Source of the DNA: Microbispora sp. H11081
Lineage (GTDB): Bacteria; Actinomycetota; Actinomycetes; Streptosporangiales; Streptosporangiaceae
Length of the DNA stretch: 64,000 nt
Reading direction: 5' to 3'
NCBI RefSeq assembly: GCF_012999535.1
Contig: NZ_JABBWV010000019.1
Location: 1 to 64,000, forward strand
Under the pieces are notes generated by a model. The model searched no databases, was not told the DNA's origin, and worked only from the letters and a program-made list of their open reading frames with translations. Position numbers and translations under genes: made by a program. Below are positions 1 to 64,000 of this stretch, piece after piece (within the stretch, counting starts at the first letter, position 1; the number at the start of each line of letters is the position of its first letter).

Positions 1-130
1 AAGGATGCCGTTCAAAGGAATCCGTCACCGGTGAAACCACCGATATGACGGGGTCATGCATGATTCATGCACTGGCTTTTAGCACACTGTTGAGTTCTCA
101 AGAAACGGACGCGACCACCATCACCCGGAA
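1..130 (-). other. rRNA operon leader (16S gene lies off the left edge)
   Basis: Read on the minus strand, about 111 down to 77 carries the motif TTCTTGAGAACTCAACAG followed by a GTGCTAAAAG stretch. This is the conserved leader block found just before 16S rRNA genes in actinomycetes. It is followed at 1-23 by a CCTTTGAA-type block that in the same leaders lies shortly before the 16S start. No 16S sequence itself is inside the window, so the gene should begin just left of base 1 and run leftwards. The leader identity rests on remembered actinomycete leaders; the position of the 16S start is inferred. Confidence 0.75.
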
Positions 131-181
131 CCCGCTTCGCAGGTCCCACGCTCCGGGGCGTTTCGCTTCGTTCTGTGTTCT

Positions 182-210
182 ATTCTGGCGAGTTCCGTTA
201 TTCGTGTCAA
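182..210 (-). promoter_or_regulatory. Promoter for the leftward rRNA operon
   Basis: On the minus strand a perfect -35 TTGACA (205-210) and a -10 CAGAAT (182-187) are separated by 17 bp, giving a start near 175, upstream of the rRNA leader. Spacing and hexamers fit a vegetative sigma promoter. The 1-502 stretch holds no credible protein gene. A second promoter further upstream (TAGTCT at 411-416) is possible but weakly supported. Confidence 0.6.
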
Positions 211-430
211 ATCAACCCGATTTGCTACGAATTCCGTTTTCCGCCAAGAATTTCAGCTGCCCCGTTTCCGAGACAACCCCTCGAACTTACCCGATCCTCG
301 GCATCTCGTCGAATCGCCACGACATCCCGAGATCGGATCAGAAGGAGGGAGTGCCCGAGAGTTCGACCACCGGATGTGCTCCGGCCTGCCAGACCCTCAG
401 CGCTTGAGAAAGACTAGCACCGGTCCGGAG

Positions 431-480
431 GTGCTGGAGACAACTTGGGCAACTTCTTAGTCCTGCCCTGTCTCCAGCAC
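431..480 (-). terminator. Inverted repeat after valS
   Basis: A perfect 12-bp inverted repeat (431-442 against 469-480, arms gtgctggagaca and tgtctccagcac) with a 26-nt loop lies 23 bp past the valS stop and upstream of the rRNA promoter. It has no clear T-run. It may end valS transcription or be part of the rRNA control region. Confidence 0.4.
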
Positions 481-502
481 TCCCAAACCTCCTCTGGCAC
501 AC

Positions 503-3082
503 CTACTCGGGCAGGGCCGCGAGCTGCGCCTCAAGGCGAGCGATGTCCTCGGCGGCCTGCTCCGCGCGCCGCCGCACCTTCGCCACGACGTCGTCGGGGG
601 CCTTCGCCATGAACTGCTCGTTCCCGAGCTTCGCCGTGACCTGCGCCTGCTCCTTGCGCGCCACGGCCAGGTCCTTCTCCAGCCGCTTCCGCTCGGCGAC
701 GACGTCGATGGCACCGGCCGTGTCGATCTCCACGAGCACCGTGCCGACGGTGAGCCGGGCCGTCGGACTGAACGTGTCCGCCGGCTCGTCCAGGCGCAGC
801 AGGACGCGGATCGCGCCCTCATGGGCCGCGAGAGCCGTACCGGACAGGGACAGTCGCGCGGCCACGCGCTGGCCGGGCTTGAGACCCTGGTCGGAGCGGA
901 ACCTGCGCACCTCCGTGACGAGGTTCTGCAGCGAGACGATCTCCTGCTCCGCGGCAGGGTCGAGCAGACCGGACGACACCGACGGCCAGGGAGCGACCAC
1001 AATCGACTCCCTGCCGGTCAGGGCACGCCACAGCTCCTCCGTCACGAACGGCACGAGCGGGTGGAGCAGCCGCAACAGCGCGTCGAGGACGTGCCCCAGC
1101 ACGCGCTTGGTGTTCTCGGCCACCGCGCCGCCCTCGGCGAACTGCACCTTGGCCAGCTCGACGTACCAGTCGAAGACCTCGTCCCAGGCGAAGTGGTAGA
1201 GGGCGTCGGACGCCTTCGCGAACTCGAACTCCTCGAAGGCCGCGTCGACGCTCGCGACGACCTCCTGCAGCCGGGACAGGATCCACCGGTCGGCCGCGGT
1301 CAGGTCGTCGGGCAGGCCGTCGGAGACGGCGCCGTTCATCAGCGCGAACCGGGTGGCGTTCCAGATCTTGTTGCAGAAGTTGCGGGATCCGCCCGCCCAG
1401 TCCTCGCTGATCGCCACGTCGGAGCCGGGGTTGGCACCGCGGAGCAGCGTGAAGCGGGTGGCGTCCGCGCCGTACCGCTCGATCCAGTCGAGCGGGTCGA
1501 CGACGTTGCCGAACGACTTCGACATCTTCTTGCCGAACTGGTCGCGCACCATGCCGTGCAACGCCACGGTGCGGAACGGCGGCTGGCCGTCCATCGCGTA
1601 CAGCCCGAACATCATCATCCGGGCGACCCAGAAGAACAGGATGTCGTAGCCCGTGACCAGGACGCTCGTCGGGTAGAAGCGCGCCAGTTCGGGGGTGTCG
1701 TCGGGCCAGCCCAGCGTGGAGAACGGCCACAGACCCGAGGAGAACCACGTGTCGAGGACGTCCTGGTCCTGCTCGTAACCGGCCGGCGGCTCCTCGTCGG
1801 GCCCCACGCAGACCATGTCGCCGTCCGGGCCGTACCAGACGGGGATCCGGTGACCCCACCACAGCTGGCGCGAGATGCACCAGTCGTGCATGTCATCTAC
1901 CCAGTCGAAGTAGCGCTTGGCCAACTCCGGCGGGTGGATGCGGGTGCGGCCGTCACGCACCGCGTCGCCGGCCGCCTTGGCCAGCGGTGTGACGTTCACG
2001 AACCACTGCAGGGACAGCCGCGGCTCGACAACCGTCTTGCATCGGGAGCAGTGGCCGACCGAGTGCACGTACGGGCGCTTCTCGGCGACGATGCGGCCCT
2101 GCTCGCGCAGCGCGGCGACGACGGCGGGCCGCGCCTCGAACCTGTCGAGGCCCTGGAAGGGACCGTGAGCGGTGATGACGCCCCGCTCGTCCATGACGAC
2201 GAGCGACTCCAGCGAGTGGCGGCGCCCGATCTCGAAGTCGTTCGGGTCGTGCGCCGGGGTGACCTTGACCGCGCCGGTGCCGAACGAGGGATCCACATGC
2301 TCGTCCGCGACGACCGGGATGCGCCGCCCGGTGAGCGGAACCTCGACGTGCCTGCCGACCAGGTGCGCGTAACGCTCGTCGGCGGGGTGGACCGCGACCG
2401 CGGTGTCACCGAGCATGGTCTCCGCGCGGGTCGTGGCGACGACGATCTCCTCGTCACCCGAGCCGTACCGGATCGAGACGAGCTCGCCGTCGTCGTCGCT
2501 GTGCTCGACCTCGATGTCGGACAGGGCGGTCAGGCAGCGGGGGCACCAGTTGATGATTCGCTCGGCGCGGTAGATGAGCCCGTCGTCGAACAGCTTCTTG
2601 AAGATCGTCTGGACGGCTCGGGAGAGCCCCGCGTCCATGGTGAAGCGCTCGCGGGACCAGTCCACGCCGTCACCGAGCTTCTTCATCTGGCCGAGGATCC
2701 GGCCGCCCGACTCCTCCTTCCACTGCCAGACGCGCTCGACGAACGCCTCCCGGCCGAAGTCGTGGCGGGACAGGCCCTCCTTGGCGATCTCACGCTCCAC
2801 GACGTTCTGGGTGGCGATGCCGGCGTGGTCCATGCCGGGCAGCCACAGCGTCTCCATCCCCCGCATCCGGGCCCGACGCGTGAGCGCGTCCTGGATCGAG
2901 TGGTCGAGCGCGTGGCCGACGTGGAGCGACCCGGTCACGTTGGGCGGAGGCAGCACGATGCTGTACGGCTCACGCCCGCTGCCCGGGTTGGCGGCGAAGT
3001 AGCCCGCCGATACCCAGCGCTCGTAGCTCCGGGTCTCCACATCGGCGGGGGCGTACTGGGTGGGCAGCTCAGACGTAGTCAC
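503..3082 (-). CDS. valS: Valyl-tRNA synthetase
   Basis: Class I aminoacyl-tRNA synthetase that charges tRNA-Val and edits misactivated threonine in the cytoplasm. The N-terminal catalytic domain shows the HIGH-type motif LHVGH and, much further on, KMSKS in the context [10 protein letters not shown]. The CP1 editing domain and the C-terminal anticodon-binding domain plus a charged coiled-coil tail are all present, and about 859 residues is normal for the family. The GTG at 3082 (protein VTTSELP) is preferred. The frame is open to an upstream ATG at 3133, but those 17 residues are not typical of ValS. It is the last gene before the rRNA promoter and lies 85 bp downstream of clpX. Confidence 0.96.
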
Positions 3083-3167
3083 GCTGCCCAATTCTAGGGA
3101 CGTCCGGACGCCGTCCGAGCCGTCGCCGCACACCCTGTGGACGACAACCCGGTCGGCGAAGGGGCTG

Positions 3168-4451
3168 TCAGGCCGACTTCTCCCTCGGAGTGCGCTGCTG
3201 CTTGGCCTGCAACTGGTCGCGCGGCACGAGGGTCGGGTTCACGTGCTCGAGCACGGCCTCACGGGTGATGACGACGCGGGCCACATCCTGGCGGGAGGGC
3301 ACCTCGTACATCACGGACTGGAGGACCTCCTCCATGATGGCGCGCAGGCCGCGGGCGCCGGTGCCGCGCAGGATCGCCTGGTCGGCGATGGCCTCAAGCG
3401 CGTCGTCGGTGAACTCCAGCTCGACGTTGTCCAGCTCCAGTAGGCGCCGGTACTGCTTCACGAGCGCGTTGCGCGGCTCGGTGAGGATCTGGATCAGCGC
3501 ACTCCTGTCGAGGTTGTGCACCGACGTGATCACCGGCAACCGGCCGACGAACTCGGGGATCATGCCGAACTTCAGCAGGTCTTCCGGCATGACGTCGGAG
3601 AAGATGTCGGACGAGTCCATCTCCTCTTTCGAGTGGATGATCGCGTTGAAGCCGATGCCCTTCCTGCCGACCCGGGATTCGATGATCTTCTCGAGGCCGG
3701 CGAAGGCGCCGCCGCAGATGAACAGCACGTTCGTGGTGTCGATCTGGATGAACTCCTGGTGGGGGTGCTTGCGCCCGCCCTGCGGCGGCACGCTCGCCGT
3801 GGTCCCCTCCAGGATCTTGAGCAGGGCCTGCTGCACACCCTCGCCCGACACGTCCCGCGTGATCGACGGATTCTCGCTCTTGCGGGCGATCTTGTCGACC
3901 TCGTCGATGTAGATGATGCCGGTCTCGGCCTTCTTGACGTCGTAGTCGGCGGCCTGGATCAGCTTGAGGAGGATGTTCTCCACGTCCTCGCCGACGTAGC
4001 CGGCCTCGGTCAGCGCGGTCGCGTCCGCGATGGCGAACGGCACGTTGAGCATCTTGGCGAGCGTCTGCGCGAGCAGGGTCTTGCCCGACCCGGTGGGGCC
4101 GAGCAGCAGGATGTTGGACTTGGCCAGTTCCAGGCCGTCGTCGCGGCCCCGCTCCCCGGACTGGACGCGCTTGTAGTGGTTGTAGACCGCCACCGACAGG
4201 GCCTTTTTCGCCTTGTCCTGCCCGATGACGTACGCGTCCAGGAACTCGTAGATCTCACGGGGCTTGGGGAGGTTGTCCCACTTGAGCTCGGAGGACTCGG
4301 AGAGCTCCTCCTCGATGATCTCGTTGCAGAGATCGATGCACTCATCGCAGATGTATACGCCTGGTCCGGCGATGAGCTTCTTGACCTGCTTCTGGCTCTT
4401 GCCGCAGAACGAGCACTTCAGCAGGTCTCCCCCGTCGCCGATGCGTGCCAC
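3168..4451 (-). CDS. clpX: ATP-dependent Clp protease ATP-binding subunit ClpX
   Basis: AAA+ unfoldase that feeds substrates into the ClpP1P2 peptidase. The N-terminal C4 zinc-binding domain has Cys13, Cys16, Cys35 and Cys38. Walker A is GPTGSGKT, the pore loop is GYVGED, Walker B is [10 protein letters not shown], and the IGF loop that docks on ClpP is present (KGIGF). Its length of 427 residues is standard. The GTG at 4451 is chosen because AAAGGAG lies 8 nt before it; the frame is open further upstream without support. A strong hairpin (4611-4649) separates it from clpP2, so it probably also has its own promoter. Confidence 0.96.
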
Positions 4452-4610
4452 CCCAGATACTCCTTTGCGTGGGACCGCCTGCCGCCGCGGTCGCTTTCGT
4501 CCGCATCGCGATCGTGATCTGGTGATCGCGATCCGGTGCGAAAACGTCATCCCGCTCAGGTTTCGACGTTACCGTCTCTCGGGCCCTCAGTGAGCCCCCT
4601 AGCGGTGAGT

Positions 4611-4649
4611 CGCACCGGAACGTGCCCAAATGGGCACCGTTCCGGTGCG
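4611..4649 (-). terminator. Strong hairpin between clpP2 and clpX
   Basis: The arms 4611-4628 and 4631-4649 form an 18-bp stem with a 2-nt loop and one bulged base (4637), starting 10 nt past the clpP2 stop. No T-run follows on the minus strand, so it may be a weak terminator, an attenuator or an RNA-processing site that separates clpP1P2 output from clpX. Confidence 0.6.
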
Positions 4650-4658
4650 GCAACTCCC

Positions 4659-5306
4659 TCAGGAAGCCGCGACCGCCGCCGCACGCTTCTTCCGCGACGG
4701 GATGATGTCGTCCACCAGCCCGTACGCCTTCGCCTCTTCGGCGCTGAGGATCTTGTCGCGCTCGATGTCCCTGCGGACCTCGTCGGCCGACTTGCCCGAG
4801 TGCTTCGCCACGAGGTCCTCGAGCAGCGACCGCATCCGCAGGATCTCACGAGCCTGGATTTCAATGTCGCTGCCCTGACCGCCGCCCTCGGTGTAGGGCT
4901 GGTGGATCAGCACGCGGGCGTTCGGCAGGGCGAACCGCTTGCCCGGCGTGCCGCCGGCCAGCAGGACCGCCGCGGCCGAGGCCGCCTGGCCCAGGCAGAC
5001 CGTCTGGATCTCGGGCCGGACGAACTGCATGGTGTCGTAGATCGCCGTCATGGCGGTGAACGACCCACCCGGCGAGTTGATGTACATGCTGATGTCGCGG
5101 TCCGGGTCCAGCGACTCCAGCGTCAGCAGCTGCGCCATCACGTCGTTCGCCGAGGCGTCGTCGATCTGGACACCGAGGAAGATGATGCGGTCCTCGAACA
5201 GCTTGTTGTACGGGTTCATCTCCTTGACGCCGTACGAGGTGCGCTCGACGAAGGAGGGAAGGACGTAGCGGCCGTTGATGTCACCCGGCCGGATCAGCTC
5301 ACTCAT
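4659..5306 (-). CDS. clpP2: ATP-dependent Clp protease proteolytic subunit ClpP2
   Basis: Serine peptidase of the S14 family, about 215 residues. The nucleophile serine sits in [11 protein letters not shown], the histidine in LIHQP and the aspartate in GLVDD, so the catalytic triad is intact. In actinobacteria ClpP1 and ClpP2 form a mixed tetradecamer capped by ClpX or ClpC. The ATG at 5306 (MSELIRPGD) has a GGAG 8 nt upstream. A GTG at 5324 that overlaps the clpP1 stop is the alternative and would suggest translational coupling. It is cotranscribed with clpP1. Confidence 0.95.
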
Positions 5307-5320
5307 CTGGGAAGCTCCAG

Positions 5321-5965
5321 TCACGAGACGGCGCCCTCGGAGGGCACCTGGCGGGCGCTGCGCACCACGTGGTCGATGAAGCCGTAGTCCTTGGCCTCCT
5401 CGGCCGTGAACCAGCGGTCCCGGTCGGAGTCGCGCTCGATCTGGTCGAGCGGCTGGCCGGTGTGGTAGGCGATCCGCTCCGCGAGCGTCTTCTTCACGTA
5501 GAGCATCTGCTCGGCCTGGATCGCGATGTCGGCCGCCGTGCCGCCGATGCCACCGGACGGCTGGTGCATCATGATCCGGGCGTGCGGAAGCGCGTACCGC
5601 TTGCCCTGTGCGCCGGCGCACAGCAGGAACTGCCCCATGGAGGCGGCCAGACCCATGGCGACCGTGCAGACGTTGTTCGGCACATACTCCATCATGTCGT
5701 AAATCGCCATGCCCGCGGTCACCGAGCCACCGGGGGAGTTGATGTACATCCAGATGTCGCGATCGGGGTCATCGGCGGCGAGGAGCAGGAGCTCAGCGCA
5801 CAGCCGGTTGGCCACCTCGTCGTTCACCTGGGTGCCGAGCACCACGATCCGCTCGCGCAGCAGGCGCTGGTAGAGCTGGTCCTCGAGGCGGGAGGGGCCA
5901 CCCTCCGGGCTCCGGGCCTCGAAGCCGGAACCACCGGTCGGGAAGAAGGTCGGCGGGCTGGTCAC
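5321..5965 (-). CDS. clpP1: ATP-dependent Clp protease proteolytic subunit ClpP1
   Basis: Second S14 serine peptidase subunit, about 214 residues. The triad is visible as Ser in GLAASMGQ, His in MMHQP and Asp in GFIDH. The GTG at 5965 is preferred: GGAAGG lies 7 nt before it, and the protein then begins VTSPPTFF, whereas the longer open frame adds residues unlike the family. It is the first gene of the clpP1-clpP2 unit. A ClgR-like box and candidate promoter lie upstream (6009-6070). Confidence 0.95.
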
Positions 5966-6008
5966 AGCGTCACCTTCCGATGCTCGTAATCGATTGGCTT
6001 TGCTTGTG

Positions 6009-6070
6009 ACCTTAACGCGCGGCGCAGACAGGTCATGCCCGTGCGCCGTACTGTTCGCTGTCGGCGCATG
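6009..6070 (-). promoter_or_regulatory. Candidate clpP1 promoter with ClgR-like box
   Basis: On the minus strand ATGACC (6031-6036) and TAAGGT (6009-6014) with a 16-bp spacer make a plausible -35/-10. Centred about 59 bp before the inferred start is TTCGC-n5-GCG (6052-6070), resembling the palindromic ClgR activator site that controls clpP operons in actinobacteria. The match is partial. The rest of the 373-bp gap (5966-6338) holds only the tig terminator and an AT-rich patch near 6195-6210. Confidence 0.4.
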
Positions 6071-6238
6071 CCCCGCCCTCACCGGGCCGTCCTCGGCGGA
6101 ACGCCCGTGTTTCCCGCCCTGGACGCGCTACCGAGCCGCGTGTGTCACTGCCGGACCACCCCGTAAGAAGCCGCCGGCGGCCGATCTCTCAGCACGGTAA
6201 TAAACAAATTCTCGGGGATTTGCCCGGATATAACCGAA

Positions 6239-6270
6239 AACCCCCGGCGCACCTGAGTGCGCCAGGGGTT
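6239..6270 (-). terminator. Rho-independent terminator of tig
   Basis: The stem is 6239-6252 against 6257-6270 (aaccccc-ggcgcac / gtgcgcc-aggggtt, one mismatch) with a 4-nt loop. It is followed on the minus strand by TTTTC. It sits about 70 bp past the tig stop. Confidence 0.85.
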
Positions 6271-6338
6271 CCTTTACAGCCACCGCACCGGCCGCGTCGC
6301 GGCGGCCGGCGGGAGAGGTCGGGCGAGAGCCTCGGAGG

Positions 6339-7730
6339 TCAGCTCTCCTTGGCCTCGTCGGCGGGCTCCACGCCCGCCTCGTCCACGCCCACGGCCTCCT
6401 GCTGGGGGTTGAGCTCGGCGTAGACGGCCTGGATGTCCACCTCGTTGCCGGCGGTGTCGGTGACCTTGGCGGCGTCACCGATGACGGTCTTGGCCTTCTC
6501 GCGCACGATCTCCATCATCGCCAGCGGGAGCTGGTTGTTGTCGGCGAGGTGCTGGGCCAGCGTGTTCGGCGCGACACCCATCTGCATGGCGCGGCGCACC
6601 ACGAAGTCGGTCAGCTCCTGCTCGCTGACGCCGAGCTCCTCCGCCTTGACGATCTTGTCGAGGACGAAGCCCGACTTCAGCGCCTTGGCGGCGTTCGCCT
6701 CGTAGTCGGCGAACAGCTCCTCCTCGGTGGTCTGCTGGAGACGGAGGTACGCCTCACGGCTCAGGCCGCTCTCGGCGACCTGGTGCTCGAGGTTGTGCTT
6801 GCGCGCGTCGATCTCCGTCTGGAGCGCGCTCTCGGGCAGCGGAATGTCGATCCTGTCGAGCAGGGCGTCGAGGGCCTTCTCGCGGCTCTGCACGACCTGG
6901 TCGACGAGCTTGTTGCGGCGGACCTGCTCGCGGATGCTGTCCTTGAGCTCGTCGAGCGTGTCGAACTCGCTGGCGAGCTGCGCGAACTCGTCGTCCAGCT
7001 CCGGCAGCACCTTCTCCTTCACCGACTTGACGTTGATGATCACGTCGGCCTCCTCGCCGGCGTTCTCACCGCCGACGAGCGTGGTGCGGAAGGTCTTCTC
7101 GTCGCCCGCGGCCATGCCCTGCAGCGCGTCGTCCAGGCCCTGCAGGACGGAGCCCGCACCGACCTCGTACGACACGTCGGTGGCCTGCTGCTCGTCGAGG
7201 TTGCGACCGTCGATCTCCGCACGCAGGTCCATCACGACGTAGTCGCCGTTCTGGGCCGCCCGCTCCACCCCGGTCAGCGTCGCGAAACGCTGGCGCAGGG
7301 CCTCGAGCTGGGCGTCGATGTCCTCGTCGGTCACCTCGGCGGCGTCGACCACGATCTCGGCGCCCCGGTAGTCCGGGATGTCGAAGGCGGGGCGGATGTC
7401 CACCTCGGCGGTGAACTCGACCTGCTCACCGTCCTCGATCTTGGTGACCTCGATCTCCGGCTGGCTGACCGGGAAGACGTCGGTCTCGTCAACGGCCTGG
7501 CCGTACAGCTTGGGCAGGGCGTCGTTCAGGGTCTCCTCGAGAACCACCGCGCGGCCGAAGCGCTGCTCGATGATACGGGCCGGCACCTTGCCGGGGCGGA
7601 AGCCGGGCACCCGCACCTGCTGTGCGACCTTCTTGTATGCGGCCTGCAGGCTAGGCTCGAGCTCCTTGAACGGCACCTCGACGGTGAGCTTGACCCGGGT
7701 AGGGCTGAGCTCCTCGACAGCGGTCTTCAC
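6339..7730 (-). CDS. tig: Trigger factor, ribosome-associated chaperone
   Basis: Chaperone and peptidyl-prolyl isomerase that binds at the ribosome exit tunnel. The N-terminal ribosome-binding domain carries the signature GFRPGKVP. A FKBP-type PPIase domain follows in the middle (about residues 150-240, around the ENGDYV-like segment), then the long helical C-terminal domain and an acidic tail (ADEAKES). The length of 463 residues is typical. The GTG at 7730 (VKTAVEELS) is chosen because AGGAG lies 8 nt upstream; the frame is open further upstream but without conserved sequence. Its position next to clpP1P2X is the usual arrangement in bacteria. Confidence 0.96.
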   Translation of the reverse strand: MKTAVEELSPTRVKLTVEVPFKELEPSLQAAYKKVAQQVRVPGFRPGKVPARIIEQRFGRAVVLEETLNDALPKLYGQAVDETDVFPVSQPEIEVTKIEDGEQVEFTAEVDIRPAFDIPDYRGAEIVVDAAEVTDEDIDAQLEALRQRFATLTGVERAAQNGDYVVMDLRAEIDGRNLDEQQATDVSYEVGAGSVLQGLDDALQGMAAGDEKTFRTTLVGGENAGEEADVIINVKSVKEKVLPELDDEFAQLASEFDTLDELKDSIREQVRRNKLVDQVVQSREKALDALLDRIDIPLPESALQTEIDARKHNLEHQVAESGLSREAYLRLQQTTEEELFADYEANAAKALKSGFVLDKIVKAEELGVSEQELTDFVVRRAMQMGVAPNTLAQHLADNNQLPLAMMEIVREKAKTVIGDAAKVTDTAGNEVDIQAVYAELNPQQEAVGVDEAGVEPADEAKES

Positions 7731-7792
7731 GGGGTGGTCTCCTTGATCCAGCAGCTGGTGATCGCGGGCACGTCGTGCACGGCAACCGCGGC

Positions 7793-7820
7793 ACTGTAAC
7801 GCGCGCCGCGCCCACGTAAA
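7793..7820 (-). promoter_or_regulatory. Candidate tig promoter
   Basis: On the minus strand TTTACG (7815-7820) and TACAGT (7793-7798) are spaced by 16 bp, about 63 bp before the tig start. The -10 is a good actinomycete match. Confidence 0.4.
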
Positions 7821-7931
7821 AGGCACAGGATCACCGACTCGCCTGCACGCGACCTGTCCGGGCATGCTCGACTGTGGCGGGTGTCCAACGCCAAGGGCAG
7901 TCTAGAGCAGATGAGGCCCGGTAGCGACTGA

Positions 7932-8798
7932 TCAGAGGTCGGCCATGATCTGCCGCAGCAGGTCCACCGTCTCCGTGGGGGTGGTGCTGACCGCGCAGAG
8001 GCGTTCCATGACCTCGCTGTAGCGGTCGACCTCTTCGCGTTTGTCCAGGTAGAGCGCGCTGGCGAGCTGCTCGACGTACACGATGTCGGGCAGGTCGGGG
8101 TCGGCGAACCGAAGAATGCTGAAGGCGCCGCCCTCGGCGGCGTGTCCTCCGTAACTGAACGGGATGACCTGAATCGTCACGTTGGGCTGGCCCATCAGGT
8201 CGATGAGGTGCTGGATCTGGCCCCGCATGACGTCGACGCCGCCGATCGGGCGGCGCAGCGCCGCCTCGTCGATCACGGCCCAGAACTTGGGGCTGCTCCC
8301 GCCGTCGAGGATGCGCTGGCGTTCCAGCCGGAGGTCCACCCGCCTGGAGATCTCCTCGGGCGCCGCGCCGACCGCGCCCGCCATGATGACGGCACGCGCG
8401 TACTCCTTGGTCTGCAGCAGGCCGGGGACGAACTGCACCTCGTAGGTGCGGATGCGCTCGGCGGCCTCCTCCAGGCCGACGTACGCCTGGAACCACGAGG
8501 GGAGAAGGTCGTTGAACCTGTGCCACCAGCCGGGCTCGTTGGCCCTTTCGACCAGGTTCATCACGACGACGCGCGTTTCCTCGTCCTCCACCCCATAGAG
8601 GGCGAGAAGGTCGGTGACGTCGCGTTCCTTGAACCCGACCCGGCCCAGCTCCATCCGGCTGATCTTCGATTCGGACGCCCGGATGCACTGGCCGGCCTGG
8701 TCGCGGCTGATGCCCTTGCTCTCACGAAGCTTGCGGAGCTGGGAACCGAGAAGGATGCGCAGAGCCGTCGGACCCGATCCAGTCTGGATCTGTATCAC
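7932..8798 (-). CDS. XRE-family regulator with DUF5753 domain
   Basis: Helix-turn-helix protein of 288 residues. The N-terminal HTH is around residues 16-70 (LRKLRESKGISRDQAG, then SKISRMELG). The long C-terminal DUF5753 region contains the family hallmarks FVPGLLQT and EYARAVI. These proteins are abundant in sporulating actinomycetes and usually sit beside a DUF397 small protein and/or an HATPase protein; here only the divergent HATPase gene is found. The GTG at 8798 has GAGGGAGG just before it. It probably regulates itself and the divergent gene. Its target and signal are unknown. Confidence 0.9.
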   Translation of the reverse strand: MIQIQTGSGPTALRILLGSQLRKLRESKGISRDQAGQCIRASESKISRMELGRVGFKERDVTDLLALYGVEDEETRVVVMNLVERANEPGWWHRFNDLLPSWFQAYVGLEEAAERIRTYEVQFVPGLLQTKEYARAVIMAGAVGAAPEEISRRVDLRLERQRILDGGSSPKFWAVIDEAALRRPIGGVDVMRGQIQHLIDLMGQPNVTIQVIPFSYGGHAAEGGAFSILRFADPDLPDIVYVEQLASALYLDKREEVDRYSEVMERLCAVSTTPTETVDLLRQIMADL

Positions 8799-9075
8799 GG
8801 CGCCTCCCTCTCACCTCGGCCCTGTGTGCCGCCAAGGGACGACCCGTACGACACCCCCAGCCCACACAGTGTCACCACTTCAGGCCCCGATGACAAGGTC
8901 TGATCTAGGTGTCCCTGACGGTTAGCACTTCCGGAGTGTGCGTCTGCACATGACGGCTGCACGTGCATTTGGGTCTTGCAGCGGCAGGAGTCGCTGATCC
9001 ATCATGTCTTAGGGGCATATTGGGCTAAATGTGCACCAGTCAGTCGACTTAGGCCAGCAGGAGGTACGGGCAACC

Positions 9076-9555
9076 ATGTCGGACGAGCCCAAATCCGGCG
9101 GCCAGCTGACCCGAGACGTGGGATTCGGCTGGTTCCGGAGGGCGGCCGGTCCGTCCGATAAGACGATGTGTCCCCTCGCCCCGCAGGCCGATTCGGTCAA
9201 GACCGCACGCGACATCACCCGGACGACCCTGCGGCAGTGGGGTCTGTCGGAACTGAGCGACGACGCGGCGCTCGTCGTGAGCGAACTGGTGACGAACGCC
9301 GTTCGTTACGCTCTGTGCCCGACGGCGCGCACCTGCGACCCGCCGATAACGCTGACGCTCCTTCACATCGCGCCGCACGTACTGCTCGCCGTATCGGACC
9401 CGAGCGACCAGGCGCCGTGCCCCGCACAGCCCGACTTCGTCTCCGAGCACGGACGTGGCCTCTACATCGTCGAGACCTACAGTCAGGCATGGGGCTGGGA
9501 CACCCTCGACGAGGGCGGCAAGGCCGTATGGGCCCTGTTCCGCACCGGCGACTGA
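9076..9555 (+). CDS. ATP-binding protein, HATPase (RsbW/SpoIIAB-like)
   Basis: Small GHKL-fold protein, about 159 residues. The N-box SELVTNAVRYAL and the G-box EHGRGLYIV are clear. Proteins of this type are anti-sigma kinases or their relatives in partner-switch circuits. The ATG at 9076 has AGGAGGT 10 nt upstream. The 277-bp gap to the divergent XRE gene contains an inverted repeat (8925-8941, gcact-n-agtgtgc) and two CTGCAC-RTG repeats (8944-8966) that could be regulator sites. Pairing with the XRE-DUF5753 gene suggests they act in one signalling module. The substrate is unknown. Confidence 0.88.
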   Translation: MSDEPKSGGQLTRDVGFGWFRRAAGPSDKTMCPLAPQADSVKTARDITRTTLRQWGLSELSDDAALVVSELVTNAVRYALCPTARTCDPPITLTLLHIAPHVLLAVSDPSDQAPCPAQPDFVSEHGRGLYIVETYSQAWGWDTLDEGGKAVWALFRTGD

Positions 9556-9668
9556 CGTTTCTCCGGCATAGCCGACCCTGCTGACTTCCTACCGGTGGCT
9601 CAGATCCCGAACGCTCGGTCGATGAAAGCGAGTGGCTGGCCGCCGCCTGCCTTCTTTAGTTTTGCTCC

Positions 9669-10451
9669 ATGACCGATCACCCGTTCCAGATCATCTGCGA
9701 GATCGAACCGCCCACCCGGCCAGACCTGAAGCAGGTTCGGCACCAGATCGGCACCCTGAGCAATGTGGCCGACGCTTTCCTCATACCTGACAACCACATC
9801 GGCCGTGCCACGGTGTCCAGCGTGGCGGTCGCGCACGAGGTCGAGGCGATGGGGGGCCGTAGTATCGCCTGCCTCAACGCACGCGACCGTAACCTGCTGG
9901 GGTTCCGCCGGGACCTGCTCACCGCAGCCGCATACGGTGTCGACCAGTTCCTGTTCGTCTACGGGGACAAGCCCAGTTCAGGTAGCCGCACCGGAGAGCT
10001 GAACGTGCGGGCGATGATCGAGGAGGTCAGAGCCCTGCCGAAGGACAGCGCGTTCGCGGGAGTGCGACCCTTCCGCGTCGGCACAGCGGCGGCGCTGCGT
10101 CCGGTGCCAGCCTGGAAGCGAGCGGCGGACTTCATGTTCGTCCAGGTCAGCTTCTCGCTGGAAGCCTTACTGAGGTGGCGGGACGCCAACCCGATGGACG
10201 TTCCGGTATATGCGGGCGTGATGGTTCTCGCCAGTGAGACGCACGCCCAACGTCTCGCGGCTGCGATCCCGGACATCGACATTCCGAGCGAACTGGTGGA
10301 GAAAGTCGCCTCCGACCGCCTCGCCGGTGTCGAGGCCACCTGCGAACAAGTGCTCCGGATCCGGGACTCCGGAGCCTTCGACGGCGTACATCTGATCCCG
10401 GTGGCCCGGTATCGCCAGGTAGCCGCCCGGCTGGAGCACCTGCTCAGCTGA
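9669..10451 (+). CDS. Methylenetetrahydrofolate reductase-like protein
   Basis: A 260-residue member of the MTHFR/MetF TIM-barrel superfamily. The N-terminal IICEIEPP segment keeps the glutamate that is catalytic in MetF. The rest resembles the FAD barrel, with FVYGDKPSSG in place of the usual GD loop. Its length is close to bacterial MetF but the sequence is divergent, so folate use is not certain. There is no Shine-Dalgarno sequence: TAGTTT (9657-9662) lies 6 nt before the ATG, as in leaderless genes. It stands alone, downstream of the HATPase gene and facing the tRNA-Gly terminator. Codon use looks slightly less GC-biased than its neighbours. Confidence 0.7.
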   Translation: MTDHPFQIICEIEPPTRPDLKQVRHQIGTLSNVADAFLIPDNHIGRATVSSVAVAHEVEAMGGRSIACLNARDRNLLGFRRDLLTAAAYGVDQFLFVYGDKPSSGSRTGELNVRAMIEEVRALPKDSAFAGVRPFRVGTAAALRPVPAWKRAADFMFVQVSFSLEALLRWRDANPMDVPVYAGVMVLASETHAQRLAAAIPDIDIPSELVEKVASDRLAGVEATCEQVLRIRDSGAFDGVHLIPVARYRQVAARLEHLLS

Positions 10452-10610
10452 CGGACATATCGGCAGTCCTGGCGGGTGATCGGTCCTGCGGGTCGTGGCC
10501 CTGCCACAGGAGATCATTCCCGGGCTGCGGAAGCACCTTGACAGGAAACACGGCGAGAAGACGGCGGGCACATGACGGGCACGACAGGAATCCGAAGGCA
10601 AGAAAAGATC

Positions 10611-10649
10611 AAGGCCCAGAGCCGGGATCACTCCCCCGACCTGGGCCTT
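10611..10649 (-). terminator. Terminator after tRNA-Gly
   Basis: Stem aaggcccag (10611-10619) against ctgggcctt (10641-10649), followed on the minus strand by TGATCTTTTCTT. Confidence 0.75.
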
Positions 10650-10658
10650 CTCACTGAG

Positions 10659-10729
10659 AGCGGACGACGGGAATCGAACCCGCGTAGCCAGTTTGGAAGA
10701 CTGGGGCTCTACCATTGAGCTACGTCCGC
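10659..10729 (-). tRNA. tRNA-Gly (anticodon TCC)
   Basis: On the minus strand it folds as a full cloverleaf: acceptor GCGGACG/CGTCCGC, D arm GCTC/GAGC, anticodon stem CCAGT/ACTGG with loop CTTCCAA (anticodon TCC), and T arm with GTTCGATT. It has a 4-nt variable loop and a T discriminator; the CCA is not encoded. Length is 71 nt. It is divergent from tRNA-Pro, with a shared 90-bp promoter gap. Confidence 0.95.
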
Positions 10730-10819
10730 GCGCGTCCGGTGTCCATCTGGTCTAGACTTCATCCGGTCGTCAGGGCGTAAGCGTACCGGAGTCTCGGACC
10801 GTTCGCGTACCCGACGAGA

Positions 10820-10896
10820 CGGGGCGTGGCGCAGCTTGGTAGCGCGCTTGCTTTGGGAGCAAGAAGTCGCAGGTTCAAATCCTGTCGCCCCGACCA
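10820..10896 (+). tRNA. tRNA-Pro (anticodon TGG)
   Basis: A 77-nt tRNA including an encoded CCA. Acceptor CGGGGCG/CGCCCCG, D arm GCGC/GCGC, anticodon stem CTTGC/GCAAG with loop TTTGGGA (anticodon TGG), and T loop with TTCAAAT. Its 3' half from 10849 onward is duplicated at 13226, which marks it as the integration site of the element that follows. The gene remains structurally intact. Confidence 0.95.
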
Positions 10897-10950
10897 GCAC
10901 GCATGCACGTCAAAGGCCGCCTCCGGTGATCGGAAGCGGCCTTGTCCGTC
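10849..10950 (+). repeat. attL: tRNA-side copy of the 102-bp direct repeat
   Basis: Starts at the tRNA-Pro anticodon arm (tgctttggg) and ends in cttgtccgtc. It is identical to 13226-13327 except at 10857 (g, against a) and 10877 (a, against g). It contains the 3' half of the functional tRNA and the terminator hairpin. Confidence 0.9.
10913..10943 (+). terminator. Terminator of tRNA-Pro
   Basis: Stem aaggccgc (10913-10920) against gcggcctt (10936-10943), 17 nt after the tRNA CCA end. The same hairpin is repeated in the right-hand copy (13290-13320). Confidence 0.7.
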
Positions 10951-10972
10951 CCCTGGGTGACTAACGGAGTGA

Positions 10973-11610
10973 CTACGGCTCTGAGCCCCCGAAGAGACGG
11001 TCCATCACCACGGCCCCCGTCTGCAACACCGGCCGGATCTGCTTGCGATAGACGATCTCCGTGACGGCCGTACTGCTATACCCCACAAGCCGGAAATCTC
11101 CTCCAGGGCAACCCCCGAGTCAGCAGCGAGACGAAGCTGTGCCGCAACTCCCGGGGCGTCCACTGCGAGGCATCCCCCTCCCCCGGCGTTCTTGAGCACA
11201 GCGCGGAAGGCGTGACGGACGTTCGCCGCGTCCAACGGCGTGCCGGCAGCCGAGGCGAACACGAGGCTGGTTTCGGCCCACTCATCGCCCTGCGCTTTGC
11301 GCTGCTCCTCTCGGTGCCGCCGCAGGACGTCCACACACCGTTTGGGGAGCGCGAGGGTACGCCGAGACCTCCGTGTCTTGGTGCCACCTCCCGAACGCAC
11401 TGAGCGCCACACAGCGACGTGAGGCGGGACGGGTGGATTCGCCTCGGAGTCTCCTTCCAGGTCTACGTGATCCCAAGTCAACGCTCGAAGCTCTTCGATA
11501 CGAGCACCCGTGAGCAGGGACAGCACGATGTAGGCGTGCGTCCTGGTCCCCTCGGCCGCTTTGAGCACGGCTTCGGCCTGGGCGAACGTCAGTGCCTTAG
11601 ACGGGCGGCC
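10973..11610 (-). pseudogene. Tyrosine recombinase (phage-type integrase), truncated and frameshifted
   Basis: The catalytic C-terminal half of an integrase is spread over three frames. The first has GRPSKALTF and LLTGARIEELR, with the first catalytic Arg. Near 11180 the frame shifts to give WTPRELRHSFVSLL, with the His-x-x-Arg region. A further shift near 11080 gives TAVTEIVYRKQIRP with the nucleophile Tyr, ending GGSEP then TAG. The N-terminal half is missing, with a stop just before GRPSK. It lies 23 bp inside the left repeat, as expected for the integrase of a tRNA-targeting element. It cannot make an active enzyme. Confidence 0.88.
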
Positions 11611-11670
11611 TCAACCCAGAAATGTTGATTAGCATCGTCACAACAATCTTGAACGCGGACGGGGGCGCGG

Positions 11671-11690
11671 CACGCCCTCGGCGCCGAGGG
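11671..11690. repeat. Perfect 20-bp palindrome
   Basis: Arms cgccctcggc and gccgagggcg meet without a loop. It lies between the integrase remnant and the DUF6881 gene, in a stretch (11611-11759) without a gene. It could be a leftover operator of the element. Confidence 0.5.
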
Positions 11691-11759
11691 CGCCATGGCG
11701 ACTACTGCCTGCCAGTGAACGCACTAACTCGCCGCGAGGCGCGTGGTCCTGAGGTTCTG

Positions 11760-12047
11760 CTAACCGCCAGGAGGGGACTCCCAGACCCGCTCGAACATGT
11801 CTCGGGTGATGACGAACTGCTTCCAGTCTTCGTCAGGATCAAACAAACTCGCCTGCCCGAGGCCGCCGTACCGGTCTTCCTTGTGTTCGGGCCCGTAGCG
11901 AAGGACCGGGCCAGCGTCGTACACCTCGACCTGACGCACCGGACAACCGTCGTCGTCGACCTCGAAGTACCAGACCGAGTGCCCCCAATCGTCGAACTCG
12001 TCACCGCGCGATTCGTCCCAGCGGCGGCGATAGAACTGGCCGTTCAT
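11760..12047 (-). CDS. DUF6881-like small protein
   Basis: A 95-residue acidic protein, rich in Trp, Tyr and Asp (RRWDESRGDEFDDWGHS, EVYDAGPVLRYG, ending WESPPGG). It resembles the DUF6881 family, known mainly from actinomycete genomes and without an assigned function. The start is the ATG at 12047 because similarity begins there; no strong ribosome binding site is seen. It is element cargo on the same strand as the integrase remnant. Its small acidic shape would fit an immunity-type or accessory protein, but that is speculation. Confidence 0.65.
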   Translation of the reverse strand: MNGQFYRRRWDESRGDEFDDWGHSVWYFEVDDDGCPVRQVEVYDAGPVLRYGPEHKEDRYGGLGQASLFDPDEDWKQFVITRDMFERVWESPPGG

Positions 12048-12139
12048 GGCCGGAAGCGTAGATCCACTGCTGTGCGCACACCTGCCGGCTCGCGGCAAAT
12101 GAGGCGCCGATTGAGGCGGGCGCTGGTCGTCCGCCGTCG

Positions 12140-12526
12140 CTATGACGCGACAACGACTCCGCCGATGCCTGTGCGTCCGGCCGGAGTGCCTACGAGTTCG
12201 ACCGTCACACCAGCGCGGACGCGCTCCCCGAAGACCTCGACGATGGCATCCGTGACTCCGGAGATGAGGCGGGCGATGATCTCGTCGGCATCGGGTCGGC
12301 TGAACGCGGCTTCCCTGATGCCGAACGTGACGCTCGGCGAGGGCGCTTGTGCTGCGATGCCGCCGATGCCCCATCGATCAGGGGGCAAGCCGATCAACTG
12401 TACGACAGCGATGCTTCGCGCCCATTCCCCGTAGACCGCGACAACCGCATCGGTCAGCTTCTCAATCAGGGCGGCCTCGCGGCCCACCAGATCGCTTTCC
12501 AGGACGTGGACGCTGAGATGGGGCAT
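12140..12526 (-). CDS. Tautomerase-family protein (4-oxalocrotonate tautomerase-like)
   Basis: A 128-residue protein starting MPHLSVHV; after removal of Met the N-terminal proline would be the catalytic base of this superfamily. Two beta-alpha-beta halves can be seen (LIEKLTDAVV and LISGVTDAIV helices), so it looks like a fused or tandem 4-OT unit. The substrate is unknown. The ATG at 12526 has GAGG 5 nt upstream. It is divergent from the MarR gene, with two operator-like repeats between them, so MarR control is likely. Confidence 0.8.
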   Translation of the reverse strand: MPHLSVHVLESDLVGREAALIEKLTDAVVAVYGEWARSIAVVQLIGLPPDRWGIGGIAAQAPSPSVTFGIREAAFSRPDADEIIARLISGVTDAIVEVFGERVRAGVTVELVGTPAGRTGIGGVVVAS

Positions 12527-12544
12527 ACCATCCTCACAAACAGG

Positions 12545-12573
12545 TTTGATGGCAAATTACATTTGATAGCAAA
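12545..12573. promoter_or_regulatory. Two MarR operator-like sites
   Basis: Two nearly identical 12-mers, TTTGATGGCAAA (12545-12556) and TTTGATAGCAAA (12562-12573), start 17 bp apart. Each has TTTG/CAAA inverted arms. They occupy the 67-bp gap between the tautomerase and marR-type genes, where a dimeric MarR would block both promoters. Confidence 0.65.
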
Positions 12574-12593
12574 CGTATTTGGAAGGTGAGCGG

Positions 12594-13067
12594 ATGTCAA
12601 CGCCTGACACCACAGACGATGTGGTCAGGGAGTTGCTCCTGGTGATGCCAAGGCTCGTCGGTAGGGTCAAACGTCTGCGGCCGCCGGAACAGTTGCGGTC
12701 ACTTGATCTAGCACCCCGGCATCTGTCGATGCTGTCCCTGCTCCTCCTCGAAGGTCCGCTGACCGTCTCTCAGCTGGCCGGGATGCTGGGTGTCGCGCCG
12801 ACCACGATGAGCTTGATCGTGAGCGACCTGAGCCGCAAAGGGATCTTGGTGCGGCGTGAGGACGACGCCGACCGCCGACGACGAATCATCGACATCAGTG
12901 CCGAGAGCCGTCCCGCCATCGCTCAGTGGCTGTCTCCGGGCGCCCATGCGTGGCGGCATGCCCTATCGCCGCTGAGCCCAGCACAACAGCGGACATTCGT
13001 CGACACCCTGCTCAGATACGAGGCGGCTGTCTCCACCGCGACGGAGACCGCACCTCAAGACGATTAG
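12594..13067 (+). CDS. MarR-family transcriptional regulator
   Basis: A 157-residue winged-helix protein. The recognition region LTVSQLAGMLGVAPTTMSLIVSDLSRKGIL and the wing VRREDDADRRRRIIDIS are typical of MarR. The ATG at 12594 is selected over an upstream start at 12579 because GGAAGG lies 7 nt before it. It is divergent from the tautomerase and likely represses it and itself through the two TTTGAT-RG-CAAA sites. The ligand is unknown, probably a small aromatic or unsaturated acid if it controls the tautomerase. It is cargo of the tRNA-Pro element. Confidence 0.9.
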   Translation: MSTPDTTDDVVRELLLVMPRLVGRVKRLRPPEQLRSLDLAPRHLSMLSLLLLEGPLTVSQLAGMLGVAPTTMSLIVSDLSRKGILVRREDDADRRRRIIDISAESRPAIAQWLSPGAHAWRHALSPLSPAQQRTFVDTLLRYEAAVSTATETAPQDD

Positions 13068-13225
13068 AGCCGCCGCGCATCCCAACCGACCGTGCGAGGA
13101 CAAGCTGCTTACCATGCGCTGTCATCGGCATGAGCGGAAGTGTCGCGGGCGACATCAACGCACAACAGTGCACGCTGACAGGCCTATCTACCAGGGCAAA
13201 TACCTGGTGAGCCCATCACAAAGAG

Positions 13226-13327
13226 TGCTTTGGAAGCAAGAAGTCGCAGGTTCGAATCCTGTCGCCCCGACCAGCACGCATGCACGTCAAAGGCCGCCTC
13301 CGGTGATCGGAAGCGGCCTTGTCCGTC
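13226..13327 (+). repeat. attR: right-hand copy of the 102-bp repeat, with tRNA-Pro 3' fragment
   Basis: Contains the tRNA-Pro anticodon loop to CCA (13228-13273) and the same terminator hairpin, but no 5' half, so it is not a functional tRNA. Upstream DNA (13068-13225) belongs to the element and holds no recognisable gene. Confidence 0.88.
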
Positions 13328-13375
13328 TCCTGGCCGACCGGCTGCGGCTCCGAGCCGGTCGGAGCCGGCCGGACG

Positions 13376-13768
13376 TCACTCCTCCTCCACGTACGGATGC
13401 GTGATGAACTCGATCGCGTGTCCGTCGGGGTCGTCCACGTACACCCCGCGGCCGTGATGGCGGTGGTTGACCTGCTGCGGCTCCTGGTGGTGCGGGCCAC
13501 CCCAGTACGGCAGGCCCCGCTCGGCGATGCGGGCGCATATCGCGTCGAACTCGTCCTCGGAGACGAGGAACGCCAGGTGCTGCATGACGATCCGGTCCCT
13601 GTCGACGATCGAGTCGGCGTAGTCGATCGTCACGCCGTTGGCGACCCGTACGGTGGCGAACGGCCCGAAGGCGCCGGGCTCCGGCTCGCCGAGCAGCCCG
13701 GTCAGGAACCGGGCGGACTCGAAGCGGTCGCTGCTGTGCACGATCGTGTGGTCCAGTCGAGCGGTCAC
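13376..13768 (-). CDS. VOC-family (glyoxalase/bleomycin-resistance-like) protein
   Basis: A vicinal-oxygen-chelate fold protein of about 130 residues, with the start LDHTIVHSSD, the mid motif MQHLAFLVSEDEFDAI and the C-terminal VYVDDPDGHAIEFITHPY, which carries the Glu/His metal ligands of the fold. Family members are small metalloenzymes or antibiotic-binding proteins; the substrate is not predictable. The GTG at 13768 has GGAG 6 nt before it; an ATG at 13798 is the alternative and lacks a binding site. It is divergent from the DUF2087 gene. Confidence 0.85.
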   Translation of the reverse strand: MTARLDHTIVHSSDRFESARFLTGLLGEPEPGAFGPFATVRVANGVTIDYADSIVDRDRIVMQHLAFLVSEDEFDAICARIAERGLPYWGGPHHQEPQQVNHRHHGRGVYVDDPDGHAIEFITHPYVEEE

Positions 13769-13818
13769 GGCGCCCTCCAGATTCTCCGCGGTCCTCATCG
13801 ACCCAATACCGTGGACAC

Positions 13819-14319
13819 GTGATCGACAAGCGCATCTCCCGCGTGCTCGGGCTGCTGGGGCAGGACGACACGCTTCGCGTTCTCGCCGGCCTGGTCCTGC
13901 GTCCCGGCGAGCCGCTCGACAAGGTCACCGGGCTCGGCCCTGAGACGGTGGCGAGAGCCCTGGACCGGCTGTCCAGGGGCGGCCTCGCCGTACGGGACGA
14001 GGAGACCGGCTGGCGGGCCCGGCCGGAGGCCTTCCGCGAACTGCTGCGCACGGCCCCCTCCGCGCCCGCGGACCCGATGGACGCGTTCCTGGTCGACGGG
14101 CGGCTCGTCTCCATTCCGGTGAAGCGGGCCAAACGGCTTATGGTGCTCGACTACATCGCCCGGGTCTTCGAGATCGGCGTGCGCTACCCGGAAAAGGAGG
14201 TCGACGTGGCGCTGCGGGCCTTCCACGACGACCACGCCGCCCTGCGCCGCTACCTGGTGGACGAGGGGTTCCTGACCCGGGAGGCGAACGTCTACTGGCG
14301 CTCGGGAGGAACCGTCTGA
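13819..14319 (+). CDS. DUF2087-family protein
   Basis: A 166-residue protein. The N-terminal part looks like a winged-helix domain ([31 protein letters not shown]). The C-terminal DUF2087 domain has [15 protein letters not shown] and the end RREANVYWR-like segment ([14 protein letters not shown]). Some family proteins are ArsR-like regulators; the role is unknown. The GTG start at 13819 has no ribosome binding site but TACCGT lies 6 nt upstream, a leaderless pattern. It shares a short promoter gap with the divergent VOC gene. Confidence 0.8.
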
Positions 14320-14383
14320 CCGGGTCCGGCCACATCGGCCGACTCCCTTTCCCGATGGGCCCCCGGTGCGGACACTGGGAGAC

Positions 14384-15742
14384 ATGGGTGAGCCGACCAG
14401 GGTCCTTCTCGACGAGTCCCGGATCCCCCGGAACTGGTACAACATCGTTCCCGACCTGCCCGCACCGCCTCCGCCTGTGCTCCACCCGGCGACGCTGCAG
14501 CCGGTCGGCCCGGACGACCTCGCGCCGCTCTTCCCCGCGGAGCTGATCCGGCAGGAGGTGACGGCCGAGCGGTTCGTCCCGATCCCTGACGACGTCCGCG
14601 ACGTCTACCGCCTCTGGCGGCCGACGCCGCTCATCCGCGCCCGCCGCTTGGAGCGCGCCCTCGGCACGCCCGCGCGGATCTACTACAAGTACGAGGGCGG
14701 CAGCCCGTCGGGCTCGCACAAGCCCAACACCGCGGTCCCGCAGGCGTACTACAACGCGCGGGACGGCGTGCGCAGGCTGACCACCGAGACCGGCGCGGGC
14801 CAGTGGGGCTCGGCTCTTGCGTTCGCCTGCGCCCAGTACGGCCTGGACTGCGAGGTCTGGATGGTCCGGGCGTCGTACGACCAGAAGCCGTACCGGCGCA
14901 CGCTGATGCGGATCTACGGCGCCACTCTGCACGCCAGCCCCTCGGCGGTGACATCGGCGGGCAGCAGGATCCTGGCGGAGGACCCGCACTGCACGGGGTC
15001 GCTGGGCATCGCGATCAGCGAGGCCGTCGAGGTGGCCGGGCAGCACGACGACACGCGGTACGCCCTGGGCTCTGTGCTCAACCACGTCCTGCTGCACCAG
15101 ACCGTGATCGGCGAGGAGGCGCTGGAGCAGCTCGCCGCCCTCGGCGAGACTCCTGACCTGGTGATCGGCTGCACCGGCGGCGGCTCCAACTTCGCCGGGC
15201 TGGCCTTCCCGTTCCTTCGGGAGAAGCTGGCGGGGCGGATGAACCCCGTGCTGCGGAGCGTGGAGCCGGCCGCCTGCCCGTCGCTGACCAGGGGGACGTA
15301 CGCCTACGACTTCGGCGACGCCGCGGGGTTCACGCCGCTGATGAAGATGCACACGCTGGGGCACACGTTCGTGCCCGACCCGATCCACGCGGGCGGGCTG
15401 CGTTACCACGGCATGTCGCCGTTGCTCTCGCACGTGTACGAGCTGGGCCTGGTGGAGGCCGTGGCCGTGACGCAGACCGAGTGCTTCGACGCGGGGATCC
15501 GCTTCGCGAGGTCCGAAGGGATCGTGCCGGCCCCCGAGCCCTCCCACGCGGTGGCCGCGACGATAGCGGAGGCGGCGCGGTGCGCGGAGTCGGGCGAGGA
15601 GAAGGTCATCGTGATGTCCCTGTGCGGGCACGGCCACTTCGACCTGCCCGCCTACGAGAGCCACCTCGCCGGTCGCCTGGAGGATTTCACGCTGCCCCGG
15701 GAGCGGATCGACGAGGCTCTGACGCATCTCCCCGCTGTCTGA
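14384..15742 (+). CDS. TrpB-like pyridoxal-phosphate enzyme (TrpB2 type)
   Basis: A 452-residue tryptophan synthase beta-like protein. The PLP lysine lies in SGSHKPNTA, the phosphate-binding loop is GCTGGGSNF, and the GAGQWGSAL motif follows. The long N-terminal extension with IPRNWYNI and [10 protein letters not shown] is typical of the TrpB2 clade, which acts without a paired TrpA. No trp genes are nearby, so it is probably a stand-alone synthase or indole-salvage enzyme. The ATG at 14384 fits the family start; GGGAG lies only 2 nt before it. Confidence 0.88.
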
Positions 15743-15906
15743 TGTGACGCATGCTCACTGATATCCGTTTCGTCCCTTGAGTGGCGGGTAGGGCTGCGCC
15801 ATCGTGCCGACGGGCCTGTTCAGAGCACTCATGTCAAACAGCTGAAATGCGCGGTATCAGCTCCCTACGATTTCTGGAACACCATCCGCTCTCTCCGGAG
15901 AATTCG

Positions 15907-17640
15907 TTGAACCGGAACTGCGTTATCAAGGACCCCGCCCCGGGGAACCGGGCGCAGTGGCGCCGCAGCAGCGCCGCGTCCGCCAACGAGCGGCTGGCCT
16001 TCCTGAACGAGGCGAGCCGGCGCATCGGCAGCACGCTCGACCTGGCCGAGACGAGCCGGGAGCTCGTGGACGTGGCGGTCCCCCGCTTCGCCGACGCGGC
16101 GGCCGTGATGGTGCAGGACCGCCTCATGGCGGAGGGCGAGCTGTCGCCGCGGGCGGTGGACGGGACGACACTCGTACGCCGGCTGGCCCTGGGCGTGGCC
16201 GGCGAGGATCCCGACGCCTGGATGAAGTCCTTCCCCGTCGACGAGGCGATCATCTACCCGGCGATCCTCCCGCAGGCGCAGTGCATGGCGAGCGGGAAGC
16301 CGCTGATGTACCCGTCGCTGGACAAGGAGAGCGCCCGGCTGATCGGAGCCAGCCTGGACCGGGAGGACGCGGTCGCCGCGCTCCTGACCGACTGCTCGTT
16401 CCTCACGGTGCCCCTGCGCGCGCGGGGACGGGTCCTCGGCTGCGTGGTCTTCACCCGGCGGGCCGGCAGCCTGCCGTTCGAGGAGCAGGACGTGGTGGTG
16501 GCCGAGGACCTGGCCGCCCGGACCGCCCTGTGCATCGACAACGCCCGGCTGTACACCAGGGAGCGCAGGACGGCGCTGACCCTGCAGAGCAGCCTGCTGC
16601 CCGTCGAGCTTCCGCAGGCGCTCGGGATGGACATCGCGTCGCGTTACCTGCCGGCCAGCGACCTCATGGGGGTCGGCGGCGACTGGTACGACGTGATCGC
16701 CCTGCCCGGTGGTCGTTCCGCCCTGGTGGTCGGCGACGTCATGGGGCACGGGACCAGGGCCGCGGCCACCATGGGTCAGCTGCGCACGGCCGCGCGGACG
16801 CTGGCGAGCCTCGACCTGCCGCCCGACGAGGTGCTGTTCCGGCTCAACCTGATGAGCCAGGACCTCGACCCGAGCCAGATCGCGACGTGCATCTACGCCG
16901 TCTACGACCCGGTGACGCGCAGTTGCGCGCTCGCCCGCGCGGGGCACGTGCCGCCGATCCTGCTGCACCCCGACCGCTCTACGGAGATCATCGAGTTGCC
17001 GCCCGGCCTGCCGCTGGGCATCGGCAGCGACCCCCTGGAGTCGTGCGAGATGGTCCTGCCCGCCGGGAGCGTGCTCGCCCTCTACACCGACGGCCTGGTG
17101 GAGAGCCGCGAGCGGGACCTGGACGCCGGGATCATGGGACTGCGCCGCCTGCTCGCCGGTCCCGTCGACGATCTGGAGGACATGTGCGACCTGATCATCA
17201 ACAGCCAGCGGTCGGGTCACGAGCGGGACGACATCGCCCTGCTGGTGGCCCAGGTCCGTGATCTCGATCCTGACGAGATCGCCACCTGCCCGTTGCCCGC
17301 CGACCCGCGGTTCGTCGCGCACGCGCGCCGTTTCGTCCGCGGCACCCTGCAGCGGTGGGGCCTGGGCAGCCTGGTGGACGCCACCCAGCTCGTCGTGAGC
17401 GAGCTCGTCACCAACGCGCTCAAGCACGGCTGGCCGCCGATCGAGCTGCGGCTGCTGCGGGGGCGGACGCTGGTGGTCGAGGTCGCCGACGGCTCGCCCG
17501 TCGTTCCCGCCCCGCGGCAGGCCACCCTCGACGAGGACACCGGCCGCGGTCTTCAGCTGATCAAGCGGTTCGTCTACCGCTGGGGCACCCGGCCCACTCC
17601 GTACGGCAAGATCGTCTGGGTCGAGCAGCACATCCCTTGA
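15907..17640 (+). CDS. GAF-SpoIIE phosphatase-HATPase regulator
   Basis: Multi-domain signalling protein. A GAF-like sensor comes first (ASANERLAFLNEASRRIG, then PLRARGRVLGCVVFTR). The PP2C/SpoIIE phosphatase follows (VGGDWYDVI, VVGDVMGHG, LYTDGLVE, ERDDIALLV). At the C terminus is an HATPase_c_2 kinase-like domain (SELVTNALKHG, DTGRGLQLI). It fuses the phosphatase and kinase arms of a partner switch that would act on an anti-anti-sigma factor. The start is uncertain: TTG at 15907 has GGAG 6 nt upstream, while the frame is open to ATGs at 15847 and 15781. No anti-anti-sigma gene is adjacent. Confidence 0.9.
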   Translation: MNRNCVIKDPAPGNRAQWRRSSAASANERLAFLNEASRRIGSTLDLAETSRELVDVAVPRFADAAAVMVQDRLMAEGELSPRAVDGTTLVRRLALGVAGEDPDAWMKSFPVDEAIIYPAILPQAQCMASGKPLMYPSLDKESARLIGASLDREDAVAALLTDCSFLTVPLRARGRVLGCVVFTRRAGSLPFEEQDVVVAEDLAARTALCIDNARLYTRERRTALTLQSSLLPVELPQALGMDIASRYLPASDLMGVGGDWYDVIALPGGRSALVVGDVMGHGTRAAATMGQLRTAARTLASLDLPPDEVLFRLNLMSQDLDPSQIATCIYAVYDPVTRSCALARAGHVPPILLHPDRSTEIIELPPGLPLGIGSDPLESCEMVLPAGSVLALYTDGLVESRERDLDAGIMGLRRLLAGPVDDLEDMCDLIINSQRSGHERDDIALLVAQVRDLDPDEIATCPLPADPRFVAHARRFVRGTLQRWGLGSLVDATQLVVSELVTNALKHGWPPIELRLLRGRTLVVEVADGSPVVPAPRQATLDEDTGRGLQLIKRFVYRWGTRPTPYGKIVWVEQHIP

Positions 17641-17728
17641 CCCGGACGATCTCTCCCCTTGTGAGCGTGTATGACTGATCGTTGAGAAGAGTTACGTTCG
17701 AACGGGGAGTTCGTGGCGAGGAGGGGAC

Positions 17729-18295
17729 ATGATCGATATCCGTGACGCGTACCGCAGGGCGCTGGACGGTTTCGGGGACCGCCTCCATCTCGTCCGCCGC
17801 GGACAGTGGGAGCTGCCGACCCCCTGCGTCGACTGGGACGTCCGGGGACTGGTCAACCACGTCGTGTCCGAGAACCTGTGGGCCCCCGAACTGCTGTCCG
17901 GCCGTACGGCCGCGGAGGTGGGGGACGCCTTCGACGGCGATGTGCTCGGAGACGACCCGTTCAAGGCGTTCGAGGCGTCCGCGCAGGGCGCCGTGCAGGC
18001 CGTGTACGCCGAGGGCGCGCTGACCAGCGTCGCCCACCTGTCCTTCGGCGACGTGCCGGGCGAGGAGTACATCACCGAGCTGTTCGCGGACGCGCTGATC
18101 CACACCTGGGACCTGGCACGTGCCATCGGCGGGCCGGAAAGGCTCGACCCCGAACTCGTCGCCTCCTGCTCGGAATGGTTCGAGAAGGCGCGGGAGGACT
18201 ACCGCGAGGCGGGCGTGATCGGGGACGAGCGTGACATCCCGGCAGGCGCCGACCAGCAGACCCGCCTGCTCGTCGCCTGGGGCAGGAACCCCTAG
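17729..18295 (+). CDS. DinB-fold TIGR03086-type protein (mycothiol-linked family)
   Basis: A 188-residue four-helix-bundle protein. The start resembles the maleylpyruvate isomerase/mycothiol-transferase N-terminal domain (QWELPTPCVDWDVRGLVNHVV), whose His binds metal. HTWDLARAIG is the second family hallmark. Related proteins use mycothiol as a thiol cofactor, consistent with an actinomycete host. The ATG at 17729 has AGGAGG 4 nt before it. The reaction is not known. Confidence 0.85.
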   Translation: MIDIRDAYRRALDGFGDRLHLVRRGQWELPTPCVDWDVRGLVNHVVSENLWAPELLSGRTAAEVGDAFDGDVLGDDPFKAFEASAQGAVQAVYAEGALTSVAHLSFGDVPGEEYITELFADALIHTWDLARAIGGPERLDPELVASCSEWFEKAREDYREAGVIGDERDIPAGADQQTRLLVAWGRNP

Positions 18296-18297
18296 CC

Positions 18298-18375
18298 CTA
18301 CCGGCCCCTGGGCCGCTTGCCGTGGTTGGCCTTCTTCTTCTTGCGTGCCTTCGACTTGCGTGCGCGTCTGCCCAT
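18298..18375 (-). CDS. Small ribosomal protein bL37
   Basis: A 25-residue, extremely basic peptide (MGRRARKSKARKKKK, then ANHGKRPRGR). The ANHGKRP motif and size match bL37, a ribosomal large-subunit protein first seen in mycobacterial ribosome structures and restricted to actinobacteria. The ATG at 18375 has GGAAGG 8 nt before it. A longer open frame continues upstream but is a shadow of the DeoR gene. The gene is easily missed because of its size. It ends 3 bp from the end of the convergent DinB-fold gene. Confidence 0.85.
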   Translation of the reverse strand: MGRRARKSKARKKKKANHGKRPRGR

Positions 18376-18514
18376 GACGACCGCCTTCCGTCGAGCATGC
18401 TTTTCGCCCACTGTCCCCCCTGGGCTCGCGCCCGGCAAGTACCCGGCCGCCAACTCAACATGTCCCCACGCTCCTGGGGCATAATTTGTTGGAATCTGTT
18501 GAGCGGAGTGGTGG

Positions 18515-19318
18515 ATGCTGGCCCAGCAACGGCAGCAGGTGATCCTGGAGCGGGTGCGCAGAACCGGCGGGGTGCGCGTCGCGCAGCTCGTACGCGACCT
18601 CGGGGTCTCGGACATGACCATCCGCCGTGACCTGGAGGTCCTCTCGGAACGCGGCCTCATCGTCAAGGTGCACGGCGGGGCGACCGCCACCGGCGCGGGC
18701 TCGACGGAGGAGCCGGGCTTCGCGGCCAAGTCGATGCGGCAGCAGGCCGAGAAGGAGGCCATCGCCCGCCGGGCGGCCATGCTCGTACGGCCGGGCAGCT
18801 CCGTCGCCCTTTCGGCCGGCACCACCACCTGGACGCTGGCCCACCATCTGGTGGACGTCCCGGAACTGACCGTGATCACCAACTCCGTGCAGGTGGCCGA
18901 CGTGTTCCACCGGGCGGGGCGGCCCGACCAGACCGTGGTGCTGGTGGGCGGCGTGCGCACGCCCTCCGACGCCCTGGTCGGCCCGGTGGCCGTGGCGGCC
19001 GTCCGCTCCCTGAACGTCGACACGCTCATGCTCGGCGTGCACGGCATGAGCGTGCGTGCCGGATACACCACGCCCAACCTGCTGGAGGCGGAGACCGACC
19101 GGGCCCTCATCGCCGCCGCCCAGCGGCTCGTGGTCCTGGCCGACCACACCAAGTGGGGGACGGTCGGCATCAGCACGATCGCCGCCCTCGGCGAGGCCGA
19201 CCTGGTCGTGAGCGACGCCGGCCTGCCGGAGGACGCGCGCGCCGCGCTGTCGGAGCACGCCGGCGGGCTCATCCTCGCCGATCCGCCCGGGGAGTCCACG
19301 CTGGAGACCGCGCCGTGA
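18515..19318 (+). CDS. DeoR/GlpR-family transcriptional regulator
   Basis: A 267-residue repressor. The N-terminal HTH (VRVAQLVRDLGVSDMTIRRDL) and KVHGGA are family signatures; the C-terminal DeoR sensor domain resembles phosphosugar isomerases (SAGTTTWTLAHHL, LADHTKWG). It lies 34 bp before galT on the same strand and probably controls it in response to a sugar phosphate. A CATAAT box (18480-18485) lies 29 bp before the start and is followed by TTGTTGGAATCTGTTG, a possible operator. GGAGTGG precedes the ATG. Confidence 0.92.
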   Translation: MLAQQRQQVILERVRRTGGVRVAQLVRDLGVSDMTIRRDLEVLSERGLIVKVHGGATATGAGSTEEPGFAAKSMRQQAEKEAIARRAAMLVRPGSSVALSAGTTTWTLAHHLVDVPELTVITNSVQVADVFHRAGRPDQTVVLVGGVRTPSDALVGPVAVAAVRSLNVDTLMLGVHGMSVRAGYTTPNLLEAETDRALIAAAQRLVVLADHTKWGTVGISTIAALGEADLVVSDAGLPEDARAALSEHAGGLILADPPGESTLETAP

Positions 19319-19352
19319 CGCCGGGCACCGCCCCAGAGTTGGAGAACGCCAC

Positions 19353-20411
19353 GTGAAGCGCACCATCACCCATCTCGCCGACGGTCGCGAGCTGATCTAC
19401 TTCGACCGGCGCGACGACGCCGACCACAGCGCCACCGACCCCAGGGACCTGCCACCCCGTCCGCTCGCCTCCGAGTTGCGCTACGACCCCCTGATGGACG
19501 AGTGGGTGGCCGTCGCCCGGCATCGTCAGACGCGCACCCACCTGCCGTCCGCCGACGAGTGCCCGCTCTGCCCGGCCCATCCCGGCTCGGAGATCCCCTC
19601 GCCGTACGAGGTGGCGGTGTTCGAGAACCGCTTCCCGTCGTTCAGCTTCGACACCGGGGCGTACGAGCAGGTGGGCGGCCTCAGCAGGGTGCGGCCTGGG
19701 CTCGGGCGCTGTGAGGTCGTCTGCTTCACCTCCGACCACGACGCGTCGTTCTCCTCCCTCCGCGACGAGCAGGTCGAACTGGTCGTCGAGGCGTGGGCCG
19801 ACCGCACGGCCGAGCTGTCCTCGCTGCCCGGCGTGGAGCAGGTCTTCTGCTTCGAGAACCGCGGCGCCGAGATCGGCATCACCCTGCCGCACCCCCACGG
19901 GCAGATCTACGCCTATCCGTACGTCACGCCGCGTACCCGCCACATGCTGGACGTCGCCGCCCGGCACCGGGGCGGCAACCTGTTCGCGGACGTCCTGGCC
20001 GCGGAACGAAGCGGGCCCCGGGTGGTCGCCGCCAACGAGCACTGGACGGCCTTCGTCCCCGCGGCGGCGCGCTATCCGTTCGAGGTGCATGTCTATCCGC
20101 ACCGCCAGGTGCCCGACATCCCCGCGCTGTCACCCGCGGAACGGGCCGCGTTCGCACCGCTCTACACCGGCGTGCTGCGCCGCCTGGACGGGCTGTTCGG
20201 CGTCGTCATGCCGTACGTCGCGGCCTGGCACCAGGCCCCGGTCGCCCACCACCGCGACCTGGCCTATCTCCACCTGCAGCTCTTCACGATCCGGCGGGCG
20301 CCGGACAAGCTGAAGTATCTCGCCGGCTCGGAGTCGGCGATGGGCGCGTTCGTCAACGACGTGCTCCCGGAGGAGGCCGCCCGGATGCTCCGCGAGGTGG
20401 TCACGGATTGA
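19353..20411 (+). CDS. galT: Galactose-1-phosphate uridylyltransferase
   Basis: Leloir-pathway enzyme that transfers UMP from UDP-glucose to galactose-1-phosphate. The zinc motif CPLCP and the active-site HPHGQIYAY with the nucleophilic His are intact; the protein is 352 residues long, as usual. The GTG at 19353 has TTGGAG 8 nt before it. The regulator lies directly upstream, but galE and galK are not in the window. Confidence 0.95.
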   Translation: MKRTITHLADGRELIYFDRRDDADHSATDPRDLPPRPLASELRYDPLMDEWVAVARHRQTRTHLPSADECPLCPAHPGSEIPSPYEVAVFENRFPSFSFDTGAYEQVGGLSRVRPGLGRCEVVCFTSDHDASFSSLRDEQVELVVEAWADRTAELSSLPGVEQVFCFENRGAEIGITLPHPHGQIYAYPYVTPRTRHMLDVAARHRGGNLFADVLAAERSGPRVVAANEHWTAFVPAAARYPFEVHVYPHRQVPDIPALSPAERAAFAPLYTGVLRRLDGLFGVVMPYVAAWHQAPVAHHRDLAYLHLQLFTIRRAPDKLKYLAGSESAMGAFVNDVLPEEAARMLREVVTD

Positions 20412-20483
20412 TCTCCGAACGGTTGCGACTCGGGTGGCAGCTGTCCTTTCTTTACCAGTAGTATCCCTGGCACCAGCTGTCAC

Positions 20484-20616
20484 AGCAGGTACGCCTAATC
20501 CCGGGCGCCTCGCCCGGGAGCCGGGGACCCAACCAAGCACCTGGGGTCAAGGCAGCCGCCTGCCCGGGCTCCTCCAGCCCGAACCCGTCAGCTAACCCGG
20601 CCGGCACGTGGAGAGG
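20484..20616 (+). promoter_or_regulatory. c-di-AMP riboswitch (ydaO-yuaA type)
   Basis: The leader has the conserved blocks of the actinomycete ydaO riboswitch: a GC stem (cccgggcgcctcgcccggg), GCCGGGGACCC, then CTGGGGTCAAGGC, and finally CCCGAACCCGTCAGCTAACC ending in CCGGC. It leads straight into GAGAGGAG, the ribosome binding site of the next gene. In streptomycetes this riboswitch sits before cell-wall hydrolase genes and turns them off when c-di-AMP is high. The gene here is also a cell-wall enzyme, which agrees. Boundaries are approximate. Confidence 0.88.
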
Positions 20617-20624
20617 AGTGGGCT

Positions 20625-21566
20625 CTGCCCCGCGCGTTCCCCCTGGTCGTCTGCGGGCTCGTCTCCGCCGCCCTCGTGTTCGGCGTGACCGGCCCCGGCG
20701 CCGCCGACCCCAAGCCGACGGAGAAGCAGCTCAAGCAGGAGCTGTCCGACCTGCGGAAGAAGGTCGACCGGCTGATCGCCGACTACAACGCCAAACGCGT
20801 CGCGCTCGCCCAGGCCAGGGAAGATGAGAAGGCCGCGCGCGGACGGCTGGCTAAGGCGGAGGCCGACTACGAGGCCGCCAGGGACGCCGTACGGCAGATG
20901 GCCGGGCTGCGCTACCAGGCCGACAACTCGCTGGCGCTGCCCGACATGAACACCGCCGCCCTGAACTACCAGCTCAAGCAGGAGCAGGCCGCCAGGATCG
21001 AGCACTTCGACCGGGTCCGCGCCGAGCGGCAACGGGCCGCCGACGCCGCCGAGACGCTCACCGGGCGGCTCAAGACGCAGGCGGCCCAGGTCGCCGCGCA
21101 GCGCGAGGACGCCGAGGACCTCATCGACGAGATCAAGGACAAGCTCGACGCCCTCATCCCGATCGCCCCGGGCAAACGAGCCGGCGGTTCGTGGGCGCCG
21201 GAGCTACCCGTGGGATCCGACAACATCACCCCCCGCATGCGGCTCATGCGCGACGAGGTCGGCAAGTATTTCGATCTGCGGTTCCCGGTCGGCTGTTACC
21301 GCGCGGAGAACAGCGGTGAGCACCCACTCGGGCGTGCCTGCGACTTCATGATGAGCTCGGGCGGCGCCATGCCCTCGCCGGAGATGAAGGCGCTCGGCGA
21401 CAGCCTGGCCGCCTGGGCCATCAAGAACGGGCCGAAGCTCGGGGTGATGTACGTCATCTGGCAGCAGCGCATCTACAACCTCGGCCAGCCGGGCTGGCGG
21501 ACCATGTCCGACCGCGGTGGAATCACCGCCAACCACTACGACCACGTCCACATCTCGATGTACTGA
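20625..21566 (+). CDS. Secreted coiled-coil M15-like cell-wall peptidase (ARB_07466-type C-terminal domain)
   Basis: About 313 residues. With a CTG start at 20625 (GGAG 6 nt upstream) the protein opens with a clean signal peptide, PRAFPLVVCGLVSAALVFG, cut near GAA-DPKP. The first canonical start, GTG at 20676, would destroy it. Residues about 35-170 form a Lys/Glu/Ala-rich coiled coil. The C-terminal domain shows the zinc-type pattern HPLGRACDF and YDHVHIS of LAS/M15-like peptidases. It probably trims peptidoglycan outside the cell. The c-di-AMP riboswitch leader supports a role in wall remodelling. Confidence 0.85.
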   Translation: MPRAFPLVVCGLVSAALVFGVTGPGAADPKPTEKQLKQELSDLRKKVDRLIADYNAKRVALAQAREDEKAARGRLAKAEADYEAARDAVRQMAGLRYQADNSLALPDMNTAALNYQLKQEQAARIEHFDRVRAERQRAADAAETLTGRLKTQAAQVAAQREDAEDLIDEIKDKLDALIPIAPGKRAGGSWAPELPVGSDNITPRMRLMRDEVGKYFDLRFPVGCYRAENSGEHPLGRACDFMMSSGGAMPSPEMKALGDSLAAWAIKNGPKLGVMYVIWQQRIYNLGQPGWRTMSDRGGITANHYDHVHISMY

Positions 21567-21679
21567 GCCCCACAAGCCGTTCATCTGCCCGTTCGAGCAG
21601 GGTAGGGCGGCCTCAGGCCGCGACGGTCGCGAGGGCTTCACGGCGGCGACGTCGAGGATCTTTTCGGTAGAAAGGCATC

Positions 21680-22372
21680 GTGACTAGCGATCAGCGGCAT
21701 GGCAGTCGATGGCAGGACCGCTCACGTGTGCCCCATCTCGTGGTGATCCTGGGGAGAGCTCTGGCGGTAGGAGCAGGATTCGGCGCGGCGACCTCCCTCA
21801 TGAACGCCCTGTCCCACAGCTATGCCGACCTTTCAAGCCGCGCCTACACCACCAGTGGGTGGTCCGTCGCGGAAATCGTCAGCGTGTTGCTGGACTCCGG
21901 CTGGGCTTGGGCGGGTTTGGCGGTCGCGGTGGGGTGGCTGGTCAGACGCGCCGGGGAGAGCCGTCCTGCGGCATCAGCGCAAGGCGGTGCCGCCGCTGGC
22001 GCACTGGCACTTCTCGCGGCCACAGCCGCCTACAGCATTGTGGACACCATCCGTAGCGGCGGGCAGATCCCCTGGTACGAGTCCGAGCCGCCCATATGGT
22101 GGGTCGCCAGTGTCGTCTTCGGAGCGCCCCTGGGTGCCATTGGTGCACGCGTCAGGCAACCGGGAGCGATCGGTTTGCTCGCGAGATTGACCGTGCCGGT
22201 CGGCGCCGCGGTACAGATGGTCGTGCTCCCGCCAGGCAGGAACGAGGTGGTCGAGACCATAGGGAAGACGATCGTATGGACGGTGGCTGCCACGAGTATC
22301 GGCCTCGTCGTCGTTCACTTCCTCCTCGTGGAGCGACGTCGGCGCTTTCTGGCAGCTGCGGAGTCGCCGTAA
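21680..22372 (+). CDS. Hypothetical membrane protein
   Basis: A 230-residue protein with about five hydrophobic segments (near residues 20-45, 62-87, 102-120, 142-160 and 198-216) separated by short polar loops. No family is recognised. The GTG at 21680 has AAAGG 4 nt upstream. Its codon use is less biased than its neighbours, suggesting an accessory gene. It precedes a SnoaL-like gene by 73 bp. Confidence 0.7.
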   Translation: MTSDQRHGSRWQDRSRVPHLVVILGRALAVGAGFGAATSLMNALSHSYADLSSRAYTTSGWSVAEIVSVLLDSGWAWAGLAVAVGWLVRRAGESRPAASAQGGAAAGALALLAATAAYSIVDTIRSGGQIPWYESEPPIWWVASVVFGAPLGAIGARVRQPGAIGLLARLTVPVGAAVQMVVLPPGRNEVVETIGKTIVWTVAATSIGLVVVHFLLVERRRRFLAAAESP

Positions 22373-22445
22373 GAGGTGCCCCGGACGATCGGCCGCGAAC
22401 TGACGAGAACCACCGAGACAACCAGGGTTCGAAATAGGAGACGTC

Positions 22446-22841
22446 GTGCATACTCGTGAAGCCGCGCTGCGCTGGGCGCACACATGGACCGCGGCCTGGG
22501 AAGGTCAGGACGCCGAAGCGATCGTCGCCCTCCAGGCGGAAGACGGCGTTCACTGGTCGTCGCCCTTCCGCGCTCCTTGCGAGGGACGTGCCGGGCTCAG
22601 AAAATACCTGCAGGACGTGTTCGCGGCGGAGATCGAGCCTACGCGGGCCCGTTTTGCCGAGCCGGTGGTCGACGACGACCAGGCGACCGTCGAATACTGG
22701 GCGCTTTCCCGTTATGACAGTGGTCCGCTGACCATCTCCGGGTGCACAGTGCTGCGGTTCGACTCCGATGGCCTGGTCATCGAGTCTCGCGACTACTCAT
22801 TCGTCGAGTCCGGCCATCACCCGTCTCCGTTCGGATGGTAA
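22446..22841 (+). CDS. SnoaL-like (NTF2-fold) protein
   Basis: A 131-residue NTF2-fold protein. A helix with HTWTAAWEGQDAEAIVAL is followed by beta strands ending in VIESRDYSFVESGHH. Such proteins are small enzymes or ligand binders; the function is unknown. The GTG at 22446 has GGAG 5 nt before it. A short hairpin (22858-22870) between its end and the convergent secreted-protein gene may terminate both. Confidence 0.8.
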   Translation: MHTREAALRWAHTWTAAWEGQDAEAIVALQAEDGVHWSSPFRAPCEGRAGLRKYLQDVFAAEIEPTRARFAEPVVDDDQATVEYWALSRYDSGPLTISGCTVLRFDSDGLVIESRDYSFVESGHHPSPFGW

Positions 22842-22872
22842 GCCGAATGCTCTATTGAGCCCTTCGGGCTTC

Positions 22873-23322
22873 TCAGGGCCGTATTCCGCGTTTATGTGGG
22901 GCGCTACGGGCCGGGGACCGCTTCTCGTACCAGGTGTAGTAGAAGTAGGTGCTAGGGGGTCCGCTCAACGTGCCGTGGACCTGATACCAGGTATCGGCGG
23001 TGAAGGTGAAGATCTTGTCCCCGGGCCGGTCGTCCACGAGGATGTACGGTGCCTCCCCCTTCCGGATCTCGATGGTGAACGTCGTGCCGTCCGGGACATC
23101 GAGGCAGATCTCGTAGTTGTACGGCGAGCCGACGATGTTGTAGTTACGGCCGTCCACCGCCCCCCACGGGTAGTTGGTGAGGGCGTACGTGTGCTTGACG
23201 TAGGTGTACCCGCCCGTCGTGCAGTCGATTTCGGTGGTGGCCGCGGACGCGGGGCTGACGCCGGTGAGCGTGGCGCCGAGTACGCCGGTGGCGACGGCGA
23301 GACTGGAGATGATGCGCTTCAT
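22873..23322 (-). CDS. Secreted hypothetical protein
   Basis: About 149 residues with a signal peptide (MKRIISSLAVATGVLGATLTG, cut after SPASA). The mature part is rich in Tyr and Thr with two Cys (DCTTGGY, EICLDV) and looks all-beta. No family is recognised. The ATG at 23322 has AGGAG 4 nt upstream. The stretch before it (23340-23440) is unusually AT-rich for this genome, suggesting a strong regulated promoter or acquired DNA. Confidence 0.75.
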   Translation of the reverse strand: MKRIISSLAVATGVLGATLTGVSPASAATTEIDCTTGGYTYVKHTYALTNYPWGAVDGRNYNIVGSPYNYEICLDVPDGTTFTIEIRKGEAPYILVDDRPGDKIFTFTADTWYQVHGTLSGPPSTYFYYTWYEKRSPARSAPHKRGIRP

Positions 23323-23650
23323 GCCTCTCCTCATCCGTGCGGTGGCCTCCGAACCAAATAGTTGAAGGCTCAACTGATTCTGCCCCATTTGCCACATTGG
23401 GACAAGTTTGAGAAGAAAACGTGAAACTTTCATTTAGAGCTTGGCCGCATTCCGGATTCAGCCGAAAAACGCTGTTTGTCTGCTTATGGGCGCCGGTATT
23501 CGAGCGTTTCCTGGTGTGATGGGAAATCCGTACGCCGGTCGCGGACAGGCCGCTTGGGCGGACGGCGCCGACCCCCACACCGCGCGATACGGCCCGCGGA
23601 AAGACAGGCCGACGCCGACAGGAGCGCGCCGGGTGGGGCAGGATGCGGGG

Positions 23651-24160
23651 ATGACCGACACACGCATCGATCCCCCCGTCGCCGCGGACGAGCGCACGAT
23701 GCTGCGCGCCTGGCTGGACTGGCATCGTGAGACCCTGGCCGTCAAATGCGAAGGACTCACGGAGGAGCAGTTGCGACTGCGCTCCGTACCGCCCTCCAGC
23801 ATGTCGCTGCTCGGCCTCGTACGGCACATGGCCGACGTCGAGCGTGCCTGGTTCAGGCGGCGGCTGAACGGCGAGGACCTGGCCGCCATCTACTACGGGG
23901 ACGACGACCCGGACGGCGAGTTCGACAACGTGGACGGTGCGTCCGCCGAGGAGGCCTTCGCGACCTGGCGCGCGGAGATCGAGCACGCGCGGGCGGCCGA
24001 GGAGGCGTGCGCCGACCTGGACGCCACGTCGAAGACGGGCAGAGAGGGCGTCCACTACTCGTTGCGCTGGATCATGTGTCACATGATCGAGGAGTACGCC
24101 CGCCACAACGGCCACGCCGATCTGCTGCGCGAGCGCGTCGACGGCGTGACAGGCGAGTAG
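23651..24160 (+). CDS. DinB-family protein (DUF664, mycothiol transferase-like)
   Basis: A 169-residue four-helix bundle. The family pattern is seen in LLGLVRHMADVERAWF and IEEYARHNGHADLLRE, which supply the metal-binding histidines of DUF664/DinB proteins. These are thought to be thiol transferases that use mycothiol or bacillithiol. The ATG at 23651 is chosen where the homologous region begins; CAGGAT lies 6 nt upstream, so the mRNA may be leaderless. A longer open frame reaches back to 23441 without conserved sequence. Confidence 0.85.
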   Translation: MTDTRIDPPVAADERTMLRAWLDWHRETLAVKCEGLTEEQLRLRSVPPSSMSLLGLVRHMADVERAWFRRRLNGEDLAAIYYGDDDPDGEFDNVDGASAEEAFATWRAEIEHARAAEEACADLDATSKTGREGVHYSLRWIMCHMIEEYARHNGHADLLRERVDGVTGE

Positions 24161-24175
24161 GTCCCCCGGCGGGGC

Positions 24176-25483
24176 TCAGCCGGACAGGCGGACCGGGTTG
24201 ACCAGGTCGGCGTAGATGAGCAGGCCGCCCATGACGATCAGCAGGGTCGCCATGACGTAGGTCAGCGGAAGCGCCTTGGCCACGTCCACGTGACCGGGAA
24301 CGGGCCGGCGTCGCACCCGCGCGACGGCCCGCTTCAGGCCCTCCCAGAGCCCGCCGGCGATGTGACCGCCGTCCAGCGGCAGCAGCGGGATCAGGTTGAA
24401 CATGCCAACCGCGAGGTTCAGCGCGGCCAGCAGGCTGATGAAGAACTCGATCTTGGTGTCGACCGAGAGGTCCGAGGCGGCGATCTCACCGCCGATCCGG
24501 CCCGCCCCCACGATGCCGATCGGCCCGTTCGGGTCGCGCTTGTCTCCCGAGAACGCGGCGTTCCACACGCCGACCATCTTCTTGGGGATGTTGACCATGG
24601 CGACGGCGGTGCGCTCGGTCATGTCCCACATCTGCCCGACGACGTAGCCGGGGCCCTTCTTCTCCACGACGGTGGTCGGGCTCACGCCCAGGAAGCCGAC
24701 GTTCTTCTCGACCTTGTCGGGGTCGGTCAGCGAGGGCATGTCCTGCGCGATCAGATCGACCCGCACGTCGGTCCGCTGCCCGCCCCGCTCGACCCCGAGC
24801 GTCGTCTCCCCCGCGCCGTGCTCCCTGATCAGCCGCTGCGCCGTCTCCCAGTCGGGGACCGGGGTGCCGCCGATGGCGACAATGTGGTCGCCGGGCCGAA
24901 GGCCGGCCTTGGCGGCGGGCGTCAGCGGATCGCTCTCCCGGCAGTCGCGGTTCTGCCCCGCCTCGGCGGCGGGGATGGCGCACTTGGACACCGAGGACAC
25001 GACCGGGGTCTGCACGCGCACGCCGAACCCCATCATCACGACAGCGAACAGCAGGAACGCGAGCACGAAGTTCATCGCCGGGCCGCCGGCCATGATGATG
25101 ACCTTCTGCCACCACGGCTTGCGGTAGAAGACCCGGTTGTCGTCGCCCGGCCGGATCTCCTCCGAGGCGACGGCCCGCGCGTTCTCGATGAGGCCCTGCC
25201 AGGGGCCCGTGGAGACGCTGCGCAGCCTGCCGGGCTCATCGGTGGGACGCGGGGGAAGCATGCCGATCATGCGGATGTAGCCGCCGAGCGGGATCCACTT
25301 AACGCCGTACTCGGTCTCGCCCCGCCTCCGCGACCAGAGCGTGGGCCCGAACCCCACCATGTACTGGGTCACTCGGACACCGAAAAGCTTGGCGGGCACG
25401 AGGTGCCCGATCTCGTGAAGCGCGATCGACAGCAGCAGGCCCACGAAGACGATCACGAATCCGGCCACGATGAGCCAGCTCAT
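24176..25483 (-). CDS. Site-2 protease of the M50 family (Rip1/RseP-like)
   Basis: A 435-residue intramembrane zinc protease. The active-site HEIGH lies in the first membrane helix (about residues 23-27), a PDZ domain is in the middle (AKAGLRPGDHIVAIGGTPV), and the second active-site motif LPLDGGH is near the C terminus. Family members cleave anti-sigma factors. In many actinobacteria the gene sits between dxr and ispG; neither is here, while a membrane SpoIIE phosphatase lies 118 bp upstream on the same strand. Confidence 0.94.
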   Translation of the reverse strand: MSWLIVAGFVIVFVGLLLSIALHEIGHLVPAKLFGVRVTQYMVGFGPTLWSRRRGETEYGVKWIPLGGYIRMIGMLPPRPTDEPGRLRSVSTGPWQGLIENARAVASEEIRPGDDNRVFYRKPWWQKVIIMAGGPAMNFVLAFLLFAVVMMGFGVRVQTPVVSSVSKCAIPAAEAGQNRDCRESDPLTPAAKAGLRPGDHIVAIGGTPVPDWETAQRLIREHGAGETTLGVERGGQRTDVRVDLIAQDMPSLTDPDKVEKNVGFLGVSPTTVVEKKGPGYVVGQMWDMTERTAVAMVNIPKKMVGVWNAAFSGDKRDPNGPIGIVGAGRIGGEIAASDLSVDTKIEFFISLLAALNLAVGMFNLIPLLPLDGGHIAGGLWEGLKRAVARVRRRPVPGHVDVAKALPLTYVMATLLIVMGGLLIYADLVNPVRLSG

Positions 25484-25601
25484 CAGCGCGTACCCCCGAG
25501 GTGGAGAAGGTGCTCTGGCAGACGAAGCACCATTCGAGCGTAGCTCACCCGCACCAGAGCGAAGACGTCTCCCGCGAAGGCCCCGCCGGTCCGTCCGCGA
25601 C

Positions 25602-26714
25602 CTAGGGACGCCAGATCAGGACGAGGGCGCAGTCGTCGTTGTGGCCGGAGGACATCGACTGGACGAGCTGCCTGGCCTTGTCCCTGAACCCGGACGGCAG
25701 CAGCCGCTCCGCCTCCCCGAGCAACCGGTCGAGGCCGGCGTCGATGTCCCTGCCGGGCTGCTCGATCAGCCCGTCGGTGAACAGCATGAGCGCGTCGCCC
25801 TTGCGCAGCACCCCACTGTCGGTCTCGCAGGCCAGGTCGGGGACCACGCCGAGCACGACGCCCTTGGCCGTGGACACCCGCCACGTGCCCGACCCGGCGT
25901 CGAACCTGACCACCGGAGGGTGTCCCGCCGATGTGATGGTGTACGCCCCCGTGGACAGGTCGAGCTCGAGGTGGACGGCCGTGACGAACCCCTCGTCGCC
26001 GAGCTGGCGGTGCAGGTAGGAGTTGCACGCGACGAGGAAGTCGTCCACCGAGCCGAGCAGCCCGCCGAAGGTGCCCGACAGCATGAGCGCGCGGGTGCCC
26101 GCGTCCACGCCCTTGCCCGACACGTCGACGACCGCCATCTGGACCCGGTCGCCCTCCCGCATCGAGACGACGAAGTCGCCGCCGAACGACGATCCCCCGG
26201 CCTGCTTGAGCACCACCTTGCCGCCCCAGTCCTTGGGCAGCGGCGGCAGCTCGCTCTGCCGCTTCAGCCGGTCGCGCAGCTCCAGCAGCATCGCGTCGCC
26301 GCGCAGCCCCTGGACGCCGAGCTTGCCCCGGGTCCGTGCCATCGTCCACGCCAGCGCGGCCGTGAAGGCCATGGTGATCAGGAGGCCGGGCCCGATGCTG
26401 GGCACTCCCGTGATCGGTCCCATGTACGTCAGGGAGGCCACGACCACGCACAGCAGGATCGCGAGGCTGCGCAGCCGGAGCTGGAGACCCCCGATCAGGG
26501 TGAAGAGGATCAGCAGCGAGGGCGAGAACCAGTACGCCGACACCTCCGCGTCGAGCACGCCGACCACGACGGTGAGCGTGGCGAGAGCGATGAGGAGATA
26601 CCGGTCCGTCGACCAGACCTTCCTGAGGAAACGGACCAACGGCACCAGGAGTGGCACGCGCGCCAGGAACGCGCGCAGCCGAGGAGGGATCAGCGGCGCC
26701 GGACGGGAAGTCAT
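25602..26714 (-). CDS. Membrane-bound SpoIIE-type serine phosphatase
   Basis: A 370-residue protein with four predicted membrane helices in the first 130 residues, then a PP2C/SpoIIE domain (SSFGGDFVV, VVDVSGKGVDAG, TSAGHPPVVRF, LFTDGLIEQ, GHNDDCALVL). Metal-binding aspartates are conserved. It would dephosphorylate an anti-anti-sigma factor. The ATG at 26714 has GAGG 5 nt upstream. Being upstream of the M50 protease hints at a shared stress-sigma pathway, though this is inferred only from position. Confidence 0.9.
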   Translation of the reverse strand: MTSRPAPLIPPRLRAFLARVPLLVPLVRFLRKVWSTDRYLLIALATLTVVVGVLDAEVSAYWFSPSLLILFTLIGGLQLRLRSLAILLCVVVASLTYMGPITGVPSIGPGLLITMAFTAALAWTMARTRGKLGVQGLRGDAMLLELRDRLKRQSELPPLPKDWGGKVVLKQAGGSSFGGDFVVSMREGDRVQMAVVDVSGKGVDAGTRALMLSGTFGGLLGSVDDFLVACNSYLHRQLGDEGFVTAVHLELDLSTGAYTITSAGHPPVVRFDAGSGTWRVSTAKGVVLGVVPDLACETDSGVLRKGDALMLFTDGLIEQPGRDIDAGLDRLLGEAERLLPSGFRDKARQLVQSMSSGHNDDCALVLIWRP

Positions 26715-26831
26715 GATGGCCTCGACTGTATCCGGACATCCCAGGTGACGGCACCTGCTTGACCAAGGTCTAGATCATCCGGCACGGATATTGGGTCGCC
26801 TCGCCTGGAGCTCCGCTTCTACGGTGGTCCG

Positions 26832-28064
26832 ATGAGCATCACCGTACGTCCCATCGGGGAAGCGGAGTGGCCGGATTTCGTGGCGGTCGCCTACGAGGCC
26901 TTCAGCTCCACCTACCCGCTGGAGATCACCGACCGCTGGCGCGAGATCATGGAGTTCGACCGCCTCGTGGCGGCCTTCGACGACGACCTGGCGGTCGGCT
27001 GCGCCGGCACGCTGTCCTTCCATATGACGGTCCCGGGCGGGCCGATCCCCGTGGCCGGGGTCACGGCGGTCGGCGTGCTCTCCTCGCACCGCCGTCGGGG
27101 CGTGCTGACCGCGTTGATGACCCACCAGTTGCACGGCCTGCACCACCGCGGGGGCGAGGCCGTCGCCGCGCTCTACGCCAGCGAGGCCGGCATCTACGGC
27201 CGCTTCGGGTACGGCAGGGCCTCCGACGCCCTGTCCTTCCGCATCCCCACCCACGCGGCGTTCACCCGCGCGGCTCCCGCCGACGCCACGCTGCGGCTCC
27301 GGCTGGCCCGGCCCGCCGACGCGCTCGCCGCCCTGCGCCGGGTCTACGACGCCGTACAGCCCGGCAGGCCCGGCCTGTACGGGCGGTCGGAGGCGTTCTG
27401 GCGGGCCGAGATCCTCCCGGACACCGACTACGACCAGGGCGGGATGGGCCCGCTGCGCTGCCTGATCGCGGAGGACGCGGCGGGGCCCCGCGGCTACGCG
27501 CTGTTCCGGGCGAAGTCCGGCTGGAACGAGCACGGCGTGGCCGACGGCGAGGTCCGGCTCATGGAGTTGCACGCCTGCGACCCCGCGGCGTACGCGCTGG
27601 TCTGGCGGGGCGTGCTCGACCGGGACCTGTGCGCGGTCGTCCACGCCGGGCGGCGGCCGTCCGACGACGCGATCGTGCACCTGCTGGCCGAGCCCCGTCA
27701 GGCGAGCGCGGTCTGGATCGACGACCTGTGGGTCCGTCTCGTGGACGTGGACAGGGCTCTGGCCGCCCGCGCCTACGCCGCCCCCGCCGACCTGGTCGTC
27801 GAGGTGGAGGACGAGGTCTGCCCGTGGAACGCCGGACGTTGGCGGCTGAAGACGGCCGGTGGTGCGGAGTCGTGTGAGCGGAGCGAGGCGCCCGCCGACC
27901 TCACGATGCCGGTCGGCGTGCTGGGCGCGGCGTACCTCGGCGGGCGGCCGCTGAGCGCCGCGGCGGAGGCCGGGCTGGTGCGGGAGCACCGCGCGGGCGC
28001 GCTGCGGGAACTGTCGGCCGCGATGTCGTGGGACCCGGCGCCGTGGGGCTGCCGGGTGTTCTGA
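26832..28064 (+). CDS. Eis-family GNAT N-acetyltransferase
   Basis: A 410-residue protein with the Eis layout: an N-terminal GNAT domain with acetyl-CoA loop VGVLSSHRRRGVLTALM and ASEAGIYGRFGYG, a second degenerate GNAT region, and an SCP2-like C-terminal domain ending in RVF with the terminal carboxylate. Eis enzymes acetylate amines, including aminoglycosides, at several positions. The ATG at 26832 has no Shine-Dalgarno sequence but TACGGT (26820-26825) lies 6 nt upstream, so it is probably leaderless. Confidence 0.9.
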   Translation: MSITVRPIGEAEWPDFVAVAYEAFSSTYPLEITDRWREIMEFDRLVAAFDDDLAVGCAGTLSFHMTVPGGPIPVAGVTAVGVLSSHRRRGVLTALMTHQLHGLHHRGGEAVAALYASEAGIYGRFGYGRASDALSFRIPTHAAFTRAAPADATLRLRLARPADALAALRRVYDAVQPGRPGLYGRSEAFWRAEILPDTDYDQGGMGPLRCLIAEDAAGPRGYALFRAKSGWNEHGVADGEVRLMELHACDPAAYALVWRGVLDRDLCAVVHAGRRPSDDAIVHLLAEPRQASAVWIDDLWVRLVDVDRALAARAYAAPADLVVEVEDEVCPWNAGRWRLKTAGGAESCERSEAPADLTMPVGVLGAAYLGGRPLSAAAEAGLVREHRAGALRELSAAMSWDPAPWGCRVF

Positions 28065-28114
28065 GCCGCGCGGGGCAGCGCGGAGATCGGTGATCGGCGC
28101 GTAGGCTTCAGGAC

Positions 28115-28321
28115 ATGGCACTGCAGAGTTTGCAGATCACCGCGGTCACGGCCATGCGGTCCCGCGACGTGTCCCGTCCGACGTCCGAACAGCAGGAGGC
28201 AGCCGACCAGCGGCCCCTGCGGGACGAGACGCCCCGGCGGGAGCCCCGCCGGGGCCGGGACAGGGACTTTCGCACGCAGGGTCAGGCGGGCAACGGCGGC
28301 AGTTCGCCGGTGGTCTCGTAG
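28115..28321 (+). CDS. Possible small protein, 68 residues
   Basis: An open frame that begins MALQSLQITAVTAMRSRDVS and turns into a charged Arg/Asp/Gln-rich tail. TAGGCT (28102-28107) lies 7 nt before the ATG, matching the leaderless promoter pattern seen elsewhere in the window. The 3' end overlaps the end of rpiB by 40 bp on the other strand, and no family is recognised. It may be real but unproven. Confidence 0.4.
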   Translation: MALQSLQITAVTAMRSRDVSRPTSEQQEAADQRPLRDETPRREPRRGRDRDFRTQGQAGNGGSSPVVS

Positions 28322-28752
28322 TCGGCGAGCTGGCGGATCCGCCGGGCGTGCCGCTCCGCCCCCGAGAACGGCGTCGCCAGGAAGAGCCCGACGAACCGGA
28401 CGGCCTCCTCCGGCGTGTGCTGCCGGGCTCCGAGGCTGATCACGTTGGCGTCGTTGTGCTCGCGGGCCAGCTTCGCCGTGTCCTCGTTCCAGGCGAGGGC
28501 GGCGCGCACCCCCCGCACCTTGTTGGCGGCGATCTGCTCGCCGTTCCCGGAGCCGCCGATCACCACCCCGAGGCTGTCCGCGTCGCCGGCCACGCCCTGC
28601 GCGGCGCGTAGCACGAACGGCGGGTAGTCGTCCTCCGCGTCGTAGACGTGGGGGCCGCAGTCCTCCACCTCGTGGCCCTGCTCCTTCAGCCAGGAGACCA
28701 GGTGATTCTTCAGCTCGTAGCCGGCATGGTCGGCACCGATGTAGACACGCAC
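28282..28752 (-). CDS. rpiB: Ribose-5-phosphate isomerase B
   Basis: A 156-residue RpiB/LacAB sugar-phosphate isomerase. The motifs VYIGADHAGYELK and GGSGNGEQIAANKVRG (phosphate loop) and the active-site region ALAWNEDTAKLAREHNDANV are present. It interconverts ribose-5-phosphate and ribulose-5-phosphate in the pentose phosphate pathway. The Ser in GGSGNG replaces the Cys base of Escherichia coli RpiB, as is usual in actinobacteria. The start is GTG at 28752. Confidence 0.94.
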   Translation of the reverse strand: MRVYIGADHAGYELKNHLVSWLKEQGHEVEDCGPHVYDAEDDYPPFVLRAAQGVAGDADSLGVVIGGSGNGEQIAANKVRGVRAALAWNEDTAKLAREHNDANVISLGARQHTPEEAVRFVGLFLATPFSGAERHARRIRQLADYETTGELPPLPA

Positions 28753-28859
28753 AGCACAAGTTTCCCAGACGGCCTCTGGCGGACGGGACCCCGGGCTCCA
28801 CTAAAGTAACGACCGAACAGGCCTGCGTCCCTTACATCATTCCGGCTGACAGGAGTGTC

Positions 28860-29348
28860 ATGCACGAGCTTCGTTACGTCGGCGACCCGGTCCTCCGTAC
28901 CCCGGCGGAACCGGTGACGGACTTCGACCGCGAGCTGCGCCGCCTGGTCGAGGAGATGTTCGCGATCATGTATCAGTCCGACGGCGTCGGGCTGGCCGGA
29001 CCGCAGATCGGCGTGGGGCGGAGGCTGTTCGTCTACGACATCAGCAACCGCAAGGGCCACATGATCAACCCTGAGCTGACGATCGACGATCCCGAGCCGG
29101 TCGTCGAGGAGGAGGGCTGCCTGTCGGTGCCCGGCAAGGAGACCGGCAAGCCGTTGTACGCCCCGACCGCCCGCGCCGCCGGAGTGACCGTGCGCGGAGT
29201 CGACAAGCTCGGCCGCCCCGTCGCCGTCAAGGCCCGCGGCATGCTCGCCCGGTGCTTCCAGCACGAGTTCGACCACCTGGAGGGCACGTTGTACGTCGAC
29301 CGGCTGGGCAAGGACGAGCGCCGCAGGATCCTGCTGCAGACGCCCTGA
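28860..29348 (+). CDS. def: Peptide deformylase
   Basis: A 162-residue metal enzyme that removes the N-formyl group from nascent proteins. All three motifs are visible: [20 protein letters not shown] with the metal Cys, and QHEFDHLEG with both His and the catalytic Glu. The GP variation in motif 1 (usually AA) is seen in some actinobacterial copies. The ATG at 28860 has AGGAG 4 nt upstream. No fmt gene is adjacent, so it may be one of several paralogues. Confidence 0.95.
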
Positions 29349-29349
29349 C

Positions 29350-30756
29350 TCAGAGCTGGACGGCCTTGACCTCCAGGAACTCCTCCAGACCGAACTCCCC
29401 GAGCTCCCGGCCGATCCCGGAGTGCTTGTAGCCGCCGAACGGCGCCATCGTGTTGAACCTGCCGCCGTTGACCGCGACCTGCCCGGTGCGCAGGCGGCGC
29501 GCGACCGCGAGCGCCCTGTCCTCCGTGCCCGCCCAGACCGCCCCCGACAGCCCGTACGGCGTCCCGTTGGCGATCTCGACGGCCTCGTCCTCCGACGCGA
29601 ACGGGATGATCGACAGCACCGGGCCGAAGATCTCCTCCTGCTCGATGGACATGCCGGGCGAGACCCCCGCGAAGATCGCGGGCTCGACGTAGTAGCCGCG
29701 CTCCATGGGGTTGTCGGTCCCGCCGAGCACGAGGCGGGCGCCCTCCTCCTGGCCGCGGTTGATGTATCTGACGACCCGGTCGCGCTGGGCGGCGGACACC
29801 AGCGGCCCCAGACGCGTGCCCTCGGCGAACGGATCTCCGGGGACGTAGGCGCCGGCCGCCTCGACGGCGATCCCCACGGCGTCGTCGTACTGGTCCCAGT
29901 GGACCAGCATCCGGGTCAGCGCCGAGCAGGTCTGGCCCGAGTTGAGGTAGGCCCCCGCGACCCCGTTCCGCACCGCCTTCTCCAGGTCGGCGTCGGGCAG
30001 GATGACGTTCGCCGACTTGCCGCCGAGCTCGAGCGCCACCCGCTTGACCGTCTCGGCCGCGAGGACCGCGACCCGCCGGCCGGCCCGGGTCGACCCGGTG
30101 AAGGACACCATGTCGACGTCCGGATGGGCGGCGATGGCCTCGCCCACCACCGGCCCGTGCCCGCTGACCATGTTGAACACGCCGGGCGGCAGGCCGATCT
30201 CGTGGAGGATGTCGGCCAGCGCGTACGCGGCGAGCGGCGCGACCTCGCTCGGCTTTAGCACCACCGTGCAGCCGGCGGCCAGCGCCGGGGCCACCTTGCA
30301 CACGACCTGGTGGAGCGGGTAGTTCCAGGGCGTGATCGCCCCCACCACGCCGACCGGCTCGCGCACGATCAGCGAGTTGCCCACCCGGCCGGCGTCGAAC
30401 GCGTACCTCCTGGCGAGGTCGGCGTAGGACGCCAGCACCTCGGCGGGCATCAGCGTCTGCACCTTCAGCGCGAGCGTCAGCGGCGCCCCCAAGTCGGTGG
30501 CGATCGTCGCCGCGATCTCCTGGGCCCGCTCCTTGAGCAGCCCGGCCGCCGCCCCCAGGAACGCGGCGCGTTCCGCCGGCTCCAAGGCCGACCAGGTGGG
30601 GAAGGCGGCACGGGCGGCTGCGACGGCGGACTCGACGTCGGCGGGCGACCCGGCGGGCACCCGGTCCACGACCTGCTCGGTCGCGGGATTGACGACGTCG
30701 ACGGCCTCCCGGGAGGCGGACGGGACCCAGGCTCCGTTGACGTAGAGATGACGCAT
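29350..30756 (-). CDS. NAD(P)-dependent aldehyde dehydrogenase
   Basis: About 468 residues. The cofactor region ([23 protein letters not shown]), the catalytic Glu in LELGGKSA and the catalytic Cys in NSGQTCSAL are intact. Substrate specificity cannot be told from the sequence. The ATG at 30756 (MRHLYVNG) fits the family start, and GAGG lies close before it; ATG at 30765 is an alternative. It is convergent with def and 95 bp downstream of the DsbA-like gene. Confidence 0.93.
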
Positions 30757-30850
30757 GTACCTCATCCTTGCGCCTGTCCTGTCAGATGGCGAGCCCTCGG
30801 GCCGAAACCTTTCCGACGGGTTCAAGCGCCTGTGAAGGAGCCCGTAACAC

Positions 30851-31459
30851 TCAGGTGAAGATGGGGTCGCGGGTCCTGGACCGCTTCAGCTCGAAGAACC
30901 CGTCGGTGCCGGCGACGAGCAGGACGCCGTCCCACAGCTTGGCTGCGGCCTCGCCCCTGGGAATCGGCGAGACGACGGGGCCGAAGAACGCCGTGCCCTC
31001 GACGGCGATGACCGGCGTGCCGACCTCCTGGCCGACCAGGTCGATGCCCTCGCCGTGCGAGCGGCGGATCGCCTCGTCGAACTCGTCCGAGTCGTGGGCG
31101 GCGACCAGCGCCGGGTCGAGCCCGGCGGCGGTGAGCGCCTCGGCGAGCGTGGCCCGGTCGCGCTCACGCCCCTCGTCGTGGAACCGCCTGCCGATCTCGG
31201 TGTAGAGCTCCCCGAGGACCTCCTCGCCGTACTTGTCCGACGCGGCGGCGAGCACCCGTACGGCGCCGAGCGTCTCCTTGACCCGCTCGGCGTACTCGGC
31301 GGGGATGTCCTTGTCCTCGTTGAGCACCGCCAGGCTCATGATGTGCCAGCGCACGTCGACGGGCCGGAGCGCCGCCACCTCGTGGATCCACCTGGAGGTG
31401 ATCCACGCCCAGGGGCAGGCGGGGTCGAACCAGAAATCGACAAGCTTTCGGTCAGACAC
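30851..31459 (-). CDS. DsbA-family protein, Rv2466c-like (mycothiol-dependent)
   Basis: A 202-residue thioredoxin-fold protein with a helical insert. The active site is FDPACPWAW: the first Cys is kept but the second Cys of a CxxC is replaced by Ala. From memory, the mycobacterial nitroreductase Rv2466c has CPWC. A one-Cys site would favour a mycothiol-dependent monothiol mechanism. GTPVIAVEG near residue 155 supplies the cis-Pro loop. The GTG at 31459 has AGAGGG 7 nt upstream. A 19-bp palindrome lies in its promoter gap. Confidence 0.85.
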
Positions 31460-31516
31460 TGTGACACCCTCTCGAACAGACTATGGTTCCCTCGGTCGTC
31501 AACCTGGGAAGTAAAT

Positions 31517-31535
31517 CTCCTATTCCAGATAGGAG
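31517..31535. promoter_or_regulatory. 19-bp palindromic operator candidate
   Basis: Arms CTCCTAT (31517-31523) and ATAGGAG (31529-31535) flank a 5-nt centre, in the gap between the divergent DsbA-like gene and pepN. The symmetry and size fit a dimeric regulator; the regulator is not identified. Confidence 0.5.
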
Positions 31536-31641
31536 TGATCTTGAATTCGACCCGTCACCGGGGCGTGGCAGGATTCAGGCATCCCTGACGCGACGGGGCG
31601 GCGGGGTTCCGGGGGTTCGATCATGTGATTGAGGAGCGGGT

Positions 31642-34206
31642 GTGGCAGGGAATCTGACACGGGACGAGGCCAGGGAGCGCGCTCGGCTGCTCTCTGTCCA
31701 GTCCTACCAGGTCGAGCTCGACCTGACGGAGGGCGAGGACCGGTTCGAGAGCATCACCACGGTGCACTTCACCTCGGACCGCGAGGGGGCGGACACCTTC
31801 ATCGACCTGCACGGCGCGCACGTGCGGAAGGTCGTACTCAACGGCAGGGAGGTGGACGTAAGCACCTACGACGCCGAGAAGGGCCGCATCCCGCTGACCG
31901 GGCTGGCCGGGCACAACGAGCTGCGCGTCGACGCCGACTGCTCCTACATGCGCACCGGTGAGGGCCTGCACCGCTTCGTCGACCCCGTGGACCAGCAGGT
32001 CTACCTGCACAGCCAATTCGAGACGGCCGACGCCCACCGGATGTACGCCTGCTTCGACCAGCCGGACCTCAAGGCGACCTTCGAGCTGACCGTCCTCGCC
32101 CCCGCCGAATGGGAGGTGGTGTCCAACGCCGCCCCCGACACGGTCGAGCAGCTGGAGGAGCACCGCGGGCGGCACGGCACGCTGCAGGCCGCCAAGCGCT
32201 GGCACTTCCCGCCGACCCCCGTCATGTCGACGTACATCACGGCCCTCATCGCCGGGCCGTACGCCGTCGTGCGGGACGAGCACGACGGCATCCCGCTCGG
32301 CATCTACGTGCGGCGCTCGCTCGCGCAGTACCTCGACCCCGAGAACCTCTTCGAGGTCACCAAGCAGGGCTTCGACTTCTTCCACCGCGTCTTCGGCCTG
32401 CGCTACCCGTTCGGCAAGTACGACCAGCTGTTCGTGCCCGAGTTCAACGCCGGCGCCATGGAGAACGCGGGAGCCGTCACCTTCCTGGAGGACTACGTCT
32501 TCCGCTCGCGCGTGACCGACGCCGTCATCGAGCGCCGCGCCGAGACGATCCTGCACGAGATGGCGCACATGTGGTTCGGCGACCTCGTCACCATGCGCTG
32601 GTGGGACGACCTGTGGCTGAACGAGTCGTTCGCCACCTACATGTCCGTGCTGTGCCAGGCCGAGGCCACCCGCTGGGGCCAGGGCGCGTGGACGACGTTC
32701 GCGAACGTCGAGAAGGCCTGGGCCTACCGGCAGGACCAGCTGCCCTCCACCCACCCCATCGCCGCCGACATCCCGGACATGCAGGCCGTCGAGGTCAACT
32801 TCGACGGCATCACGTACGCAAAGGGCGCCTCGGTGCTCAAGCAGCTCGTCGCGTACGTTGGGCTCGACAACTTCCTCGCCGGGGTCCGCGACTACTTCAA
32901 CGAGCACGCCTGGAAGAACACCACCCTGCAGGACCTGCTGTCGGCGCTGGAGCGCACCTCCGGGCGCGACCTGTCGTCCTGGTCCAAGGAGTGGCTGGAG
33001 ACCTCGGGCGTCAACACGCTGCGGCCGTCGTTCACGACCGACGACGAGGGCCGGTTCCTCAGCTTCGAGGTGCTGCAGGAGGCCAGGCAGGAGCACCCGA
33101 CGCTGCGCTCGCACCGGGTGGCCATCGGCCTGTACTCCCTGCGGGACGGCGTGCTGACCAGGACCAGGCGGGTCGAGCTCGACGTCGTCGGTGCGCGTAC
33201 GGCCGTGCCCGAGCTGGTCGGCGAGGTCCGGCCCGACCTCGTCCTGGTGAACGACGACGACCTCACCTACGCCAAGATCCGGCTCGACGAGCGGTCGCTG
33301 CAGACCCTCGTGAACGGCGGGATCACCGCGTTCACCGAGTCGCTCCCCCGCGCGCTGTGCTGGTCGGCCGCCTGGGACATGACGCGGGACGCCGAGATGG
33401 CCACCCGCGACTACGTCAAGCTGGTCGTCTCCGGCATCGACTCGGTGCGCGACATGACCGTCCTGCAGACCGTGCTGCGCCAGGCCCGCCAGGCCGTACA
33501 GCAGTACGCCGACCCGGCGTGGCGGGGCGCCGGCCTCGCCGAGCTCGCAAGCGCGTTGCGCCGCCTCATCGCGGCGGCGGAGCCGGGCTCGGACCACCAG
33601 CTCGCCTACGTCAACGCGTTCGCCGCGACCGCCACCTCCCCCGAGGACCTGGCTTTCCTCAAGGGCGTCCTCGACGGCACAGAGGTGCCCGAAGGCCTCG
33701 CCGTGGACACCGACCTGCGCTGGACGCTCGTCCACGCGCTCGTGTCCGGCGGCGTGCTCGGCGCCGGGGACATCGACGCGGAGCTGGCGCGGGACGCCAC
33801 CGCGACCGGCGAGCGGTCGGCCGCCACCAGCCGGGCCATGATCCCGACCCCGGAGGCCAAGGCCGAGACCTGGGCGAAGATCGTGGGAGGAGAGCTCAGC
33901 GGCGCGGTGCTGCGCTCCACGCTGCTCGGCTTCTCGGACCCGCACCATCCCGAACTGCTGGAGCCGTACGGCGACCGGTACTTCGCGGAGATCGGGCGGA
34001 TCTGGAGCGAGTGGACCTTCGACATGGCCCAGAACTTCGCCGTCGGCTGCTACCCGGCGCTGCTGATCCGGCCGGAGACCGTGGCCCGCACGCAGGACTA
34101 CATCAGCGCGGAGCAGCCGCCGCACGCGCTGCGGCGTCTGCTGCTCGAAGGCGCCGACGGGGTCAGCCGGGCGCTGCGAGCCCGCGCCCGCGACGCCTCC
34201 GCGTGA
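31642..34206 (+). CDS. pepN: Aminopeptidase N (M1 family)
   Basis: An 854-residue zinc aminopeptidase. The exopeptidase motif GAMEN and the zinc site HEMAHMWFGD with the third ligand Glu in NESFATY are intact; the C-terminal ERAP1-like helical domain is complete. It releases N-terminal amino acids from peptides in the cytoplasm. The GTG at 31642 has GAGGAG 5 nt upstream. The stop codon lies inside the first copy of an intergenic repeat (34203-34223). Confidence 0.95.
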   Translation: MAGNLTRDEARERARLLSVQSYQVELDLTEGEDRFESITTVHFTSDREGADTFIDLHGAHVRKVVLNGREVDVSTYDAEKGRIPLTGLAGHNELRVDADCSYMRTGEGLHRFVDPVDQQVYLHSQFETADAHRMYACFDQPDLKATFELTVLAPAEWEVVSNAAPDTVEQLEEHRGRHGTLQAAKRWHFPPTPVMSTYITALIAGPYAVVRDEHDGIPLGIYVRRSLAQYLDPENLFEVTKQGFDFFHRVFGLRYPFGKYDQLFVPEFNAGAMENAGAVTFLEDYVFRSRVTDAVIERRAETILHEMAHMWFGDLVTMRWWDDLWLNESFATYMSVLCQAEATRWGQGAWTTFANVEKAWAYRQDQLPSTHPIAADIPDMQAVEVNFDGITYAKGASVLKQLVAYVGLDNFLAGVRDYFNEHAWKNTTLQDLLSALERTSGRDLSSWSKEWLETSGVNTLRPSFTTDDEGRFLSFEVLQEARQEHPTLRSHRVAIGLYSLRDGVLTRTRRVELDVVGARTAVPELVGEVRPDLVLVNDDDLTYAKIRLDERSLQTLVNGGITAFTESLPRALCWSAAWDMTRDAEMATRDYVKLVVSGIDSVRDMTVLQTVLRQARQAVQQYADPAWRGAGLAELASALRRLIAAAEPGSDHQLAYVNAFAATATSPEDLAFLKGVLDGTEVPEGLAVDTDLRWTLVHALVSGGVLGAGDIDAELARDATATGERSAATSRAMIPTPEAKAETWAKIVGGELSGAVLRSTLLGFSDPHHPELLEPYGDRYFAEIGRIWSEWTFDMAQNFAVGCYPALLIRPETVARTQDYISAEQPPHALRRLLLEGADGVSRALRARARDASA

Positions 34207-34514
34207 TCTTGTAGTTTGTCGCAGAGGACCCCGTCGAGCTGCCCGTTCACCTTTCGTGATCATGCACAGTTCGGCGGGATAACCTCTCTACCTGCACGAA
34301 TGCAGTCCGTGATCTTGCAGCCGCCTCACTGGGTGCAAGATCACGGACTTTTGTCGTACGGCACGAGCAGCGGGAACGGCCGCGCGATGCCGGCCGCTGC
34401 ATGATCACGCGCGGTTGTACCGCAGGCCGGAGGGTGTGCGTGCGACAAACTGCAAGATCACGGAGGGGTGCCGTGCAGGTGGGAGGCACGCCTGCGACAA
34501 ACTACAAGATCACC
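34203..34514. repeat. Cluster of interspersed repeats (GTGATCTTGYAGTTTGTCGCA family)
   Basis: Copies are at 34203-34223 (plus, including the pepN stop), 34441-34463 and 34493-34514 (both inverted). A partial pair at 34304-34319 and 34334-34349 forms a perfect 16-bp hairpin around GTGATCTTGCA. The GTGATCTTG core recurs five times in about 310 bp, in both orientations. No open frame in the 412-bp gap 34207-34618 looks coding. Short tandem aaagtgggg units follow at about 34520-34539. Confidence 0.75.
34304..34349. terminator. Perfect 16-bp hairpin in the repeat cluster
   Basis: Arms agtccgtgatcttgca and tgcaagatcacggact enclose a 14-nt loop and are followed by tttt on the plus strand, so it can serve as the pepN terminator. 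Confidence 0.65.
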
Positions 34515-34618
34515 ACGGGAAAGTGGGGGGAAAGTGGGGTGCAAGCGGGGGGTGGTCACATGGGGTGCCCGTTTACAGGGTGAACGGTCCGGGACTACCG
34601 TCCGTGCAGGAGGCCTCC

Positions 34619-35170
34619 ATGATCCCCTTGATCGTCGTCCTCGCCGTCGTGGCCGTCCTCGTCGCGACGCTCGTCTCCGTTTACAACCGTCTCGTACGCG
34701 CCCGAAACAACGTCGACAACGCCTGGGCGCAGATCGACGTGCAGCTCAAGCGCCGCTACGACCTCGTTCCCAACCTCGTGGAGACCGTCAAGGGCTACGC
34801 CGCCCATGAGCGGGCCACGCTGGAGGCCGTCGTCGCGGCGCGTTCCCAGGCGATCGGCGCGCACGGCCCGGCCGAGCAGGCGGCCGCGGAGAACATGCTG
34901 TCCGGCGCGCTCAGGAGCCTGTTCGCGGTGGCCGAAGCCCACCCCGACCTGAAGGCGAGCGCCAACTTCGCCGAACTCCAGGAGGAACTGGCCGCCACCG
35001 AGAACCGGATCGCCTACTCCCGGCAGTACTACAACGACGCCGTCCTGACCTACAACAACGCCGTCCAGGCGGTTCCCGCGAACATCGTGGCCGGGATGAC
35101 CGGCTTCACGCCCCGCGAGTACTTCCAGGCGCCCGGCGAGGAGCGCGGCCCCGTCCGGGTCAGGTTCTGA
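34619..35170 (+). CDS. lemA: LemA-family protein
   Basis: A 183-residue protein with one N-terminal membrane helix (IPLIVVLAVVAVLVATLVS) and the LemA helical bundle (YNRLVRARNNVDNAWAQIDV, LKRRYDLVPNLVETVKGY, YNDAVLTYNNAV). LemA proteins face the cell exterior; their role is poorly known. The ATG at 34619 has AGGAGG 5 nt upstream. The DUF2207 gene starts 2 nt after its stop, so the two are translated together. Confidence 0.92.
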   Translation: MIPLIVVLAVVAVLVATLVSVYNRLVRARNNVDNAWAQIDVQLKRRYDLVPNLVETVKGYAAHERATLEAVVAARSQAIGAHGPAEQAAAENMLSGALRSLFAVAEAHPDLKASANFAELQEELAATENRIAYSRQYYNDAVLTYNNAVQAVPANIVAGMTGFTPREYFQAPGEERGPVRVRF

Positions 35171-35172
35171 CC

Positions 35173-37011
35173 ATGGTGGCCTGGGTGGCCGCGGCGGCGG
35201 CGACCGGCCTGTGGCTGCTGCTCCTGCTCGCGCTCGCCGTCGCGACGAGAAACCCGGACGTCGAGCCGGGGCCGGCCACCGGAGAGCTCGCCCCGCACTC
35301 CCCCGCGGTGGTCGACCTGATCACCGGAAACTGGCGGCTGTGCGACGAGGCGGCCTCGGCCACCCTGCTCGACATGGCCGCCAGGGGCGTCGTTGCCGTC
35401 GAGGAGATCGGCCCCGAGCTGTCCCTCGTACGGCTCCGCAAGGAACCCGGCGACCTGCGGCCCTACGATCGCCTCGTCTACGACCACGTCCGGTCGCTGG
35501 CGGTCGACGGCGTCGTCGCGACGGGGGCGCTGGCCGAGGGCTCGCGCGACCTCGGCCGGTGGTGGAAGAGCTTCCGCAAGAAGGTGATTGTCGAAGCGCG
35601 GGAGCAGGGCCTGTCGAGGCCGCGCTGGAGCAGGGCGCACGCGCTGCTCCTCGGCGCGGCGGCGATCGTGCCCGCCGTGGCGGTCGGCATCGCGGTCTCG
35701 ATCGACGACACCCGCGCGAACCACGACGGCGGTCCCGGGGCCGCGATCGTGTCCTTCGCGCTTCTCGTGGCGCTGATGGGCAGGCTGAACGGGGAGCGCG
35801 GCACGGCCGAGGGGGCGCGGGCCGCCGCGCACTGGCTCGGCGTCCGCGAGCATCTGCGCGCGACCGGGCGGTTCGCCGAGCAGCCCGCCGCCTCGGTGAC
35901 GATTTGGGGCCGCCACCTGGCGTACGCCGCCGCGCTGGGGCTCGCGCCGCGGGCCGTCAGGAGCCTTCCGGTGAGCACCCCGGCCGACGACAACCGGGCC
36001 TGGTCCGAGTACGGCGGGATGTGGCGCGTCGTCGACGTCCGCTATCCCTCGCGGCTGCTGTGGGGCCGGCCGCCTGGGGCGACGGTCCTGCGCGGCCTCG
36101 CGGCCGGCTGGTTCGCCGGGTTCTTCACCTGGATCCTGCTGGTCGTCGCCGCCGCCTTCGAGGTGTGGCCGGACGGGCTCGTCCTGCCCGCCGCTCTCGC
36201 CGCCGGTCTGGGGGTGGCCGGCCTGCCGGTCCTGTACGCGGTCTCCGATCTCGGTGGCGCCGCGACGGTCGAAGGCCAGATCGTCCGGCTGCGCCGGTTC
36301 GCCGCGGGCAGCAAGGGGGACGACACCCCCAAGTGGACCTACTGGTGCGCGATCGACGAAGGACGCTCCCGCGAGGTCAGGGCCATGTGCCTGAGCGAGG
36401 AGATGTGGCGTCCCCTGCGGGAGGGCGACCAGGTGCGGGCCGTCGCGGGGCGCAGGCTCGGCTGGATCAGGCGGATCGATGTGATCGAGGGGTCGCGTCC
36501 GCGGGCCGCCGCCTCCTACGACGACACGGGCGAGCACCTGGTGGACGCGCCGGAGAACCTGGGCCAGGTGCGGATCCTGCCCGAGCCCGGCCCGCGCGCG
36601 ACGGCGGCGGCGGACGGCGTGCGCCCGGCCGACCTCGTCACTCCCGCCGATCTCAAGCGGGCGCTCGGGATCGACGTCGGCGCCCCCGTGGCGTGCGACG
36701 GCCCGCCCGCCCCGGCCTGGCTCAGGATCGACTCCTGCCGGTACGAGACCGCCACAGGGGTGAGGGTGGACGTCCACGCCGCCACCGGCATCCGCTCCCG
36801 CTATCTCATGGTGGTCGGGCACACGCTGACCCGGGTGCAGGGCCGGCCGGTCGAGGGGGTCGGCGACGGCGCCATGCTCTATCCGGGCCTGGTGTCGGCG
36901 GCCACCGGCAGGGGCACGTTCGCGATCACCGTGTCGTCCCCGCAGGGCCCGCCGCCGCCGGGACCGCTGATCGAACTCGCCCGTACGGCCGCCGCCCGCC
37001 TGGATCAGTAG
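35173..37011 (+). CDS. DUF2207-like membrane protein
   Basis: A 612-residue protein. A membrane helix at the N terminus is followed by a DUF2207-like domain (AASATLLDMAARGVVAVEE, DRLVYDHVRSLA). Two pairs of further membrane helices lie near residues 157-200 and 300-350. A long soluble C-terminal region includes a lipoprotein-like domain (LVTPADLKRALG, SCRYETATGVRV) that resembles DUF3558-type folds. DUF2207 genes often neighbour lemA, which supports a joint envelope function. It overlaps no other gene and is followed by an unknown gene after 9 bp. Confidence 0.8.
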   Translation: MVAWVAAAAATGLWLLLLLALAVATRNPDVEPGPATGELAPHSPAVVDLITGNWRLCDEAASATLLDMAARGVVAVEEIGPELSLVRLRKEPGDLRPYDRLVYDHVRSLAVDGVVATGALAEGSRDLGRWWKSFRKKVIVEAREQGLSRPRWSRAHALLLGAAAIVPAVAVGIAVSIDDTRANHDGGPGAAIVSFALLVALMGRLNGERGTAEGARAAAHWLGVREHLRATGRFAEQPAASVTIWGRHLAYAAALGLAPRAVRSLPVSTPADDNRAWSEYGGMWRVVDVRYPSRLLWGRPPGATVLRGLAAGWFAGFFTWILLVVAAAFEVWPDGLVLPAALAAGLGVAGLPVLYAVSDLGGAATVEGQIVRLRRFAAGSKGDDTPKWTYWCAIDEGRSREVRAMCLSEEMWRPLREGDQVRAVAGRRLGWIRRIDVIEGSRPRAAASYDDTGEHLVDAPENLGQVRILPEPGPRATAAADGVRPADLVTPADLKRALGIDVGAPVACDGPPAPAWLRIDSCRYETATGVRVDVHAATGIRSRYLMVVGHTLTRVQGRPVEGVGDGAMLYPGLVSAATGRGTFAITVSSPQGPPPPGPLIELARTAAARLDQ

Positions 37012-37020
37012 GGTCGTCGG

Positions 37021-37989
37021 GTGCACTCAGCCCGAGACCTGTTGATCGTCCTGGCCCGCCGGTACTCGTTCGGCGACGTCGGCGCGCTGGCGCCCGACGT
37101 GCTCGGGGAGGGAGACCGGGCGGCCCTGGTGGAGTCGGTGTGCGAGTTCGGCCAGCGCCTGCTCACCCTCGACGCGGAGGACTTCGCCACCGAGATCGAC
37201 GCCCAGACGGTGCCCGCCGACCTGCGCAGACGCGCCCGCGCGTGTCACATGCCGCAGACGCCGAGGGAGCAGCCGCGCGGCGCGCTCGACTCGTTGCGAC
37301 CGGCCTACGCGCTGCTCTTAGAGGTGATCGAGGCCCGCTGGCGGCGGCGCGAGCTCAGCGCGATGATCGCCGCCGTCCACATCTGCGGCGAATATCTGCC
37401 CCTGCTCGCGTTCGAGCCCGCGCTCGGCCACGCGGGCGACCCGGTCCGCTGGCCGGAGGGCCTGCGCGCCCCCGGCAGCCGGTTCGGGACCATGCCCGCC
37501 GGGGACTGCGACCACACCAGGGCCGAGCGGTCGGCGGCCGAACGGACGCTGCGCGTGGCCGTGGAGCCGCCGCCGGGCTGGCGGGCCTACTTCGACCGGC
37601 AGCACAGCCAGGTGGCGGGGGCCCTCGCCACGTGCGCGGGCCGGTGCCGCACCCCGTGCGGGGCGCTCGCCTGGGTGCCCGGCCTCGACGACCTCGCCGC
37701 CCGCTGCAGGATCGCGCTGGCGTTCGCCGACACCCCGCTCGTACGCCTGCGCCACGCGGCCCCGGTGGGCCACGGCTTCGGCGTGCCGTCGCCCGAGGAG
37801 GTGCTGGAGGCGTGGGAGCGCAGCCGCGCCGCGCTGGCCAAGCACGACGCGGCCCGCGCGGTCACCGCGGACGACGGCTTCCCGCTGCCCGGCCTGCCCG
37901 CCCTGTTCTCCGCCGTGGCGGCGGCGCCGGTGCGGCCCGCCACGCTGCTCGCCGACGTCGCCGCCCACGTGGTCGAACTGCTGCGTTAG
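37021..37989 (+). CDS. Hypothetical protein of the lemA cluster
   Basis: A 322-residue protein with no recognised family. It is mostly helical and Ala/Arg/Leu-rich, with a middle part holding several Cys/His (RACHMPQTP, GDCDHTRAE, CAGRCRTPCG) that could bind a metal. There is no signal peptide or membrane helix. The GTG at 37021 has TAGGGT (37009-37014) exactly 6 nt upstream, made from the stop codon of the previous gene, so it may have its own leaderless promoter besides the cluster transcript. Confidence 0.7.
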   Translation: MHSARDLLIVLARRYSFGDVGALAPDVLGEGDRAALVESVCEFGQRLLTLDAEDFATEIDAQTVPADLRRRARACHMPQTPREQPRGALDSLRPAYALLLEVIEARWRRRELSAMIAAVHICGEYLPLLAFEPALGHAGDPVRWPEGLRAPGSRFGTMPAGDCDHTRAERSAAERTLRVAVEPPPGWRAYFDRQHSQVAGALATCAGRCRTPCGALAWVPGLDDLAARCRIALAFADTPLVRLRHAAPVGHGFGVPSPEEVLEAWERSRAALAKHDAARAVTADDGFPLPGLPALFSAVAAAPVRPATLLADVAAHVVELLR

Positions 37990-37993
37990 CCGT

Positions 37994-39421
37994 TCACCAG
38001 ACCGGCGGCCTGCGGTCGCCCCAGAATCCCCCGGCCGCCGCCTCCACCTGGGACGACAGCGAGATGAGCGTTCCCTCGTCGCCGTACCTGCCCGCAAGCA
38101 TGACGCCGATCGGCAGGCCCTCGGGCGACCAGTGGAGCGGGAGGTTCACCGCGGGCTGGCCGCTGACGTTGTAGATGGCGGCGAAGGGCGCGAAGCGCAT
38201 CATCCGCTCGAACGTCTCCTCGGGCGAGTCGACGTCCTCGAACCAGCCCACCGGCACGGGCGGCTGGGTGACGGTCGGCGAGAGCACCGCGTCGTACGCG
38301 TCGGTCACCAGCAGCGCGAACCGCGTGGCGAGTTGCAGCGTCCCCTGCGCCTGGAGGAACTCGGGGGCGGAGACGGCGTGGCCGCGCTCGCGCAGCCAGG
38401 CCGTGAGCGGGCGCAGCTTCGGCTCCAGTTCCTCGGCGACCGGGTGCATGCAGGAGAAGGCGAACCACATCTTGACGAACTCGGGCACCACGTCGGGCCC
38501 GAACGGCGGGGCGATCTCCTCCACCTCGTGGCCGAGCGACTCCAGCGTCGCCGAGGCGCTCTCGTACGCCGCGAGCACCTCGGGGTGGACCTCCGCTCCC
38601 GGCACGGCGGGCGTGGCGAATCTGGCGATCCGCAGCCGGCCAGGGTCGCGCCCCACATAGGCGGAGAACGACCCGAGGGCGGGCGGCGGGGCGTGATAGA
38701 GATCGCCGGGGTTGTTGTGCGCCATGACGTCCAGCAGCGCCGCGGCGTCGGCGACGTCGCGGGCGAGCGGCCCGTTGGTCGACAGCCCCGCGAGGTCGGG
38801 CACGATCGGGGCGGCGGAGATGCGGCCGCGGCTGGGCTTGATGCCGAACAGGCCGCAGACGGAGGCGGGGATGCGGATAGATCCCGCGCCGTCGCTGCCC
38901 TGGGCCACCGGCGCGAGACCGGCCGCGACCGCGGCACCCGCTCCCCCGCTCGACCCGCCGGCCGACCGCGTGGTGTCCCAGGGAGTGCGGGCCGGCTCGC
39001 CCAGATAGGTCTCCGTGTAACAGGGCATGCCGAACTCGGGAGTGCTGGTCTTGCCCAGCATGATCGTGCCCGCGTCCCGCAGGCGCTCGACCACGCTGTC
39101 GTCCGCGGGCGCGACGAACCCCTCGTAGGTGGCCGAGCCGAAGTGGACGGGCACGTCCTTGACGAAGTTGAGGTCCTTGATCGGAACCGGTACGCCCAGC
39201 AGCGGCGGCAGGTCCCCGGTGTCACCGGCGGTGACCCTGGCCTCCTGCTCACGCGCCTGGGCCAGCGCCCGGTCGGCGGTCACGGTGACGAACGCCCCCA
39301 GGCCGGAATCGAGCCGCGCGATGCGCTCCAGGTAGTGCTCGGTGATTTCGACGGGGGAAAGTTCACCGGTACGTACGGCTGCCGCCTGCTCAAGGGCGGT
39401 AAGATCGTGAATGTGCGCCAC
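37994..39421 (-). CDS. Amidase (amidase-signature family)
   Basis: A 475-residue enzyme with the Ser-cisSer-Lys triad: Lys in PIKDLN, the glycine/serine-rich RSAGGSSGGAGAAVAAG, and nucleophile Ser in GSDGAGSIRIPAS. It hydrolyses an amide; the substrate is unknown, and gatB/gatC are not nearby, so it is unlikely to be GatA. The start is GTG at 39421. Its end is 4 bp from the convergent unknown gene. Confidence 0.92.
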   Translation of the reverse strand: MAHIHDLTALEQAAAVRTGELSPVEITEHYLERIARLDSGLGAFVTVTADRALAQAREQEARVTAGDTGDLPPLLGVPVPIKDLNFVKDVPVHFGSATYEGFVAPADDSVVERLRDAGTIMLGKTSTPEFGMPCYTETYLGEPARTPWDTTRSAGGSSGGAGAAVAAGLAPVAQGSDGAGSIRIPASVCGLFGIKPSRGRISAAPIVPDLAGLSTNGPLARDVADAAALLDVMAHNNPGDLYHAPPPALGSFSAYVGRDPGRLRIARFATPAVPGAEVHPEVLAAYESASATLESLGHEVEEIAPPFGPDVVPEFVKMWFAFSCMHPVAEELEPKLRPLTAWLRERGHAVSAPEFLQAQGTLQLATRFALLVTDAYDAVLSPTVTQPPVPVGWFEDVDSPEETFERMMRFAPFAAIYNVSGQPAVNLPLHWSPEGLPIGVMLAGRYGDEGTLISLSSQVEAAAGGFWGDRRPPVW

Positions 39422-39556
39422 GCTACCGAACGGTAGGCCCCCCGGCCGAGGATATCTAGAGAAGATACCCGCACTTCCGCGCGATGAATCGGCTCAAGCA
39501 GGCCACAAAAGTATGAACCATCCAACACTAGGCAAGCCTCGGACGGCTCAACTACC

Positions 39557-40396
39557 GTGAGTGATGTGGATACCGGTCTAGCGCCAGAAGACGGTCACGA
39601 TACGTCACCCATCTGGGTCGGTGACCAAACGTCGGAGCAGGCGGAACGCCCTCCGGCGCCACCTGAGGCGCCGGCGTCCCCCAGCTACGCTCCGGTCCAG
39701 CGCACGTCGCTGAGCAGCCTGTGGCAGGACACGCGATATCGCCATCTCCGCCGCCGCGCCCTGATCGCGGTCGCGGCGGGCGTGGTGTTCGGCGTGCTCT
39801 TCACCAGTTGGCGGCTCGGGCTCACCGCGGCCATCCTCGCGTGTGTGGCCGACGCGGTCTACCGCGCGCGGACGTTGTCCACCATCCCGGCGTGGCGGCG
39901 CGCCTCCGCGGCGGAGCGCCAGACGGAGGCCCAGCTCAAGAAGCTGGAGCGGAACGGCTACCGGACGCTGCACGCGCGGGCCATCCCCGGCAGCGAGGCC
40001 CAGATCGACCACCTGGTGGTCGGGCCGACCGGCGTCTACGCCGTCGACTCGGAGAAGTGGGACAAGCGGCTGCCCGTACGGGTCCAGTCGCACCGCAAGC
40101 TCTTCCACGGCCCGTTCAACCAGAAGCCCCGGCTCGACGAGGCCCGCTGGGAGGCGGAGCAGGCGAGCGATCTGATCAGCAAGGCGCTCGGCCGGGAGAT
40201 CACCGTGGTGCCGTCCCTGGCGGTCTACGGCCCGGCGATCCCCTGGCGCATCCTCAACGTGCGCGAGGTCGACGTCTTCTCCGGCGGGCTCGTACGCAAG
40301 TGGATCACCAAGCGGGAGAGATCGCTCACCACGGCCGAGATCGACGCGATCTACCGGGCCGCCGAGCGCGTGCTGCCCGCGCGCTACCCCGAATAG
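39557..40396 (+). CDS. NERD-domain membrane protein
   Basis: A 279-residue protein. A Pro-rich N terminus of about 60 residues is followed by two short membrane helices (near 68-98), then a nuclease-related domain (ERQTEAQLKKLERNGYRTLH, SEAQIDHLVVGPTGVYAVDS) with the Asp and Glu of the PD-(D/E)xK-like core. Nuclease activity is plausible but not shown for most NERD proteins. The GTG start at 39557 lacks a ribosome binding site. Confidence 0.85.
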   Translation: MSDVDTGLAPEDGHDTSPIWVGDQTSEQAERPPAPPEAPASPSYAPVQRTSLSSLWQDTRYRHLRRRALIAVAAGVVFGVLFTSWRLGLTAAILACVADAVYRARTLSTIPAWRRASAAERQTEAQLKKLERNGYRTLHARAIPGSEAQIDHLVVGPTGVYAVDSEKWDKRLPVRVQSHRKLFHGPFNQKPRLDEARWEAEQASDLISKALGREITVVPSLAVYGPAIPWRILNVREVDVFSGGLVRKWITKRERSLTTAEIDAIYRAAERVLPARYPE

Positions 40397-40494
40397 AGGC
40401 GGCGCGCCGTCCCGAGGTGTGGACAGCGGTCTCGGCGGCCGGGCGGTGGCCGTACCATTTGAAGACTCAGTAGTCTCCAGATGGGGGTCCCTCG

Positions 40495-42336
40495 ATGCCC
40501 GCTCTCAGGTCCCGCACTGTCACTCACGGCAGGAACATGGCCGGCGCCCGTGCGCTGCTCAGGGCCACGGGCGTAGCGGGCAGCGACCTCGGCAAGCCGA
40601 TCGTGGCGATCGCCAACAGCTTCACCCAGTTCGTGCCCGGCCACGTGCACCTGCGCGAGGTCGCCGAGGTGGTGGCAGGCGCGGTCAGCGAGGCCGGAGC
40701 CGTCCCGCGTGAGTTCAACACGATCGCCGTGGACGACGGCATCGCGATGGGCCACGGCGGCATGCTCTACTCGCTGCCGTCCCGCGAGCTGATCGCCGAC
40801 GCGGTCGAGTACATGGTCAACGCGCACTGCGCCGACGCGCTCGTCTGCGTGTCGAACTGCGACAAGATCACGCCCGGGATGCTGCTCGCCGCCTTCCGGC
40901 TCAACATCCCCACGATCTTCGTGTCGGGCGGGCCGATGGAGGCCGGCAAGGTCCCCGGCCGGAAGCTCGACCTGATCGACCCGATGATCGCCTCCGCCGA
41001 CACGAGCGTGTCGGACTCCGAACTCCTGGAGATGGAGGAGAACGCCTGCCCGACCTGCGGGTCCTGCAGCGGCATGTTCACCGCCAACTCCATGAACTGC
41101 CTCGCGGAGGCGATCGGCCTGGCCCTGCCGGGCAACGGCACCACGCTGGCCACGCACAAGGCCCGCAAGGCTCTGTTCGAGAACGCGGGACGGCAGATCG
41201 TCGACCTCACCCGGCGCTACTACGAGCAGGACGACGAGTCCGTCCTGCCCAGGAACATCGCCACCCGCGATGCGTTCGAGAACGCGATGGCGCTCGACGT
41301 CGCCATGGGCGGCTCGACCAACACGATCCTCCACATCCTGGCCGCCGCGCGCGAGGCGGGCGTCGACTTCGGGCTCAAGGAGATCAACGAGCTGTCGCTG
41401 CGCGTGCCGTGCCTGTGCAAGGTCGCCCCGGCGACCATGAAGTACCACGTCGAGGACGTGCACCGGGCCGGCGGCATCCCCGGCATCCTCGGCGAGCTGG
41501 ACCGGGCCGGTCTGCTCCACCGCGACCTGCCGACCGTCCACTCCGCGTCCATCGCGGAGTACATCGCCAAGTGGGACCCCAAGTCTCCCGAGGTCACCGA
41601 CGAGGCCATGGAACTGTGGCACGCGGCCCCCGGCAACGTGCGGACGGTCAAGCCGTACTCGCAGGATGCCCGCTGGGAGTCGCTCGACGTCGACCGCGCC
41701 GAGGGCTGCATCCGCGACCTCGACCACGCCTACACGAAGGACGGCGGCCTCGCCGTGCTGTACGGCAACCTCGCCCTGGACGGCTGCGTGGTCAAGACGG
41801 CCGGTGTGGACGAGTCGATCTGGCGCTTCTCGGGACCGGCCGTCGTGTTCGAGTCGCAGGAGGACGCCGTCGAGGGCATCCTCGGCGACCGGGTGAAGCC
41901 CGGCGACGTCGTCGTCATCCGCTACGAGGGCCCCAAGGGCGGTCCGGGGATGCAGGAGATGCTCTACCCGACGAGCTTCCTCAAGGGCCGCGGCCTGGGC
42001 AAGGCGTGCGCGCTGGTCACCGACGGCCGCTTCTCCGGCGGCACCTCGGGCCTGTCGATCGGCCACGCGTCCCCCGAGGCGGCCGAGGGCGGCACGATGG
42101 CCCTGGTCGAGGACGGCGACATCATCGAGATCGACATCCCGGGCCGCTCGATCGAGCTCAAGGTGGCCGAGGACGTGCTGGCCGCCCGGCGTGAGCGGCT
42201 GCTGGCGGACCTTGGCGGCTACCGGCCGCGCGACCGGCACCGCCCGGTGTCGGCCGCCCTGCAGGCGTACGCCGCGCTGACCACCTCCGCCTCGACGGGC
42301 GCCTCGCGGGACCTGTCGCAGCTCTCGTCCCGCTGA
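40495..42336 (+). CDS. ilvD: Dihydroxy-acid dehydratase
   Basis: A 613-residue iron-sulfur enzyme of branched-chain amino acid synthesis that dehydrates 2,3-dihydroxy acids. The cluster-binding cysteines are in [10 protein letters not shown] and [25 protein letters not shown] and GGSTNTILH are also typical. It is complete in length. The ATG at 40495 has a GGGGG stretch 7 nt upstream. It is followed by a strong terminator and has no ilv neighbours. Confidence 0.96.
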
Positions 42337-42344
42337 CCGGTCCC

Positions 42345-42382
42345 TGACGGCCGCCACCCCCGTCGGGGGGTGGCGGCCGTCA
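42345..42382 (+). terminator. Terminator of ilvD
   Basis: A perfect 16-bp stem (42345-42360 against 42367-42382, tgacggccgccacccc) with a 6-nt loop, 9 bp past the ilvD stop. It probably also stops transcription from the convergent aminopeptidase gene. Confidence 0.85.
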
Positions 42383-42411
42383 GGCGTTGTCCCTCGTGAG
42401 ACGCACGCGGG

Positions 42412-43374
42412 TCACCGCCCGTTCGCGGTGCCCGCGAAGCCGTCCAGCGCCGCCCCGATCTCCCGGCGCATGGCGTCGCTGCCGGTGTGGCCCGCGTCGT
42501 CCACCACGACCAGACGCGCCTCGGGCCACGCCTGGGCGAGTTGCCAGGCGGTCTCCAGCGGTCCGCCGAGGTCGAGGCGGCCGTGGACGAGCACGCCGGG
42601 GATGCCCGCCAGCCGGTACGCGTCGCGGAGCAGCACGCCCTCCTCCAGCCATGCGGCGTTCGAGAAGTAGTGCGTGCAGATGCGGACGAACGCCTGCAGC
42701 GCCGGGGAAGGCCGGTCACTGTAGGCGTCCGGATGGCCGTTGACCTCGTGGGAGATCACCGCGTCCTCCCACGCGGTCCAGTCGCGAGCGGCCCTGGCCC
42801 GCACGCCGGAGTCGGGGTCGGACATCAGCCGCGCGTAGGCGGCGACCAGGTCGCCGTCGCGCCACTCCTCGGGGACCCCGCGGCGGAAGCGCTGCCACTG
42901 CTCAGGGAGGAACCGGCGGACTCCCCGGTAGAGCCAGTCGATCTCGGAGCGGCGGGTCATCGTGACACCGGCGATGACGATCTCCGACACCCGCTCCGGG
43001 TGGGCTTGGGCGTAGGCGAGGATGAGGGTGGAGCCCCAGGATCCGCCGTGGAGCAGCCACCGCTCGACCCCGAGACGCTCACGCAGCCGTTCCATGTCCG
43101 TGACCAGGTGATGGGTGGTGTTGGTCGTCAGGTCGGCCGCCGGATCGCTCGCATGGGGCAGACTCCGGCCGCAGTTGCGCTGGTCGAAGAGGATGACGCG
43201 GTAGCGTGCGGGGTCGAAGGCCCGGCGCCGGCCCGGCGTGCAGCCCGAGCCGGGGCCGCCGTGGACGACGAGCGCGGGCTTGCCCTCGGGGTTTCCGCAG
43301 ACCTCCCAGTAGACGAGATGGCCGTCGCCGGTGTCCAGATAGCCGTGGTCGTAGGGCTCGATCGGGGGATGCAC
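42412..43374 (-). CDS. pip: Prolyl aminopeptidase (proline iminopeptidase)
   Basis: A 320-residue alpha/beta hydrolase of family S33. The oxyanion motif HGGPGSG, the nucleophile GGSWGS, the Asp in HGRLDLGGP and the His in DDAGHTGS are all present, with the family cap region. It removes N-terminal proline. The GTG at 43374 has TAGTTT (minus strand, 43381-43386) 6 nt upstream and no Shine-Dalgarno sequence, so it is probably leaderless. Confidence 0.93.
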   Translation of the reverse strand: MHPPIEPYDHGYLDTGDGHLVYWEVCGNPEGKPALVVHGGPGSGCTPGRRRAFDPARYRVILFDQRNCGRSLPHASDPAADLTTNTTHHLVTDMERLRERLGVERWLLHGGSWGSTLILAYAQAHPERVSEIVIAGVTMTRRSEIDWLYRGVRRFLPEQWQRFRRGVPEEWRDGDLVAAYARLMSDPDSGVRARAARDWTAWEDAVISHEVNGHPDAYSDRPSPALQAFVRICTHYFSNAAWLEEGVLLRDAYRLAGIPGVLVHGRLDLGGPLETAWQLAQAWPEARLVVVDDAGHTGSDAMRREIGAALDGFAGTANGR

Positions 43375-43522
43375 CCAGAGAAACTACAGTGATCGCCATG
43401 GGCGGGGAAGCGGTTTCCCGGCGGCGGACGGGCCGTCGCCCGCTCACCCCGGTTCCGGCGTCCCCGCCCCGCGCGGCCCGCCGGAGCGGCCCGCGTTCAC
43501 CAGCTCGGTGTCCCGGCGGCGA

Positions 43523-43996
43523 TCAGCTGTACGAGACCGACTGCACGCTGCAGTTGGTCATCCACGGGCCGGGATAGACCGGAGCCGTGGTGCAGCCCCA
43601 GGTGGCCGTCACCGTGGTGACTCCCGCGGGGATGGTGATACCGCCGGACGAGCCGTACATGTCGTACTGATGGCCCTGGCTGCACATGGCGCGGGCGCTG
43701 ACCGACGTCGTCCCGCTGGGCAGCGTATGCGTGGTCTGCCACGAGTGCGTGGCCGGGACCGCGACCAGGCTGGGCGTCCCCCCCAGCCCGTACGGCGAAG
43801 CGCTGAGGCTGGGGCCGACGGGGTACCAGTCCCTGGTGTCCCCGAAGCTGTTGTAGTTGAGGCAGTCGATCGTGGCGTTCAGCGTGATGGTGGACGCCGT
43901 GGCGGGGGTGGGCGCGAGCGCCAGGCTGAGCACTCCGGTCGTCACGAGCGTCGCGCCGACCGCCAGCACTCGCCTCACTGAATTAACCGCGAACAT
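43523..43996 (-). CDS. Secreted hypothetical protein
   Basis: About 157 residues with a signal peptide (VRRVLAVGATLVTTGVLSLA, cut after TPATA). The mature domain is Thr/Ser/Gly/Tyr-rich, all-beta in appearance, with four Cys (DCLNYN, AMCSQG, WGCTT, NCSVQS) that could form two disulfides. No family is recognised. The ATG at 43996 has AAGGGA 6 nt upstream. Confidence 0.75.
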   Translation of the reverse strand: MFAVNSVRRVLAVGATLVTTGVLSLALAPTPATASTITLNATIDCLNYNSFGDTRDWYPVGPSLSASPYGLGGTPSLVAVPATHSWQTTHTLPSGTTSVSARAMCSQGHQYDMYGSSGGITIPAGVTTVTATWGCTTAPVYPGPWMTNCSVQSVSYS

Positions 43997-44347
43997 GGGG
44001 TATCCCTTCTCACGCCTCTGACAGCAGCCACAGCGAATGCACCATCTCCCTTCGGCGCCGTCAATGAACCTGCTTTTTCGGCGGGCCGGAAGGCATGGCC
44101 ACCCCCGACGCGGAAACCGCACGTCGCCGAGGACCGGAAATGCCGTACCGGTCAGGCCGATCCTCCAGGATCCGATACGCAGCGATGATCGCGGAATTCG
44201 TGCCGGTGGCTCGCCGAAATTCCGCGAGCGCGGGAATTCGCGGGATTTTCAAACAGCACCGGATCGGTGAAAGATTCACCGATCCGCGTGACGGTCCGCG
44301 GGCGTGAGTGGCACGCCCGCGGACCCGCCGACCGGAGCGGACCGTGG
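43997..44347. other. Non-coding gap before the secreted-protein gene
   Basis: The 351-bp stretch holds the promoter region of the secreted-protein gene and, at its right end, the terminator of the next gene (44293-44325). Three gaattc/gaaattc-like units occur at 44190-44240. Short open frames here have poor codon bias and no binding sites. Confidence 0.6.
44293..44325 (-). terminator. Terminator of the alpha/beta hydrolase gene
   Basis: A perfect 14-bp stem ggtccgcgggcgtg / cacgcccgcggacc (44293-44306 against 44312-44325) with a 5-nt loop, about 22 bp past the stop. Confidence 0.8.
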
Positions 44348-46087
44348 CTAGCGGCCCTTGTGCTCCGCCTTCCGCGCCTCCGCGAGGAGCGCGATGAGCG
44401 CCTCGGTCATACGCAGCACTCCGGCCTTCGCCGCGCCGTCCTCGACGTGCCTTTCCGCACGTTCGGCGAGTTGCCGCAGATGGGCGATGGCAGGAGGCTC
44501 GTCACCGGCGAGACCGGCCCGTTCGGCGTGCCGGAGACGGTCCTCCAGGGAAGCGGCGACAGACCCGCTGATACGACCGGCGGCGGCGTACTCGCCGATC
44601 AGGTCGCGGATGTCGGAGTACCACGCCGGATCGCGGGTGAACGACCTGGGGATGTAGCCGGCCTCGGCACCGGCGAGCGTCGTCGCGACGACCTCGCCGG
44701 CGTACGACCGCACGGTCGGGTAGAGCTCCGCGAGCTGCGCGTCGGTCAACGGCACCGAACTGCCGTCGAGGAAGCAGAAGCCCGGCCCGGTGTTGCTGCC
44801 GCTGTTGACGCGCAGCGGCGCCTCCTGCTGGGCGAGCCGGATGCCGCCCAGCGCGACACCGAGGTCGTCACGGGCGACCGCCGGCGGAGTCGTGTCCGCC
44901 ATCTGGATCTTGGGGGCCGCGGGGGGCCGCACGCCGTGGGCGACCCAGGCGACGGTGTGGTCGTAGACCGCGTTCTGCACCATGTGCTGCGGAATGCGGG
45001 ACAACGAGGGCAGCGCGCACGTCTGCGGCTCGCCCGGGTAACCCCCGGGATAGGAGCCGATGTCACGCTTGCGCAGCGGTCCGTAGTCCCTGATGAGTTT
45101 CCAGTCGCCGTGCGACGCGCCGGCCACCTCCCAGCTGGTCAGGACCGGCGAGTCGGCCTGGGCGCGGGCCGCCGCCGACAGGATGCCGCCGCTCACGTCG
45201 CCCTCGGAGTTGATCCGGAACACCGGCGTCGCGAGATCGGTGCGCAGGACGCCACCGCCACCGTGCAGGACGACCGCGTCGAGGACGTTCGCGAGGGGCT
45301 GGACGCCGTTGTGATAGTTCGCGAGGCGACCGGCCGACTGCGAGTGGCCCGTGGCGATCACGTACCGGGGCGGGGGCAGCTCGCCGAGCGGGTCGATGCC
45401 CACCGGGCTGCGGACGGCCTTCACCGCCTGGCTGAAGATGTCGTAGGACAGGCTGTCGTCGTTGATCGTCCCACCCGCGGTCACGTCGAGGGCTCCGTAG
45501 CGGGCGGGGCTCCACGCCTTGAGCCCGGTCGCGGAGTGCACTCCGGCGCGCTGGGCGGAGACGCCGACCCAGGCGTACCCCTCCCGGATCAGATGCTCGT
45601 GCGACTGGAACCAGTCGACCTCCTGGTCCCACTGGTTGCTGACGTTGTACCACTCGGCGATCACGACGCCGTTGAACGCCCGGGGCGAGACCGGGCGGCG
45701 CACGACGATGCGCGTGCTGTACGGGTTGCCCGTGCTGACGACGGTCGCGGTGCCCGTGCCGGACGTCGCGTACCTCGTCGCCGTGCCCGATACGAAGAAC
45801 TCCTGCTCGACGTAGCCCGCCGCCTTCAGGTCGACGTCGGTGGCGAGGAACGGGTAGCCGTGCGCGGGATCCCCGACGGCGGTGGTGCGCGCGATCGGTC
45901 CCGTGAGCACGGGATCGGCGACGCTGTCGCCGGTCGCGGTGGACGGGCGGGGCGCGGTCTCGTTCCGGGCGGGCCCGGACGCGCTCGCGGGAGAGGCGAG
46001 CGCGAGGGGCAGGACCAGCGCGCCTACGAGGCCGAGCACGGCGAAGTGGCGGTGAACGTGTCGGAGAGATGCAAGAGGAGCAGGCAA
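44348..46087 (-). CDS. Secreted alpha/beta-hydrolase-domain protein with C-terminal FIMAH-like domain
   Basis: A 579-residue exported protein. The signal peptide (FAVLGLVGALVLPLALA, cut after SASA) is followed by a large alpha/beta hydrolase domain with nucleophile GHSQSAGR and the His in AGASHGDWK. The last 90 residues (IRDLIGEYAAAGRISG, AERAERHVEDGAA) form a helical FIMAH-like domain known from secreted enzymes. The start is probably TTG at 46087 with GAGGTG upstream. The substrate is unknown. Confidence 0.85.
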   Translation of the reverse strand: MPAPLASLRHVHRHFAVLGLVGALVLPLALASPASASGPARNETAPRPSTATGDSVADPVLTGPIARTTAVGDPAHGYPFLATDVDLKAAGYVEQEFFVSGTATRYATSGTGTATVVSTGNPYSTRIVVRRPVSPRAFNGVVIAEWYNVSNQWDQEVDWFQSHEHLIREGYAWVGVSAQRAGVHSATGLKAWSPARYGALDVTAGGTINDDSLSYDIFSQAVKAVRSPVGIDPLGELPPPRYVIATGHSQSAGRLANYHNGVQPLANVLDAVVLHGGGGVLRTDLATPVFRINSEGDVSGGILSAAARAQADSPVLTSWEVAGASHGDWKLIRDYGPLRKRDIGSYPGGYPGEPQTCALPSLSRIPQHMVQNAVYDHTVAWVAHGVRPPAAPKIQMADTTPPAVARDDLGVALGGIRLAQQEAPLRVNSGSNTGPGFCFLDGSSVPLTDAQLAELYPTVRSYAGEVVATTLAGAEAGYIPRSFTRDPAWYSDIRDLIGEYAAAGRISGSVAASLEDRLRHAERAGLAGDEPPAIAHLRQLAERAERHVEDGAAKAGVLRMTEALIALLAEARKAEHKGR

Positions 46088-46240
46088 AACTTCACCTCGC
46101 TGCGAGAGGCCGGGAGGGGGGTCGTCCGGATCAGCGCGCTGTCTCTGTCGCAGACACTAACCGCGCATACGAACGAAAGATAGTCTTGCCACCGTCATAC
46201 TTTCGATGAATTCAACACAAAGTCACCGCATCGCCGGACG

Positions 46241-46462
46241 AACGTGTCGAACTACCTCAACCGCTGGCGGGTGTTGCTGGCGCAGCGCGCTCTCCGCGAC
46301 GAGGACGTCCGGGTCGGGTCGCTGGCGGCGGAGCTGGGGTACGCCTCCGAGAGCGCGTTCAGCACAGCGTTCAAACGTGAGGTCGGCGAATCACCGCTGC
46401 GCTACCGGCACCGGGTGCGCAACGCACTCGCGGCTCGATCTTCTCGCGCAGGTGGTGCGTGA
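46241..46462 (+). pseudogene. AraC-family regulator, C-terminal fragment
   Basis: Only the second half of the AraC DNA-binding domain is left: YLNRWRVLLAQRALRDEDVRVG, LAAELGYASESAFSTAF and KREVGESPLRYRHRVR. The first HTH and the sensor domain are absent, and the sequence before 46241 does not match the family in any frame. A GTG at 46244 could start a 72-residue product, but it would be a partial DNA-binding unit. Confidence 0.8.
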
Positions 46463-46487
46463 ACGCGGGAACCACCGCGGCGCCGCC

Positions 46488-47270
46488 TCACGCCGGAGCG
46501 GTGATCACGGTCAGGTGTTCTTCGGTGCGGAAGCCGGCCGACTCGTATACGGACTCGGCCATCGCGCTCGCGTAGAGGTAGGCGGTGGCGGCGCCGGCGG
46601 CGTAGCCCGCGCGGACCATCGCCATCGTGACGGCCCGTCCGTAACCCCGCCGTCGGTGGCCCGGGAGCGTGGTGATGTTGAAGATTCCCGTCAAGCCGCC
46701 CGAAACGGCCGTCATTCCCGTCCCTACCGGTATGCCGCGCAGCTCTGCCAGGTAGAAGGTGAGCCCGTCGACGTTCGCGAGAGATCGGTCGGCCATCGCC
46801 GTGAACATCTCGCGTGGCGCCTCGAAGCCGTCGGCGACAGTCTCGGCGTAGAGGTCGAGTTCATCGGCCGGCACGGCGCGAATACGCAGGGCGTCGACGG
46901 CCGGTTCGGCCGGAAGTCCTCGCTCGGGCCTGCGTATCATCAGCGGCTGTCTGGTGAACTGGGTCAGCCCGTGCTCGGCGGCCACCTTGGTGACGAGAGG
47001 CCCCGCCTCTCCGCGCACATGGATGCTCCAGGGAACCTCCCATCGGCCTTCGAAGGCTGCCAGCGCCGCTATCTCGTCGGGGATCGGCTCCACGTCGGGG
47101 CTGATGACGGCGTTCAGCGTGGCGATCGGAGCCCCGGAGACGGCCAGCACAGCGCCGTTCGGCCCTCGTCGTGCGTGACCTGTGACAGCGGCGAGCTTCT
47201 CGAAGGTGGCCGCGTACGCTGCCACAACCGGCTTGATCGGGTCATCGGCCGGAATGATCGGGGTAACCAT
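46488..47270 (-). CDS. GNAT-family N-acetyltransferase
   Basis: A 260-residue protein. The C-terminal GNAT domain has the acetyl-CoA loop TTLPGHRRRGYGRAV and ASAMAESVYESAGFR; the N-terminal half is a degenerate GNAT-like region. The substrate is unknown. The ATG at 47270 has AAGGTG 6 nt upstream; an open frame continues to 47357 without support. It lies directly after the broken SnoaL-like gene on the same strand. Confidence 0.85.
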   Translation of the reverse strand: MVTPIIPADDPIKPVVAAYAATFEKLAAVTGHARRGPNGAVLAVSGAPIATLNAVISPDVEPIPDEIAALAAFEGRWEVPWSIHVRGEAGPLVTKVAAEHGLTQFTRQPLMIRRPERGLPAEPAVDALRIRAVPADELDLYAETVADGFEAPREMFTAMADRSLANVDGLTFYLAELRGIPVGTGMTAVSGGLTGIFNITTLPGHRRRGYGRAVTMAMVRAGYAAGAATAYLYASAMAESVYESAGFRTEEHLTVITAPA

Positions 47271-47293
47271 AAGTAACACCTTGTCGTAGTCTG

Positions 47294-47682
47294 TCAGCCG
47301 GTCGAAGGCCGGCGGTCGACCCAGTCGACGATGAGCCGGCGCTCGGCGAAAAGCCATCGGCTGTCCTGCCGGACGAAGGCGTCGTGGTAGCGGATCGAGA
47401 TGAGCATGAGGGTGCGCTGCCCCTCCTCGCTCCAGAGATGGTACGCCAGGCAGTAGGTTCCCCGGTCGCGCGGTCGCCGTCGACGGTCACCGTGCTCTGA
47501 CCGATGAAGTGCGTCGTCTTGTCGTAGGTCCGCAGCCCGCCGAAGGCGGAGGCCAGCTTGTCACGGCCGTTGAGGGTCTGCGCCGGGACGGTGGTGCCGG
47601 GCTCGCCGTCGTCGCCGACTCGAATTCTCCGGCCGTCGCGCAGGGAAGTAATGGCTGGCACGGCGGCGACACGATGGTGACC
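47294..47682 (-). pseudogene. SnoaL-like gene, frameshifted
   Basis: NTF2-fold sequence runs in one frame (GRDKLASAFGGLRTYDKTTHF, then VDGDRATGE). Near 47458 it continues in another (YCLAYHLWSEEGQRTLMLIS, FAERRLIVDWVDRRP) to a stop at 47294. A single-base change accounts for the break. The 5' end is also unclear and runs into the promoter of the divergent WYL gene. It is non-functional as read, unless the base call is wrong. Confidence 0.75.
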
Positions 47683-47733
47683 ATCCGATAAGGCGTTCGG
47701 AAAAATGTCAGTCCTCGTCGCTATTGTCGAAAT

Positions 47734-48228
47734 ATGGCCAACGTCATTCGGCACTCGCTGACCGCCGAGGAACTCGCCGCCCTCGCCCTGTCACTCGCTC
47801 ACCTCGGTGCCGGCCCCCAGTCGGTCACCGCCCGGCGCGGCCTGCGCCACGCTTTCGAGCACCTCGATCTGGACGACGACGTCATCGCCACGACCCTGAC
47901 CACCCTGACCACCCCACTGCCCACGGACGTCGCCCGCCGGGCGCGGGTGGTGGCCAACGCGATCACCACGCGCCAGGTGATCCGCATCCAGTACCACGAC
48001 GGCACCGGCCGGATGACCGTCCGCGACGTCGAGCCGGTGACCTGCCTGGTCCACCGGGAGTTCTGGTACCTGGTCGGCTGGTGCCGCATGCGCCGCTCGA
48101 TCAGGGCCTTCCGCTTCGACCGGATCCTGGCGGTCGAGCCGACCGACCTGCCGGCCCGCCCCCACCTGCCCCAGCGCTACCTGCCGTTCCAGCGACGCCC
48201 GCGGGTCAGGCGCCCGTCCGCGGCCTAG
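47734..48228 (+). CDS. WYL-domain protein lacking the N-terminal HTH
   Basis: A 164-residue protein. Residues about 60-150 form a WYL domain (VIRIQYHDGTGRMTVRDVEPV, FWYLVGWCR, RAFRFDRIL). Normal WYL regulators begin with a winged helix of about 60 residues; here the protein starts at the linker (SLTAEELAALALSLAHLG). TATTGT (47722-47727) lies 6 nt before the ATG, so the short form has its own leaderless promoter. It may act as a ligand-binding modulator, or be a truncated remnant. Confidence 0.75.
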   Translation: MANVIRHSLTAEELAALALSLAHLGAGPQSVTARRGLRHAFEHLDLDDDVIATTLTTLTTPLPTDVARRARVVANAITTRQVIRIQYHDGTGRMTVRDVEPVTCLVHREFWYLVGWCRMRRSIRAFRFDRILAVEPTDLPARPHLPQRYLPFQRRPRVRRPSAA

Positions 48229-48249
48229 GACCCCCTGAGAGGGCCGTAC

Positions 48250-48276
48250 GGCCCGTGGGCGTGACACCCACGGGCC
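48250..48276. terminator. Bidirectional terminator
   Basis: Stem ggcccgtggg (48250-48259) against cccacgggcc (48267-48276) with a 7-nt loop, placed between the convergent WYL and FmdB-type genes. Confidence 0.75.
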
Positions 48277-48292
48277 GCGCGGCCGTGGCGCG

Positions 48293-48514
48293 TCAGCCGC
48301 AGCAGCCACCGCCGCAGCACCCGCCGCCTCCGCCACCCGCCGGGCGGGCGGCGGAGGTCCCGGACGCGCGGCCGGTGACGGCCACGGTGGACAGCAGCTT
48401 CACGGTGTCTTCGTGGCCGGAGGGGCACACCGCCCGGTCACCGGCCTCGGCCATGGGACGGTTGAGCTCGAACGTCGATCCGCACGCGCGGCAACGGTAG
48501 TCATAGCGAGGCAT
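48293..48514 (-). CDS. FmdB-family zinc-ribbon protein
   Basis: A 73-residue protein. YDYRCRACGSTFE and VCPSGHEDT supply a zinc ribbon of the FmdB type. The tail is a Gly run followed by CCGGGCCG, common in actinobacterial members and possibly a second metal site. The role is unknown. TAGGCT (minus strand, 48521-48526) lies 6 nt before the ATG at 48514, so it is probably leaderless. Confidence 0.9.
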   Translation of the reverse strand: MPRYDYRCRACGSTFELNRPMAEAGDRAVCPSGHEDTVKLLSTVAVTGRASGTSAARPAGGGGGGCCGGGCCG

Positions 48515-48564
48515 GTCTCAAGCCTACGGCCCGCCGTCGCGGCGCGACATCGGGCGGCCCCCGA

Positions 48565-49383
48565 TCAGCCGAACCGGATGCTCGCGTAGTCCGTGACGGG
48601 CGAGAAGCCGAGCCGCTGGTAGATGGAGTTCGACGTCGGGTTGTCGAGATCGGTGAACAGCAGCACCTCGGTCGCGCCGTCGTCCAGCGCCTTCCTGCTG
48701 GCCGCGTGGGTGACGGCGCTGCCGTAGCCGCGCCCGCGCAGGTCGGGCGGGGTGTAGACGGGCCCGATCCTGGACATCCCGGCGATCGGCGCGGAGGTCC
48801 CCGCGATGGCCACGGGGCGCTCGCCGTCCTCCCACCAGACCAGTTCCTCGCGGTTGAGCCGCGCGGCGACGACCGGGGTGGGATCGGCCGTACGGTCGAC
48901 GTGCGCCTCGTCCTGGAACGCCCGGAAGAAGCGCACGGCCATCGGCAGGTCGCCTGGGCCCGCGACCCGGGGCTTCCCCTCCGCGCGGGGCGCCCGCAGC
49001 GCGCCGAGACGGTAGAGGCGCTCGGACCGGCGGCGCGTCTCCGGCCGCCACCAGGCGTCCGCGAACGCCTCCACGACGCGCACGGGACCGCCGGCCTCCA
49101 GGACGTCCGTCTCCATGTCCATCAGGTCGCGGGCCAGCAGGGGAAGCGCCGCCAGGGGGACGTCGCCGAACGCGAGCGGGTACGGCGGGGTCCGGCACGC
49201 CGCCCCCGCCACCGTGCCGTCGTCGTCCTCCAGCCAGGCCAGCAGGTGATCGCCGGTGAACTGGCCGCTACGGATGCCGCGCAGCGCGGTCAGCAGGACC
49301 GTGTTGCGGACGGGATCACGCAGCAGCCAGGGCTCGGCCGCCGCGGCGTACGCCTCGACCTCGGTGGTGATCACCCATCTCAT
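48565..49383 (-). CDS. GNAT N-acetyltransferase with DUF4081-like N-terminal region
   Basis: A 272-residue protein. The C-terminal GNAT domain shows IGPVYTPPDLRGRGYGSAV and LFTDLDNPTSNSIYQRLGF, both canonical. The N-terminal half (AEPWLLRDPVRNTVLLTAL) matches the DUF4081-type extension. The substrate is unknown. The start lies 6 nt after the HNH gene stop, so they form an operon. Confidence 0.9.
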   Translation of the reverse strand: MRWVITTEVEAYAAAAEPWLLRDPVRNTVLLTALRGIRSGQFTGDHLLAWLEDDDGTVAGAACRTPPYPLAFGDVPLAALPLLARDLMDMETDVLEAGGPVRVVEAFADAWWRPETRRRSERLYRLGALRAPRAEGKPRVAGPGDLPMAVRFFRAFQDEAHVDRTADPTPVVAARLNREELVWWEDGERPVAIAGTSAPIAGMSRIGPVYTPPDLRGRGYGSAVTHAASRKALDDGATEVLLFTDLDNPTSNSIYQRLGFSPVTDYASIRFG

Positions 49384-49389
49384 GCCGGA

Positions 49390-49899
49390 TCAGGCCGCCG
49401 TCTCCGACAGGTAGGGCGCCCACAGCGGATCACCGTCGAGTTGCGCGCCGATGAGGCGCCAGTGCGCGCCGTGCGGCACCGCGGGGGCGACGCGCAGCGC
49501 CCAGCCCAGCTCCTCCAGCAGCCTGTCGGCCTTCCTGTGGTTGCACGGAGTGCACGAGGCGACGCAGTTCTCCCAGGTGTGGGGGCCTCCCTTGGACCGC
49601 GGGATGACGTGGTCGATGGTCTCGGCCCGCTGGCCGCAGTAGGCGCAGCGGAAGTTGTCCCTGCGCATGAGCGCCGCGCGGGTGAGCGGGATGCGCGTCC
49701 GATAGGGAATGCGGACGTAGCGCCGGAGCCGGATCACCGAAGGGACGTCGAGCGTGCGGGTGGCCGAGTGGAGCACCGCGCCCCGGCCGTCCCGGTGCAC
49801 GACATCCGCCTTCTCCCTGAGCACCAGGATGACGGCCCTGTGCAGGGAGAGCGTGGTCAACGGCTCGTATGTGGCATTGAGGAGCAGGACTTGGCGCAT
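49390..49899 (-). CDS. HNH endonuclease-domain protein
   Basis: A 169-residue protein common in actinobacteria. A conserved N-terminal region (VLLLNATYEPL) precedes the HNH site: FRCAYCGQRAETIDHVIPRSKGG, then NCVASCTPCNHRKADR, with two CxxC pairs for zinc and the catalytic DH. Its biological role is unknown. The ATG at 49899 has GGAGG 7 nt upstream. It is first in an operon with the GNAT gene. The 299-bp gap to the right holds only divergent promoters. Confidence 0.92.
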   Translation of the reverse strand: MRQVLLLNATYEPLTTLSLHRAVILVLREKADVVHRDGRGAVLHSATRTLDVPSVIRLRRYVRIPYRTRIPLTRAALMRRDNFRCAYCGQRAETIDHVIPRSKGGPHTWENCVASCTPCNHRKADRLLEELGWALRVAPAVPHGAHWRLIGAQLDGDPLWAPYLSETAA

Positions 49900-50198
49900 C
49901 AGCCGGCCTCCACAGCGATCTCGGCTGTGCGCCTGGGTTGTGGGCCCGCCTGTTGGGACCCGCGTGCTTCCGTCACAGGGACCTCCGCCGGACGGCCCAG
50001 CGGATGGTCACCACGGCACCGCCCCTCACCAAAGTGTGGCCTTTACCGCGACCCCTTCGCCACCCATAAAAGGGTCCGTGAGGTGAACGACTGGGACGCC
50101 TGCTGCATCTATGCCCAGCCGATCACCCCTTTATTCCCGTCTTGGCCGGGTACGGCCGATGTACCGTCGCAGTCGTCCAGCTGATTTAAAGTGCCAGC

Positions 50199-52262
50199 AT
50201 GAGCCGACCGCCGTACCCGCCAGCCCGCCGTGACGACATCGTCGACGATCTCCACGGAACGCCCGTCCCCGACCCGTACCGGTGGCTGGAGGACCCGGAC
50301 GATCCGGCGACGAAGGAGTGGCTGGACGCCCAGGAGAGCCTGTTCCGGTCCGCCGAGCTGGAAGGGCGCGACCACTTCCGGGCGCGCGTCGCCGAACTGC
50401 TGCGCTCGGGCTCGGTGGGGACGCCGTCCTGGCGCGGAGGACGCCGCTTCTTCACCCGCCGCGCCCCCGACCAGGAGCATCCGGTCCTGTACGTCGGTGA
50501 GGGAGACGGCGAGCGCGTGCTGCTCGACCCGACCGCCCTGGACGCCTCGGGCCTGACCACGCTCGACTCCTACCAGCCGGACAAGGAGGGCAACCGGCTG
50601 GCCTACCAGATCTCCGTGGGCGGCGACGAGGAGTCGCGCCTGTACGTCGTCGACGTGGCGACGGGAGAGGTCGTCGAGGGGCCGATCGACCGCTGCCGCT
50701 ACTCCCCCGTGGCCTGGCTGCCCGGCGGCGAGGCGTTCTACTACGTGCGCAGGCTGGCGCCCTCGCTGGTCCCGGCGGGCGAGGAGCAGTATCACCGGCG
50801 CGTCTACCTGCACCGTGTCGGCACCTCCCCCGACGACGACGTGCTGGTCTTCGGCGAGGGCCTGGAGAAGACCAACTACTACGGGGTGTCGGTCTCCCTC
50901 GACGGCAGATGGCTGTCGGTCTCCGCCTCCCAGGGGACGGCCCCGCGCAACGACCTGTGGGTGGCCGACCTGACCTCCTCGTCGCCCGAGGCGCCGGAAC
51001 TGGTCACCGTGCAGCAGGACGTCGACGCCCAGACCGGGCTCCACTTCGGCCGTGACGGGCGCCTCTACGTCTTCACCGACCGCGACGCCCCGCGCGGGCG
51101 CGTCTGTGTCACCTCGCCGCTGACGCCAGGTTTCGAGCACTGGCGCGACCTGATCCCCGAGGACGCCGAGGCGGTGCTGTCCGACTTCGCGATCCTCGAC
51201 GGCATGGCGGAGCCGGTCCTGCTCGTCGGCTGGACCCGGCACGCCATCGGCGAGATCTCCGTGCACGCGCTGGAGAGCGGCGAGCGGACCGGCGAGGTCC
51301 CCCTGCCGGGGCTCGGCTCGATCGGCGGGATCGTCGAGCGGCCGGAGGGCGGGCACGAGGCCTGGTTCAGCTACACCGACGAGATCACCCCGACCGCGGT
51401 CTACCACTACGACGCGCTGACCGGCGAGACGAGCCTGTGGGCTTCGCCCCCCGGCGCGGTCGAGGTGCCCGAGGCGACCAGCGAGCAGGTGGTCTACCGT
51501 ACGGCGGACGGCACCGAGGTGCACATGCTGATCACGTCGCGTCCCGGCTCTGGGCCCCGCCCCACCATCCTGTACGGCTACGGCGGTTTCGGGATCTCGA
51601 TGAACCCGGGCTTCTCCGCCACCACCCTTGCGTGGGTCGAGGCGGGCGGCGTCTACGCGGTCGCCCAGTTGCGCGGCGGCGGCGAGGAGGGCGAGCAGTG
51701 GCACCGGGCCGGCATGCTCGGCCACAAGCAGAACGTCTTCGACGACCTGCACGCCGCGGCCGAGCACCTCATCGCCACCGGCGTCACCAGCCCCGACCAG
51801 CTGGCCATCTCCGGCGGCTCAAACGGCGGGCTGCTCGTCGGCGCGGCGCTCACCCAGCGCCCCGACCTGTACGCGGCCGTCGTCTGCTCGGCCCCGCTGC
51901 TCGACATGATCCGCTACGAGAAGTTCGGTCTCGGCGCGACCTGGAACGTCGAGTACGGCTCGGCCGAGGTGCCTGAGGAGTTCGCCTGGCTGTGGGGCTA
52001 CTCGCCGTACCACCACGTCCGCGAGGGGGTGTCGTACCCGGCCACGCTGTTCGCCGTGTTCGCCTCCGACAGCCGCGTCCATCCTCTGCACGCGTGGAAG
52101 ATGGCGGCGGCCCTGCAGCACGCGCAGGCCGGCGACCGCCCGATCCTGCTGCGCAACGAGGCCGAGGTGGGTCACGGCGCCCGGGCCGTGAGCCGGTCGG
52201 TCGAGCTCGCGGCCGACCAGCTCGCGTTCCTGGCCAGGCACACCGGCCTGAAGGTGGGCTGA
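50199..52262 (+). CDS. Prolyl oligopeptidase-family serine peptidase (S9)
   Basis: A 687-residue enzyme. The N-terminal lid and beta-propeller ([12 protein letters not shown]) are followed by the alpha/beta hydrolase domain with nucleophile SGGSNGGLL, Asp in [10 protein letters not shown] and His in EVGHGARA. It cleaves short peptides, probably after Pro or basic residues (prolyl oligopeptidase and oligopeptidase B are both possible). The ATG at 50199 has no ribosome binding site; TAAAGT (50187-50192) is 6 nt upstream, so it is leaderless. Confidence 0.92.
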
Positions 52263-52264
52263 CC

Positions 52265-53113
52265 TCAGCGGGGGAAGACGACGGTCTTGTGGCCGTCCAA
52301 CAGCACGCGGTGCTCCGCGTGCCAGCGGACGGCCCGGCCGAGCGCCTGGCATTCGAGGTCACGGCCGATCGCGGCGAGGTCCTCCGGCGAGTGGGTGTGG
52401 TTCACCCGCGCCACCTCCTGTTCGATGATCGGCCCTTCGTCGAGGTCGGCCGTCACGTAGTGCGCCGTCGCGCCGATCAGCTTCACGCCCCGGGAGTACG
52501 CCTGGTGGTACGGCTTGGCGCCCTTGAACGACGGCAGGAACGAGTGATGTATGTTGATCATGCGCCCGGAGAGCTTGGCGCACATGTCCTCCGACAGCAC
52601 CTGCATGTAGCGGGCCAGCACCACCAGGTCGGCCTGGTAGTGGTCGACCAGGGTGAGGATCTCCGCCTCCTGCCGCGGCTTGGTCTCCGGGGTGACCGGC
52701 AGGTGGTGGTAGTCCACCCCGTTCGACTGGGTGAGCGGGCGCAGGTCGGGGTGGTTGGACGCCACGCCCACGATCTCGATCGGCAGCAGTCCGGAGCGCA
52801 CGCGGTAGAGCAGGTCGTTGAGGCAGTGGTCGAACCGGCTGACGAGCACCAGCACGCGGGTCCGCACCGCGAGGTCGAAGAGCTGGAACTCCATGGAGAA
52901 CTCCGGCGCGAGCGAGGCGAAGTCGGCCCGCAACTCGTCGACGGCGGACCCGCTGGCGAACTGCACGCGCATGAAGAACCGCGCCTCGACCGGGTCGCCG
53001 AACTGCTGGCTCTCGATGATGTTGCAGCCCTTCCCGGCCAGCAGCCCGGAGACGGCCGCGACCACTCCGGGCCGGTCCGGGCAGGACAGGGTCAGCACGT
53101 ACTCAGCGCTCAT
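52265..53113 (-). CDS. purU: Formyltetrahydrofolate deformylase
   Basis: A 282-residue enzyme that hydrolyses 10-formyltetrahydrofolate to formate and tetrahydrofolate. An N-terminal ACT domain (LTLSCPDRPGVVAAVSGLLA) precedes the formyltransferase-type catalytic domain with NIHHSFLPSF and the Asp in TADLDEGPI. The ATG at 53113 (MSAEYVL) has GAGG 8 nt upstream; an open frame extends 28 residues further without support. It is convergent with the S9 peptidase gene, 2 bp apart. Confidence 0.95.
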   Translation of the reverse strand: MSAEYVLTLSCPDRPGVVAAVSGLLAGKGCNIIESQQFGDPVEARFFMRVQFASGSAVDELRADFASLAPEFSMEFQLFDLAVRTRVLVLVSRFDHCLNDLLYRVRSGLLPIEIVGVASNHPDLRPLTQSNGVDYHHLPVTPETKPRQEAEILTLVDHYQADLVVLARYMQVLSEDMCAKLSGRMINIHHSFLPSFKGAKPYHQAYSRGVKLIGATAHYVTADLDEGPIIEQEVARVNHTHSPEDLAAIGRDLECQALGRAVRWHAEHRVLLDGHKTVVFPR

Positions 53114-53193
53114 GCTCAGATCCTCGACAGCGGCGACGTATCTGGTCAAGCGTAGGGCCAGCGGCCCTACGGGCGCGGCCAGACGCAGCCCGC

Positions 53194-55212
53194 TCATCCC
53201 TCCTTGTCGTGCCGTTCCAGCGCGGCGCGTACGTCGGGGTCGTGGGGAGCCAGGGCCAGCGCCCGGCGCAGGTCGGACAGCGCCTCCCTGCCACGGCCGA
53301 GCGCGTCGAGCGCGGTGGCCCTGTTGAAGTACAGGGCGGCGTCCTCGCCCAGCTCGATCGCCCGTGTCAGGTCGTCCACCGCGCCCGGCGCGTCGCCGGT
53401 CTCGAACCGCAGGGTCGCTCGGTTCGCCCAGGCGGAGGCCAGGCGGGCGTCGGCGGCCAGCGCCGCGTCGAACGCCAGGGCCGCCTCCGCGTAGCGTCCG
53501 GCCTCGGTCTCCAGCTGCCCCAGCACGGCGTGCAGGTGAGCGTTCCCCGGGTCCAGCGCGAGCCCCGCCTCGACGTCGCGCCTCGCGGCCTCGTGGTCGC
53601 CGAGCATCTCCAGCACGCCGGCCCGGTTGACGTACGCGTCGAGGTAGCCGGGATCGAGTTCGAGCACGTGGCCGAGGTCGGCCAGGGCGCCCTCCAGGTC
53701 CCCGCCGGCCAGGCGCAGCTCGGCCCGGTTGTAGTACGCCTCGGGCAGCGGCGGGCTCACCCGGATCGCGGTCTCGTAGTCGGCCAGCGCCTCCCGCGTG
53801 CGGCCCGTCCCGAACAGCAGGTTGCCCCGGTCGAGATAGTGGTCGGGGAAGCCCGGGTCGATCGCGACGGCGCGGTCGAAGTCGGCCAGCGCCTCCCGCG
53901 TGCGCCCCAGGCGCGCGAGAAGCTGCGCGCGGTTGGCGAACAGCACCATGCGGTGCACGGGGTGGGCGTCCTGCGGAAGGTCCCGTTCGGCCAGGTCGAT
54001 GGCCGACTGCACCAGGCCGAGCGCCTCGTCGGCCCGCCCCTCCCGCAGCTCGATCAGCGCACGGGCGTTCTGGTCGAAGCCGAGCTTGAAGGCCCGCGTC
54101 CGCCGGTCGGGCAGCAGCGTGGATATCGCTATCGCCTCGTTGATCCAGCCCCTCGCCCTGGCCAGGTCACGGCGCGCCGGGTCGTGGTCGCGCGCGTCGA
54201 GCATCGCGGTGCCGTACGCGGCGGCCGCGTGCACGGCGGGATCGACGCTGACCCGCCGGGCCTGGTCGTACAGCTCCTGCGCCTGCGCGCGCCGGCCCAG
54301 CCCCGCCAGGGCGGTCGCGGTGCGCTGGGTGAAACGCCACCACAGCTCCGAGCCCGGCTCCACCAGCCGCAGGCCGCGCGAGCCCAGCTCCACGACGGCG
54401 TGGAGGAACCCCTCGGTGACGCAGTGGTCCACCGCCGCCCACAGCGCCCGCGCCGCCGCGTCCGGGTCGCCGCCGTGCTCCAGGTGATACGGCACCGCGC
54501 CCAGGGCGTGCTCCACCGCCGCGTCATCGGCCCTCAGCTCGGCGGCGCGCCTGTCGTGCCTGCGCGCGCGTTCCTCCGGCGGCAGCGACAGGTACGCCTC
54601 GTAGGCCCGGGGGTCGTCGGAGGTGCCGTCCGAGGCGATGTAGTCACCGGGCGGCCCGCCATGGGCCGGCGCCTCCACCGGCCGCATGCCCTCCCATGGC
54701 GGCTCGGCCGAGCCCACCGCCAGCGTCAGGCCCGGCACCCGGCGCGCCAAGACGCGCAGCAGTTCGCGGTCGGCGGGATCGGCCTCGTGCAGGTTGTCCA
54801 CCAGCAGCGTCCGCGGCCCCTCCAGGCAGTCGCGCACGAACTCGGCGACGCCGTTGGCGAGCCGCAGCGTGCGGCGTGGCGCGGGCACGAGGATCCGCTC
54901 GTCCTCGGTCAGGCGGTCCTCGATGGGCTGCCGCCGTGCCGGCACCAGAGCGCGCAGGCCGGGTGCGACGGCGCGGATCTCGATGTCGTGCTCCGCCACC
55001 AGGCCCGGGGAGCGCTCCACAGCGACCGGCACGAGGGCGCGCAGGAGCGCGCCACCGATCGTGTACGGACCGCGCAGCCGTCGGTGCCCGTTGACCACGG
55101 GCGCCACTGGGGGCGGCACCCCCAAGGCATGGTTCTCCAGCGCTCGGAGGGCCGCTACACGGTCGCGGGAGAGGTCTCCCCGGACCCAGATGTGGTTCGG
55201 GAGGACACTCAC
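53194..55212 (-). CDS. TPR protein with degenerate ATPase-like N-terminal region
   Basis: A 672-residue protein. Residues about 45-180 resemble the P-loop region of STAND-type regulators (RGPYTIGGALL, Walker B-like TLLVDNLHEAD), but no Walker A GxxGxGK is present. The rest is at least eight TPR units (NRAQLLARLGRTREALADFD, YYNRAELRLAGGDLEGALAD and others). The GTG at 55212 overlaps the stop of the upstream 24-codon ORF (GTGA), so translation is probably coupled. It is likely a scaffold or peptide-binding protein. Confidence 0.82.
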   Translation of the reverse strand: MSVLPNHIWVRGDLSRDRVAALRALENHALGVPPPVAPVVNGHRRLRGPYTIGGALLRALVPVAVERSPGLVAEHDIEIRAVAPGLRALVPARRQPIEDRLTEDERILVPAPRRTLRLANGVAEFVRDCLEGPRTLLVDNLHEADPADRELLRVLARRVPGLTLAVGSAEPPWEGMRPVEAPAHGGPPGDYIASDGTSDDPRAYEAYLSLPPEERARRHDRRAAELRADDAAVEHALGAVPYHLEHGGDPDAAARALWAAVDHCVTEGFLHAVVELGSRGLRLVEPGSELWWRFTQRTATALAGLGRRAQAQELYDQARRVSVDPAVHAAAAYGTAMLDARDHDPARRDLARARGWINEAIAISTLLPDRRTRAFKLGFDQNARALIELREGRADEALGLVQSAIDLAERDLPQDAHPVHRMVLFANRAQLLARLGRTREALADFDRAVAIDPGFPDHYLDRGNLLFGTGRTREALADYETAIRVSPPLPEAYYNRAELRLAGGDLEGALADLGHVLELDPGYLDAYVNRAGVLEMLGDHEAARRDVEAGLALDPGNAHLHAVLGQLETEAGRYAEAALAFDAALAADARLASAWANRATLRFETGDAPGAVDDLTRAIELGEDAALYFNRATALDALGRGREALSDLRRALALAPHDPDVRAALERHDKEG

Positions 55213-55283
55213 CCCTTGTGGATGACGCTCGACGTTCCGCTCAGCTTCGTCGTCCCCGGCTTACGGATCATGATCTTCTTCAT
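55209..55283 (-). CDS. 24-residue ORF coupled to the TPR gene
   Basis: A small basic peptide starting MKKIMIRKPGTTKLSG and ending in a Ser/Thr-rich stretch with VIHKG. The ATG at 55283 has GGAGAGG 4 nt upstream, a far better site than the TPR gene has. Its TGA overlaps the TPR start codon by 4 nt. It could be a leader that sets TPR translation, or a peptide ligand or modified-peptide precursor that the TPR protein handles. No homologue can be named. Confidence 0.6.
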   Translation of the reverse strand: MKKIMIRKPGTTKLSGTSSVIHKG

Positions 55284-55361
55284 GGCGCCTCTCCCCACTC
55301 TTGTGGACAAGGCACAAGTATTCGCAGGGATCAGCTATCCGCCAAGGGATGGAAGCATTAT

Positions 55362-55928
55362 CTATCGGGAGAAAAGCGGGGAGACCACACCATTCAGTTG
55401 CTTCTCGATATAAATAACCACGTTGTCGCCACACGCCTCACGCCGCAGCTCCCGCCAGCCGGATTTGCGGTAGAGCTCCAGCGCGGCGACCTGGCGCAGG
55501 GTGGTGTCCCCGCGCAACGTCGTGTAACCGAGCCTGCGCGCCCGCTCCTCGAGCTCCTGCGTGATCCGCGCGCCGTAGCCGCGCCGCTGGTGTTCGGGGT
55601 GGACCCGCAGCCGGCACATCTCGGCGGTGCCGGCGTCGATGCGCCGCAGGCCGCCCATCGCGACGAGTCCCGTCCCGGGCACCTCCCCGACGAGGAATTC
55701 ACCCCCGGCCGCCAGGTAGATCTCGGTGATCCGCGGGAAGTCGTCGTCGTAGTAGACGCCGTCACCCGGCACCACGCCCACCTGGGCCAGGCCGATCTGG
55801 TGGAGGGACCACACCGCGTCGAGATCCGACCAGCGGTACCGCCGGATCCTCAGCGGCGCGATCCCGCTCTCCCCGCCTCTCACGGGATCTCCCGGATCGA
55901 GATGTCCCGCCAGCGCGTCACCTGCCAC
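55362..55928 (-). CDS. GNAT-family N-acetyltransferase
   Basis: A 188-residue protein with a standard GNAT domain: CRLRVHPEHQRRGYGARIT (acetyl-CoA loop) and AALELYRKSGWRE. The substrate is unknown. The start is GTG at 55928; the first 24 residues are not conserved-looking. It begins 21 bp after the XRE-TPR gene stop, so it is probably cotranscribed with it. Confidence 0.85.
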   Translation of the reverse strand: MAGDALAGHLDPGDPVRGGESGIAPLRIRRYRWSDLDAVWSLHQIGLAQVGVVPGDGVYYDDDFPRITEIYLAAGGEFLVGEVPGTGLVAMGGLRRIDAGTAEMCRLRVHPEHQRRGYGARITQELEERARRLGYTTLRGDTTLRQVAALELYRKSGWRELRREACGDNVVIYIEKQLNGVVSPLFSR

Positions 55929-55949
55929 ACGTCCTCCTCGCCACGCACG

Positions 55950-57539
55950 TCACCCGGCGTCCCGGAGCAGCTCCGGCGGGATCGTAACGCGGCTCTCCTT
56001 GATCACCTCGCAGAACTCCTGCAATTCGGCGGAGTCACCGTGCTTGGCCCTGATCGCCTTCGCCAGGTCGTACGCCGGTTTGAGCAGCAGGTCGGTCCTG
56101 TGGTCCTTGTCGACCAGTTCGATGGCCTCCCTGCCCAGCTGGATCGCCGCCTGGAAGTCGCCGTCGATGAGCCGGCACATCGCCCGGTCGAAGCGGATCA
56201 GCGTCTGGTCGAGCAGGTCCTCGTCCGTGTACTTGTCGAGCGCCTGCTGCAGGATCACGTCGGCCTCCACGGTCTGCCCCAGCTTCACCAGGACGTCGCC
56301 CTGGTAGAAGTAGAGCTGCCGCTCGGTGTAGCCGAAGGCCGGGTCCTCCCGGTCGCTGTCGCTCATCTGCTGGAAGGCCGCCCTGGCGCGGTGCAGGGCC
56401 CGCTTGGCCTGCTCGACAACCTCGTGCCGCGAGCCGTTGACGCCGGCGATCTTCGCCAGTGCCCTCGCCTCGACGACCGGCGCCATGGTCCTCGCGGCGC
56501 AAGGGGTGTGGCCGGCCAGGTCGCGGCTCTTCTTCGCCAGCGTGAGCGCCTCGCGCGGGTCGCCGTAGTAGAGCGGGACCAGCGCCTCTCTGGCGGTCAC
56601 CCAGGCCCGCAGCGCGCGGTCCCCGGTCTCGTCGGCCGCGATCCTGCCGGTGCGGAAGAACGACCGGGCCATCCGCTGGTCTCCCAGGTCGATCATGATC
56701 ATCCCGGAGAGCCCGGCGAGCTGGGCCGCCATCCGGCACAGCCGCTCCTGCACGTCGACGGGCTGGCGGCGGTCCAGTGACTTGCGCACCGCGGCGAACT
56801 CCAGCATGACGTCGCAGAGCAGCCGTACGGGCGGGGTGTTCATGTACTGCCGCCCGAAGCCGGACGTGGCCTGTTCCCACTGGTCGAGCATCGCCGGCGA
56901 CACGGTGGCCGAGACCATGGTTTCGTCCATACGCCGACGGAGGTTCTCCACCGCGCCGAGCACCTCTTCGTTGAGCTCTTGGAGGCCGGTCGCCCCGACG
57001 GCGCCGCCGGCGAGGAGCCTCAATAGCGTCCTCCGTAGCACGTTCTCGTCCTCCTCGCCCCCGTGCGTCGTGGGGATCGCACCGCCCGACGGGGCCGGCG
57101 CCACCCACGGAGCGGGTGAAGTGTCAGGTCTGTCCTCTTGTGGGGCTCCACTACTTAACTCGGCGGCATGTCCGTGGCCGCATATACACGGGCTCTCGAA
57201 CCCGAGGGCCAGCGGTTCCACCCGATAGACCGAGCACAAGTAGTGGAGATACTCCGGGCCGGGCCGCTTCATGCCCGACTCGTACGCGGACAGTAGCGTC
57301 TCTCCGATGCCGGGGACGGCTTTTCCGTCCCTCTCGAAGAGAGCGCGCACCTGCTCGATCACATCGGCGAGCGCCACGCCGTACGAGAGGCGGTGTGCCT
57401 TGATCCTGGTCGTGCCGAACTGTGGCCCGCAGTCGTTGTGGATCTCCTCGGCGATCTCGGCCAGCCCGCGCCCGGCGGCCAGGCCCCGCGCCCGAATGCG
57501 GCGCGCGATCTCCGTCTCCCTGTGTTGCCTGCCGGACAT
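55950..57539 (-). CDS. XRE-type regulator with TPR-like sensor domain
   Basis: A 529-residue protein. A divergent HTH region in the first 80 residues (TRIKAHRLSYGVALADVIEQV, TLLSAYESGMKRPGPEYL) leads through a Cys/His patch (PCICGHGH) and a short linker into a long helical TPR-like region (about 170-520; QLYFYQGDVLVKLG). The layout matches actinomycete regulators of development or secondary metabolism that sense a ligand through TPRs. The start is placed at the ATG 57539; an ATG at 57602 is possible. It is divergent from a small protein gene. Confidence 0.82.
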   Translation of the reverse strand: MSGRQHRETEIARRIRARGLAAGRGLAEIAEEIHNDCGPQFGTTRIKAHRLSYGVALADVIEQVRALFERDGKAVPGIGETLLSAYESGMKRPGPEYLHYLCSVYRVEPLALGFESPCICGHGHAAELSSGAPQEDRPDTSPAPWVAPAPSGGAIPTTHGGEEDENVLRRTLLRLLAGGAVGATGLQELNEEVLGAVENLRRRMDETMVSATVSPAMLDQWEQATSGFGRQYMNTPPVRLLCDVMLEFAAVRKSLDRRQPVDVQERLCRMAAQLAGLSGMIMIDLGDQRMARSFFRTGRIAADETGDRALRAWVTAREALVPLYYGDPREALTLAKKSRDLAGHTPCAARTMAPVVEARALAKIAGVNGSRHEVVEQAKRALHRARAAFQQMSDSDREDPAFGYTERQLYFYQGDVLVKLGQTVEADVILQQALDKYTDEDLLDQTLIRFDRAMCRLIDGDFQAAIQLGREAIELVDKDHRTDLLLKPAYDLAKAIRAKHGDSAELQEFCEVIKESRVTIPPELLRDAG

Positions 57540-57713
57540 TCCGGCCCCTCTCTCGCGGCCGGCCGCTTTCGCAGCCCGTGGTCTCGAGCGGCCCCTCACC
57601 ATGTGACCGAGAGTGACGCCGCCGTCGCGCTCCGACCACACCATAATGATGGACCATAGTTGGCCCGGCCAAGCCCCCAATGCGAACCTGCCGACTAAGG
57701 ATCGTCCCCCGAT

Positions 57714-57749
57714 AGGGGTTTTCTTTCAACCAGCAGGGGTTTTCCTTCA
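57714..57749. promoter_or_regulatory. Pair of direct repeats in the divergent promoter gap
   Basis: AGGGGTTTTCTTTCA (57714-57728) and AGGGGTTTTCCTTCA (57735-57749) differ at one base and start 21 bp apart, two helical turns. They lie in the 336-bp gap 57540-57875 between the XRE-TPR gene and the small gene and are good candidate operators for the XRE protein. The rest of the gap shows only promoter-like AT-rich sequence. Confidence 0.6.
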
Positions 57750-57875
57750 CCGCAGCCACTTAGGCCCTCGTTGACCCGAGCACTTCTGTGAGCCATCTTT
57801 GGCGCACCAGAGTGAACAGACGGGAACGCAAAGTAGACATTCTGCCTGCGAACGGAAACAAAGGAGGAAGTCACG

Positions 57876-58136
57876 GTGGGGGAGGACGATTTCCGGCGCC
57901 TGGAGCATCTGGTGGCCGAACTCGACGCGCGGGGTCTGCTCGCGCGAGTCGTGCGCACCCCGTCGGGCCGCGCCTACGTGCGCGTGATCAACCCCGACGC
58001 GACGAGCCTCACGGAGAACGTCGTCTGCCAGGCGGCCGACTACTGGTGGTCCTGGGGTGAGCGGATGCACCGGGCGGACGACCCCGCCGGAGCGGCCACG
58101 AAGGTGGCCCGTGTGCTCGCCGCGGTGAGCGAGTAG
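57876..58136 (+). CDS. Small hypothetical protein, divergent from the XRE-TPR regulator
   Basis: An 86-residue soluble protein (DDFRRLEHLVAELDARGL, then GRAYVRVINPDATSL and YWWSWGERMHRADDP). No family is recognised; it resembles small actinomycete proteins that accompany XRE regulators. The GTG at 57876 has AAAGGAGG 8 nt upstream, a strong site. The arrangement suggests that the XRE-TPR protein controls it through the 57714-57749 repeats. Confidence 0.8.
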   Translation: MGEDDFRRLEHLVAELDARGLLARVVRTPSGRAYVRVINPDATSLTENVVCQAADYWWSWGERMHRADDPAGAATKVARVLAAVSE

Positions 58137-58610
58137 GGGAAGGTGGCGGCCATCGAGGTGGAGGCGCTGAAGACGCAGTCGCCATGGTGCCGCCGCATCC
58201 ACCGCGGCCTAGGGGGGCGGGCAGGACGCCCGGTGCGGAGCGTGGCCGTCGTGCCGCCCCTGCGCGACGCGACGCTGCGGCGTCCAGCCCGCCCCCGGCC
58301 CGTCCGCATTCTGGCTCTACCGGCGGGCCCCCCGGCCCGCCGGCATCATGGACCGCCGTCCGGCCCCGTCGAGCAGGGGGGGCCGGGCGGTGATCGAGGG
58401 GGATCCCCCTGTGGAGAACGGCGACGGGCACGCTTCCGGGTGCGCGCCCTCGCCCTGCCTCCGTCACTGGAGCGTGTCCGGTCCGCCCTCCGCGGCCCCG
58501 GACGGGACACGCTTCCGTCTACCCCGGCGATGTGACGCGGGCCGGATCAGTCGGCAGTATTGGCTACGTCCATGACCTGCCGTTGAATCGATCCAAGGGG
58601 GATCCACCTC
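58137..58610. other. Gap without an established gene
   Basis: An open frame at 58143-58535 (plus, GTG) starts 7 bp after the previous stop and its first 45 codons have high third-position GC, but the later part is Pro/Arg-rich filler with poor codon bias. It may be a decayed second gene of the small-protein operon. The promoter of mscS should lie near 58540-58600. Confidence 0.45.
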
Positions 58611-59624
58611 GTGTTACCGCTGTCGCCCGTGACGCCCGGCCCTGAGCAGACCGTAGTGCCCGACCCCGACGTGGTCGCCGCGAAGGTCTCGGCGGCGTGC
58701 GCGAACAACGAGGGCATCTTCTGCACGGTCCTGAACAGCGTCTTCCCCGAGAGAGACTTTCCCGCCTGGGTGCAACTCCTGGGCGGCATCGTCGACGTGC
58801 TGCTCCTGATCGCTTTGATCATGGCGGGCGCGCTGATCGTCCGCAACGTCGTGCACCGGCTGATCACGCGGGTCACCGTGCGGGCCAGCGTGGGCGTGCT
58901 GCCGGAGCGGCTGCGCGGCAAGGCCGTGCTGACCAGCACGGAAGCGGCGACGGCGATCATGACGGAGCGCCGCAGGGCCCGGGCAGAGACGATGGGCTCG
59001 GTGCTGCGGAGCCTAGCGTCCGTAGTGGTCCTGGGCACCGCGGCGCTGATGATTTTCGCGAAGCTCGGGATCGCCATCACGCCGTTGCTCACCAGCATCG
59101 GCATCCTCGGTGTGGCGGTCGGCTTCGGCGCCCAGGAGCTGGTCAAGGACTTCATCGCCGGCATGTTCATGCTCCTTGAGGACCAGTACGGCGTGGGCGA
59201 CGTGATCGACACCGGTGTGGCGGTCGGCACGGTGGAGGCCGTCACGCTCCGCATCACCCGCCTGCGTGACGCCGACGGAAAGGTCTGGTACGTGCGCAAC
59301 GGCACGATCACCCGGGTCGGCAACGAGTCGCAGGGCTGGTCGAGGGCCGTGGTGGATGTCCCCGTGCCGTACGACAGCGACGTGGCGACGGTCCGCGAGC
59401 TGCTGACGGGCATCGCCACCGACTTGTGGGAGGACCCGGAGTTCCGGGACACGATCGTCGTCGAGGAGCCGCAGGTCTTCGGCCTGGAGTCGATGTCGGG
59501 CTCGTCCGTTATCTTCCGCGTCAGCGCGAAGACCGTGCCCGCACGGCACCTGGAGGTCGCCCGCGAGCTGCGGCTGCGGGTCAAGCGGGCATTCGACGAG
59601 AAGAGCCTCACCTTCGCCTCCTGA
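58611..59624 (+). CDS. mscS: Small-conductance mechanosensitive channel (MscS family)
   Basis: A 337-residue membrane protein. Helices lie near residues 58-82, 132-152 and 158-180; the last is the pore helix (GVAVGFGAQELVKDFIAGMFMLLED), followed by the MscS beta domain (VGTVEAVTLRITRLRDADG, VWYVRNGTITRVGN). It releases solutes on osmotic downshock. The start is GTG at 58611 with a GGGGG run upstream; the first 50 residues are variable. Confidence 0.92.
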   Translation: MLPLSPVTPGPEQTVVPDPDVVAAKVSAACANNEGIFCTVLNSVFPERDFPAWVQLLGGIVDVLLLIALIMAGALIVRNVVHRLITRVTVRASVGVLPERLRGKAVLTSTEAATAIMTERRRARAETMGSVLRSLASVVVLGTAALMIFAKLGIAITPLLTSIGILGVAVGFGAQELVKDFIAGMFMLLEDQYGVGDVIDTGVAVGTVEAVTLRITRLRDADGKVWYVRNGTITRVGNESQGWSRAVVDVPVPYDSDVATVRELLTGIATDLWEDPEFRDTIVVEEPQVFGLESMSGSSVIFRVSAKTVPARHLEVARELRLRVKRAFDEKSLTFAS

Positions 59625-59658
59625 TATTACCGATCGGTAGCTGGCTTAGGCTGAAATC

Positions 59659-60042
59659 GTGACCAGCGAGCAGACCCTGTCCTTCTACGAGGCGGTAGGC
59701 GGCGAGGAGACCTTCCGGCGGCTCGTCCACCGGTTCTACGAGGGCGTGGCGGGAGATCCCCTGCTGCGCCCGATGTACCCCGAGGAAGACCTCACCGGGG
59801 CGGAGGAGCGGCTCCGCCTGTTCCTCATGCAGTACTGGGGCGGCCCGAGGACCTACAGCGACCAGCGCGGCCACCCCCGTCTGCGGATGCGGCACGTGCC
59901 GTTCGTCGTGGACGAGGCGGCGCGAGACGCCTGGCTGAGGCACATGGGCGACGCCGTGCGGTCACTCGAACTGCCGGCCGAGCTAGAGAAGCAGCTGTGG
60001 GACTACCTCGTCTACGCCGCCCACAGCATGGTCAACGCTTAA
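59659..60042 (+). CDS. glbO: Group II truncated hemoglobin
   Basis: A 127-residue heme protein. [20 protein letters not shown], the loop [21 protein letters not shown] with the proximal His region, and the Trp in DAWLRHM are typical of actinobacterial GlbO. It binds oxygen and may deal with reactive species. TAGGCT (59647-59652) lies 6 nt before the GTG at 59659, so the transcript is probably leaderless. The GH13 gene follows after 30 bp. Confidence 0.94.
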
Positions 60043-60072
60043 GCAACGGAAGCAGCGGGCAGCCAAAGACAC

Positions 60073-61626
60073 ATGGAAACGACCCCCTGGTGGCGTGACG
60101 CCGTTGTCTACGAGATCTACGTCCGCAGCTTCGCCGACGCCTCCGGCGACGGTACGGGCGACCTGGCGGGAATCCGCGACCGCCTGCCGTACCTCGCCGA
60201 GCTCGGCGTCGACGCTGTCTGGCTGACCCCCTTCTACCCCTCCCCCATGGCCGACGGCGGCTACGACGTCGCCGACTATCGCGATGTGGATCCGTTGTTC
60301 GGATCGCTGGCCGACTTCGACGACCTGGTCGCCGACGCGCACGCGCACGGCCTGCGGCTGATGGTGGACATCGTGCCCAACCACAGCTCGTCCGCCCACC
60401 CGTGGTTCCAGAAGGCCCTGGCGTCCCCCAGGGGCTCGCAGGAGCGTGCGCGGTACATGTTCAGGGACGGCGGCCCCGAGGGCGGCGGAAGCGGCCATGG
60501 AGAGCCGAACAACTGGCTTTCCACCTTCGGGGGCCCGGCGTGGACCCAGGCGCCCGACGGGCAGTGGTACCTCCATCTGTTCGCGCCCGAGCAGCCCGAC
60601 TTCAACTGGCGCAACCCGGAGGTGCGGGAGGAGTTCCTCGACATCCTGAGGTTCTGGCTCGACCGGGGCGTGGACGGCTTCCGCATCGACGTCGCGATGG
60701 GCCTGATCAAGGAGGAGGGACTGCCGAACACGGACCCGGGGTTCAGGGCGAGGTCACCCATCTGGAGCCGGCCGGAGGTGCACGACATCTACCGCGAGTG
60801 GCGGCGGGTGCTCGACTCCTATCCCGGCACCCGCGTCGCCATCGGCGAGGTCTGGACCGACTCCGCCGAGGACCTCGCGCTGTACGTGCGGCCGGACGAG
60901 TTGCACCAGAGCTTCAACTTCGCGTGGCTGGAGGCCCCCTGGTCGGCGACGGCCTTCCGGAAGGTCATCGACGACACGCTCAAGGCCGTCACCTCGCCGA
61001 CCTGGGTGCTGTCCAACCACGACGTCGTACGGCACGTCACCCGCTACGGCCAGGGGTCGCTCGACCCGGAGGCCGGTCTGGCCCGGGCCCGCGCGGCGTT
61101 GCTCGCCATGCTCGCCCTGCCGGGTTCCGCCTACCTCTACCAGGGTGAGGAGCTCGGGCTGCCCGAGGTCACCGACCTGCCACCGCAGGCGCGGCAGGAC
61201 CCGATCTTCGCCCGGTCGAACGGCGAGGTGCCGGGCCGCGACGGCTGCCGGGTGCCGCTGCCCTGGTCGGGCACAGAGCCGCCGTACGGATTCGGGCCCG
61301 GTGACGGCTCCTGGCTGCCGCAGCCCGCGGACTGGGCCGATCTCACGGCCGAGCGGCAGGCGGCCGACCCGGCCTCGACGCTGTGGTTCTACCGCCGTGC
61401 GCTGCGGACGCGCCGGGAACTGCGCGGCACCCTGCCCGACGCGATCACCTGGCTGGAGTCCCCCGAGGAGACGCTGTTCTTCCGGAGAGGCGGCCTGATC
61501 TGTGTGATCAACTGCGGTGAGGGCCCGGTCGCGCTGCCGACCCACGACCAGGTGCTGATGACAAGCGGCCCGCTCGACGGCACCGCCCTTCCCGCCGACA
61601 CCGCCGCCTGGCTGCTCGCCGGCTGA
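60073..61626 (+). CDS. Alpha-amylase-family glycosidase (GH13)
   Basis: A 517-residue TIM-barrel enzyme. The family regions are all seen: DIVPNHSS, GFRIDVAMG (nucleophile Asp), IGEVW (acid/base Glu) and LSNHDVVRH (third Asp). The sequence type is alpha-glucosidase or oligo-1,6-glucosidase-like, acting on short alpha-glucans or maltose. It has no signal peptide, so it is cytoplasmic. It probably shares a transcript with glbO. Confidence 0.93.
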   Translation: METTPWWRDAVVYEIYVRSFADASGDGTGDLAGIRDRLPYLAELGVDAVWLTPFYPSPMADGGYDVADYRDVDPLFGSLADFDDLVADAHAHGLRLMVDIVPNHSSSAHPWFQKALASPRGSQERARYMFRDGGPEGGGSGHGEPNNWLSTFGGPAWTQAPDGQWYLHLFAPEQPDFNWRNPEVREEFLDILRFWLDRGVDGFRIDVAMGLIKEEGLPNTDPGFRARSPIWSRPEVHDIYREWRRVLDSYPGTRVAIGEVWTDSAEDLALYVRPDELHQSFNFAWLEAPWSATAFRKVIDDTLKAVTSPTWVLSNHDVVRHVTRYGQGSLDPEAGLARARAALLAMLALPGSAYLYQGEELGLPEVTDLPPQARQDPIFARSNGEVPGRDGCRVPLPWSGTEPPYGFGPGDGSWLPQPADWADLTAERQAADPASTLWFYRRALRTRRELRGTLPDAITWLESPEETLFFRRGGLICVINCGEGPVALPTHDQVLMTSGPLDGTALPADTAAWLLAG

Positions 61627-61811
61627 CCTCGCCGTGTCCGTGACCGGCCGTGGGCTTCTCGCGTCGCGGCCGGTCCCGGGCCGTGCCACGGCTGAACCAC
61701 GGCGTGTGGCGACGGCTGGATCAGGGCTGGATCAGGGCGTCCCTGAGACCGCCGTAGACCGGGTGTCCGGGCGGGCTCTTCGGTTCGGGGTCTTCTCCGT
61801 GCGCGCGGGCC

Positions 61812-62246
61812 TCAGGAGGCGGCGTAGAACCGCTTGAGGAAGAGGATCTCGTCCTCATCGAGCCTGCGCGGACGGGCGGACGCGGCGTCGTACGCGACCA
61901 AGATCGTGCGCGCCTCGACGTAGAGCGTCTCGTCGTCGCGGATCTCGTAGGCCAGGGTGAAGCGGACCCTGGAGATCTCGGTCACCCACACCTCGACGCG
62001 GACCGGTTCGGTGCGGAACGTCAGGGCCCGCCGGTAGTCGATCTCATGCCGGGCCACCACCAGGTCCTGTCGGCGCCCCTCGACCTCACGCGGCCGGTCC
62101 CACAACATGGCCACCCGCGCGTCCTCGAGGTAGTCGAAGAAGCGGACGTTGTTGACGTGGCCCAAGCTGTCGATGTCGGCGAAACGCACGTTGCGCTCGA
62201 AGACGTAGCGGGACACCTGATCCGGATCGGTAAGCGGCTCGGTCAC
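61812..62246 (-). CDS. Acyl-CoA thioesterase (hotdog fold, 4HBT type)
   Basis: A 144-residue hotdog protein. RFADIDSLGHVNNVRFFDYLEDAR holds the catalytic Asp of the 4-hydroxybenzoyl-CoA thioesterase family. The start is GTG at 62246. The preceding gap 61627-61811 contains only a short tandem ggctggatca repeat (61711-61736) and no gene. Confidence 0.9.
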   Translation of the reverse strand: MTEPLTDPDQVSRYVFERNVRFADIDSLGHVNNVRFFDYLEDARVAMLWDRPREVEGRRQDLVVARHEIDYRRALTFRTEPVRVEVWVTEISRVRFTLAYEIRDDETLYVEARTILVAYDAASARPRRLDEDEILFLKRFYAAS

Positions 62247-62258
62247 CGGTCAAACCTA

Positions 62259-62302
62259 ACGGGCGCCCGTCCCCCGCTCGGCGGCGGGGGACGGGCGCCC
62301 GT
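62259..62302 (-). terminator. Terminator of ettA
   Basis: A perfect 19-bp stem (62259-62277 against 62284-62302, acgggcgcccgtcccccgc) with a 6-nt loop, 22 bp past the ettA stop and before the thioesterase gene. Confidence 0.85.
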
Positions 62303-62323
62303 GGACAGCGGAGAGAGCGCGGC

Positions 62324-63988
<1,665 letters not shown>

Positions 63989-64000
63989 ACCTTCAAGCCT

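Follow-up and report, generated by a model that had tools for sequence, protein, structure and literature searches.

The intact tRNA-Pro(TGG) gene described here is followed by a second copy of its 3' part, which raises the question of what was inserted at this gene and how much of it remains. The sequence-only reading of the window (the whole 64-kb stretch of DNA that was analyzed) had proposed a decayed integrative element in tRNA-Pro. We conclude, with a probability of roughly 0.83, that the window holds a decayed insertion of the actinomycete integrative and conjugative element (AICE) type in this tRNA gene; the element as such stood up to comparison with related genomes, but its boundaries and cargo, as first drawn, were not borne out. 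The features concerned are listed in Table 1.

Table 1. Features at the tRNA-Pro locus, in window coordinates
Feature	Position	Strand	Basis
tRNA-Pro(TGG), intact, integration target	10820..10896	+	ARAGORN
Left direct repeat (attL), tRNA 3' half and terminator	10849..10950	+	Repeat comparison
Tyrosine integrase, truncated and frame-broken, about residues 172-384 of 384	10962..11610	-	Pfam PF00589 and comparison with the G001 integrase
DUF6881-like protein (weak match), 95 aa	11760..12047	-	24.1 bits, below the Pfam cut-off of 27
Tautomerase-superfamily protein, 128 aa	12140..12526	-	Pfam PF01361; solved 4-oxalocrotonate tautomerases matched in PDB; best homologue 91% identical
Candidate MarR operators: two TTTGN4CAAA palindromes whose starts are 17 bp apart	12545..12573		Motif search and 35 loci
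MarR-family regulator, divergent from the tautomerase	12594..13067	+	Pfam; MarR homologue in divergent orientation at 26 of 35 loci
Right direct repeat (attR-like), tRNA-Pro 3' fragment and same terminator	13226..13327	+	Repeat comparison
Short spacer; 8 of 14 relatives have a 0.83- to 0.86-kb, presumably crotonase-like, block there	13328..13375		Alignments with relatives

A repeat search gave a direct repeat pair of 113 nt with 96% identity (10849-10961 and 13226-13338). The five mismatches were located at 10857, 10877, 10951, 10957, and 10958, leaving two within the first 102 bp, exactly as had been described. Sixty repeated 20-mers were found in the window, and since their first copies were confined to the 50-bp bins 10850, 10900, and 53750, the 113-nt repeat is not due to chance. 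ARAGORN called one tRNA at the left copy and none at the right copy, in agreement with the view that the left repeat completes the tRNA whereas the right one is a fragment. The window thus shows a feature of AICEs, att repeats that bracket the insertion and derive from the 3' end of a tRNA gene; according to PMC3218068, most AICEs with tyrosine recombinases lie in tRNA 3' ends. A tRNA-Gly(TCC) gene was called at 10658-10729 on the strand opposite to tRNA-Pro. The genus sample comprised 15 genomes, the window's own included, and stretches were fetched for the 14 relatives and for G017 and G036, which belong to other genera. The tRNA-Gly/tRNA-Pro stretch was matched in all 14 relatives.

The site-specific integrase, another AICE feature, was present in the window only as a truncated, frame-broken remnant. 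A clear Phage_integrase match (PF00589) was obtained on the minus-strand ORF at 11005-11568, and comparison with the intact 384-aa integrase of a relative, G001, showed that residues 172 to 349 and 346 to 384 are retained as separate segments, the first of which matches poorly around residues 315 to 335. The genome protein search revealed three stops within the match, and the remnant lies in more than one frame. As the DNA similarity to G001 ends at 11610, approximately 171 N-terminal residues are missing, which bears out the claim that the integrase beside the left copy is broken. Relatives of this integrase were found in 12 of the 15 genus genomes, counting that of the window. Twenty such loci were fetched, and when the window's own was left out, 14 of the remaining 19 had a tRNA nearby (five Val, four Ala, three Thr, one Ile, and one Pro).

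The evidence that the remnant derives from an AICE comes from G001, in which an element of approximately 18.6 kb (repeat start to repeat start) occupies the same tRNA-Pro gene. Twenty of its ORFs, selected by hand from 72 listed, were scanned with Pfam. The order was found to be the 384-aa integrase beside the tRNA, an HTH_17 protein that is Xis-like by position, a RepSA protein (541 bits) and, further on, an FtsK/SpoIIIE protein, and the element is therefore an AICE. Two more integrase-family ORFs (821 and 413 aa) were observed inside it (L038, 6988-10691), perhaps belonging to a nested element. The left end of the G001 element is 88.5% identical to window positions 10638-11610 over 978 bp of DNA, the start positions of the right repeat copy in the window and in G001 differ by at most 1 bp, and the G001 repeat is an identical run of 55 bp. 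In G011 the site is unoccupied, matching the right flank of G001 at 96.3% over 642 bp. When the two G001 flanks were joined and aligned with this empty site, 896 of 993 columns matched with gap runs of at most 10, so that for the G001 element the empty site in G011 lacks exactly one repeat. These data indicate that AICEs use the tRNA-Pro site in this genus. Further traces were a shorter integrase stub in G006 (94.5% over 440 bp) and an 82% match over 95 bp in G013, located at the end of a contig and extending slightly beyond the repeat. RepSA matches above the cut-off were also found at six places of the host genome outside the window (two overlapping rows on C43 being counted once), so that such elements are common there.

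The AICE pSAM2 itself uses a tRNA-Pro. The G001 element has the RepSA, FtsK-type transfer protein, Xis-like protein, and tyrosine integrase of the pSAM2-type AICEs, and the Pfam description of RepSA (PF20199) names pSAM2. The window and the G001 element have the integrase end and the tRNA-Pro site in common, but the window holds only a remnant. Beyond the integrase end and the repeats, no part of the G001 element, not even its right end, matched the window interior at the DNA level. Neither RepSA nor the Xis-like protein of G001 had a match in window positions 9580-13167, and the FtsK-family protein gave none there at an E value of 1E-4. A Pfam scan of six ORFs between the repeats identified no FtsK domain, and two of these ORFs had no match at all. 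The search of the host genome for RepSA gave seven rows, all of them outside the window, with the closest one on this contig at 111978-113426.

The right edge of the insertion is not a plain junction, because a gene of approximately 0.8 kb that is absent here is present in 8 of the 14 relatives, among them the two closest. The homologous block, which from its sequence we take to be crotonase-like, lies beside the glyoxalase gene in G003, G004, G006, G007, G008, G010, G012, and G013, and in some of these other sequence separates it from the tRNA. Another small gene, presumably SRPBCC-like, is found instead in G001, G009, and G011, and neither occurs in G002, G005, and G014. A FastTree phylogeny of the right flank (16 sequences, some much shorter, such as 1.4 of 4.9 kb for G014, with G036 as the only other genus) grouped the window with its closest relatives, G004 and G008, both carriers, with a support of 1.000. 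When the tree was rooted on G036, the eight carriers and the window formed one group, and the crotonase-like gene has therefore most likely been lost from the window; the best match to it in the window's own genome was 40% identical. The joined flanks of the window were compared with G008 (one of the two closest relatives), G003, and G011, and aligned in two parts, which in these genomes are separated by additional native sequence (approximately 0.8 kb in G008 and G003 and 0.4 kb in G011). The predicted empty site lacking exactly one repeat unit was thus not found for the window in these three relatives.

Next to the integrase stub, the tautomerase and MarR assignments of the earlier reading were upheld above the Pfam cut-offs, whereas its DUF6881 assignment fell short (Table 1). 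A search of 150 genomes detected relatives of the 95-aa protein in 6 besides the window's own. Of 150 genomes from the family, 11 contained the tautomerase, the window's included, and a scan of named genomes gave 35 homologous loci, including those in Rugosimonospora africana (91%), Actinomadura soli (90%), Plantactinospora endophytica (88%), and Saccharopolyspora kobensis (86%). Within the genus sample, only G011 matched the tautomerase by DNA (65%; 60% as protein), and the MarR part was matched by DNA in six other genomes. The DNA similarity of the 35 loci to the window was confined to 12131-13054, approximately the edges of the divergon. The divergent MarR homologues beside the tautomerase were identified by tblastn (E value of 1E-5). 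When 4 kb on each side were compared, 20 pairs of flanks shared at least 500 aligned bases, 16 of them within one genus and the other 4 linking Amycolatopsis acididurans with Prauserella or Pseudonocardia. The tautomerase-MarR pair is thus a dispersed actinomycete divergon, nearest to other genera, and not part of one fixed neighborhood. It resembles the 4-oxalocrotonate tautomerase group with a MarR regulator in its Pfam matches, and the natural solved chains matched belong to the 4-oxalocrotonate tautomerase family; the window protein differs in its length of 128 aa, and self-similar BLAST segments suggest an internal repeat of the tautomerase unit. A literature search, judged by titles and abstract openings, found no paper on the divergent pair.

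The data do not establish the earlier proposal that this cargo had outlived the mobility genes of its element. The integrase, RepSA, Xis-like, and FtsK proteins of G001 gave no match by tblastn (E value of 1E-6) in the 35 tautomerase loci, in a search that covered up to 8 kb on each side (some loci being cut by contig ends), had G001's own element as positive control, and would miss distant mobility genes. The same four proteins gave no match in 13 further loci, of which six contain DUF6881 relatives and seven are loci of the genus containing MarR relatives, and no DUF6881 relative was found near the tautomerase in any of the 35 loci. Within the reach of these searches, the divergon as AICE cargo in general was thus rejected. 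A tRNA was present in 1 of the 35 loci, and four plasmid records contained a tautomerase relative with 48 to 49% identity. The GC content of six interior segments was 60 to 66%, compared with 42% for the 67-bp promoter region and 69.6% for the window. It is conceivable, though doubtful, that the 0.92-kb divergon, together with its double operator, forms a self-sufficient regulatory cassette, which travels in one piece from one actinomycete family to another and has become fixed many times, the tRNA-Pro scar being one landing with the element as carrier.

The operators noticed earlier proved to be the only two TTTGN4CAAA sites (12545 and 12562) in the 64-kb window. In 31 of the 35 loci, the 100 bp preceding the tautomerase match contained at least one exact site, whereas mononucleotide shuffles gave on average 0.05 loci with a site. 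Two sites were present in 17 loci, spaced by 17 bp in 16 of them and by 16 bp in one. The loci without a site were L111, L113, L127, and L131; the matches in L113 and L127 start inside the gene (query residues 11 and 13), so that their upstream regions were not really covered. The pair thus shows a feature of autoregulated MarR divergons, a palindromic operator that lies between the divergent genes and is conserved together with them, and the simplest reading would be that MarR binds both candidate sites and represses both promoters. For the tautomerase, 7 of the 35 loci were hand-picked among the better matches and gave pairwise NG86 dN/dS values of 0.10 to 0.19, and for MarR against 8 loci the values were 0.08 to 0.18 in seven and 0.44 in one (L100, 106 residues aligned); the values span the whole divergence from other genera and not the time since insertion. 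Because the ORFs and operators are intact and dN/dS was 0.08 to 0.19 in 14 of the 15 comparisons (0.44 in the other), retention of the divergon for its own benefit is plausible.

Three observations count against the decayed AICE: the interior without a DNA match to the G001 element, the missing native gene to the right of attR, which plain integration does not explain, and the 54 bp past the tRNA (10897-10950), which are identical in the two copies of the window, unlike attL and attR of G001, which diverge there. This identity would reflect either a terminator carried from a very close host, homogenized copies, or a scar imported as a block. Repetition into the terminator at full identity would also suit a tandem duplication of the tRNA 3' region followed by independent gene insertion. 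Such an origin with no element is very improbable, since an AICE occupying this tRNA in G001 has an integrase homologous to the stub beside the left repeat, and since the start of the repeat is displaced from that in G001 by no more than 1 bp; we rejected it on the integrase homology.

Two other scenarios concern the later history of the locus and are in part compatible with the decayed AICE. The integrase stub and the right repeat may stem from two elements at the same tRNA-Pro gene, a deletion between them having created a composite whose edges never bounded one element. This would accommodate the homology to G001 at the left end only and the repeated use of the site, seen in the stub of G006, where no second repeat was found in the fetched 15 kb, in a second tRNA fragment in G017, and in a block near the tRNA shared by G002 and G004; accretion at AICE sites is also described in PMC9513070. 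The two repeats, however, differ at just 2 of 102 positions, which one event easily explains, and no third copy was found within 9000-15000, so that a composite origin appears possible but unlikely. Somewhat less probable still is an import by homologous recombination from another lineage of the segment from tRNA-Pro to the glyoxalase gene, scar included, replacing the crotonase-like gene. In its favor, the window lacks this gene although it groups with two carriers, and both terminator copies, by eye, are more like those of G003 and G006 than that of G008. Of the spacers that precede the glyoxalase gene, that of G014, another genome without the crotonase-like gene, is most similar to the window's (score of 52 versus 29 to 43 in six others), but this match comprises 37 columns, partly of glyoxalase coding sequence. 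The whole window interior, moreover, was found in none of the 14 genus relatives, the best DNA match being 65% over the divergon in G011.

For the decayed AICE, we propose that an element of the G001 type used its own tyrosine integrase to insert in the 3' half of tRNA-Pro(TGG). The attachment site that it carried would have restored the 3' end of the tRNA, with a tRNA fragment (attR) remaining at the opposite end, a single element thus accounting for both repeats. Most of the element, including the N-terminal part of the integrase, xis, rep, and tra, would then have been lost, leaving the integrase stub, the DUF6881-like gene, and the intact-looking, horizontally acquired tautomerase-MarR divergon, which may have arrived with the element. 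MarR probably represses both genes from the two operators in the shared promoter region until a ligand lifts the repression. A second change would have removed the native crotonase-like gene to the right of attR.

A scar of this sort is ordinary and already described. PMC9513070 describes, in rhizosphere strains of Streptomyces, AICEs that have decayed to a partial integrase, cargo genes, and two repeats, and PMC3218068 terms some elements without tra or rep remnant AICEs or mobilizable elements; the window fits this kind of remnant. The example in PMC9513070 lies in a glycosyltransferase gene of Streptomyces, whereas the present one lies in tRNA-Pro of another genus and has additionally lost a neighboring native gene. 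The locus provides a clear further case of an AICE wearing down at a tRNA gene while a small regulated gene pair stays intact, and the occurrence of one operator pattern across several actinomycete genera makes the inducer and substrate of the tautomerase-MarR pair testable.

The tRNA-Gly/tRNA-Pro stretch beside the glyoxalase gene is a variable, repeatedly used insertion site in the genus. In G017, a second 49-bp tRNA-Pro fragment was observed approximately 5.3 kb downstream of the tRNA (L054, 2183-7587); the interval contains a 695-aa ORF and what we assume to be a transposase-like fragment, and G017 gave no DNA match to the window's integrase. A 394-aa ORF, presumably transposase-like and IS481-like, lies close to tRNA-Pro in G004 (L050), and G002 (L052) shares 551 bp of this stretch at 94%. 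The tRNA-Gly side of the window (9568-10564, approximately 1 kb) contains an MTHFR-domain ORF at 9669-10451, and since in G003 no more than about 100 bp separate the matched blocks on its two sides, it also looks like an insertion point. A degenerate tRNA-Gly copy was sought to the left of the tRNA pair in the window and rejected, the best score being 20 against a mean of 17.4 and a maximum of 24 in shuffles. An ARAGORN call of a 91-nt tRNA-Ala(GGC) at 28417-28507 is suggested by its length to be false. Extra copies of the tRNA-Gly 3' part were observed approximately 1 to 1.6 kb from tRNA-Gly in G007, G013, G011, and G036 (L046, 441-503; L047, 2085-2180; L044, 3818-3861; and L053, 1008-1050; the last two in reversed-strand coordinates) and are possible att copies of elements in tRNA-Gly.
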